DNA from: an uncultured Erysipelotrichaceae bacterium
GTDB lineage: Bacteria; Bacillota_I; Bacilli_A; RFN20; CAG-288
Direction: 5' to 3'
Assembly (NCBI GenBank): GCA_902772915.1
Contig: CACYCE010000051.1
Span: 1 to 39,864 of the forward strand
Length of the DNA stretch: 39,864 bases
The translations under genes and the position numbers were made by a program. The notes under the pieces are model-generated. The model worked only from the letters and a program-made list of their open reading frames with translations. It did no database searches and was not told the origin of the DNA. Every line of letters begins with the position of its first letter. The stretch's first letter is position 1. Positions 1 through 39,864 of the stretch are shown piece by piece.

Positions 1-1233
1 ATTATCGATATTCATACCTAATTCTTTCATTCTTTGAGTTAGTTTATCATAATCAGCTTCTCTTTCACTTCCACCGACTAATTCACCAATCTCAGGAACT
101 AATAAGTCAACAGCAGCAACGGTCTTACCATCTTCGTTCTGCTTCATATAGAAAGCTTTAATTTCTTTAGGATAATTAGTTAAGAAGATAGGACCTTTAA
201 AGACTTCCTCAGTTAAATATCTCTCATGTTCAGATTCTAAATCTAAGCCCCAGAAGATATTAGGATTATTGAATTTATGGCCATTTTCTTTAGCCTTTAA
301 TAAGATGTTGATAGCTTCAGTATAATCAACTTGGGTAAAAGGTTTATTGACAAAATCATCCAATCTCTTCTTCAAGCCGGTATCAACCCACTTATTGAAA
401 AATTCGATTTCATCAGGACAGTTAGCTTGGACGTATTTAACAATATATTTAAGGAAATCTTCAATTAAATCCATATCGTCATATAAATCTGCAAAAGCAA
501 TTTCAGGTTCAATCATCCAGAATTCTGCAGCGTGGTGAGTAGTATTAGATTTTTCAGCTCTAAAAGTAGGGCCGAAAGTATAAACATCTCTAAAAGCCAT
601 AGCGAAAGGCTCGACGTGAAGTTGACCCGAAACTGTTAAAGAGACATCTTTACCAAAATAAGAATCAGGGTGAGAAATATCAGTGATAACTCTAAAAGTA
701 TCACCCGCTCCTTCAGCATCGTTACTAGTTAAAATAGGAGTGTGAACATAGACAAAACCTTCACCTTGGAAAAATTCGTGAACAGCCATAGATAAAACTG
801 ATCTCACTCTGTAGACCGCTCTAAAAGTGTTAGTACGAGGTCTTAAATGAGGGATGGTTCTTAAAAATTCTAAACTTGTCTTCTTCTTTTGAAGAGGATA
901 AGATTCATCAACTCCTCCCACAACTTTAACGCTATTTAAAATAATCTCGACAGGTTGAGGAGCATCAGGAGTTAAATGGACGCTTCCTTGAATGGAAATA
1001 GAAGCACCTAATCTCAATTTTTCGATTTCCTCAAAACCGGGAGTCTGTTCAGAATAAACTAATTGAGCATTCTTAAAACAGGTACCATCATTGAAAGTTA
1101 AAAAACCAACTTTACCCATGAAGCGGTTATTAATAACCCAACCGTCGATTGCAACTTCGTAACCGTCAGCTAAAGATTTGTCGTAAGTACCCTCAAACAA
1201 TTCTCTAATAGTAATGTAATTTGCTTTTGTCAT
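1..1233 (-). CDS. asnS: Asparaginyl-tRNA synthetase (partial, C-terminus beyond left edge)
   Basis: Class II aminoacyl-tRNA synthetase that charges tRNA-Asn with asparagine in the cytoplasm. I translated 411 codons from the ATG at 1231-1233; the reading frame is still open at base 1, so the C-terminus, including class II motif 3, lies outside the window. Residues about 25-105 form the OB-fold anticodon-binding domain. The catalytic part shows the segment HTPILTSNDAEGAGDTF (164-180), close to the AsnRS signature, and motif 2 FRAEKSN (224-230) followed by HHAAEFWMIEPE. The SEGAGD-type sequence separates it from AspRS and LysRS. A GGGG-containing ribosome binding site lies about 10 bases before the ATG, and a TATAAT-like box lies at 1255-1260 on the minus strand. 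It may also receive readthrough from tsaD upstream. The family is about 430-465 residues long, so roughly 50 residues are missing. Confidence 0.95.
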   Translation of the reverse strand, partial: MTKANYITIRELFEGTYDKSLADGYEVAIDGWVINNRFMGKVGFLTFNDGTCFKNAQLVYSEQTPGFEEIEKLRLGASISIQGSVHLTPDAPQPVEIILNSVKVVGGVDESYPLQKKKTSLEFLRTIPHLRPRTNTFRAVYRVRSVLSMAVHEFFQGEGFVYVHTPILTSNDAEGAGDTFRVITDISHPDSYFGKDVSLTVSGQLHVEPFAMAFRDVYTFGPTFRAEKSNTTHHAAEFWMIEPEIAFADLYDDMDLIEDFLKYIVKYVQANCPDEIEFFNKWVDTGLKKRLDDFVNKPFTQVDYTEAINILLKAKENGHKFNNPNIFWGLDLESEHERYLTEEVFKGPIFLTNYPKEIKAFYMKQNEDGKTVAAVDLLVPEIGELVGGSEREADYDKLTQRMKELGMNIDN

Positions 1234-1254
1234 AAATAAGAATCCCCTTTTTCT

Positions 1255-1260
1255 ATTATA
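1255..1260 (-). promoter_or_regulatory. Possible -10 box of asnS
   Basis: A perfect TATAAT on the minus strand lies 21 bases before the asnS ATG. I see no good -35 hexamer at 16-18 bases spacing, so this is a tentative call. It falls in the 61-base gap between tsaD and asnS, the only sizeable gap in this part of the minus-strand gene run. Confidence 0.35.
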
Positions 1261-1294
1261 ATTTTATTCTACGAATAATTCATTAATTTTTAGA

Positions 1295-2308
1295 TTATCT
1301 ATATCCTAATTCTTCACTAGCTTTAGGAGAGAAATCTAGACTATCTCTAATACCATTTTTATACATGCGGTAACCGATTTTTGCTATCATCGCCGCATTA
1401 TCAGTAGTACACCAGAGAGGAGGAATTAAAATTTCATATTTCTTTCCACCTCTAGCTAAGATTTGTTCTCTTAAATAAGAATTAGCGGAGACTCCTCCGC
1501 CCATGATAATTTGCTTAACTTGATATTTCTCAGCAGCTAATAAAGCTTTATCAAGGAGTTGATCTACGAAAGCTTTTTCTACTGAGAAAGCGTATTTTTT
1601 AACCATCTCTTCATCGAGTTCACCTTTTTCTTTTCTAGCTCTAATATCTCTAATTAAAGATGACTTTAAACCTGAATAAGAGAGATTGAAACCACTAGCT
1701 TTTACTTTAGATAATTTGAAAGTCTCGATATTGTGATCCTTAGTCAATTTATCTATAGCGACTCCCCCTGGATAAGGTAACCCTAATTCCCTAGCGACTT
1801 TATCTAAAGATTCACCTATAGCATCATCTAAAGTTTCACCAATAATTTTAAAATTCAGGTGATCTTTCATATAAACTAATTCAGAATTACCTCCAGAAGC
1901 AACAATAGCTAATAGAGGGAATTTGAAATCTCCTGCAAATTCATTAGCGTAAATATGCCCTGCTAAATGGTGAACATTAATTATAGGTATATTGTAATAA
2001 GCTGATATGGTCTTAGCAGCTAAACAACCTATATGTAAAGCTCCAATTAACCCAGGCTTACCAGTGACAGCTACGCAAGTTAATTGACTAGGATCAATCT
2101 TAGCTTTTTCAAAACATTCTTTCAAAACAAAACCGATATTTTCTAAATGCAATCTCGAAGCAATTTCCGGCATTACTCCACCGTATTGAATATGAGTGGC
2201 AATTTGAGTGGAAATGACATTTGATAAGATTTCTTTGCCATTTAAAAGAATCGAGGCACTAGTCTCGTCGCAACTAGATTCGATTCCTAAGACATATTCA
2301 TCTTTCAT
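1295..2308 (-). CDS. tsaD: tRNA N6-adenosine threonylcarbamoyltransferase TsaD
   Basis: TsaD transfers the threonylcarbamoyl group from TC-AMP to A37 of ANN-decoding tRNAs, working with TsaB and TsaE. The protein (337 residues) begins MKDEYVLGIESSCDETS, the canonical Gcp/Kae1 N-terminus of the ASKHA fold. The metal-binding HHLAGH motif is at 113-118 and GGVMPEIASRLH is at 43-54. The frame is open up to 2347, but the start at 2306-2308 fits the family and has AGGAG 7 bases before it; the adjacent ATG at 2309-2311 is the only other good choice. It overlaps the end of rimI by 11 bases, so translation is probably coupled. It is the last gene of the tsaE-tsaB-rimI-tsaD cluster. Confidence 0.96.
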   Translation of the reverse strand: MKDEYVLGIESSCDETSASILLNGKEILSNVISTQIATHIQYGGVMPEIASRLHLENIGFVLKECFEKAKIDPSQLTCVAVTGKPGLIGALHIGCLAAKTISAYYNIPIINVHHLAGHIYANEFAGDFKFPLLAIVASGGNSELVYMKDHLNFKIIGETLDDAIGESLDKVARELGLPYPGGVAIDKLTKDHNIETFKLSKVKASGFNLSYSGLKSSLIRDIRARKEKGELDEEMVKKYAFSVEKAFVDQLLDKALLAAEKYQVKQIIMGGGVSANSYLREQILARGGKKYEILIPPLWCTTDNAAMIAKIGYRMYKNGIRDSLDFSPKASEELGYR

Positions 2309-2741
2309 CATTAATCTCCTTACATAAACAATAAGCATCTTCGCCATTAGAGTAATAACCTTTGCGAGTTCTTTGATACTTAAACCCGTTTTTGGTATAG
2401 AGATTATTAGCTCTAATATTAGATTCTCTAACTTCTAAAAATATTCTTTCAATTCCTTTTTCTTTTAATATTTCTATTCCTTTTTCTAAAAGCTCACTTC
2501 CTTTACCTTGACCTTCAAAAGAAGAATCAACAGCGATAGAATACAATTCAGATTCATTCCCATTTATAGAAAATAAAGCGTAACCAATGATATTATCTTC
2601 TTCTAATTTAATAAATAGATAAGAAGGATCATCTACGATTCTTGAAAAGAATTCTTCTCCTAAAATAGATTTCATTCTCTTAGATTCTATAGAGACAATT
2701 TCTTTTAAATCACAAGATTTAACTTTAGATATTTTAGTCAT
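2298..2741 (-). CDS. rimI: Ribosomal protein S18-alanine N-acetyltransferase RimI
   Basis: A GNAT-fold acetyltransferase of 147 residues, the usual RimI length. In the family it acetylates the N-terminal alanine of ribosomal protein S18 using acetyl-CoA. The acetyl-CoA pyrophosphate loop is visible as QGKGSELLEKG (78-88), preceded by beta-4 LYSIAVDSSF, and the C-terminal NLYTKNGF segment contains the usual catalytic-tyrosine region. Its position between tsaB and tsaD is the conserved Firmicutes arrangement and supports RimI over other GNATs. It overlaps tsaB by 8 bases and tsaD by 11 bases. A GAGGG sequence stands just before its ATG. The exact substrate is inferred from context. Confidence 0.88.
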   Translation of the reverse strand: MTKISKVKSCDLKEIVSIESKRMKSILGEEFFSRIVDDPSYLFIKLEEDNIIGYALFSINGNESELYSIAVDSSFEGQGKGSELLEKGIEILKEKGIERIFLEVRESNIRANNLYTKNGFKYQRTRKGYYSNGEDAYCLCKEINDER

Positions 2742-3357
2742 TATTCCCTCTTAAATATCTAGCTTTTAACGTTAAAGGTAATTCACTTAATTCGAAATAT
2801 TTTCTCCCTTTAATTAAAGCTTCATCCATAGATATAGAAACGATTTTATTATCTTTGAATCTAGATTTAGCTTCTTGTTCGAAATAAGGAAGAACCCCGA
2901 TAACTAATTCTTTATTCTCTTTTAAATAATTATCGACTTCTTCTTGTTCCATTCTTTTTTCATCAAATAGAGGTTTGGAATTGAAATACGCCCCTGCAAA
3001 ATAAGCGGAATTTCTAGCGTCTAGAAGCAGAAGTGATTTCCCTTCGATTAATGAAGACATAGCTTTTAAAGAAGAAGAAATATAAATTTTAACATTGCTA
3101 TTTAAAACCGCATAAGTCTTCGCCACAGTTAACCCAATTCTTTCTCCTGTATATGAACCAGGTCCATCAGTAACGTATATTTCATCAAAATCTTTAAATT
3201 CAATATTAGCTTTAGAGGCTCCTTCAATCATTTTAGGAATAATATTCTCAGAAGCATTTCTAAATTCTTCATCGTGGAAAGAATAAATAATTTCTTCATC
3301 TTTAAGAAGAACTAAAGTTAGACCTTTAGTAGAAGTATCAATTAAAATTCTATTCAT
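2734..3357 (-). CDS. tsaB: tRNA t6A synthesis protein TsaB
   Basis: TsaB (YeaZ) is the non-catalytic ASKHA-fold partner that dimerises with TsaD and is required for t6A37 modification. The 207-residue protein starts MNRILIDTSTKGLTL, the usual N-terminus, and carries the family hallmark GPGSYTGERIG at 65-75 (normally GPGSFTGLRIG). The C-terminal half is divergent, as is typical. The start has AAGGA 7 bases upstream. It overlaps tsaE by 8 bases and rimI by 8 bases, so the four genes are surely one transcript. Confidence 0.93.
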   Translation of the reverse strand: MNRILIDTSTKGLTLVLLKDEEIIYSFHDEEFRNASENIIPKMIEGASKANIEFKDFDEIYVTDGPGSYTGERIGLTVAKTYAVLNSNVKIYISSSLKAMSSLIEGKSLLLLDARNSAYFAGAYFNSKPLFDEKRMEQEEVDNYLKENKELVIGVLPYFEQEAKSRFKDNKIVSISMDEALIKGRKYFELSELPLTLKARYLRGNND

Positions 3358-3787
3358 ATTTAATTCCTTCCTCTATTTCAATTCTTCTCTTGTTTTTAGA
3401 TAAAGATGTAATTTTAACAGTGATTATATTACTTTCTTTGATGTAGTAAGATTCGATGAATTTAGGCCATTCGATATATGATATTCCATCTTTATTACCT
3501 ATTGATTCATCAAAGCCGATATCGGTAATTGCATCTTTATCTTCTAATCTATAAGCATCGATATGATAGAGATTTAATGTCTTACCTGAATATACTTTCA
3601 TAATGTTAAAAGTAGGAGAATTGACGATTTGTTTAATTCCTAAGCCAAGAGCGATTCCTTTACAAAAAGCAGTCTTGCCCGCTCCTAAATCACCAATAGC
3701 TAAAACTACTTCTCCTCCTTTAAAAGAAGAAGCGAGCATCTTACCTAATTTGATAGTCTCAGCGCTACTAGATGAAACAAATACCAT
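3350..3787 (-). CDS. tsaE: tRNA t6A synthesis ATPase TsaE
   Basis: TsaE (YjeE) is a small P-loop ATPase that resets the TsaBD complex during t6A synthesis. Residues 32-39 read GDLGAGKT, a Walker A motif, and SPTFNIMKVY (about 57-66) is the family's switch-like motif. The later segment YHIDAYRLED is also diagnostic. At 145 residues it has normal length. AGGAG lies 6 bases before the ATG. It lies 9 bases after the DUF402 gene and overlaps tsaB by 8 bases. Confidence 0.94.
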   Translation of the reverse strand: MVFVSSSSAETIKLGKMLASSFKGGEVVLAIGDLGAGKTAFCKGIALGLGIKQIVNSPTFNIMKVYSGKTLNLYHIDAYRLEDKDAITDIGFDESIGNKDGISYIEWPKFIESYYIKESNIITVKITSLSKNKRRIEIEEGIKYE

Positions 3788-3796
3788 TGCAATCTC

Positions 3797-4330
3797 CTAA
3801 TCTAATAAATTTAAAGTGTTTATAACTTGATATCTTTTATATAATTCTCTGTTAATGGCATCATCGAAAGGATATTTACCATTTTTAAGAAGTTCTTCAA
3901 CTTCTTCCATAGTCTTTTCTAAGACGAATTTCAATTTGTCAGAATAACCATAGAGTTCTGCGTTTTGCCTATATTCACCCCAGTCTACTTCTTTAACTTG
4001 TTTAGAAGCGAACTTCTTCAAATCCAAATCGTAATCGATGTAATAGTAAGTCGATCCGACTTTAACTGTAGGTGAAGCGATATTGACGTAATATTCAATT
4101 TTGTTTTCTCTAAACATCACGATAGCATTGTAGAATCTCTTTTTAGAAAGAATATAGAGGGCGCCTTCTTTCGCTCTCCATTCTCGTCCGTTGTGCTCAA
4201 TTACTTTAGCTCTATTTGCGCCGAGAAAATAAAAGTCGTCATCTTCTTTGATAGAAGATAAATACAACCACATTCTATGCGATGAAGAGTCGTGCTTAAA
4301 ACACTTCAATTGAACGAAGGATTTCGACAT
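3797..4330 (-). CDS. DUF402 family nucleoside tri/diphosphatase (Ntdp-like)
   Basis: The 177-residue protein matches the DUF402 family, whose Gram-positive members hydrolyse nucleoside tri- and diphosphates in a divalent-metal-dependent way. The recognisable core is YYVNIASPTVKVGSTYYY (80-97) followed by the acidic triplet DYDLD (D99, D101, D103), which are probable metal ligands, and then a helical C-terminus with YGYSDKLKFVLEK and GKYPFDD. The length fits the 170-180-residue family. It lies 17 bases after the DUF3137-like gene and 9 bases before tsaE, so it probably belongs to the same operon. No strong ribosome binding site is seen before its ATG. The substrate in this organism cannot be read from sequence. 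Confidence 0.8.
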   Translation of the reverse strand: MSKSFVQLKCFKHDSSSHRMWLYLSSIKEDDDFYFLGANRAKVIEHNGREWRAKEGALYILSKKRFYNAIVMFRENKIEYYVNIASPTVKVGSTYYYIDYDLDLKKFASKQVKEVDWGEYRQNAELYGYSDKLKFVLEKTMEEVEELLKNGKYPFDDAINRELYKRYQVINTLNLLD

Positions 4331-4347
4331 ATATTAAATTCTAAATG

Positions 4348-5901
4348 TTATTTACCTAAAGAAGACAAAGAAGAAATAACAGCACAAACTCTAACTAAAT
4401 CGTCTCTGTAGTGTTTAAAAGGTTCACCAGTACGAGGTTTATCAATAGGTACTTCCATGATAGCTTCAGAATAATTTAAACACCACTTTAGACCTTTAGG
4501 ATTAATTGAGAAAAAGGTGTTTTCCAATATACCATCGGAATTGAAATCATTTAACAAAGCGACAATTTCAGGAGTGAAGGCTTTTCTAGCATCATCACCT
4601 TGGGTTGACCAAACTAAATAATCGTCTTTTAAGTTATCGATTTTAACTTCTAAATAGCCATCTAAATAAGTGGGTAAATAAGCGTTCTTACCTCTTAATA
4701 AGACGATGATATCTCCTGTACCTTCTAAGGCTAAAGGATAAGTAATATACTTACCAAAGCAAGCGTAAGATTCAGCAGGTAATTTCTTCTTATCAACTTG
4801 AGAATAATCTTTACCATCAGCGGGATTTTGATAAGGAACTCTAACGGCGACTTCAGAGACAGTCATTTCTCTATTCAAGTAATTGACTTTAACGATATTT
4901 CTAGAATTAATAGCGTTAATTGTATCAAAGTAATGAGCTTCAATAATCATCTCTAAATCAACATGACCTTTAACTGAATATTGAGGATCACCAAAATTAT
5001 CATCAGTAAAAACGTAAGAATTAACTAGACCGATTTCTTCTCTGACATATTTATCAACGTTAGTGTAAGCTTTCTTATTCATCCTAGCTGAGATGATAAA
5101 GGAAGTGACTAAACCCGCACCTAAAATGCCAAATACAGTCCAAGCAATCCATCTTAAATTCCCAGGTAAGAATCTATATAATAAGTAACCTCCTACGATA
5201 CCAGCGATTAAAATTAACATGGTAATAGTGGAGAACATACGAGATTTAGACATACCTTTTTTAAAGGTAGATCTTAATTTCTCAACTTCTTCTTCACAAT
5301 TTTCACCTTTGAAAGCAGAAATAGGCTCGAATGTGTTTTTCGCCATTTCAGTTTGAGAAATTTTCTTTTCTTCCTCTTCTCTAGCAGCTTCTTCACCTAT
5401 GCCGTATTCATCTTTGAAAGTATCTTCAATCTTACGATCGATTTCTTGCTCTTTCTTCTTTTCTTCTTCTAATCTAACCGCATTATCAATAGCGACTAAA
5501 TCATCGACATCGCTAACTTCATTTTTAGAGAGAATCAATTCATCTTTAGAAGGCTCAGAAGAAATTCTATAATTGTCTTTTTGTTCATCTAAAGCAGGAT
5601 TTTCCTCGACTTTAGATTCTTCAATATTTTTATCTTCCTTTACTTCAACTGCTTCTTGTTTGACATCTTCAACCTTATTTTCAACAGGTCTAGATTCTTT
5701 CTTGGCAGGAGCCTTTTTAGCTTTCTTATCTACAGGCTTAGTTTCTTTTTTAGGTTTATTATCTTTATTCTTACCTAATTCTACTACAACTGTAGAATTC
5801 TTTCTCTTCTTAGCAGGTTTTGCATTATCTTTAGTGCTAGCTAAATTTTTACCATTAACTTTCGCTTTTTTAGAAGCGTCATCTTTCTTCTTGGCTGGCA
5901 T
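4348..5901 (-). CDS. DUF3137-like membrane protein with long Lys/Glu-rich N-terminal tail
   Basis: A 517-residue protein of unknown function. Residues 1-190 are low-complexity and rich in Lys, Glu, Ala and Pro (it begins MPAKKKDD), presumably a disordered cytoplasmic tail. Two hydrophobic segments follow at about 224-243 and 250-271. The C-terminal 240 residues form a soluble domain resembling DUF3137, with a segment around TQGDDARKAFTPEIVALL that matches the family's conserved region. An in-frame ATG exists at 5916, but it is part of the ribosome binding site: GGAGG sits 8 bases before the ATG at 5899-5901, so I chose that start. A related protein lies at 11037-12062. The family is known mostly from genome annotation; I assign no function. 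Confidence 0.72.
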   Translation of the reverse strand: MPAKKKDDASKKAKVNGKNLASTKDNAKPAKKRKNSTVVVELGKNKDNKPKKETKPVDKKAKKAPAKKESRPVENKVEDVKQEAVEVKEDKNIEESKVEENPALDEQKDNYRISSEPSKDELILSKNEVSDVDDLVAIDNAVRLEEEKKKEQEIDRKIEDTFKDEYGIGEEAAREEEEKKISQTEMAKNTFEPISAFKGENCEEEVEKLRSTFKKGMSKSRMFSTITMLILIAGIVGGYLLYRFLPGNLRWIAWTVFGILGAGLVTSFIISARMNKKAYTNVDKYVREEIGLVNSYVFTDDNFGDPQYSVKGHVDLEMIIEAHYFDTINAINSRNIVKVNYLNREMTVSEVAVRVPYQNPADGKDYSQVDKKKLPAESYACFGKYITYPLALEGTGDIIVLLRGKNAYLPTYLDGYLEVKIDNLKDDYLVWSTQGDDARKAFTPEIVALLNDFNSDGILENTFFSINPKGLKWCLNYSEAIMEVPIDKPRTGEPFKHYRDDLVRVCAVISSLSSLGK

Positions 5902-5923
5902 TGACTTTTCCTCCATATATTAA

Positions 5924-5950
5924 AAACAAGCGGAATTTATCCACTTGTTT
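5924..5950 (-). terminator. Hairpin after the HD/HD-GYP gene or in the leader of the DUF3137-like gene
   Basis: On the minus strand AAACAAG and CTTGTTT pair with a following G-T wobble and GGA/TCC, leaving a small loop, and a run of five T overlaps the 3' arm. This looks like a modest intrinsic terminator for the glycogen operon. A TATAAT at 5951-5956 lies just upstream of the hairpin, so it could alternatively form the first part of the downstream gene's leader RNA. Confidence 0.5.
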
Positions 5951-5989
5951 ATTATATACCATAATTAATAATTTATATAAATAAATTAT

Positions 5990-7303
5990 CTATCTTTCCC
6001 AGACGTCGGAAAACTTCAAAATTTCTCTTTCAGCCTTTAAGGATTTAATGTTTCTAAACATCCTATTTTGATGTCTTTGAAGGTAAGCTGCAATCTCCTC
6101 TCGATTATCTATATAAAGTTGAACGAGATTCTTGTCAATCTTATTCTCTTTTACCATCTCTTCAAGAGCTTTGATAGTCTCATCCATAGAATAAGCATCT
6201 TTATAACTGCGCCCTGCTATCATCGCCGCGATAACATCGGATATAGCGCATATTCTCATAGGTAAATTAATTTCATCTCCTTTTAAATGTTTAGGATAGC
6301 CTGAACCATCTAATCTCTCGTGGTGAGAATAAGCGTATTCAACGACGATTTTATCATTGAAAACATTAGATAAAATCTCTTTGGAATATTCGATATGACG
6401 CATCATTATCATCGTTTCTTCCTTAGTTAATTTACCAGGTTTTTCGAGGATTTCATGGGAAATTCTCACTTTCCCTATATCCCCAAATAGGCAGGCTGTA
6501 TAGATTACGCAAGTCGTGTGTAAATCGAGATTAGTTAACTTAGAAAAGATGTATCCCATCGACGCTGATAATCTAGCGTGATACATAGTTTCAAAGTTGT
6601 AGAATTCAATACAATAAGTGACCATCAACAAATAAGATCTAATTAAATCTCTTCTAAAATAGATAGTCGTCATATAATCGTCAATCGTAGATTTATAAGC
6701 TCCAGATTTAACCTGTTCAATGAGGTTAGTTCTCTCTAGAATCTCAATCATGTCTTCACAGTCTTTAGGAGCAAAATAACTCCCTTTACCACCGTTAATT
6801 AAACTGATAATCTCTTCTGGAGAGAAACCCATACTTATCCATCTATCAACGTGATCGCATAAATTAATCATGACGCCGTATTTGTAATAAGCATCCTTTT
6901 GAGGTCTATCATATCTTCCGTGTTGAAATAAAACTATAGCGGAAAAGTCTTTTAATGGTGAAAAATATTTCAAGAATAAATAAGAAGATAAGGCTCTATC
7001 GTATGAAGTTGAAAAATCAAATTCAGAAATCATCTTGTCATTTGAGGAAGATGATTGCCATATTTTACCAATATCGTGAAATAAAGATGACAAAACCAAA
7101 ATGCGAGTAGTCTTAATATCGTACCCTTGTTTTTTAGCAAGATTGAGAGTGATAAATCCCAACCTTTCACCTTGATCGAGGAAAGATGTTCCGATTTCTG
7201 AGAGCATTTCCCTAATTAAATGCCAGGCATTAGAGACACTAAATAAGGATATAAACTCATCGTATTCATCTTTCGAAAAGTCTTTTAAACCATTTTTCTC
7301 CAT
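5990..7303 (-). CDS. Tandem HD / HD-GYP domain protein, last gene of the glycogen operon
   Basis: The 437-residue protein has two HD-type phosphohydrolase domains. The N-terminal one has FHDIGK with H76-D77, then FQHGRYDRP (H128) and LCDHVDR (D150). The C-terminal one has the HD-GYP hallmark HHERLDGSGYP (327-337) and a PGKLTKEE segment (289-296), but its HD pair is changed to GD (G274-D275). HD-GYP proteins are c-di-GMP phosphodiesterases or related signalling hydrolases; no GGDEF, EAL or sensor domain is present here. It starts 2 bases after glgA with only a weak ribosome binding site, so its synthesis is probably coupled to glgA. Activity and substrate are uncertain because both metal sites look incomplete. 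Confidence 0.82.
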   Translation of the reverse strand: MEKNGLKDFSKDEYDEFISLFSVSNAWHLIREMLSEIGTSFLDQGERLGFITLNLAKKQGYDIKTTRILVLSSLFHDIGKIWQSSSSNDKMISEFDFSTSYDRALSSYLFLKYFSPLKDFSAIVLFQHGRYDRPQKDAYYKYGVMINLCDHVDRWISMGFSPEEIISLINGGKGSYFAPKDCEDMIEILERTNLIEQVKSGAYKSTIDDYMTTIYFRRDLIRSYLLMVTYCIEFYNFETMYHARLSASMGYIFSKLTNLDLHTTCVIYTACLFGDIGKVRISHEILEKPGKLTKEETMIMMRHIEYSKEILSNVFNDKIVVEYAYSHHERLDGSGYPKHLKGDEINLPMRICAISDVIAAMIAGRSYKDAYSMDETIKALEEMVKENKIDKNLVQLYIDNREEIAAYLQRHQNRMFRNIKSLKAEREILKFSDVWER

Positions 7304-7305
7304 TT

Positions 7306-8727
7306 TTATCTACTTAATAACATTTTATATAACTTGATGTATTCTTCAACTTGCTTATCCCAAGAAAAGTCTTCTTTCATAGCGTTTTTAATAAGTGTGT
7401 TCAATTTATTTTTATAGAACATGTTACAAACATAACCTATAGAATAATCAAAGCAATTCTCATCCCAAGAAGCAAAAGCAAAACCAGTCGCTCCTTCGTG
7501 AGAATCATAGTAAGATTTAACAGTATCGTTTAATCCACCGACTTTAGCAACGATAGGTAAAGTACCATAATGCATAGCGATAATTTGACCTAATCCACAA
7601 GGTTCAAATTTAGAAGGCATTAAGAAGAAGTCGCTACCTCCGTAAATGAGATTAGCTAAGCCTTCGGAATAGCCCATATAAATCTTTAGATTCTCAGGAT
7701 ACAGTTTAGCTAAATGCTTTAATTCTTCTTCAATCATGTATTCACCTTGACCTAAAAAAATTAATTTAGCTTTGTTTTTAACAATTTCAGGAACAATTCT
7801 TAATACTCTATCAATACCCTTTTGAGAAGTTAATCTTGAAACTAATCCAAATACAGGAACATCTTCTTCAGGATTCTTAAAGCCCATCTTCGTTAACAAA
7901 GCGACTTTGTTAGCTTTCTTACCTTCTTTGTAAGTCTTGACATTATAATTTTGAACTAATTCTTTATCAGTCTCAGGATTGAAAGAATCATAATCTAAAC
8001 CATTGACGATACCAAACATATCCGACTGACGATATCTGATGACGTTGCCTATGCCATTGAAATCAGTCTGATTATCTAATAATTCATGAGCGTGAGTTAT
8101 AGAAACTGTAGTGATCGCATCACAAGTAGCTATACCTCCTTTCAACATGGAGACCATGTTGTTGAATTTTAACAAGCCATCTGAGTAATAGACGACTGGT
8201 AAATTCAATAAATCTCCTAAAGACATAGGATTCAAATAGCCTTGGAAAGCAGGGTTATGAATCGTCAATAAGGAGCGGAATTTCAAACCTGCATGTGCGC
8301 AAAGAAGAGGAATTAAAGCAGCTTGCCAATCGTGAACGTGAATGATATCAACCTTCATTCCCATGTGAATTACAGCTTTAGCGACGGTCAATTGAAAGAA
8401 AGAAAATCTCTCTGCATCATCACCGTAGCCGTAAATACCATCGCGACCAAAATACTGATCACATTCGACAAAATAGAAATCAACACCTTCTTTTTGATCG
8501 TAAATAATATTCGCGTGAGTCATTCTCCAACCTTGAGCGACATCGAAAGAATCGACCCACTTATACATATCTTTAACTTTCTCTTTACCCTTTCTGTAAA
8601 ATGGTAAAAAGACTGAGACTTTGTGCCCTTTTCTAACTAAAGCTTTAGAAAGTCCCCAAACAACATCGGCGAGTCCACCAGTTTTAACAAAAGGCGAAGA
8701 TTCACCAGCGGCAAATAAAATATTCAT
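7306..8727 (-). CDS. glgA: Glycogen synthase GlgA
   Basis: A GT5 retaining glucosyltransferase that extends alpha-1,4-glucan from ADP-glucose. The protein is 473 residues, normal for bacterial GlgA (about 475-480). The N-terminus MNILFAAGESSPFVKTGGLADV contains the KTGGL ADP-glucose-binding loop at about 15-19. The second Rossmann domain carries GLVSRLTSQKG and the C-terminal EPCGLGQIIAM segment, equivalent to the E-x7-E motif. It starts 2 bases after glgD without a clear ribosome binding site, indicating translational coupling. The order glgC-glgD-glgA is typical of Firmicutes; branching enzyme glgB and phosphorylase glgP are not in the window. Confidence 0.96.
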   Translation of the reverse strand: MNILFAAGESSPFVKTGGLADVVWGLSKALVRKGHKVSVFLPFYRKGKEKVKDMYKWVDSFDVAQGWRMTHANIIYDQKEGVDFYFVECDQYFGRDGIYGYGDDAERFSFFQLTVAKAVIHMGMKVDIIHVHDWQAALIPLLCAHAGLKFRSLLTIHNPAFQGYLNPMSLGDLLNLPVVYYSDGLLKFNNMVSMLKGGIATCDAITTVSITHAHELLDNQTDFNGIGNVIRYRQSDMFGIVNGLDYDSFNPETDKELVQNYNVKTYKEGKKANKVALLTKMGFKNPEEDVPVFGLVSRLTSQKGIDRVLRIVPEIVKNKAKLIFLGQGEYMIEEELKHLAKLYPENLKIYMGYSEGLANLIYGGSDFFLMPSKFEPCGLGQIIAMHYGTLPIVAKVGGLNDTVKSYYDSHEGATGFAFASWDENCFDYSIGYVCNMFYKNKLNTLIKNAMKEDFSWDKQVEEYIKLYKMLLSR

Positions 8728-8729
8728 TT

Positions 8730-9842
8730 TTATACAATATCTCCCCTCTTAATAAATTGAGGATCTTTAATAGAACCGATAATCTCTGCGCTGTTGACAA
8801 TTTCCGCGTCTTTATCGCAAACTAAACCATCAATCTTACAACCGTGAGAAATATGAGTTCCTGAGAAGATGACAGAATTCTTAACTTCGACACCTTCGTC
8901 GATGACAACATCTCTACCAATGATAGAATGTTCGACTTTACCATTGATAATAGAACCGTTAGCGATGAAGGAATTTTTAACTTCCGCATGCTCTAAATAT
9001 TTAGCAGGAGGAGTATCGTAAGTCTTAGTATATAGCGACCAATCGTTATCGAATAATTGGTTGAAGACATTTCTATCTAATAATTCTAAAGAATATTCAA
9101 GATAGTGAGATAAGGAATCAAAACATCTTACATAACCTTCGTGTTCATAAGTATAAATAGGCATATCCTTAGCTAACTTTCTAATAGTATCTCTTAAAGA
9201 GAAGAAAGATGAGGTCTTAGTAGCGTATCTAAGTAAACCGTATAAAACTTCCTTATCGATAATATATGTACGTAAAGAGACAGTGATCTTATCTTCTTCA
9301 CCTCTGTTAGGATATAAATCTCTTAAGAATCCATTAGTATCAACGTGAGCGATATCTTCTTGAATGAAAGCTTCTCTACCGTTATTAATCTTTTGAACAA
9401 TGACGGAAATTCTGTGATTGTTCTTAACGTGATCTTCAATTAAAGGTCTAAAATCGATTCTGTAGATGATATCTGCAGGAGCTAAAACAACGACATCTCC
9501 TTTATTTTGCTTTAAGAACCAAGTGTTTTCTTTAAAGTTATTAATATCAGTTGAATAACCAGTATTAGAGGCGTTAGGTTCATCATAAAGTAAAGTCAAT
9601 CCTCCTAATTTGGAGTTTTTAGTCCACTCTCCGCCTCTAGCGACATGTTGAATAATAGATCTAGTGTGTTCTTTAATTAAGACCGCCATTTCATCGATAC
9701 CCGAATCAGAAAAATTCGAGAGCATGAAATCCATAAAGGCGTATCTACCTAAGAAGGAAGTAGAAGCCACAGATCTAGTAGTGTTTAATAATCCTAAGTT
9801 GTTAGAATCGTGTAAATTTAAAATACCAATAGCTTTATTCAT
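8730..9842 (-). CDS. glgD: Glucose-1-phosphate adenylyltransferase subunit GlgD
   Basis: GlgD is the non-catalytic or regulatory partner of GlgC in Firmicutes ADP-glucose pyrophosphorylase. The 370-residue protein has a degenerate nucleotidyltransferase domain: the N-terminus MNKAIGILNLHDSNNLGLLN lacks the GGxGTRL loop seen in GlgC. The C-terminal left-handed beta-helix is visible as hexapeptide-like repeats (SFIANGSIINGKVEHSIIG and following). AGGAGG lies 8 bases before the ATG. It follows glgC after 15 bases and precedes glgA by 2. Confidence 0.93.
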   Translation of the reverse strand: MNKAIGILNLHDSNNLGLLNTTRSVASTSFLGRYAFMDFMLSNFSDSGIDEMAVLIKEHTRSIIQHVARGGEWTKNSKLGGLTLLYDEPNASNTGYSTDINNFKENTWFLKQNKGDVVVLAPADIIYRIDFRPLIEDHVKNNHRISVIVQKINNGREAFIQEDIAHVDTNGFLRDLYPNRGEEDKITVSLRTYIIDKEVLYGLLRYATKTSSFFSLRDTIRKLAKDMPIYTYEHEGYVRCFDSLSHYLEYSLELLDRNVFNQLFDNDWSLYTKTYDTPPAKYLEHAEVKNSFIANGSIINGKVEHSIIGRDVVIDEGVEVKNSVIFSGTHISHGCKIDGLVCDKDAEIVNSAEIIGSIKDPQFIKRGDIV

Positions 9843-9857
9843 TTTCCCTTCCTCCTA

Positions 9858-10967
9858 TTAAGCGACCAAAGCGATTTCCTCGTCTTGAGAAGAAATTATA
9901 TCTTCTTCGACTACTCTTTCAGTGCCGATTATCGCACGTTTAACATGCACACCAGCTTTAATAACAGTGTGAGGCATGATTACTGAATCTTCGACTACAG
10001 CCCCTTCTTCAATAGTGACTTCATTGAAAATTACTGAATGAGTGACATTTCCTTCAATAAAAGCACCTTGATTAATAATAGAATTTTTAACGCAAGCGTT
10101 AGGACCTATATATTGAGGAGTAGAGCGGGTATCTTCGGAGAAGATTTTCATCTTAGAATCGTAGATATTTAAAGGGCATTTGTCATCTAATAAATCCATG
10201 TTAGCAGACCACAATGATTCGACAGTTCCCACATCCTTCCAATAGCCATCGAAAGGATAAGCGAATAATCTTTTCTTGTTAGCTAACATCGTAGGAATAA
10301 TATTCTTACCAAAATCATTTTCAGATTCAGGGTTAGCTCTATCTTTAATCAATTCACTTCTCAAAACTTTGTAAGAGAAAATATAAATACCCATAGAAGC
10401 TAAAGTTGATTCAGGGTGTTTAGGTTTTTCGGTGAAAGACTCAATCTTAAAATTAGCATCAGCTTTCATGATGCCGAATCTCTTAGCTTCTTCTAAGGAG
10501 ACATTTAAACAGGCGACTGTTAAATCAGCTTTGTTAGCTTTGTGGAAATCCAACATTTTGGAATAATCCATTTTGTAGATGTGGTCTCCAGAAAGGATAA
10601 CCACGTAATCAGGATTTTGACTATCTAAGAAATCTAAATTTTGATAGATTGCATCCGCTGTTCCTCTATACCAAGAAGCTCCTTCGTCAGTTTGTTTAGG
10701 AGCGAGGCAGACAGTTAGAGATTTATTACCGTCAATACCCCAGTTAGAACCATTAGAAATGTAAGTGTTTAAAGCAGTAGATTCATACTGAGTTAAAACA
10801 CCAACAGTATCGATTCCTGAGTTGGCGCAGTTTGAAAGTGGGAAATCAATGATACGGTACTTACCTCCAAAATAAACCGCGGGCTTCGCAAGTTTTTTAG
10901 TTAGCGATTTAAGTCTTGTCCCTTTCCCACCAGCCAAGAGCATCGCTACAGTTTTTTCATTCGCCAT
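9858..10967 (-). CDS. glgC: Glucose-1-phosphate adenylyltransferase catalytic subunit GlgC
   Basis: Makes ADP-glucose from ATP and glucose-1-phosphate, the first committed step of glycogen synthesis. The 369-residue protein has the pyrophosphorylase loop LLAGGKGTRLKSLT (about 11-24), the PAVYFGGKYRIIDFPLSN segment (29-46), the catalytic region VILSGDHIYKMDY and the sugar-binding ESFTEKPK. The C-terminus is a beta-helix. GGAAGGAG stands about 12 bases before the ATG. It is the first glg gene; the 69-base gap to the gene upstream may hold a promoter, but I see no convincing -35/-10 pair. Confidence 0.96.
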   Translation of the reverse strand: MANEKTVAMLLAGGKGTRLKSLTKKLAKPAVYFGGKYRIIDFPLSNCANSGIDTVGVLTQYESTALNTYISNGSNWGIDGNKSLTVCLAPKQTDEGASWYRGTADAIYQNLDFLDSQNPDYVVILSGDHIYKMDYSKMLDFHKANKADLTVACLNVSLEEAKRFGIMKADANFKIESFTEKPKHPESTLASMGIYIFSYKVLRSELIKDRANPESENDFGKNIIPTMLANKKRLFAYPFDGYWKDVGTVESLWSANMDLLDDKCPLNIYDSKMKIFSEDTRSTPQYIGPNACVKNSIINQGAFIEGNVTHSVIFNEVTIEEGAVVEDSVIMPHTVIKAGVHVKRAIIGTERVVEEDIISSQDEEIALVA

Positions 10968-11036
10968 AATTAATATCTTCTCCTTCCGTGAATATGAATA
11001 ATACGAATAAATATAAGTTAAGTATGGTATGTAAGA

Positions 11037-12062
11037 TTAATAAGATAAGATTCCATTGCCACTATCTTCTTCAAATGGCAAAGTCTTGTCATCAGTAAAG
11101 GCATTGACAACTCTAGCAATAGCCGAGTGGAAGGCTACTAAAGTTTCAGCCTTGGTCTCCAAAATCGTAGGAGGAACCTTTTTAGAATAATCGCTGACAA
11201 AATCGAAACTGAAGCCATCGATAAAGATAGTTAATTTCTCACCTATTGAAGTGATGATGACATCAGAACGAACAAATTGATGCATCGAGGAGATTGCTTC
11301 TGCAGTCTTCTTGTTAAAAACGAGATAAATATCTCTGCCTAAAGTTGAATAACAAACAAAGGCGGATAATTCTCTTATATCTCCAAAACCGTATTTTTTA
11401 ATTTCGTTGCCTTCATATTGACGATACGAGATATTTCCAAAAGTCCTCAGTTGAATAAAGGCGTGGGATTTGCCTTTAGGTACTTCAACGGAAATGAAGA
11501 CACCCTTTCTCTTCTTTCCTTCTCTAAAATAATCGTATTGCTTACATTGATATGAAAGAAGAGGGGTTGAAAATTGATAAGAATCTAAGAAAGTCGGAGT
11601 GGAAATATCTACTAAATCCAAACCTTGAACCGAGCCTTCTTGGATAGACTTATCTAAGCCGATACCATTGATTTTAGCTTCTTCCACAAGTAAGGAGAAA
11701 GATTTATTTTCAAACAATTTTTTAAATTTTTTGTTTTGAAAATGGTGAAGAAGAAGAGTACCGACTATAGCGACTATTAAAACCGCTAAGACAATAATCA
11801 TTCGCAACGCTTTATCAATAGAAGAAAAATCAAAGAAATTGCCGCTCCAATCAGGATAAGGAAGAACGCGCAAAGGACTAACTTCTCCAAAAGGCTTAGG
11901 TAAAGAATAATATCCTCGACCAAAAGCTACTAATAAAACGTACAAGAACCAAGTTAACAAAATGCCTAAAAATAATCCGAAGTCACTCCAAAAAGAAACA
12001 CGTTTTAAATGAGTGCGGTATCTTGATAATTCATCTGATTGACTTATGACACTTTTCGCCAT
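11037..12062 (-). CDS. DUF3137-like two-TM membrane protein
   Basis: A 341-residue protein of unknown function. Two membrane segments are visible at about 27-47 and 86-106, separated by an aromatic-rich loop, followed by a soluble domain of about 235 residues. The soluble part resembles DUF3137: RKGVFISVEVPKG, then CYSTLGRDIYLVFNKKTAEAI, then GEKLTIFIDGFSFDF. The gene at 4348-5901 has the same plan with a longer N-terminal tail, so the two are likely distant paralogues on either side of the glycogen operon. No terminator separates it from glgC 69 bases downstream, so read-through into the glg genes is possible. The similarity is judged by eye only. Confidence 0.68.
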   Translation of the reverse strand: MAKSVISQSDELSRYRTHLKRVSFWSDFGLFLGILLTWFLYVLLVAFGRGYYSLPKPFGEVSPLRVLPYPDWSGNFFDFSSIDKALRMIIVLAVLIVAIVGTLLLHHFQNKKFKKLFENKSFSLLVEEAKINGIGLDKSIQEGSVQGLDLVDISTPTFLDSYQFSTPLLSYQCKQYDYFREGKKRKGVFISVEVPKGKSHAFIQLRTFGNISYRQYEGNEIKKYGFGDIRELSAFVCYSTLGRDIYLVFNKKTAEAISSMHQFVRSDVIITSIGEKLTIFIDGFSFDFVSDYSKKVPPTILETKAETLVAFHSAIARVVNAFTDDKTLPFEEDSGNGILSY

Positions 12063-12087
12063 ATTAAACTAATATTGTCCTAATTAA

Positions 12088-12116
12088 ATTATATAATTAT
12101 ATCTATTTTTATTAAA
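12088..12116 (-). promoter_or_regulatory. Candidate promoter of the DUF3137-like gene (and possibly the glg operon)
   Basis: On the minus strand TTTAAT (12111-12116) and TATAAT (12088-12093) are separated by 17 bases. The -10 is perfect, but the -35 matches TTGACA poorly. A second TATAAT at 12096-12101 overlaps the spacer. The predicted transcript would start near 12081, about 20 bases before the gene. Confidence 0.45.
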
Positions 12117-12133
12117 GAGAAAACGCAAGCTCT

Positions 12134-12161
12134 AATAAAAAATGGGGCTGAGCGCCCCATT
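12134..12161 (-). terminator. Intrinsic terminator of the jetABC operon
   Basis: AATGGGGC and GCCCCATT form a perfect 8-bp stem around a 5-base loop (12141-12161). On the minus strand it is followed by TTTTATTAG, giving a run of six T with the stem end. It lies 17 bases after the jetC stop, so it should end the SMC operon and isolate it from the DUF3137-like gene and glycogen genes downstream. Confidence 0.9.
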
Positions 12162-12178
12162 ATTTTTAATTTTGCTAC

Positions 12179-15100
12179 TTAGATGCGAGATTTATCTTGA
12201 TAAGTATCGATGTAAGAACGTTTCTTCTTAGCATCGTGATGAGTAACTAAAATCAAATCGACTTCCTTAGATAAGTCTCTCAATTTTTCTGAAGGAGTAG
12301 AGAGAATCGCTTGCAAACCAAACTTTCTCAACAAGCCTACAGCTTCTTTAATTCTGACTCCATCCATCTTGGAGAAAGCCTCATCGAAACACACTAATCT
12401 AATCGAGTTAGAATCAGGATCGTTAGTTCTGTAAAGTTGAGCAAAGGAAGCCAGAATTGAGATGTAGAAAGGAGTTTGAGTTTCACCTCCAGATTGTCTC
12501 TTAAACGATCTAGCTAAAGAAGATTCGGTCTCAGATTCTCCTCTTCTAACTAACAAATCGAAGACTAAATAAGTTCTATAATCAGTAAATTTTTGTACAT
12601 TCTCAATCAATTTTGCTCGAGGATCACCTTCATCATCTCCACTAGGTTCAGTAATTAGAGTAAATAACGAATCCATAGTGTTTTTATATTTCTCTAAATA
12701 GACATCTTCAGCATCGCCGATATTCAACAACAAATCATCAGTAATCATCTGATAATATTCATAATAATCTTTGTTGGGTTCCACTGAGAATCTATAGTGA
12801 TCACGACCGAATTTAACAGCTTGTAAAGCTTGGTTCAATTCATCGATTTGCATCTTGATAGTCTGGAAGGAATTACGGAGATTATAAATGAAATTATCTT
12901 TAAATTCCTTGATGGCTTTCTTGTGAGAATCTTCGATTTTAATTAAATAAGAAGGCAATAAAACTTCTTGTAAATTCTTCAATTCGTTATCGAATTCCGC
13001 GTTGGAAGTCAAATTCTCAGTATCGTAAGAGAGATTGTAAGTGATGACATATCTCTTTCGTAAATCTTTAAGTTTATTCTCCGCAGCAGTCTTACCTTGT
13101 TGACGAACAATGTAATTTTGTCTAGCTTGTCTAAGAATATCTTCAAAAGATAATTGAGATAGAGCCTTTTGATAGAAAGGATCGAATTTAGTTTCGACTA
13201 ATTCTTGATCGAAAGTCGTCAACTTCTCTCTCAAAGAATTAACTAGAGCTTGTTGAGCAGGAATAGATTTCTCTTTCAATTCCTTATTGACCGCGAGCAA
13301 TCCACCTTGTTCGAGGACTAAATCATTCTTCTCTTTAGCAATAGATGCTAAATCGATATCAATTAATCTAATCTTCTCATCGAAAGATGAAATATCTTTC
13401 AATTCACCTTCGCTAAGTTGCTCATCTAAATGATCTATTTCATCATTTAATTCATCGACTCTCTTCATATCATTGATATCAGCAATAAAGGTGCTAGTTT
13501 CAGAAGTAGATAAAACTTCTAAAGAAGCGATGTTCTTTAAGTGATTATTTAAAGTTATGTAAAGTTCCAATTTCTTAGATAAAGAAGAATATTCATCTTT
13601 CTTAGTTAAAGCTGATTCAGAAGATGAATGAGTACCAATGAAGGAAATCTCCGCTCTTCTTTCATTTAAATACAAAGAAGCGAAATTTCTATAACCAGTA
13701 CAATTAGGCAATAAACCATTGCCGGATTCTCTAGCTTCAGCGAAAGTTTCACACTTTCTCACATTTCCTAATAAGAAATTAGTGTAAGCCCTAGCTCCTT
13801 CGTGATCAGTTTCAATTTCTTCGGCAACAGAATTAGGTTTAGCTTGATAATCTCTATCGATTAGCTTTTCAGAATCGACTATAGAAATAGAATAATAGCC
13901 GTAATCTCTGCAGATTGTCGCTAAGATTTTACTCGCTTCTTCGTAATATCTTTCTTGAACGAAGAAATTGAATTTTTGATTGAAGATAAAAGCTTCAATA
14001 GTCTTAGTCCATCTCTTATTCTTAATATCGACTAAGTCGCAATAAGAAGAAATTTGAGCGTCAGAATGTCTCTCTTTTAAAGAAGATTCTAAAGCTGCTC
14101 TAACTGCTAAATAATTAGAAGGGAAAGGCTTTCTACCTTCGTTAATTTGATCGATTTCACCTTCTAAAATTCCCTTCTCTTTATTTAAGGAGATAATAGA
14201 AGAATCTAAATCTCTAATTAAACCTTGAACATTAGAGTGCAAAGATGCCATCTCTAATTGGAATTCAGTTAATAAATTGGCGTTGAGAGTTCTATTATTT
14301 ATTCCATCGAAGACATCTTGAGAAGTAGATGTAAATTCACTAGATATATCTTTAAATTTCTCAAGAGCTTCTTCTTGATTTTCTTCTAAGAAAGAAGAAT
14401 CAGTTTGAGTTAATAAAGAAGATAAATCATTTAGTCTTTGCATGTAAGAAGAAATGTAATTCTTCAAAGTGGAAGAGAGGAAATTGTAATTGTTTTCTAA
14501 AGTAGAAATCTTCTCTTGAACTGAATTCTTCTTATTTACTATGGAATTAGATAAGGAGAAGGAAGAAGAATTGACTTTCTTAGCAAAATAAGAATCTTTT
14601 TCAGATTTCAATTCATCCTCTTGTCTAGTTTTAATTCCTAATTCATCTCTAATTTGAAGAATTCTCTCTTCGTTTGATTCTAAGGTGTTAGTTAACTTAG
14701 CAAGAGTCTCAGAAGCAGAATCGAAATTGACTCTATCCATGACATAGTCAGCCATATTTAAAGAATCGAGAGCGCTTTTATAATTAGTGTAAGCTTGGCA
14801 TACGTTATTCAAAGCGTCAATCTTAACTTGAATCTTCTTAGCTTCGATTTCTAAAATCTTATATTGCTCGATGTTAGTTTGCATCGCAGTAATATCGATG
14901 TTGTAATCTAAATCGCAAACGAATTCAGTAATGAATTTAGAAATATCATTAATAGGAGTGAAGGAGACCGCTTTTTTAAATAAGGAGAAGAATTTTTCAG
15001 GGACATCTCCTAAATAATTCTTCAATTTATCTTTATAAGCTGAATTAGTATCGAAGAATTCATAATCGTTCTTCCCTAAACTCTCCTGGCAATATTTCAA

Positions 15101-15574
15101 TAATTCTTTGTAAGTTAGAGGTCGGGGTTGAGACGCATCTAGCAATTCTTTATTAGTGAAATCATTCGAAGGGAAAGAAGTATTTAAATAGAAGAAATGA
15201 TGCTCTTCTGAATCATCTTCGAAGCAATCGAAAACAATACCTAAAGTAAAGGGTTTTTCAGTAATGGTATCGAAGAATTCTAAAGCGACGTAAGAAGTAA
15301 ATCTCCCCGGTCTTAAACACAAAATTTGACCTTGAGCAGTTTCACCAGTTTCGCATCTTAAATAGCCTTTTAAAGTACGACCGGTTCTATCGTTAGCAGC
15401 TTTGTTGAAATTTCTTCCGGTAGTATCACCTAATAAAACGATTTGAATAGCATCGATGATAGTTGATTTACCAGTACCGTTAGCACCAGTTAAGAAAGTC
15501 GAATTTTTAACATCGAACTTCTCGTTGGAAAAGAGGTGCCAGTTAATAAGTCTAACTGAAGTTAATTCTTTCAT
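12179..15574 (-). CDS. jetC: Wadjet/MukB-like SMC ATPase (JetC)
   Basis: An SMC-like ATPase of 1131 residues. The N-terminal head has Walker A GANGTGKST (30-38), preceded by RLINWHLFSNEKF, the start typical of JetC/MksB proteins. The middle is mostly heptad-like coiled coil (about 230-470 and 660-900) around a non-coiled hinge region. The C-terminal head carries the ABC signature QSGGE (1027-1031) and Walker B LVCFDEA (1060-1066). In Wadjet and MukBEF complexes this protein forms the ATP-driven DNA loop-extruding ring with JetA and JetB. The ATG overlaps the jetB stop (TAATG), and GGAGG is just upstream. A chromosomal Smc would be longer and have a different hinge. The intact motifs suggest an active ATPase. 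Calling it JetC rather than MksB rests on partner similarity. Confidence 0.85.
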   Translation of the reverse strand: MKELTSVRLINWHLFSNEKFDVKNSTFLTGANGTGKSTIIDAIQIVLLGDTTGRNFNKAANDRTGRTLKGYLRCETGETAQGQILCLRPGRFTSYVALEFFDTITEKPFTLGIVFDCFEDDSEEHHFFYLNTSFPSNDFTNKELLDASQPRPLTYKELLKYCQESLGKNDYEFFDTNSAYKDKLKNYLGDVPEKFFSLFKKAVSFTPINDISKFITEFVCDLDYNIDITAMQTNIEQYKILEIEAKKIQVKIDALNNVCQAYTNYKSALDSLNMADYVMDRVNFDSASETLAKLTNTLESNEERILQIRDELGIKTRQEDELKSEKDSYFAKKVNSSSFSLSNSIVNKKNSVQEKISTLENNYNFLSSTLKNYISSYMQRLNDLSSLLTQTDSSFLEENQEEALEKFKDISSEFTSTSQDVFDGINNRTLNANLLTEFQLEMASLHSNVQGLIRDLDSSIISLNKEKGILEGEIDQINEGRKPFPSNYLAVRAALESSLKERHSDAQISSYCDLVDIKNKRWTKTIEAFIFNQKFNFFVQERYYEEASKILATICRDYGYYSISIVDSEKLIDRDYQAKPNSVAEEIETDHEGARAYTNFLLGNVRKCETFAEARESGNGLLPNCTGYRNFASLYLNERRAEISFIGTHSSSESALTKKDEYSSLSKKLELYITLNNHLKNIASLEVLSTSETSTFIADINDMKRVDELNDEIDHLDEQLSEGELKDISSFDEKIRLIDIDLASIAKEKNDLVLEQGGLLAVNKELKEKSIPAQQALVNSLREKLTTFDQELVETKFDPFYQKALSQLSFEDILRQARQNYIVRQQGKTAAENKLKDLRKRYVITYNLSYDTENLTSNAEFDNELKNLQEVLLPSYLIKIEDSHKKAIKEFKDNFIYNLRNSFQTIKMQIDELNQALQAVKFGRDHYRFSVEPNKDYYEYYQMITDDLLLNIGDAEDVYLEKYKNTMDSLFTLITEPSGDDEGDPRAKLIENVQKFTDYRTYLVFDLLVRRGESETESSLARSFKRQSGGETQTPFYISILASFAQLYRTNDPDSNSIRLVCFDEAFSKMDGVRIKEAVGLLRKFGLQAILSTPSEKLRDLSKEVDLILVTHHDAKKKRSYIDTYQDKSRI

Positions 15575-16239
15575 TATTCTTCACCTCCATGTTGGTTGAT
15601 AAAATCATCTAAACCATTAGGAGCTTGGACTCCTAAAGGAGATATTTCTTTAATAGAATTGTACAATGCATTAAGTTTAGCATTAGATATAACGTATCTG
15701 ATCGAAGGTAAAATGTAGAATCCCCAAGAAGTATCAGAGAAAGACCCTTGAGCAATACAGACGATTTGATACATCGCTAAAGTTCTCATCGCACTAGCTA
15801 AAGTGTTAGTAGAAAATCTTCTTGAAACACTAGTCACCCCTAAATCTTTAAGTAATATTTTTAAAGAAGTAGAATCGCAGTAGACTTCGTTGGTATTAGG
15901 AGAAGAAGCAATCTTTCCTTCATAATAAGAACGCAAAGCGTAAATTACTAAAGTTGTGACTGAATCGATTCTTATCTTGTTAATTTCATCAGGAGAAGAA
16001 ATAAAGATAACTCCAGCATCGTCATCCTTGTTAAGTTGAATGCCGATGTAATCTAAATATTCACTAACTAAATCGTAATGAGCTTCAATAAATAAATAAG
16101 TGGAAGAAATCTTGTTAATCTTGCTAGCGCGATCGTAGATTTTTCTAACTATATAACAATGGAAAAGCAATTCGGAAACGGCTTTTCCAAATTCGTTTTG
16201 GTTTGCTCGAGTGAGCTTTTCATAATTCTCATCAAACAT
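15574..16239 (-). CDS. jetB: Wadjet/MukE-like KITE subunit (JetB, DUF4194)
   Basis: A 221-residue protein matching the DUF4194/JetB type of MukE-like winged-helix (KITE) subunits that bind the kleisin and DNA in Wadjet and Mks complexes. Visible elements are an all-helical N-terminus, an acidic GIQLNKDDDAGVIFISS segment (about 80-96), a conserved TTLVIYALRSYYEGK helix (104-118), and a winged-helix-like SRRFSTNTLASAMRTLAMYQIV region. The ATG overlaps the jetA TGA stop (ATGA), and the stop overlaps the jetC start, so all three genes are translationally coupled. On its own the sequence is divergent; the assignment is strengthened by its position between a JetA-like and a JetC-like gene. Confidence 0.8.
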   Translation of the reverse strand: MFDENYEKLTRANQNEFGKAVSELLFHCYIVRKIYDRASKINKISSTYLFIEAHYDLVSEYLDYIGIQLNKDDDAGVIFISSPDEINKIRIDSVTTLVIYALRSYYEGKIASSPNTNEVYCDSTSLKILLKDLGVTSVSRRFSTNTLASAMRTLAMYQIVCIAQGSFSDTSWGFYILPSIRYVISNAKLNALYNSIKEISPLGVQAPNGLDDFINQHGGEE

Positions 16240-17708
16240 CAGTTATTCGCGCTCCTTCCTTTTCTTGTAAATTTGTAATTGGGTATGAAATAATTCCCAT
16301 TTTCAATCTTAGAATCTAGTTTCTCTAGGGTGTAGAACATATCGTTAAATTCGCCTCTAACTGTCGCTAGAATTAAAAGAATTAAATCATCCATAGTATT
16401 TAGTTCCACATCTTTAGAAGTGATAGTTCTCCTATCTTTAAATTGCTTCAACATGAAGTTTTCTATAGCTTCTAAAGAAAATTGATTTTCATCGTTAATT
16501 AATTCGTCTAGAGATGAATCGAAATCAGAATACATATCATCTAGTGGAAGAGGATCTAATTCTTCTTTTTCAACTCTATTTTTAATCATCGTCAAGGAAT
16601 CAGAATCGACGAATCCTTGATGGTAAATAGAGACTGTAGAATTAAGCTTATCGATTATATCAATCTTATCCATCTCTAAATCAGATTGAGGATTTTCTCG
16701 ATCCAAGGCTTTAGCGACTTCTAAAATAATCGCATCAATCTTACCTTTGATAGTCTTATCTGAAGAAGATAGATAAGTGACTTTCTTTTGAACTGCTTGA
16801 GTGTAGGAAGCGTTAGCTTTATCAATCTCCACAAAAGCCGAATTCAATCTTGAGAAGATATCGATAGTCTCTTGTAAGATTCTATTAACTTCAACATTTA
16901 CTAGAGATGATTTCTTCCCTACGTAGTTAGGATCGTATTTAGCTTGAATGACTAACTTAGCCATAATGCGAGGGTCATGTTGCCATCTATGTAAGATATT
17001 GATAACAGGTAAAGAATATAAACCTAACGAATCGTAAGTCTTCATTGGGTGGTAGACTTTATCTCTGACATCCGATTTAAAGATATCGAAATGTTGCCTT
17101 AAAACTTCATTAGGATCAAATACGGTAGATAAGTTATGTCCGAATACGCAAATGGAGTGATGCAACAAAGTGACGTTAAGTTCCAATTCATCAGCGTTCT
17201 TTCTCGCCGCTAACAAAGATCTAAACATGTAGTCATCTTCCTTTTCATCTTCTAAAGATAATTCGGAATAAGTTTGATGGACTAAAGGAACATACAAAGA
17301 AGTGTCAGAGGACAAATCGGATATCAACTGCAACATCTTGATTGAATATGAAGGTAGATATAAATAGTCGACGTTGTTAGCTAAATCTCTCTCCACAGAA
17401 ATCCAACCGGTGTTAACCAACTTCTTGAAGATGTAATTAATTTTAGAAGTTATCACTGAATCAGAAAGTTCATAAGGGATATTTTCATCCTCATTCTTGT
17501 CATCGAGTTTATCTAATTCGACATCGAACAATTTAAATAAATCTTCACCGTGATCATACAAGGCTTTAGTATAATCGCTTCTTTTAATCTTAGTCTTGTA
17601 AATTTTTAAAGTCTCAAAAAGAGTCATCAATGCAAAAGAGTAAACCGCCTTGTATTTACGTGATAAAACCGAGAAGAAATTCTCAGGAAGCCTATCGAAT
17701 AAATTCAC
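16239..17708 (-). CDS. jetA: Wadjet/MukF-like kleisin subunit (JetA)
   Basis: A protein of about 489 residues resembling JetA, the MukF-like kleisin that bridges the SMC heads in Wadjet. It starts VNLFDRLPENFFSVLS, the family's N-terminal pattern (LFxxLPxNFF), followed by winged-helix and helical segments, including an acidic stretch around DKNEDENIPYEL and the coiled region EVNRILQETIDIFSRLN. The frame extends to a TTG at 17723, but I prefer the GTG at 17706-17708: GAGG lies 9 bases before it and the family N-terminus starts there. The stop is TGA and overlaps the jetB ATG. It is the first gene of the operon, directly behind the promoter in the palindrome at 17744-17767. Confidence 0.78.
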   Translation of the reverse strand: MNLFDRLPENFFSVLSRKYKAVYSFALMTLFETLKIYKTKIKRSDYTKALYDHGEDLFKLFDVELDKLDDKNEDENIPYELSDSVITSKINYIFKKLVNTGWISVERDLANNVDYLYLPSYSIKMLQLISDLSSDTSLYVPLVHQTYSELSLEDEKEDDYMFRSLLAARKNADELELNVTLLHHSICVFGHNLSTVFDPNEVLRQHFDIFKSDVRDKVYHPMKTYDSLGLYSLPVINILHRWQHDPRIMAKLVIQAKYDPNYVGKKSSLVNVEVNRILQETIDIFSRLNSAFVEIDKANASYTQAVQKKVTYLSSSDKTIKGKIDAIILEVAKALDRENPQSDLEMDKIDIIDKLNSTVSIYHQGFVDSDSLTMIKNRVEKEELDPLPLDDMYSDFDSSLDELINDENQFSLEAIENFMLKQFKDRRTITSKDVELNTMDDLILLILATVRGEFNDMFYTLEKLDSKIENGNYFIPNYKFTRKGRSANN

Positions 17709-17743
17709 TTTGTTTATCCTCAAAAAATCCTAAATAAAATTTA

Positions 17744-17767
17744 CTCTTAAATTATATAATTTAAGAG
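17744..17767. repeat. Perfect 24-base palindrome over the jetABC -10 box
   Basis: The half-site CTCTTAAATTAT is followed immediately by its exact reverse complement, with no spacer. The centre contains TATAAT on both strands. It lies 36 bases before the jetA GTG. A zero-spacer palindrome on a -10 box is the usual form of a repressor operator, but no regulator gene lies next to it; as RNA it would form only a poor hairpin with no usable loop. Confidence 0.85.
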
Positions 17768-17779
17768 CTGACTTAACAA
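17751..17779 (-). promoter_or_regulatory. Promoter of jetABC
   Basis: On the minus strand TTGTTA (17774-17779) and a perfect TATAAT (17751-17756) are separated by exactly 17 bases. Transcription would start near 17744, leaving a leader of about 36 bases before the GTG at 17708. The -10 box lies inside the 24-base palindrome, so binding of a repressor there would block transcription. Confidence 0.7.
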
Positions 17780-17838
17780 TAATTTAGGCAAAATAAATAC
17801 GATTTTTTTACAAAAAATTTCGATATTAAAATTTGATG

Positions 17839-18636
17839 TTAGATCCCTTTAAATAAGACGGGTAATTTTTTAGTTATAACTTTGCATTCCTCTAAATATT
17901 TAGAGTCTAATTTTCTCATCTTTTCCACTTCTTCTTTAATCATATTTTCTATCTTTTGGGATATTTCGACAGTGGATGAAGAATTTATTTCCTCGACAGA
18001 AATAGGTTTTAAATATGTAACTTGAACAGGATAAGATTTCATTCTAAATTTCTTATCTAAAATTCTAAATCCTCCCCAAATCGCAATAGGGACTATAGGC
18101 TTAGAAGCGTTAAAAGCCGGCTTTAAAGCTCCGGGCTTAAATTCTTGAATTTCGTGGTTAGGATCTTTACTTCTAGTACCTTCAGGATAGATTCCTAAAC
18201 TTAAACCAGGTTTGTTTTTTAATAATTCACTAGCAGCTTTAATAGCCCTAACTTCATCTTTTAAAGAGGAGCGATCCATAGGAATACAGTTCAAAGCAGT
18301 CAATATTGGAGTCAAGAAAAAGAAATCGAAATTCTCTTTCTTAGACACGAAAGTCATCTCTTTTTTAGACTCGGCAACTAAGAAGACTGGATCAAAATTA
18401 GATTGATGATTCCCTACTAATAAATAATTAGAATCAGAGGGAATATTTTCTTGACCGGAAATAATCCATTTTACTTTAATTCTCTTGTCGATGACTTTCT
18501 TGATTTTTCTTTGAATGTAATAGAAAAATTCACCATTTTGATTTCTTTCAGGATGCTTTAAATATTTTTTAGCCGTGTGTCTAATTTCTAAAACAGGACA
18601 GGCGATTTTAAATAATAAACCTAGGTATTTAATCAT
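17839..18636 (-). CDS. plsC: 1-acyl-sn-glycerol-3-phosphate acyltransferase (PlsC family)
   Basis: A 265-residue LPLAT/PlsC-family acyltransferase that makes phosphatidic acid from lysophosphatidic acid at the membrane. The catalytic HX4D motif is seen as NHQSNFD and the substrate motif as YPEGTRSKD, with the third block near KPIVPIAIWGG. The protein has little predicted N-terminal membrane anchor. The start has AAGGAG a few bases upstream and overlaps the end of the pullulanase gene by 8 bases, so it is the last gene of the ftsK-led run. No strong terminator follows it; only an AT-rich imperfect hairpin at about 17800-17825. The precise acyl acceptor is inferred from family. Confidence 0.88.
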   Translation of the reverse strand: MIKYLGLLFKIACPVLEIRHTAKKYLKHPERNQNGEFFYYIQRKIKKVIDKRIKVKWIISGQENIPSDSNYLLVGNHQSNFDPVFLVAESKKEMTFVSKKENFDFFFLTPILTALNCIPMDRSSLKDEVRAIKAASELLKNKPGLSLGIYPEGTRSKDPNHEIQEFKPGALKPAFNASKPIVPIAIWGGFRILDKKFRMKSYPVQVTYLKPISVEEINSSSTVEISQKIENMIKEEVEKMRKLDSKYLEECKVITKKLPVLFKGI

Positions 18637-20782
18637 TATCTTCCTTCTCCTTATCTTTGACTGCTATTGATATAGATAGTTTAGGAACCAAGAATAAGTT
18701 TGCGAACGTTTCGGTGCTAATAGTGCCATTAGTTCCAAATATCACTCGATAATAATCATCTAATTGATAAGAAACGGATTCCCTAGTAGGATTGACAACT
18801 ATGACCATGCCATCGCAGTCTTTATATGGCTTAAAGACAATAGCTAAAGCTTTTCCTTGTAAATTGACAAAATCGACTAATTCTTCAATCTTTTTAGGAT
18901 CATCCAATTTAAAATAAGGATACTTCTTTCTTATAGCCAAAGCGCCTTTAAATTTTTCGACCATCTCTTTTCTACAATCTCTTAAATCATAATTGATACC
19001 GTTAAATTCATCACCGGCATTATAAGTATTGTGACGGCCTTTTTTAGATTGACCAAATTCTTGTCCAGCGTGGAAAAAAGGTATGCCAAAAGATAGAGCG
19101 ACAGCAATGTTAATCATATTTTGATATGAAAGGAGAATCTTTTCTTCATCGTAAGGATACAAAGCTTTAATCTTATCGAATAAAACCATATCATCGTGAC
19201 ACTCAACGTAATTGATAGATTGGTGAGGACGTTTAAATAAAGGCGGGAAAGCATAGGCTATAGAACTGCCCATGAAGACGTGCTTAAACCCATCGATGTA
19301 ATTACCATCTCCAGTCAAATAACCTCTAGCTAAAGAATCACCGTAATTATTACCCTTGAGGATATCTCTAAATCTATCGTTGAAAAAACCTACTTCTGGT
19401 AAAACATTGCAATTATTCATACAAGCTTTTTCATTGTGAGGAAGAGGTGAATTCATATTCCACCCTTCTCCATAAATCATAGCGTTAGGTTTAAGTTTTC
19501 TCACTTCCTTTTCTACTTTAGAGATAGTGTCGATATCAATTAAACCCATTAAATCGAATCTGAAACCATCGATACCAAAGACTTTAACAAAATGCAAACA
19601 AGCATCTAAGATGAGTTTTCTCATCATGTAACGGCGAGATTCAGTCTCGTTACCGCACCCTGTTCCATTAGCGATTTCCCCTTCATTATTAAAGCGATAA
19701 TAATAATTAGGGCACAAGAGGTTCAAAGCGCTAGTGACAAATTGGAAGGTGTGATTAAAGACGACGTCCATATTGACTCTAATTCCCTTTTTATGGAAAG
19801 CACTAATTAATTTCTTAAGTTCAATTAATCTCTTGTATGGATCATCAGGATCAGATGAATAACTTCCTTCTGGAGCTAAATAGAATAAAGGATCATAACC
19901 CCAGTTATAAGTAGATAAAGGTTTGTCATCTCTAATAGTGGCAAAATCATATATAGGCATCAATTGAACGTGAGTGACACCTAAAGAAGCGATGTAATCC
20001 AGCCCAGCAGGTTTGCCATTTTTATCTTTCAAACCAGTTTTGGAAAGTAAATTGTAAGTTCCTTTTTCTTGTTCATCTAATAAACTAGTCATATCTCTGA
20101 CATTGCATTCATAAATTATAGATTCACACTTAGATTTAAATTCTGGAAGTTTATCTTCATAAGAATTGATAGCCTTAATCTTCTCTAAATCGACGACATA
20201 CCCCATTCTAGAATTTAAACCTAATGCGTAAGCGTAAGGATCCGCAACCGCGAAATAATTGCCGTTAATTCTAGCTAAATAGGCGTATCTGTATTTTTCG
20301 TAATCTCCTTTAATAGCCGCTTCAAAAACACCGCAAGGTAATCTATTTAAAGAATAGAATTCCTCCTTACCTTTAGGAGAAATTAAATAAACTACTATAC
20401 CTGTAGCCAAAGGCGAAAAAACTCTAAAAGTCGTAGCTTTTTTAGTGTAGAGAGCCCCTAATTCACCATCGTATCTATATTTCTTTTCAAACTCAGGTTG
20501 AGTAGTTAAGAATGTTAAATCGACTGGGGAAAACTCATTTTTCCCATCGTAAAGATCGTAATCGCGCCCTAAAATAATCTTGCTCTTAAATGAGAAAGTG
20601 TAAATGAAGGAAGATTTAGATTCACCTTTAGAAATGAAAGTCAATTCTTCTATAAGTAAACCATCTTCATAAAGTCTACCTTGAGCGGAAGAAGGAGAAT
20701 CGTATTCCTTTTTAACCGCTGTTTCAATAATGTTATTTCCTTTTAAGGTAGCAAAGAAATTTTGAGGGTACTGTTGAGCCAT
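18629..20782 (-). CDS. pulA: Type I pullulanase (glycogen debranching)
   Basis: A GH13 debranching enzyme of 717 residues that cleaves alpha-1,6 branches in glycogen or pullulan. YNWGYDP at 292-298 is the type I pullulanase signature. The GH13 regions follow in order: DVVFNHT (339-345), GFRFDLMG with catalytic Asp 410, YGEGWN with catalytic Glu 439, and ECHDDMVLFDK for the third acid region. A CBM48-like beta-sandwich occupies about 110-185. There is no signal peptide, so it acts inside the cell, consistent with degradation of stored glycogen from the glg operon nearby. The ribosome binding site is AAAAGGA. It is 13 bases after the M16 gene and overlaps plsC by 8 bases. Confidence 0.95.
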   Translation of the reverse strand: MAQQYPQNFFATLKGNNIIETAVKKEYDSPSSAQGRLYEDGLLIEELTFISKGESKSSFIYTFSFKSKIILGRDYDLYDGKNEFSPVDLTFLTTQPEFEKKYRYDGELGALYTKKATTFRVFSPLATGIVVYLISPKGKEEFYSLNRLPCGVFEAAIKGDYEKYRYAYLARINGNYFAVADPYAYALGLNSRMGYVVDLEKIKAINSYEDKLPEFKSKCESIIYECNVRDMTSLLDEQEKGTYNLLSKTGLKDKNGKPAGLDYIASLGVTHVQLMPIYDFATIRDDKPLSTYNWGYDPLFYLAPEGSYSSDPDDPYKRLIELKKLISAFHKKGIRVNMDVVFNHTFQFVTSALNLLCPNYYYRFNNEGEIANGTGCGNETESRRYMMRKLILDACLHFVKVFGIDGFRFDLMGLIDIDTISKVEKEVRKLKPNAMIYGEGWNMNSPLPHNEKACMNNCNVLPEVGFFNDRFRDILKGNNYGDSLARGYLTGDGNYIDGFKHVFMGSSIAYAFPPLFKRPHQSINYVECHDDMVLFDKIKALYPYDEEKILLSYQNMINIAVALSFGIPFFHAGQEFGQSKKGRHNTYNAGDEFNGINYDLRDCRKEMVEKFKGALAIRKKYPYFKLDDPKKIEELVDFVNLQGKALAIVFKPYKDCDGMVIVVNPTRESVSYQLDDYYRVIFGTNGTISTETFANLFLVPKLSISIAVKDKEKEDND

Positions 20783-20795
20783 AAATAAATTCCTT

Positions 20796-22034
20796 TTAGT
20801 ATAAGAAGACTTTAGGTAAAGTATCTAAAGTGGAGAAGAAATTTTCTACTTTCTTGGAGCTAAGACGAGAAGCTTCTTCAGTTATACCTGGAGTAGCAAA
20901 ATCGTTAGCGTAACCATTAGCTAAAGCTTCTAAATAAAGATCGGAATCAGTGTGGTAAATTCTACGATCTTTAATTAAAACTTCCTTTCTTATATTTCTG
21001 AAATCGAAGAAGGAGAAATGCTTATTAGTAGAAATAAATCTATTTAAGGCTTCTTCGAGCTTTTCGGGATTACCAGTTTCAATTTCTTGATAGAAGAAGG
21101 CGTCTTCTCCTCCTTCCCTAATTCCTCCCTCGCCTAAAGAGAGAATATTAGAAGTGATTTCTTTGTTAAATTTACCGTTTTTTGAAAATAAAATATAAGG
21201 AAATAATTTATATAAGAAGAACATCTGTTCTCTATATTTTTCAAACATGGTCTTTCTCAAAGGGAATTTAATTGCGAAAATAAATTGACCTTTTTTAAAA
21301 GATTTACCGTGATTTTGTTTAACCGAAGAATAATTCTCTTTCACGTTTTTTACATTGATGACATTAGAAGGAGATTTCTTTTCAAATTTGAATTTAGAAA
21401 CTTTAGATTCTAAAGCTTCCACAGTCATAGAAGAATTCACGACAAATAAAGTCAAGTTACTAGGGGTGAAGAATTCATTGAAAAACTTCTTCAATGTAGA
21501 CATGTGTATTAAATTTAAATTTTCTTTTAAACCGTAAGGATTATATAACATGCCGGATTCAAAATATATGTATTTTCTCAATTTGTTAGAAATTTCCCCG
21601 TCAGTCTTTTCAATCTTTTCAATATAAGGAGCTTTTAAAGCCTCAACTTCTTCGTTAGTAGAGGAGAAAGTATTAACTAGATTTAATAGAGGATTAATTA
21701 AATCTGAGACTTTTTCTTTAGGACAAGTTACTTTAATCAATAAATATGATTCATATACTTCGGTTGTTAATTTGACATCTGCTTGGTTAAATAAGACATC
21801 GCAAGAAGCAGGATGTTTATTTATTAAAGCTTCTAAAAGTAAACCTGGAGTACCTTGAGGAATTCTCACTTTATCAATAGTGTAAGTTCTCCCGTATCCT
21901 CCAACATTTACATACAAACCTAAACAAGCTTGTTTAACATCTTGTTTCATAGGTGAGTAAACCAAACGTAAATCATTAGAAAGCACACCTTGATTAACAA
22001 CTTTTTCACATTTTTCAAATCTAATCTTATCCAT
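20796..22034 (-). CDS. M16 family peptidase homologue lacking the HxxEH zinc motif (YmfF-like)
   Basis: A 412-residue protein with the fold features of the M16B insulinase-like family: an N-terminal half with GLYVNVGGYGRT and a later KKGQFIFAIKFPL segment. Where active members have HxxEH, this one reads LLLEA (65-69, within GTPGLLLEALINK), so it should not bind catalytic zinc. The frame runs back to 22088, but the ATG at 22032-22034 has AGGAG 6 bases upstream and avoids overlap with ftsK. In Bacillus the ymfF-ymfH pair follows spoIIIE; here the position after ftsK matches the ymfF place, but no active YmfH partner follows in this window. A structural or chaperone-like role in a heterodimer is possible. 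Confidence 0.72.
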   Translation of the reverse strand: MDKIRFEKCEKVVNQGVLSNDLRLVYSPMKQDVKQACLGLYVNVGGYGRTYTIDKVRIPQGTPGLLLEALINKHPASCDVLFNQADVKLTTEVYESYLLIKVTCPKEKVSDLINPLLNLVNTFSSTNEEVEALKAPYIEKIEKTDGEISNKLRKYIYFESGMLYNPYGLKENLNLIHMSTLKKFFNEFFTPSNLTLFVVNSSMTVEALESKVSKFKFEKKSPSNVINVKNVKENYSSVKQNHGKSFKKGQFIFAIKFPLRKTMFEKYREQMFFLYKLFPYILFSKNGKFNKEITSNILSLGEGGIREGGEDAFFYQEIETGNPEKLEEALNRFISTNKHFSFFDFRNIRKEVLIKDRRIYHTDSDLYLEALANGYANDFATPGITEEASRLSSKKVENFFSTLDTLPKVFLY

Positions 22035-22047
22035 AAAAAACTCCTTA

Positions 22048-24879
22048 TTATTCACCAGTGTTAATGCCCGCACCATCATCGGTTTCAAACATCACAACTT
22101 CTTTTCTATTACCTGCGACAGTTCTTACAATTCCCTCTTCTTCTAAAGCATCTAAAATTGAAGCAGCTCTAGAAAAGCCAATCGAGAAATGTCTTTGAAT
22201 TGAAGAAGTGGAAGCAACTCTTGTCGCCATGACATGGGCTCTTACATCCATGTATAATTCATCGGAGAATCCAGGTAGTTTTCTCCCTTCTCCAGTGATA
22301 CCTAAACTCTTAGATAAGTCTGATTCATCTTCAGCTAAATTGACAAAAGAAGAATTGTAATGAGGTTTAGCTTGGCTCTTTAAATAAGAGACAACCTTAG
22401 AGATTTCTTCGTTAGAAACGTAAGCTGATTGCAAACGCATCGTAGATTTTAATGAGGGAGTTCTAGCTAACAAATCACCTTTACCTAACAACTTCTCCGC
22501 TCCTTCTTCATCGAGAATTGTTCTACTATCAATACCAGTAGGTAAATACAAAGCGATTCTAGCAGGGATGTTTGCTTTAATAGTACCAGGGATATTCTTA
22601 ACTGAAGGTCTTTGCGTAGCGATGATCAAATAGATACCTGCTGCACGAGCTTTTTGAGCTAATCTTTGAGTGTAATTATCGACGTTTTTAGGATCTTGAG
22701 ACATCAAATCTGCAAATTCATCAATGATGCAGACGATATTAGGGAACTGCTCTAATTCCGGTCTTTCTTTTCTGAGTTTTTCATAATCGTGAGTATTAGA
22801 ACATTCGTATCTAGAAAGAATTTGATATCTTCTTTCCATTTCCTCGACTAATCGCTTTAACATCGCTATAGCGTAAGTAATATCAGTGATGATAGGACAG
22901 AACAAGTGAGGCATATCTCTATATCTAGTAAATTCAACCTTCTTAGGGTCAACTAAAATAATCTTCAATTCCGAAGGATAATTTCTCATGATGAAAGTCA
23001 TGATTAAGGAATGAATAAAAACTGATTTACCTGAACCGGTGGTACCTGCAACTAACAAGTGAGGCAAAGCATCCATAGAATCACAAATAACTTCTGAAGA
23101 TATATCCATACCTAGAGGCATAAGCATCTTATCAGGGCTATTCTTAGCTAAGACCGCTCCAAAAGCTTTGTAGAAAGGAACCATAGTGGGAGCGACATTT
23201 CCAATTTCAACACCGGAAGTATCTTGACCTCTAACGACCGCTTCTAATCTGACGGAAAAATCACCTTTTAAGTCGATCTTCAATTCTTGCTCGACATCAG
23301 AAGAAGTGATTTGACTAACTTTGACACCAGGTTGACGCATGATGTTAAATCTAGTGACCGAAGGACCGATAGTAAAAGATTTGACTTGAGCGTTGATATT
23401 CAATTTTTGATAGACACCATTGATAATAGGTATCTTAGCTTGAGCCGCAGCTTGGTTCTGCTCGAGTTTAGAATAATCTTCTCTATCCTCTAACAAAGTG
23501 ATTGAAGGCAAAGGATAAGAATAAGATTCATTGATATTTTCACTTTCTTGAACAGGTTTTTCTTCTTCCTTAGGCTCTAAAGATACACTCGCTCTAGTAG
23601 GGGCAGTAGCAGGAGCGGGTTTTCTTTCAACGTCCTTTTTAATTGCAGTAGGCTCTTGTTCAAAAGGTTTAGTTTCAACTTCAAAAGTAGTATTGCGGGA
23701 AAGTCTATCCATATTAGGCTGATGATAAGGAGTAGGAGCTTCTTCTTTAACAGGTTGAGCTTTTTCTTTTTCTTCTTGTCTCTCTTTTTCAAATTGAGCG
23801 TATAGTTCTTCTAGAGAAGGTTCTTTGGAAGGAGTGGGAGCAGATACAGGAGAAGGTTGAGGATTTACAAGAGTAGGTTCGACGACTCTCTCGGTGGAAG
23901 TTAAAGGCTTAGGTTCGACGTTATTTTGATTGATTGAATAACTAGGTGAAGTAAAAGGTGAGGTCGCTAAACCTTTTTCTTCTTTGATATCTTCATCTAC
24001 AAAAGATGATTTCTTGATGAAAGTTGTATCGTAAGTCGAAGGTTTAACTTCGCTAGAAATTATAGGAGTAGAAGCGATCGATAAAGAAGGAGTTTCATTC
24101 CTTTGAATACCGAATAATCTCTTGTCGTCTTTCTTCTTCTCTTTAGGAGTGTTCACTACTTCTTTAGAGAAAGGATTGGCTTTGTTAACTGTTATTTCTT
24201 CTTCTTGCTTAGGTTCTTCTTTATTTTGAACACTTTCAACTAATCCTTGGCGTTTTAATTGACGTCTTAAAGAATAATCTTTGATATCTTCAACAACTCT
24301 TAAAACAGGAATTCTCAAAACTAAGAAAGAACCGATAACTAAAAAGATGATACAGAAGACGAAACTTCCTATTTCACCCATACCAGTCTTAAATAAAGAA
24401 GCGAATAGATATCCTAAAAATCCTCCTCCTACATAACCGCTTGTATTCAAAGTAGTTAGAGCAAAAGGAGAAGCGACTAAAGTAGAAAATCTTTCTGAGA
24501 AGACTACTCCGAAATTAGTGATATCCATCTCTACATTTCTAGAAGCAGCTAAACATCCAAACAAGATTATTAAAATGTAACCTAGACCGGTAAAATTAAC
24601 TCTGAATTTAGGTAACTTCCCTTTTATGATCATGTATAGACCAATTAAAATAGCCATCGATAATAAAGGGAAAATAAAAACACCGAAGACATATACTAAA
24701 CAATACGCTAAAAATGATGAGATTGGGCCCTGATTTAAGAAAGTTAAAATAGAAAGCAAAATAATAAGCATACCAAAAAGCATGCAAGAAAATCTCTGTG
24801 AGAAGAAAAAGCCTTTGTCATTACTATCTTGCATATAGGATTGACCTTGATTATTTGTATTGTTATTTTCGCTGTTCAT
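22048..24879 (-). CDS. ftsK: FtsK/SpoIIIE DNA translocase
   Basis: A septal DNA pump of 943 residues. About four membrane segments lie between residues 30 and 190. Residues 205-455 form a disordered Pro/Glu/Ser-rich linker. The motor domain has Walker A GTTGSGKS (612-619) and Walker B IVCIIDEFAD (715-724), with ATQRPSVKNIPGTIKAN following (754-770). The gamma winged-helix domain that reads KOPS/SRS sites is at about 876-932. The first gene of the run ftsK - M16 homologue - pulA - plsC. The ATG has AGGAGAG about 12 bases upstream, a little far. Candidate -10 boxes TATAAT lie at 24903-24908 and 24927-24932 on the minus strand. Confidence 0.95.
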   Translation of the reverse strand: MNSENNNTNNQGQSYMQDSNDKGFFFSQRFSCMLFGMLIILLSILTFLNQGPISSFLAYCLVYVFGVFIFPLLSMAILIGLYMIIKGKLPKFRVNFTGLGYILIILFGCLAASRNVEMDITNFGVVFSERFSTLVASPFALTTLNTSGYVGGGFLGYLFASLFKTGMGEIGSFVFCIIFLVIGSFLVLRIPVLRVVEDIKDYSLRRQLKRQGLVESVQNKEEPKQEEEITVNKANPFSKEVVNTPKEKKKDDKRLFGIQRNETPSLSIASTPIISSEVKPSTYDTTFIKKSSFVDEDIKEEKGLATSPFTSPSYSINQNNVEPKPLTSTERVVEPTLVNPQPSPVSAPTPSKEPSLEELYAQFEKERQEEKEKAQPVKEEAPTPYHQPNMDRLSRNTTFEVETKPFEQEPTAIKKDVERKPAPATAPTRASVSLEPKEEEKPVQESENINESYSYPLPSITLLEDREDYSKLEQNQAAAQAKIPIINGVYQKLNINAQVKSFTIGPSVTRFNIMRQPGVKVSQITSSDVEQELKIDLKGDFSVRLEAVVRGQDTSGVEIGNVAPTMVPFYKAFGAVLAKNSPDKMLMPLGMDISSEVICDSMDALPHLLVAGTTGSGKSVFIHSLIMTFIMRNYPSELKIILVDPKKVEFTRYRDMPHLFCPIITDITYAIAMLKRLVEEMERRYQILSRYECSNTHDYEKLRKERPELEQFPNIVCIIDEFADLMSQDPKNVDNYTQRLAQKARAAGIYLIIATQRPSVKNIPGTIKANIPARIALYLPTGIDSRTILDEEGAEKLLGKGDLLARTPSLKSTMRLQSAYVSNEEISKVVSYLKSQAKPHYNSSFVNLAEDESDLSKSLGITGEGRKLPGFSDELYMDVRAHVMATRVASTSSIQRHFSIGFSRAASILDALEEEGIVRTVAGNRKEVVMFETDDGAGINTGE

Positions 24880-24902
24880 TACAAAATTTAACTCTCCTAA
24901 AT

Positions 24903-24932
24903 ATTATACAGAATTAAAGTTATTAAATTATA
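24903..24932 (-). promoter_or_regulatory. Two candidate -10 boxes of the ftsK operon
   Basis: Two TATAAT hexamers on the minus strand (24903-24908 and 24927-24932) lie in the divergent gap before ftsK. Neither has a good -35 at the usual distance. The nearer one would start transcription around 24896, giving a short leader that includes the AGGAGAG ribosome binding site. Confidence 0.35.
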
Positions 24933-24983
24933 TAGGAAAAAGTATTTTTTTAAGAAAAAGTAATAAATTAATCATCGTTAAAG

Positions 24984-24989
24984 TATAAT
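24984..24989 (+). promoter_or_regulatory. -10 box directly before a probably leaderless gene
   Basis: A perfect TATAAT ends 6 bases before the ATG at 24996, so transcription should start at or next to the A of the start codon. No purine-rich ribosome binding site lies between. I see no clear -35. Confidence 0.55.
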
Positions 24990-24995
24990 TAAAAT

Positions 24996-27044
24996 ATGAG
25001 TTACAACCAATACCTCTATAGGAAACGTATTGAATTAAAATTATCTAGAAAACAATTTGCAAAACTTCTAGGTATCAATCGCCTAGCCTATTTCTATTTT
25101 GAAAAAGGTTATTTCCTTCCATCTAAGAAAACTGAACAGAAAATCAACTCTTATTTTGAAGGAGATTTTTCGCCTCATTTACAAGGAGAAGAATCCTACC
25201 CAGTTAAGGTGACAACTAACAATCAAAAAGCGGATAAAAAAACTCTTTTTGCAAGACTATTTTCCAACACTAATTTTTTGACTGGATTCGTGATTTTCAT
25301 CGTCTTGTTAGGCGCGCTATTAGGACTAGGTTTTATCATGCAAAAAGGCGCTGATGCTGTAGGTCGATCTAGAGCTGGAACTACTCTAAATACCTTAACT
25401 AATTACATCAATGTTGAAGGCCAATATAACGTCAATATAATCAAGGAATTCTCGCAGAAAGAAATCTATGAAAATTCCCCTGATGAATACGTCTCAATTC
25501 GCAAACCTTCTTCCTCGACTAACCCCGCTGATTTAAATATGTATTATTTAGCGAGAATCAAAGACGAAACTTACTCGGATATAAGAGTAGTTCTCTTTTT
25601 AAAAGCTAATTACAACTACGATATGACCTTAACTATCATGAATACAGGTGAAGATATCAAAGCTTCTTTCCAAAGAACTGCTCAAGATAATTTCAAACTG
25701 TTAAGTGCGAGTTTTGACACCTTCTACGATCAGGAACTAACACAAGCTTTAAAAGATAGAGAAACACTGGAGACATTTGTTGAAATAATCATGTATGGCT
25801 ACATGTTAGAATCCGACGCTTCATTTTCTAGACTAATTAAAAATTCCATTGGAGTTGATACTAATTTTTATTCCGATGTATATCAACCATATCAAAAGGC
25901 CTTAGGAGAAACTACCAGTTTAAGAAGAGCGGGTTTTGGAATTATAATTTCCTCTTTCATAGCTATAGTAGTAAGCCTTAGTTTAGCTATCTATTACTTT
26001 CTGACGAGAGAAAAAACAATTAAAATCACTAATCAAACAAGTTTGAGAACTAAAGAATACAAACAGTTACCTAACAATATTCGCTTCTCCGCTTTCTTAC
26101 CAGAAGTGGTAGTAGCAGTTATAGGAGTAATTTTAGTCTTTATAGGTTCTACTAGATTCTTAGTAAATGCTCTAGGCGGAACAGGTTTAATTAAATCTTT
26201 AAAACCTCTAGTTGCTACCGGTAGTTTTGCTACCTTGACAGGCAACCTATTCTACATTGGTATATTCTTGATGTTCTTCATCGATTTTGATACAGAAGCA
26301 GATTTAAAGAAGATTGTTAAAAACATAGTAATGTACGCTGCGACCTTCTTGATAATTTACGTATTAGAGGCTTCAGTTATCTCTTCCATGCTTAATTCAG
26401 GTTCAATTCTAACTGATACCTTAATTAAATATATTCCTTCCAACCCATTCTTAATTGTCTCTTGCTATTTCATAATTATGCTTTCTTTGTTCTACACTCC
26501 ATTAAGATGCAAGGACAATAAAATATTAAGAATATTATGGAGAACGATGTCTTTATTACCTACAACCTTCATTTTTATTAGTTTCTTCTATTCTCAATTA
26601 AATATCGATTATTCTAACGTTTGGTTTAATTACTTTATTCAAAATAGCAAATTCTCATTCTCCTTATTAGCGGTCGTCTATCTCTACATTGTCTATTTTG
26701 TTAAGATGTTTTACTTTAAAAAATACGGACCGAATAATTCAGATGTTTTCTTCACCGGCAACAAATTCAAATTGGAGAAAAACTTTTGTGGAGTCATCGC
26801 TATATGCCTAGTAGTAATTGTAGAATTCATTCTCTCTAAACAACCTTACGGCTCCCCTTTTAGAATCGCCTTTAGTCCTCTTATATTAATACTTCTACCT
26901 ATAATGCTATTCTATCAACCGCAAATTGGTTCAAGAAACAAAGTATTCAATGGTGTAATATACACTATCTACTACATATCTTTATACATCTCATACATCG
27001 TAATTATAGGTGTCTACATCGGCTTACAAATTTGGATGACATAA
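24996..27044 (+). CDS. XRE-type HTH fused to a polytopic membrane protein, function unknown
   Basis: I do not recognise the family. Residues 5-54 look like a Cro/C1-type helix-turn-helix (KRIELKLSRKQFAKLLGI, then YFEKGYFLPSKKTEQKI). A first membrane segment follows at about 94-114, then about 200 residues that would lie outside the cell (115-312) and contain no obvious motif, then about ten further hydrophobic segments (313-336, 368-388, 412-430, 443-463, 485-501, 514-534, 553-573, 596-614, 623-640, 652-678). The architecture suggests a membrane-bound sensor or transporter-like protein carrying a DNA-binding head. It stands alone on the plus strand, between the ftsK operon and a bidirectional terminator, and is probably translated from a leaderless mRNA. 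Confidence 0.75.
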   Translation: MSYNQYLYRKRIELKLSRKQFAKLLGINRLAYFYFEKGYFLPSKKTEQKINSYFEGDFSPHLQGEESYPVKVTTNNQKADKKTLFARLFSNTNFLTGFVIFIVLLGALLGLGFIMQKGADAVGRSRAGTTLNTLTNYINVEGQYNVNIIKEFSQKEIYENSPDEYVSIRKPSSSTNPADLNMYYLARIKDETYSDIRVVLFLKANYNYDMTLTIMNTGEDIKASFQRTAQDNFKLLSASFDTFYDQELTQALKDRETLETFVEIIMYGYMLESDASFSRLIKNSIGVDTNFYSDVYQPYQKALGETTSLRRAGFGIIISSFIAIVVSLSLAIYYFLTREKTIKITNQTSLRTKEYKQLPNNIRFSAFLPEVVVAVIGVILVFIGSTRFLVNALGGTGLIKSLKPLVATGSFATLTGNLFYIGIFLMFFIDFDTEADLKKIVKNIVMYAATFLIIYVLEASVISSMLNSGSILTDTLIKYIPSNPFLIVSCYFIIMLSLFYTPLRCKDNKILRILWRTMSLLPTTFIFISFFYSQLNIDYSNVWFNYFIQNSKFSFSLLAVVYLYIVYFVKMFYFKKYGPNNSDVFFTGNKFKLEKNFCGVIAICLVVIVEFILSKQPYGSPFRIAFSPLILILLPIMLFYQPQIGSRNKVFNGVIYTIYYISLYISYIVIIGVYIGLQIWMT

Positions 27045-27089
27045 AAAAATAAAGGTTCATAAGCGAAATTCATGAACCTTTATTTTTTT
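27043..27089. terminator. Bidirectional intrinsic terminator between convergent genes
   Basis: A perfect 18-bp stem, with arms at 27043-27060 and 27072-27089 around an 11-base loop. The core is AAAGGTTCAT pairing with ATGAACCTTT, flanked by A-runs and T-runs that give a U-tract in both directions. It overlaps the stop codons of both convergent genes, so it serves the HTH-membrane gene and the flippase-to-lipase operon. Confidence 0.93.
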
Positions 27090-28960
27090 TATTGGAGTTC
27101 GATCTCTATATTTCCAGAATCAGGAATTAAAATATCTTGGGAAGTTTCTTCTTCGTAAGATTGATTTTTAATATTGAAGACTTCTTTATAAACGTAAGTG
27201 TGAGTTTTAGGTGTAGCTCTAGAAATACGTAATTTATATTTTCCTAAGCTAGGCAAGAAAATGTTAGGAATACCTATATCAGTCCCGTAAGCTATTGAAG
27301 AATTAGAGATGTTTTCACTTAAATTTCTAACAAAAGAAGCTACGACTTTGTCATCATTTGTAACTTGGACATCGCTAGGGACAAAATTAGAAACAGTTAT
27401 TCTAGTAAAAGTCTCAGGGAAAGAATAAGAAATAGGTGTATTAGTATAATTCTTATCCATAGTCTTCATCCACGACAGACATAAATTCATATAATGAGAA
27501 GCTGGAATAGTACCTATGTTAGTTAAATTAACCAATGTAGCGATAATATCGAAATTATTAACTGCCATTTCTAAGATAACTTTCAATAGTTGAGCTAGAC
27601 CATCGAGGACCAATTGATAATCATCTAATTCAATATCACTTAAAAAGAAAGCTCTTATGATAATCGGCTTTAAATCTTCGACGAATTTAGAAGAATCTCT
27701 AAAGATATCGTCAATTAGAATTTGATAATTATTGCCGTCTAAAATCTTTGATACGATACTGTTAGTAAATTTATTAAAAGCTTCAGTCTCCGCTCCTGGA
27801 GCAGCTAAATAGAATTTCTCTAAGAATTCAGTAATACCAGGTTGAATATTAGTGTAATAATCTTGCCTGCTGCTGATGCTCATAGCAAATTGAGCCATCA
27901 AATTATCCATAAATAAACCTAAAGGCCAATTTTTCTTGGAACCTTTCAATTTAATAGGAATGCCCGTTTCATCGTAATCAAATTCTTTCTGTTCGAAATT
28001 GTTAATCTTGTATTCACCATTAACTCTATATGAATCAGAAGAATTGTAGAATTGAACCATTTCTCCTTCGAAGCTCAAATAATCGAAAGTATTGATATTT
28101 GAAGGCAACATACATTCCACGCCATATCTAGCAAATTGGAATTGACGCGGGAGAATTTTCGGAACGAAATCATTGTGGTTATAAATGTTAAAAATATTGT
28201 TGAAAGTTGCTGAGTGAATATATCCACTATTGTCATCAAGAACTCCCATAGGAGCTTCAAAAGTGTAAGCGTAAATATTCTCTTTTTTAAGAACGATTCC
28301 GCTTAAAGTCTCATTTGAAGTAACCATCTCATCTAATTTGCCAGCCAAGATATTAGTAGTTGCGCCACCTCGAGAAAAACCAGCGATCCAAATTTTATAA
28401 TCACCACTTAAATTATTTGTAGAGATATAACTTTTAATTCCTTCTAAGACATTAGAAGCAGCTAGAGAAAAACCTAAATGATTTCCCTTTTCACCGACAT
28501 TAAAATTCCCAGCCCACTCAGTTTCATAACCGGCTGATCTAATAGAAACAGCTAATAAATTAGCCCCGTTTTCAATAGGCTTGTGACCTATGCAATAAGC
28601 TATAGAATTAGCTTGAGGTTTTTGCTTATAAGATTCGCTAGTATAGATATCTTGCATCTTGATAGATGTGAAATAATTCTTTATATTGATATCTTTATTC
28701 GAATAGTCATTAATTCCTCCTATTGAAGCATTTCCGCTACTCATAGCCATCGCTAAAGAGCAAGTCGCTAATTGAGGATTGTAAGAAGTCGAAGGAGAAC
28801 TAAAATAACTATCTTCGTAGAAAAATTTATCGTGACAGTCGGTAGAACTTACACGCCAATCAAAATTCAACCCTTTATTATTTGAAGAGGAAGAGCAACC
28901 GGTTAAAGTCGCAATTGATACAGCACAAATTAGCGGCAATATTTTGAGTGGTTTAGTCAT
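27089..28960 (-). CDS. Lipase-like alpha/beta-hydrolase lipoprotein
   Basis: A 623-residue exported lipoprotein. The N-terminus MTKPLKILPLICAVSIATLTGC is a signal peptide with lipobox LTGC (Cys 22), followed by a Ser/Asn spacer. The nucleophile elbow GFSRGG (194-199, Ser 196) identifies the lipase class 3-like fold, and NDFVPKILPRQF is the region that usually holds the acid or His-proximal loop of this family. The C-terminal 120 residues look beta-rich and may be a separate domain. It follows yhaM by 3 bases with no clear ribosome binding site. It is anchored outside the cell; the substrate is not evident. It ends in the bidirectional terminator. Confidence 0.82.
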   Translation of the reverse strand: MTKPLKILPLICAVSIATLTGCSSSSNNKGLNFDWRVSSTDCHDKFFYEDSYFSSPSTSYNPQLATCSLAMAMSSGNASIGGINDYSNKDINIKNYFTSIKMQDIYTSESYKQKPQANSIAYCIGHKPIENGANLLAVSIRSAGYETEWAGNFNVGEKGNHLGFSLAASNVLEGIKSYISTNNLSGDYKIWIAGFSRGGATTNILAGKLDEMVTSNETLSGIVLKKENIYAYTFEAPMGVLDDNSGYIHSATFNNIFNIYNHNDFVPKILPRQFQFARYGVECMLPSNINTFDYLSFEGEMVQFYNSSDSYRVNGEYKINNFEQKEFDYDETGIPIKLKGSKKNWPLGLFMDNLMAQFAMSISSRQDYYTNIQPGITEFLEKFYLAAPGAETEAFNKFTNSIVSKILDGNNYQILIDDIFRDSSKFVEDLKPIIIRAFFLSDIELDDYQLVLDGLAQLLKVILEMAVNNFDIIATLVNLTNIGTIPASHYMNLCLSWMKTMDKNYTNTPISYSFPETFTRITVSNFVPSDVQVTNDDKVVASFVRNLSENISNSSIAYGTDIGIPNIFLPSLGKYKLRISRATPKTHTYVYKEVFNIKNQSYEEETSQDILIPDSGNIEIELQ

Positions 28961-28963
28961 ATT

Positions 28964-29896
28964 CTATTTAGTTTTTAAGAAAGCTTTACCGTTTAAATAA
29001 GTCAGTTTCGAAGAGAATTCTCCTACTTCGACATTCTTCATAGCATTATCTAAAATATTCAATTTCGCATCGATATCATCCAAGTAATGCAGTATCAAAG
29101 CTTCTTGAGTTTGAGGCACTACAGCAGAGCCGTATTCAGGTTCCCCATGATGCGATAAAATCATGTGAGTTAAAATAGTCAATTTATCGCTAGGTGTACC
29201 GATTTCTTCTCCCTTTTTCATAACAATTTCCGCACCTATAGATATGTGACCTAACAAATTACCTTCCAAAGTATAAGAAGAAGCTAAAACCCCATCCATT
29301 TCTCTAATTTTACCTATGTCGTGAAGAAGAGCGCCGGCGATTAAATAACTCTTATTTAATTGCGGATATCTCTCACATAAAGCTAAAGCGCATTTAGCAA
29401 TAGATAAAGAGTGATAGACAATTCCACCTCTATAAGCATGATGGATACTAATTGCAGCAGGATAAGTTAAATATCTCTTCTGATTGTCATTTAAAACTTC
29501 TCTAACTAAAGTTCTTAAATCTTCATCTTCAATTTCATTTAACATGCCCTTAACATCTTTTTGAATATCCTCTTCACTTTCAGGGCAAGCGAGATAAAAA
29601 TCTGAATAATTGATAGTAGAAGGATCAACTGGAGCAACTGAATCAACTTTAAATTGAGGAGCGTTTTTATATTTGATAATCGTGCCTGAAAATTCCACGA
29701 CTTGACCAGGGATTAACAATTCTTCATCAAAGCCTTCTATCGACCACTTTTTAGCGTTTATTGAGCCTGTGACATCTTGCAAGGTCATATTCCAATAAGG
29801 GGAGGAATTATTCGCCACAAGTTTTTCACAGCTCTTGATTAACAAAGGTCCTTTATAGGGTCCAAAGATATTAATTACATCCTTTAAATATGCCAT
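28964..29896 (-). CDS. yhaM: 3'-5' exoribonuclease YhaM
   Basis: A 310-residue YhaM-family protein (Bacillus YhaM is 314). It has an N-terminal OB-fold that binds nucleic acid (about 15-90) and an HD domain with H162 in YHSLSIA, H192-D193 in LLHDIGKIREMD, H217 in GHISIGAEIV and H249-H250 in ILSHHGEPEYG, followed by YLDDIDAKL. Family members degrade single-stranded RNA and DNA from the 3' end using metal ions. GAGGAG is 8 bases before the ATG, and the gene begins 1 base after recX. The pairing with recX is probably only operonic. Confidence 0.93.
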   Translation of the reverse strand: MAYLKDVINIFGPYKGPLLIKSCEKLVANNSSPYWNMTLQDVTGSINAKKWSIEGFDEELLIPGQVVEFSGTIIKYKNAPQFKVDSVAPVDPSTINYSDFYLACPESEEDIQKDVKGMLNEIEDEDLRTLVREVLNDNQKRYLTYPAAISIHHAYRGGIVYHSLSIAKCALALCERYPQLNKSYLIAGALLHDIGKIREMDGVLASSYTLEGNLLGHISIGAEIVMKKGEEIGTPSDKLTILTHMILSHHGEPEYGSAVVPQTQEALILHYLDDIDAKLNILDNAMKNVEVGEFSSKLTYLNGKAFLKTK

Positions 29897-29897
29897 A

Positions 29898-30722
29898 TTA
29901 ATTCTCCTCTACAATTTTAATAATGTTCTCGTATTTATATTTTCTATTTGATAATCTCTCAATTATCACTTTTTTTAATTCTTCTTTTTCGTATTTATCC
30001 TTCAATATTAATTGAAGATGCCTAAATTCATTTTGTAAATTTTGAATCTCAATCTCTTGCAATTTATCTAATAATTCACTATCCACATCTAATTTATTTT
30101 CAATTAATTCTCTAGCTTGGGAATAAGAATAACCAGATTTAATTAATTTAGATATAACATTCTCTTTAAAAACATTTATGTTTCGCGAATGAGTTTTACT
30201 TATACTTCTTTCTAAAGCATCAATAGAAGATGGCTCAACATCTAATTTTAAGATGCATTCATTGACTTCTTGATATGTGTAACCTTCTGCGAGAAGATCA
30301 TCTTTAATTTTTTCTAGAGCAATTCCTTTCGATGAACTTTCTTCAATGAATGATTCTAAGTAATTTGAAGGATTATATATCCCTTCTTTAATACCTCTAC
30401 TAATCAACGATTTAGCTTTACTGTAAGGAAGTTTTTTAATATTAGTTAACTTTTCTATTAACTTCCTAGGAGAATAAGGTCTGTAAGTTACTAATTTAAT
30501 AAAGTAATCGTAAGCAGAACTGTCCTCTTCTTGCTTCAATAAAGTCTCTTCCTCTTTCTTAGTCAAAGATTTACCTTTGTAAAGGTAAGAAGAATTTAGA
30601 TAAGTCGATAGAGGCATAGTTAACTTCTCACCATCTTTAAAAATAATAATAGCTTTAGAAGAAGTTACTTTGACACTTTTAATTTCTCTACCAATATTTC
30701 CTTCTCGCTTTGTTGTAGACAT
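29898..30722 (-). CDS. recX: Regulatory protein RecX
   Basis: RecX binds RecA filaments and moderates their activity. The 274-residue length matches Firmicutes RecX (about 265-270). The conserved pattern begins DYFIKLVTYRPYSPRKLIEKL (about 75-95; normally a Y-x-L-x5-RSxxEL type motif), then YNPSNYLESFIEES and SKGIALEKIKDDLLAEGY, repeated three-helix units of the family. The start at 30720-30722 has AGAGG 7 bases upstream. It overlaps the end of the glycosyltransferase by 35 bases, unusually long but supported by the ribosome binding site and by the next Met lying too far in. Confidence 0.88.
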   Translation of the reverse strand: MSTTKREGNIGREIKSVKVTSSKAIIIFKDGEKLTMPLSTYLNSSYLYKGKSLTKKEEETLLKQEEDSSAYDYFIKLVTYRPYSPRKLIEKLTNIKKLPYSKAKSLISRGIKEGIYNPSNYLESFIEESSSKGIALEKIKDDLLAEGYTYQEVNECILKLDVEPSSIDALERSISKTHSRNINVFKENVISKLIKSGYSYSQARELIENKLDVDSELLDKLQEIEIQNLQNEFRHLQLILKDKYEKEELKKVIIERLSNRKYKYENIIKIVEEN

Positions 30723-31872
30723 TCATCATCCTCTTGTAATACAAGTCTAGTCCGAACAAATTCATGACATTGTTATAACTATCTTCAAGTATCTTTTCCC
30801 TTTCTGTCTTAGTTAGGGCGAAGACTTTTTCTAATTGAGGACTAAATTCCTCTTCTTTATCAAACAAGAATCCAGTCTTTCCTTCGATGACAGTCTCTTC
30901 TAGATTCTTATCTTTTCTTGCTAAAACGATAGTTCCACTAGCCATAGCCTCAATGTAAGTTAAACCTTGAGTTTCAGTTAAAGAAGCGGAGATATAACAA
31001 TCAGCTAAATTGTAGAAATAAGCGACTTCAGAATGTTCGACTGCCCCTACAAATGTAGTAATATCATCAATACCTATTTTGCGATTTATTTCTTCAAGTT
31101 TCTCTTTGTAAGGCCCATCCCCTACAACTAAAAGATTAATCTTATCTCTGCCGTTTTTTTCAATGTAATCATTAACTAATTTAAAGACGACATCGATAGA
31201 TTTCTCTTTGGCTAATCTTCCTAAGATCAATAGATTCTTCTTATCTTTATGGAAATATTTATTTCTCAATTCTTCTAATTTAGCAGGAACCAATTTCTTC
31301 TTATCAAAAGGTTTTAAATCTAAACCGTTAGGTATGACATTTATATATTTATCAGGAGCCCACTTCTTTAAAGCTAACATAGTCTTAACTGAAGGAGTGG
31401 TAATTTCAGTTGAGGTGTCCGCTAATATATCAAACCATACTTTAATAGCCCTTTTAGCAAAATCGTCGATTGGCTTAATTCCTTTAGAAACGTAATATGT
31501 ATATTCATCGTACATAGTGTGGTAAGTATAGACTACGGGTATACCTAAGTTTCTCGCACATATTCTTCCAAAGACTCCAACCCCAACTTCGGTTTGGACG
31601 TGAATGACATCAGGGTTAAACTTTTCAACTTCTTTATAAACTTCCGGATAGAAAACACCAGTAAATTTATAATTGTATAACTTCTTTGCTGTGATACCTG
31701 GAATCCTAATTAAATTAGGAGAGTAAGTAATCTTTTTTTGATCTAACAAAGCGACAGTAACTACTAAAACTTCATTTCCGTTTGCTACTAAAACATCACG
31801 AAGGGTCTTCGTGGCGGTAGCTACCCCGTTTATTTGAGGAGGATAAGTATCAGCAAATAAAGCAATTCTCAT
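30688..31872 (-). CDS. GT4 family glycolipid glycosyltransferase
   Basis: A GT-B retaining glycosyltransferase of 394 residues. N-terminal FADTYPPQINGVATA and VVYTYHTMYDEY are typical of the diacylglycerol glucosyltransferase type of Bacilli and Acholeplasma. The C-terminal half has ILGRLAKEKS and the E-x7-E motif ETQGLTYIE. The probable job is adding a sugar from a nucleotide-sugar donor to diacylglycerol at the membrane, forming glycolipid or lipoteichoic acid anchor. The flippase-like gene immediately upstream (start and stop overlap as TAATG) supports a lipid role. The donor and acceptor are inferred from family. AAGGTG precedes the start. Confidence 0.84.
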   Translation of the reverse strand: MRIALFADTYPPQINGVATATKTLRDVLVANGNEVLVVTVALLDQKKITYSPNLIRIPGITAKKLYNYKFTGVFYPEVYKEVEKFNPDVIHVQTEVGVGVFGRICARNLGIPVVYTYHTMYDEYTYYVSKGIKPIDDFAKRAIKVWFDILADTSTEITTPSVKTMLALKKWAPDKYINVIPNGLDLKPFDKKKLVPAKLEELRNKYFHKDKKNLLILGRLAKEKSIDVVFKLVNDYIEKNGRDKINLLVVGDGPYKEKLEEINRKIGIDDITTFVGAVEHSEVAYFYNLADCYISASLTETQGLTYIEAMASGTIVLARKDKNLEETVIEGKTGFLFDKEEEFSPQLEKVFALTKTEREKILEDSYNNVMNLFGLDLYYKRMMNVYNKARRKYW

Positions 31873-33485
31873 TATTTTTCACCTTCTTTATCTTTTTCTT
31901 GCTCTGCTAAATCTTTCTTCATAGCTTTCTTTTTTCTATGTTCTTCTAAAATTTTCAAATCTTCTTGAATAGCAAGTTCAATTTCAGTATCGGTCTTATC
32001 GTTATTTTTCTGTTCAACTTCCAATTCGTCAACTTCTTTATAAACTTCTTTTAAAGTCTGACGAGAAGAAGAAGTAATTTCATCATCTTCAGTGTAGATA
32101 CTTTGTTGATCGTAAACTAAAGTCTTCTTCAAATTTTCAAAAGATGCTGCGACTTCCTCTTTAGAAAGAGGGGACCCTTCTTCTATCTTTCTGTTTAGTA
32201 GTTCCTTAAATCTAGAGGTAAGTTTCCTCTTTTTTGGGGATTTAGCTTTCTTAATATCTTGAGCGACTTCTTCTTCATTTATAGCCTCATTATTTTCTTC
32301 TGCAGAAGTATCTAGAGGTTTTAAATTTGGATAGATATTTGTATTTGTAGATAAATTTACAATCTGTAAATCGACGAAAGTCTTTCTATTGTTAATTTCC
32401 ATCATATTCTTACCAGGGGTGCCTCTATAAGAAATAAAGACAATAAATCCGACAATCAAAGTGACGTAGAAGGAAATAGATCTAGTTAACAAATTCGCTG
32501 CGGAGACTATGGCTTCCGATTCGAAAATCTTAGAGAACAACAAAGTGAAACCGACTTCCGCTCCACCCGATCCACCAGGAATAGGAATAAAACAAGTGAT
32601 CATCGACAAATATGAATCAGCCCAAATGACATCTAAAACAGTTCCGTTAATTGAAGAATTCAAAGCTAGACCTGCTAGATAAGGCATAATGTGAATTAAG
32701 GTGAACTTACCAAATTCTAATACGAAAGTGATAACTAATACCTGCCAGTTCTTCATCAATCTCTTCAATTCGATTCTGAAGGTAGCGATTTGCGCAGCTA
32801 ATTCAGTTCTCTTTCTTTCAGGATTTTTAACAATATGCAACTTTGCTCCCAAATTAATTAGAGTATTGAGAATGAAGTGATGAAGACGTCTAGAATAAGA
32901 AAGTACAAATAGCCAGAACAAAGCGTTGATATTCATGATAAAGCCAATAATAGAAAGAACAACCGGTGAGAAAGTCCATCCGAATAAATTGATATCTTGC
33001 ATGTTTCCTACTGTGGTCTGGAAGCCGAATATCATAGCTAAAGTACCATAAAAGACAATGACAGTTTGAGAAACGATAAATAACATTACCAAAATCGAAG
33101 AAGAATCCGACGGTCTTACACCTTGTTTAGAAAAAGTGAAAACTTGAGCGAATTGTCCTCCTGATGCAAAAGGAGTAATCGCTGAGAAGAATGAACCGAT
33201 CATTCCGTTTAAAGCACCTTGATAAAGTTTATATTTCTTCTTGTAGAGCTTAGTAAAAACAGTTAAGACTAAGCCTTCTATAGCCCAACTTCCTACAACG
33301 CACAAAAACATGAAGAAGATATAGAGAGATTTAGCATTAATTATAGAATTAAAAACGGTTTGAGGATCGCTTCTAAATATATAGACTAATGCCAAGGCCG
33401 TAACGGCTAACATCAATACGATGTAAAATATGTATTTTTTAGTTTGCTTGCTAAGCTTCTTTTTTTGTTTAACTTCTTCACCCAT
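31872..33485 (-). CDS. Lysylphosphatidylglycerol synthase TM-domain (flippase-like) protein with long charged tail
   Basis: A 537-residue protein. The N-terminal 360 residues hold about eight membrane segments of the UPF0104/LPG-synthase transmembrane family: GMIGSFFSAITPFASGGQ, later CFIPIPGGSGGAEVGF are typical blocks. The C-terminal 170 residues are cytoplasmic and highly charged (Lys/Glu-rich) without membrane segments. There is no DUF2156 aminoacyl-transferase domain, so it is not a full MprF. Proteins of this type are thought to flip or transport lipids. It overlaps the glycosyltransferase as TAATG. The frame reaches back to a TTG at 33509, but the ATG at 33483-33485 is the natural start. 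A clear ribosome binding site is not visible. Confidence 0.8.
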   Translation of the reverse strand: MGEEVKQKKKLSKQTKKYIFYIVLMLAVTALALVYIFRSDPQTVFNSIINAKSLYIFFMFLCVVGSWAIEGLVLTVFTKLYKKKYKLYQGALNGMIGSFFSAITPFASGGQFAQVFTFSKQGVRPSDSSSILVMLFIVSQTVIVFYGTLAMIFGFQTTVGNMQDINLFGWTFSPVVLSIIGFIMNINALFWLFVLSYSRRLHHFILNTLINLGAKLHIVKNPERKRTELAAQIATFRIELKRLMKNWQVLVITFVLEFGKFTLIHIMPYLAGLALNSSINGTVLDVIWADSYLSMITCFIPIPGGSGGAEVGFTLLFSKIFESEAIVSAANLLTRSISFYVTLIVGFIVFISYRGTPGKNMMEINNRKTFVDLQIVNLSTNTNIYPNLKPLDTSAEENNEAINEEEVAQDIKKAKSPKKRKLTSRFKELLNRKIEEGSPLSKEEVAASFENLKKTLVYDQQSIYTEDDEITSSSRQTLKEVYKEVDELEVEQKNNDKTDTEIELAIQEDLKILEEHRKKKAMKKDLAEQEKDKEGEK

Positions 33486-33570
33486 AAATATACTTTTTCT
33501 AATTACCAATTAATATTTTATATTAATTATCCTTTATTATCTACAATTAATAGGTGCTAAAATTATTTTG

Positions 33571-34491
33571 ATGAACAATAATTCCAACTTAATTAGACAA
33601 ATATCGATAGCGAGTTTGTTCCTTAGCTTAGGAATACTTTTCTTGTCTTTAGAATACGTAGTTCCTTTCATCTCGCTTTTTTATATAATCTTCATTCCTT
33701 TCCTATCAGCTTATTTCACTTTGAATTCCAATTGGAAAGGTCAACTAATATATCTAGTTTGCTCAGCCTTAGTAAGTTTGATTTATATGCAGACTGGTTT
33801 ATTCGAATATCTACCTAATGTCATCATCGGTATAGGATACGGAATCGCCATAAAAAATTATCGCTCTAAGATAGTCTCTCTAGTAGTTTTAATCTCGGTT
33901 TCCTTTGTAATTAACTATTTGATTATGTTCCCGATAAATTGGGTCTACAATGTCGATATGGCCGTTGTTTTCTCGACATTCTTCCATATTAATATCGATA
34001 TTATGAGATTGATATTCCCTACATTTATCTTTGTTATATCTTCCTTACAATCTTTAATTACATTCATCATCACAAACGAGGAGATGAAGAAGCTTCCTTT
34101 AAATAAAAAAATCGAAGAGAAAAACGAATTCATCATTCTTACCATCTTCATATTATTAGGAACAATTCTATTAGTTATAGGTGCTTTCTTCATAATTCAA
34201 ATGGCTTACGTCTCTATTTCGTTCTTGTTCGTTATTTCTTTAATATTATTAATTCCTCAATTGCGCTTTGATTATCCTAAGCCAATAATAATTGAATTCT
34301 CAGTCTTTTCTTTAGGATTAATAGGAACGATTGTAGGTCTAATCATGTTTCAAAATGATTATAAATACTTAAGTCTAATATTTATTGTAATAATAAATAT
34401 TCTAGATAGTTTAATTATGCTAAGATATAATAGGTCTAATGAAATAAAGCACCAAGAAGTCTTAGATTTAGAGAATTTAAAGAATGACTGA
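33571..34491 (+). CDS. Polytopic membrane protein, YybS/DUF2232-like or unknown
   Basis: A very hydrophobic protein of 306 residues with about eight membrane segments and Asn/Ile/Phe-rich composition. The overall layout recalls DUF2232 (YybS) proteins, but I cannot confirm this from motifs. The frame includes a TTG at 33568; the next codon is ATG at 33571, which I take as start. AGGTG lies about 15 bases upstream, so the ribosome binding site is weak. The stop is TGA and overlaps the next gene by 8 bases, so it leads a plus-strand operon of three membrane proteins and galE. Confidence 0.7.
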   Translation: MNNNSNLIRQISIASLFLSLGILFLSLEYVVPFISLFYIIFIPFLSAYFTLNSNWKGQLIYLVCSALVSLIYMQTGLFEYLPNVIIGIGYGIAIKNYRSKIVSLVVLISVSFVINYLIMFPINWVYNVDMAVVFSTFFHINIDIMRLIFPTFIFVISSLQSLITFIITNEEMKKLPLNKKIEEKNEFIILTIFILLGTILLVIGAFFIIQMAYVSISFLFVISLILLIPQLRFDYPKPIIIEFSVFSLGLIGTIVGLIMFQNDYKYLSLIFIVIINILDSLIMLRYNRSNEIKHQEVLDLENLKND

Positions 34492-35143
34492 ATTTTTCAA
34501 AAGATGCGGAATTGGAATCGTCGTTATTGTCACTTCCCCTTTGTGGGCGGCATATTTTGCTTTGTACGCTGTTTATGGTGTCCTTTTAATGATATTAACT
34601 CCATTAAAATTACTTTGGTGCTTAATAACTCACAAAAAATTCTCTATCAAATCTGAATATGATGAAAGAGCTGAGGCTATCCTTTCTTCCTCTTCTAACC
34701 CTTCACAAACTCCTATTAATAATCCTAGCTATCAACCTCAAAGTGAAGTACCTTCTTCTCAAAACATTCCTCAATATATGTTTTCTTCTTCACCTACTAC
34801 TTCTTTTACTCCTGTTGATAGAAATCAACCTTACCAAAGAAATAACAATAATAATTTCCCTCCTTACAGCAATCCTTTTGATAATTCTAAACCTAACTAT
34901 CCTAATCAATACCCTAATCAACAAAACAATTACCCACAAAATAACCAATATCAAAACAACCAATATCAAGATAATCAATACTATCCTAATCAATCTAATC
35001 AATATCAAGATAATCAATATCAAGACAATTCATATATAGATAATCAATACCAAGATAATTCATATCAAGATCAATACGATCCTAACAACAACACTTATCC
35101 TCCTTACGATAACCAAAACAACAATAATGGAGGTAATTATTAA
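34484..35143 (+). CDS. Membrane protein with Asn/Gln/Tyr-rich prion-like C-terminal tail
   Basis: I do not recognise the family. The 219-residue protein has a hydrophobic N-terminus (about 10-48, one or two membrane segments), a short charged stretch, then from about residue 70 a disordered tail. Residues 117-219 are dominated by Asn, Gln, Tyr, Pro and Asp, with repeated NQYQDNQYQ-type units (about 154-196). No catalytic motif is visible. The ATG overlaps the previous gene by 8 bases and the stop overlaps the next start as TAATG, so it is a genuine member of the operon rather than a spurious low-complexity frame. The tail faces the cytoplasm or the wall depending on topology, which I cannot settle. 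Confidence 0.75.
   Translation: MTEFFKRCGIGIVVIVTSPLWAAYFALYAVYGVLLMILTPLKLLWCLITHKKFSIKSEYDERAEAILSSSSNPSQTPINNPSYQPQSEVPSSQNIPQYMFSSSPTTSFTPVDRNQPYQRNNNNNFPPYSNPFDNSKPNYPNQYPNQQNNYPQNNQYQNNQYQDNQYYPNQSNQYQDNQYQDNSYIDNQYQDNSYQDQYDPNNNTYPPYDNQNNNNGGNY
34931..35070 (+). repeat. Degenerate tandem repeat coding for NQYQDN units
   Basis: Imperfect in-frame repeats of about 15-18 bases based on AATCAATATCAAGAT lie inside the gene at 34484-35143. They encode NQYQDN, NSYIDN and similar units. The repeat copies differ mainly at single bases, consistent with slippage and drift. Confidence 0.8.
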
Positions 35144-35781
35144 TGCTAGATACCTCATTCCTACTTTTTGCTGAGAAAGTCTCTCAGACTGACAAGAAAG
35201 TATTAATCGCCTTATTAATTATTGTTCTCGTAATAATAATTCTTTTTGGCTACCTTCAAAAATTAGTTGGATATATCATGTATATCCAAGGTCATCAAAT
35301 CGATACTATGATGTACAACATCATGAGAACTAGAGTAATTACTGAAGATCAAAAGAGATTATTTGGAAAAGAAGCTAGGAGAAAATCTAGAATTTATTTC
35401 GTCAAAAAAGCTTGGCCTTATTTTATAGGTATGGCTTGTGTAGTTGCAGCTTTATTAATATACGCTGCTGTTAAACAAGATATGGGAATGAAATTCTTTT
35501 CTAAAGCCATGTACGATATGTCATTCACATTAGATTGGCCAACTACTAAATTCTTCGGTATGACTCTACCTAACGACTGGCCAACTTTAACTAAAGCCAG
35601 CGACTTCTCTTTTAACGGAGATAAATATTTTTCCTTAGCGATGCTTATTTTATTTATTATTTTCGCTTTAGGATTCTTAATTCACTGCCAAGCTCTCCTT
35701 TCTAGAGAACTACGCATTCTTCAATTACAAAGAACACTATTCAAAAAAGATTTAAATAAAATTGACAACAATCACATTTAA
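35143..35781 (+). CDS. Three-TM membrane protein of unknown function
   Basis: A 212-residue protein with membrane segments at about 19-40, 93-110 and 163-183. Between the first two is a basic stretch (RTRVITEDQKRLFGKEARRKSR, abbreviated here by positions 62-83), presumably cytoplasmic; between the last two is a Trp-containing loop (residues 111-160). I see no family. The start overlaps the previous stop by one base, and galE follows after 12 bases, so it is in the same operon. Confidence 0.7.
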   Translation: MLDTSFLLFAEKVSQTDKKVLIALLIIVLVIIILFGYLQKLVGYIMYIQGHQIDTMMYNIMRTRVITEDQKRLFGKEARRKSRIYFVKKAWPYFIGMACVVAALLIYAAVKQDMGMKFFSKAMYDMSFTLDWPTTKFFGMTLPNDWPTLTKASDFSFNGDKYFSLAMLILFIIFALGFLIHCQALLSRELRILQLQRTLFKKDLNKIDNNHI

Positions 35782-35793
35782 AGGAGGCGCTAT

Positions 35794-36819
35794 ATGGAAA
35801 TTAAAAATGTGTTAGTTACTGGTGGAGTTGGATATATAGGTTCACACACTGTACTCTCATTAATAGAGCATGGTTATAATCCTATTATTATCGATAACCT
35901 ATCAAATTCGTCAGAAAAAGTATTGCCAAGATTAGAAAAAATCTCCTCTAAGAAGATTAAATTCTACAAAGGTGATGTTTGTAATAAAGAAGACTTAGAA
36001 GTAATATTCAAGGAAAATAAAATCGACGCTATCATTCACTTTGCGGGATTGAAAGCTGTGGGTGAATCAGTTCAAAAACCCGTTGAATATTACCGTAACA
36101 ATTTAGATTCAACATTAACTTTATTAGAAGAGATGTTGAAATACCAAATCAAAAACATCATCTTCTCTTCTTCGGCGACAGTCTATGGTATTCCTAGTCA
36201 CGTTCCTTTAACTGAATCTGATCCTATAGGCAAAGCTACTAACCCTTATGGACAAACAAAAATCATTCAAGAAGGCATCTTCCAAGATTTCTCCTTCGTC
36301 CATAAAGACTACAATATCTGCTTGTTGAGATACTTCAATCCTATCGGAGCCCATCCTTCTGGAATGATTGGCGAAGCTCCTAATGGAATTCCAAATAATT
36401 TGATGCCTTATATCACTCAAGTCGCTGTTGGTAAAAGAGAAAAATTGCACATTTTCGGCAATGACTACAATACACCTGATGGAACTTGTATTAGGGACTA
36501 CGTCCACGTTTGTGATTTAGCTGAAGGTCACGTCTTGTCTTTAAAGAAATTAGCCCAAGAGCCCGGCTTAGTTATCTACAACTTAGGTACTGGCAAAGGA
36601 ACAAGTGTCTTAGAATTAGTTCACGCTTATGAAAAAGCTACCGGAGTTAAGATTCCCTATCAAATCGACGCTAGAAGACCTGGAGATGTGGAAGCTAATT
36701 ACGCCGCTACTACTAAAGCTGAAAAAGAATTAGGATTTAAAGCAAAATTCACTATTGAAGATTCCTGCAGAGACTCTAACAACTGGCAACAACACAACCC
36801 TAACGGTTATGATGATTAA
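35794..36819 (+). CDS. galE: UDP-glucose 4-epimerase GalE
   Basis: An extended SDR enzyme of 341 residues that interconverts UDP-glucose and UDP-galactose (and perhaps the N-acetyl forms). The NAD-binding motif GGVGYIGSH is at 10-18. Catalytic Tyr 152 and Lys 156 are in NPYGQTK, with the Ser of FSSSATVYG (about 124-132) as third residue. The downstream DGTCIRDYVHVCDLA is typical GalE. The ribosome binding site AAGGAGG, 6 bases before the ATG, is the strongest in the window. It could supply UDP-galactose for the glycolipid glycosyltransferase nearby. Confidence 0.95.
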   Translation: MEIKNVLVTGGVGYIGSHTVLSLIEHGYNPIIIDNLSNSSEKVLPRLEKISSKKIKFYKGDVCNKEDLEVIFKENKIDAIIHFAGLKAVGESVQKPVEYYRNNLDSTLTLLEEMLKYQIKNIIFSSSATVYGIPSHVPLTESDPIGKATNPYGQTKIIQEGIFQDFSFVHKDYNICLLRYFNPIGAHPSGMIGEAPNGIPNNLMPYITQVAVGKREKLHIFGNDYNTPDGTCIRDYVHVCDLAEGHVLSLKKLAQEPGLVIYNLGTGKGTSVLELVHAYEKATGVKIPYQIDARRPGDVEANYAATTKAEKELGFKAKFTIEDSCRDSNNWQQHNPNGYDD

Positions 36820-36820
36820 T

Positions 36821-36852
36821 AAAAATTGACTTCACATTTGAAGTCAATTTTT
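36821..36852. terminator. Bidirectional terminator between galE and the NrnA-CysQ fusion
   Basis: A perfect 14-bp stem with arms 36821-36834 and 36839-36852 around the loop CATT. The core is TTGACTTCA with TGAAGTCAA, bordered by A5 and T7, so a U-tract exists in both directions. It sits between the convergent stops of galE and the fusion gene. Confidence 0.92.
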
Positions 36853-38616
36853 TTATTTCTTAAAGATATTTTCCCTTCTGTTTACACAAGCGTAACCATT
36901 GTGGTTATAAACATCTTTTTTATTGTAAGTTAGAGGATTGCCTTCGCAATCAGAATAAATTCCTCCCGCTTCTTCAACAATCAATTGAGGAGCGCAGGTG
37001 TCCCATTCTTTAGTTCCTTCTCCAAAATTGAAACAGACATCAGCAACTCCAGAAGCAACTAAGCAAGCTTTCCAAGAAGAGCCACAATGTTTAACTTCTT
37101 TAATTTTATCTTTGTTTCTAGCAAATATTTCTTCTGCAATCTTGGAAGGATGAGTAGCAGAATCTAAAGCTTGCAACGCACTTACTCTAGTAGAGACATG
37201 AATTCTTCTGATGGTTTTATTGTTTTCCAAATAGTAAGCACCTTGACCTTTAACAGCAAAATAAACATCGTTTTTTACGGGAATGCCTATGACTGAGACT
37301 ACAGGATGATGATCTTCAACTAAAGCGATATTAATGGAAAACATATCATCTTTAACTACATAATCAGAAGTACCATCAAGAGGATCAATTACGAAAATTC
37401 TCTTCTTATCTAATCTAGATAAATCATCAGCGTCCTCTTCGGTTAACATTCCATAACCAGGAAATTTCTTATTAAGAGTATCTCTAATAATCTTGTTAGA
37501 AGCTTTGTCCGCATCAGTAACAGGAGAATTATCAGCTTTAATTTCAATATTGAATCCTTTTTTGTAGAAATTCATTATTTTGCTCATAGCCTTGTAACAG
37601 ACATTAACCATCGCTTCTAATTCAGGAGCAAACTCCCCATAAGATTTCAAAACTTCTTTTTCGCACATTTCTAATACTTCAGGAATTTTGTCTTTAGAAA
37701 CTAGAGTACATCCAGAGGCGTTAAAATGCCCTCCTCCACCTTGAGACTTAGCGATTTGTTGAACATTGACTTTATCACCTCTAGAACGAAATTCAGCGAA
37801 AACTTTCCCGTCTTCATCTTCACCAAATATCACCCAACAAGTAGAAGCGTTAATCCCTCCTATAGTATTGACTGCTAAAGCTGCAGAATGTCCTGTCAAA
37901 TTGAATTTTTTACAAGTCTTTCTATCGACAAATAAGTAAGTAACACCAAATCTTGTTTTCTTGTAATTAGAAAATAGATAACCTTGGAAAGGTAATCTAG
38001 ATTCTCTAACTGAATATAAAGAGTCGTAAATCACTTTCACATCCGCTCCATCTTCAACTAATTTCTTTAATACTCTAAATAATTCAGGATAATAAGCGAA
38101 TTGTTCTCTTCCAGTATCGGTAGTTATACCTAAAAATAAACATGAAGCAGCAACAGGATTTAAATGTTCAATTCTACCGTAAATGATTGAGGCAATTAAA
38201 TCACATGCTGAACCTCTTTCAGTATCAATAATTTCAACTCCACCAAAATCCTCGACAAAAAAGTGATGATCAATTTTTATCATGCCTTTCCCTTTGATAG
38301 AAAAAGCGCGCTCATCTCCAGCTCTTTTCTTATCAGGCAAATCACAAACTATATGCAATGATGAAGCGATAGTCTCATCGCTTACATAATCAGAAGCAGG
38401 GAAAGAATAAGGTGCAGAGACACAATCAGTTCTCGATACATAAATATTTTTATTAGGATATATTTGCTTTAGAGCGTATTTCAAACCATTAGAAGACCCG
38501 TAGCAATCTCCATCAGGCCAAATATGGCCAAAAATAACAATAGAGTCATTCTCCTCTATCAATTTCCAAAATTCATCAATTTCTCTTTTTAAATCAGTAT
38601 TTAAATTCTTGAGCAT
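36853..38616 (-). CDS. Fusion of DHH phosphoesterase (NrnA-like) with IMPase/CysQ-like phosphatase
   Basis: A 587-residue two-domain enzyme. The N-terminal half is a DHH-DHHA1 phosphoesterase: HIWPDGD (31-37), D92 in VCDLPD, DHH (116-118), D167 in TTDTGR, and the DHHA1 motif GGGGHFNASG (293-302). NrnA proteins degrade short RNAs and dephosphorylate pAp. The C-terminal half (about 335-587) is a metal-dependent inositol-monophosphatase/CysQ fold: SPVTDAD (364-370), EE (393-394), DPLDGT (411-416), WDTCAPQLIVEEAGG (538-552). CysQ also removes the 3' phosphate of pAp. Both catalytic sets look intact, so it may be a double pAp phosphatase or combine nanoRNA and inositol phosphate activity. The join near 325-340 is clean, with no frameshift. 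Confidence 0.9.
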   Translation of the reverse strand: MLKNLNTDLKREIDEFWKLIEENDSIVIFGHIWPDGDCYGSSNGLKYALKQIYPNKNIYVSRTDCVSAPYSFPASDYVSDETIASSLHIVCDLPDKKRAGDERAFSIKGKGMIKIDHHFFVEDFGGVEIIDTERGSACDLIASIIYGRIEHLNPVAASCLFLGITTDTGREQFAYYPELFRVLKKLVEDGADVKVIYDSLYSVRESRLPFQGYLFSNYKKTRFGVTYLFVDRKTCKKFNLTGHSAALAVNTIGGINASTCWVIFGEDEDGKVFAEFRSRGDKVNVQQIAKSQGGGGHFNASGCTLVSKDKIPEVLEMCEKEVLKSYGEFAPELEAMVNVCYKAMSKIMNFYKKGFNIEIKADNSPVTDADKASNKIIRDTLNKKFPGYGMLTEEDADDLSRLDKKRIFVIDPLDGTSDYVVKDDMFSINIALVEDHHPVVSVIGIPVKNDVYFAVKGQGAYYLENNKTIRRIHVSTRVSALQALDSATHPSKIAEEIFARNKDKIKEVKHCGSSWKACLVASGVADVCFNFGEGTKEWDTCAPQLIVEEAGGIYSDCEGNPLTYNKKDVYNHNGYACVNRRENIFKK

Positions 38617-38675
38617 TTCTTATTCTCCAATATACATTTTATCAAATTAAACAAAATATATATATTTTAATGATA

Positions 38676-38701
38676 TAAAAAAACCTCTAAATTAATAGAG
38701 G
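38676..38701 (-). terminator. Intrinsic terminator after fba
   Basis: CCTCTA and TAGAGG (38684-38689 and 38696-38701) form a 6-bp stem around a 6-base loop. On the minus strand a run of seven T follows directly, just after the fba stop. It separates fba from the downstream fusion gene. Confidence 0.88.
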
Positions 38702-38719
38702 CTAGGAATTTAAAATTGA

Positions 38720-39598
38720 TTAAGCTTTATTATCAGAACCGAAGAGTTTAATCTTTTCTTCGACTTTAGCTCTGATAGCTTCATAACCAGGTTTTAATAA
38801 TTTACGAGGATCGTAACCTTTAGTCTTATTATCACCAGTAGGAGCAGCTAAACCAGCGTTGACATATTCAATAGTAGCGGCGGCGAAAACTAATTGACAA
38901 TCAGTATTGACATTGATTTTGGAAACGCCATTTCTAATCGCGTGAACAATTTGATCATCAGGGATACCAGTTCCACCATGTAAAACTAAAGGAATATGGT
39001 TAGTAGCTTGATTGATTTTCTCTAAAGCATCAAAATGCAAACCAGACCAGTTTTTAGGATATATACCGTGAATATTACCAATACCAGCAGCTAAGAAATC
39101 GATACCGCAATCGACAATCTTCTTACATTCAGCAGGATCGGCGACTTCACCATCAGCAGTGATACCATCTTCAGTTCCACCAATAGCACCAACTTCAGCT
39201 TCAACAGAGATACCTTTAGAGTGAGCTAATTTAACTAATTCTTTAGTCTTTTCAATATTTTCATCAAAAGGTAAAGAGGAACCATCGAACATAATAGAAG
39301 TAAAGCCCGCTTCGATACAAGCTTTAGCAGCTTCGTAATTACCGTGATCTAAATGTAAAGCGACAGGAACAGTGATTCCTAAAGTTTCATCCATGGCTCT
39401 AACCATAGCAGCGACGACTTTGTAACCACCCATGTACTTACCAGCGCCCATAGAGACACCTAATATAACAGGAGAGTTCATTTCTTGAGACTTAGTGAGA
39501 ACGGCTTTAGTCCATTCCAAATTGTTGATGTTAAATTGACCAACAGCATAATGACCATCTCTGGCCTTTTCTAACATTTCTTTAGCATTAACTAACAT
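38720..39598 (-). CDS. fba: Fructose-bisphosphate aldolase class II
   Basis: Zinc-dependent aldolase that splits fructose-1,6-bisphosphate in glycolysis. The 292-residue protein has VALHLDHG (79-86) with catalytic Asp 84 and zinc ligand His 85, IGNIHG for the phosphate-loop His, and LVLHGGTGIPD with the second zinc His. The N-terminus MLVNAKEMLEKARDGHYAVGQFN is typical. TTGGAGG with a good spacing stands before the ATG. It lies downstream of rpoE in the same direction but behind a terminator, an order often found in Firmicutes. Confidence 0.96.
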   Translation of the reverse strand: MLVNAKEMLEKARDGHYAVGQFNINNLEWTKAVLTKSQEMNSPVILGVSMGAGKYMGGYKVVAAMVRAMDETLGITVPVALHLDHGNYEAAKACIEAGFTSIMFDGSSLPFDENIEKTKELVKLAHSKGISVEAEVGAIGGTEDGITADGEVADPAECKKIVDCGIDFLAAGIGNIHGIYPKNWSGLHFDALEKINQATNHIPLVLHGGTGIPDDQIVHAIRNGVSKINVNTDCQLVFAAATIEYVNAGLAAPTGDNKTKGYDPRKLLKPGYEAIRAKVEEKIKLFGSDNKA

Positions 39599-39725
39599 TT
39601 AATTTTATCCTCCAATGTAGTTCCATTACTTATAATCTACTACTTTTTTATATTAAATTAAATGAAATTATAAATTATTTATTTAGTAATGATTTACTAT
39701 TTAAGTGTTTTGATTTCCCAGAACG

Positions 39726-39748
39726 AAAAAAGGCGAATTGCTTCGCCT
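39726..39748 (-). terminator. Intrinsic terminator after rpoE
   Basis: On the minus strand AGGCGAA and TTCGCCT (39731-39737 with 39742-39748) pair around a GCAA loop, followed by TTTTTT. It lies 5 bases after the rpoE stop, so fba probably has its own promoter in the 130 bases between. Confidence 0.9.
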
Positions 39749-39753
39749 AATAA

Positions 39754-39864
39754 TTAATAATTCAATTCAGAATTAGCTAGTTCAGCTTTTCTATCCGCAT
39801 CATCATCAGCGTCATCAAAGCCTTCTTTTCCCTCTTCTTCCTCATCTCCTTCATCACTTTCTTC
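39754..39864 (-). CDS. rpoE: RNA polymerase delta subunit RpoE, C-terminal acidic tail (partial)
   Basis: Only the last 36 codons and the TAA stop are in the window; the gene enters from the right edge. The translated tail is extremely acidic (EESDEGDEEEEGKEG, then FDDADDDADRK) and ends ELANSELNY. A disordered Asp/Glu C-terminus is the hallmark of Gram-positive delta, which loosens RNA polymerase contacts with nucleic acid, and rpoE commonly lies upstream of fba in Firmicutes. The folded N-terminal domain is not visible, so the name rests on composition and location. Confidence 0.65.
   Translation of the reverse strand, partial: EESDEGDEEEEGKEGFDDADDDADRKAELANSELNY

What the first reader, a model, noticed from the sequence alone, without database searches (positions are those of the whole stretch)
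12141..17779. JetABC-type SMC complex without a JetD nuclease, in a housekeeping neighbourhood
Three translationally coupled genes encode a JetA-like kleisin, JetB-like KITE protein and JetC-like SMC ATPase with intact Walker A, signature and Walker B. Known Wadjet systems carry a fourth gene, jetD, the TOPRIM nuclease that cuts plasmids. Here the operon has its own promoter and a strong terminator 17 bases after jetC, and no gene with JetD features is on either side; the next gene is a DUF3137-like membrane protein. The neighbours are ftsK, plsC and glycogen genes, with no sign of a defence island. This may be a Mks-like condensin used for chromosome organisation, or a Wadjet that recruits a nuclease encoded elsewhere.
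Basis: partly seen in the sequence, partly recalled or inferred. Interest (0 to 1): 0.7.

Follow-up and report, generated by a model that had tools for sequence, protein, structure and literature searches.

The report
Nuclease-less Wadjet core replacing bacterial condensin
The three genes are the DNA-loop motor of a known anti-plasmid system without its DNA-cutting part; in this bacterial order, and separately in the Acholeplasma lineage, the motor is kept in genomes that have lost the normal chromosome-folding machine, so it has probably taken over that housekeeping job.

Summary
jetA-jetB-jetC (17708-12179, minus strand) are type I JetABC proteins with intact ATPase motifs; neither the locus nor the 93%-complete genome has a JetD.

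The survey went further. Across the order, JetA is in 48/48 genomes outside one family (3/11 in that family); the conserved copy is solo, sits in a neighbourhood kept across three families, and its tree tracks RpoBC (Mantel r=0.69). JetD is over cut-off in 3/59 genomes: twice beside a second JetA/JetABC copy, once as an orphan. No genome in the order has Smc or ScpA.

In 296 genomes of the class, 71 have JetA without Smc/ScpA, 127 have Smc/ScpA without JetA, 10 have both. On an RpoBC tree Smc was lost twice (one clade rejected, AU p=0.002): in this order, and in a clade that includes Acholeplasma laidlawii PG-8 (identified by its exact chromosome length), which also carries solo JetABC.

Best reading: a plasmid-defence SMC core that lost its nuclease and serves as resident chromosomal condensin in place of Smc-ScpAB. 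Function is inferred. Against it: 88 genomes have neither system, and only two independent Smc losses exist. No report of this was found in the searchable papers.

The parts
17751..17779 (-). promoter-like site TTGTTA-17-TATAAT upstream of jetA
   Evidence: consensus scan; not more frequent than in shuffles
16239..17708 (-). jetA, kleisin (489 aa from GTG 17708; 494 aa from TTG 17723)
   Evidence: Pfam JetA PF18982 7.5e-65; PADLOC JetA1 4e-89; start from GAGGAT just before GTG
15574..16239 (-). jetB, KITE subunit (221 aa)
   Evidence: Pfam DUF4194 5.8e-14; PADLOC JetB1 5e-62
12179..15574 (-). jetC, SMC-like ATPase (1131 aa); Walker A from residue 30, signature SGGE from 1028, Walker B from 1059
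   Evidence: PADLOC JetC1 PDLC00519 1018 bits; PDB best hits are JetC chains 9qxt, 8dk2, 8as8; motifs
12141..12161 (-). intrinsic terminator-like stem-loop after jetC

Best explanation
This is a type I Wadjet (JetABC/MksBEF) SMC core that has lost the JetD nuclease and become the resident chromosomal condensin of this order, in place of Smc-ScpAB, which the order lacks. JetC dimers, closed by the JetA kleisin and JetB KITE dimers, would use ATP to extrude loops and so compact and separate sister chromosomes, as MukBEF does in enterobacteria; without JetD, completing a loop on a circle has no cutting consequence. Shown here: gene content, intact ATPase motifs, absence of JetD and of Smc/ScpA, vertical inheritance, conserved neighbourhood, a second independent case in the Acholeplasma lineage. 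Inferred: loop extrusion and the chromosomal role.
For: No JetD_C in the genome. JetA in 51/59 relatives, 48/48 outside family f5. JetD over cut-off in only 3 of 59: G055 beside a second JetABC, G048 beside a broken-up second JetA, G053 an orphan. ScpA in 0/59 over cut-off; every SMC_hinge match in relatives is weak (20-31 bits, canonical Smc 75 or more), and most lie beside jetA in jetC-sized frames. Class survey: 71 JetA only, 127 Smc/ScpA only, 10 both. Own-order solo copies form one clade (support 1.0) whose distances track RpoBC, r=0.693, p=0.0001. PlsC and amylase-like genes upstream or glgC/glgD/glgA-like genes downstream are kept in families f1, f3 and f5. Walker A K, signature and Walker B D/E are kept in all order copies aligned. 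Smc lost twice on the RpoBC tree; one clade rejected, p-AU 0.0018. Precedents: a review says MksBEF of P. [quoted passage not shown]).
Against: No functional data. 88 of 296 genomes, several at 97-100% completeness, have neither Smc/ScpA nor JetA, and the 62 of them searched gave no full-length JetC, so cells of this kind can live without any recognised condensin; in f5 the genes are patchy. Only two independent Smc losses exist, so event counting cannot give significance. Solo JetABC also occurs beside Smc in 7 genomes (six of family f14, one of f20), so it does not require loss of Smc.
Confidence: 0.7

Rival explanations
1. It is still an anti-plasmid system: JetABC senses small circles and recruits an unrelated nuclease, or blocks plasmids simply by compacting them.
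For: The proteins belong to Wadjet type I families. Most positions conserved in JetD-linked JetC copies are also kept in the order's copies (78%), so no clear loss of a JetD-binding surface was seen.
Against: No JetD in the genome; fixed position and vertical descent, unlike the sporadic distribution described for Wadjet (PMC10586767); no defence genes among the neighbours scanned; where JetD occurs beside jet genes in this order it is with a second copy.
Confidence: 0.14
2. It is an accessory MksBEF-like complex with a narrow role (for example at replication forks or in repair), while chromosomes of the order are segregated without any true condensin.
For: Family f5 (in part) and families f12, f19 and f23 lack both Smc and JetABC yet are near-complete genomes. 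ParB matches in the order are weak or absent.
Against: 48/48 retention outside f5 with intact ATPase motifs points to a role that is hard to lose in most of the order.
Confidence: 0.13
3. A degenerate Wadjet in decay after recent loss of JetD.
For: JetD-less copies are common in the class, and G048 carries a broken-up second JetA copy beside a JetD frame with an internal stop.
Against: The solo state is as old as the order, copies are full length and catalytic residues are kept.
Confidence: 0.03

Closest known systems
Wadjet type I (JetABCD / MksBEFG / EptABCD)
   Same: JetA, JetB and JetC are homologous over their full length and in the same gene order
   Different: no JetD nuclease; fixed chromosomal position; Smc-ScpAB absent from the host
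MksBEF of Pseudomonas aeruginosa
   Same: Wadjet-like SMC core without nuclease; [quoted passage not shown]
   Different: P. aeruginosa also has SMC-ScpAB (PMC7485682); here it is the only SMC complex found
MukBEF of enterobacteria
   Same: an SMC-kleisin-KITE complex that replaced Smc-ScpAB (PMC10586767); JetC matches Pfam MukB at 29.6 bits, cut-off 23
   Different: JetC belongs to the JetC1 families by a very wide margin; unrelated host lineage
Smc-ScpAB
   Same: the role proposed here
   Different: no ScpA match and no canonical SMC hinge in the order

Membership tests
Wadjet type I (JetABCD) | JetA kleisin, JetB KITE and JetC SMC in one operon | tested here: met
Wadjet type I (JetABCD) | JetD TOPRIM nuclease | tested here: not met
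   no PF09983 in the genome; 3 of 59 relatives over cut-off, none next to the conserved copy
Wadjet type I (JetABCD) | plasmid restriction | not testable with these tools
   needs an assay
Wadjet type I (JetABCD) | sporadic, defence-island distribution | tested here: not met
   48/48 in the order outside f5, conserved neighbourhood, no other defence genes near
MukBEF/MksBEF condensin superfamily | SMC ATPase with intact Walker A, signature and Walker B, plus kleisin and KITE, no nuclease | tested here: met
MukBEF/MksBEF condensin superfamily | chromosome organisation in vivo | not testable with these tools
   only indirect: Smc-ScpAB absent, genes vertically kept
Smc-ScpAB | ScpA kleisin and canonical SMC hinge in the genome | tested here: not met

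The most novel reading that the evidence does not exclude
Plasmid-defence SMC cores were converted, at least twice independently within Bacilli, into the sole chromosomal condensin after or along with loss of Smc-ScpAB: once in this uncultured order, once in the lineage of Acholeplasma, where a cultured species makes it testable.
Probability: 0.55. Interest if true: 0.85.

Novelty: new variant of a known kind. Interest (0 to 1): 0.73.

Why it matters
Reviews speculate that defence SMC complexes gave rise to chromosomal ones (MukBEF, MksBEF), but the switch is hard to catch. Here the states sit side by side: family f14 has Smc with solo JetABC and, in some genomes, JetABCD as well; two clades have solo JetABC and no Smc; others have lost both. 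If the solo complex folds the chromosome, the defence-to-housekeeping switch becomes an experimental question, in an organism as accessible as Acholeplasma laidlawii. It also means that annotation pipelines may call a housekeeping complex 'anti-phage Wadjet'.

Tried and rejected
A JetD-contact motif (IFDR-like; LFDRLP at the start of JetA) is kept equally in solo and JetD-linked copies and is not diagnostic. A search for positions conserved with JetD but lost in several solo lineages gave only two scattered columns. A divergent JetC or second SMC in the 'neither' genomes was looked for with the JetC1 profile: only P-loop or coiled-coil sized matches. phmmer of JetA and JetB alone against the PDB found nothing relevant. 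A test of association by independent pairs has only two events and cannot reach significance; the Fisher value for genomes (odds ratio 14.6) is inflated by relatedness and is not used as proof. The paper on JetD contacts (PMC9637719) is not held.

Full report
Check of the observation. PADLOC and Pfam place the proteins in type I Wadjet families at very high scores, and the nearest solved structures of JetC are JetC chains, ahead of MukB. The neighbours are ftsK, plsC, an amylase-like enzyme and glgC/glgD/glgA-like genes, with no other defence gene among the ten neighbours scanned apart from hits explained by generic FtsK/HerA and HD domains. The window's assembly (G000: 1.27 Mb, 93% complete) has no JetD_C match.

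JetD is not merely missing from an incomplete assembly. In 59 genomes of the order, JetA occurs in 51 and JetD over cut-off in 3. In G055 the JetD follows a second JetABC operon; in G048 it lies beside a broken-up second JetA copy; in G053 it is an orphan with no jetABC within the 15 kb read. The copy that corresponds to the window's is solo in every operon examined.

The canonical condensin is also missing. ScpA is over cut-off in 0 of 59 genomes, although the same search finds it in 9 of 14 control genomes and in fast-evolving mollicutes of the class. SMC_hinge gives only weak matches in the order (20-31 bits, against 75 or more for canonical Smc), and most of them lie beside jetA in frames of jetC size. 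In 296 genomes of the class, the counts are: JetA without Smc/ScpA 71, Smc/ScpA without JetA 127, both 10, neither 88 (source). The ten with both belong to f14 and f20. All thirteen jet operons of these ten genomes were read: four in f14 and two in f20 have JetD directly after jetC, six in f14 and one in f20 are solo.

Descent. A rooted tree of concatenated JetA+B+C puts the order's solo copies in one clade with support 1.0, separate from solo clades in f26-28, f16, f10 and f14 and from the JetD-linked copies. Within the order, distances track RpoBC (r=0.693, p=0.0001, 16 genomes), and plsC and amylase-like genes upstream and/or glg genes downstream are kept in f1, f3 and f5. Three f5 copies (G058, G187, G281) group instead with JetD-linked copies and look like later acquisitions. 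The deepest branches of this tree are weakly supported, so the number of JetD losses is not settled.

Species tree. RpoB+RpoC of 69 genomes give two Smc-less clades, each with support 100: the window's order, and a clade of f10, f12, f16, f19, f21, f23, f26, f27 and f28. Holding all Smc-less genomes together is rejected (p-AU 0.0018); the fewest changes are two. Contig lengths in f16 and f21 equal published chromosomes (PMC4221730): G144 is A. laidlawii PG-8 (1,496,992 bp), G222 A. palmae J233 (1,554,229), G208 A. brassicae 0502 (1,877,792), G235 'Ca. Phytoplasma australiense' rp-A (879,959); lengths. A. laidlawii has solo JetABC, with no JetD in the 19 kb read around it, and no Smc, ScpA or JetD match in the genome.

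Mechanism. The ATPase residues are intact, so an active motor is expected. Wadjet is reported to cleave circles through JetD activated by JetABC (PMC10586767); without JetD the same motor would be left with DNA folding alone. The same review states that MksBEF of P. aeruginosa, likely JetABCD minus JetD, acts in chromosome organisation, and that MukBEF replaced Smc-ScpAB. P. aeruginosa keeps SMC-ScpAB, and MksBEF is described as typically found together with SMC-ScpAB or MukBEF (PMC7485682). What differs here is that no other SMC complex is found. Steps shown: gene content, losses, descent. Steps inferred: loop extrusion, chromosomal role.

Limits. The 'neither' genomes show that loss of both is tolerated somewhere, so the complex need not be essential. 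Only two Smc losses exist, so the association rests on two events plus vertical retention. HMM absence is not proof of absence, although the searches pick up fast-evolving relatives. The order's name is not given by the tools. Of ten literature searches in the held open-access library, none turned up a report of Smc replacement by JetABC in these bacteria; most subscription papers and preprints are not held.

Noticed in passing
class survey; families f12, f19, f23, most of f21 and 18 f5 genomes: Near-complete genomes (many 95-100%) with neither Smc/ScpA nor JetABC: bacteria apparently without any recognised condensin. Cause unexplained.
   Followed up: partly
G000 and order relatives: ParB (HTH_ParB) matches are weak in the order (G000 7e-14, f3/f5 mostly 1e-20 to 1e-25, several none) against about 1e-35, usually two copies, in many Smc-bearing families: the ParB system may have relaxed with loss of Smc.
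   Followed up: partly
L210 (G053:C54) 6082-7728: Orphan JetD-like frame of 549 aa with no jetABC within the 15 kb read.
   Followed up: partly
L206, plasmid NZ_CP143948.1: A 252-kb plasmid of Agathobacter rectalis carries jetABC with no JetD in the next genes.
   Followed up: no
L095, L097, L099, L100, L102, L103: Family f14 genomes carry solo JetABC together with Smc-ScpAB; three of them (G086, G097, G114) also have a full JetABCD.
   Followed up: partly
window 11037-12062: A 341-aa protein with likely membrane helices and no reliable Pfam family sits after the jet terminator and is kept near jetC in G002, G003, G007 and G008.
   Followed up: no
G235 (f16), C1: Several open frames up to 1185 aa with similar coiled-coil matches to the JetC profile: a repeated gene family in this phytoplasma.
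   Followed up: no
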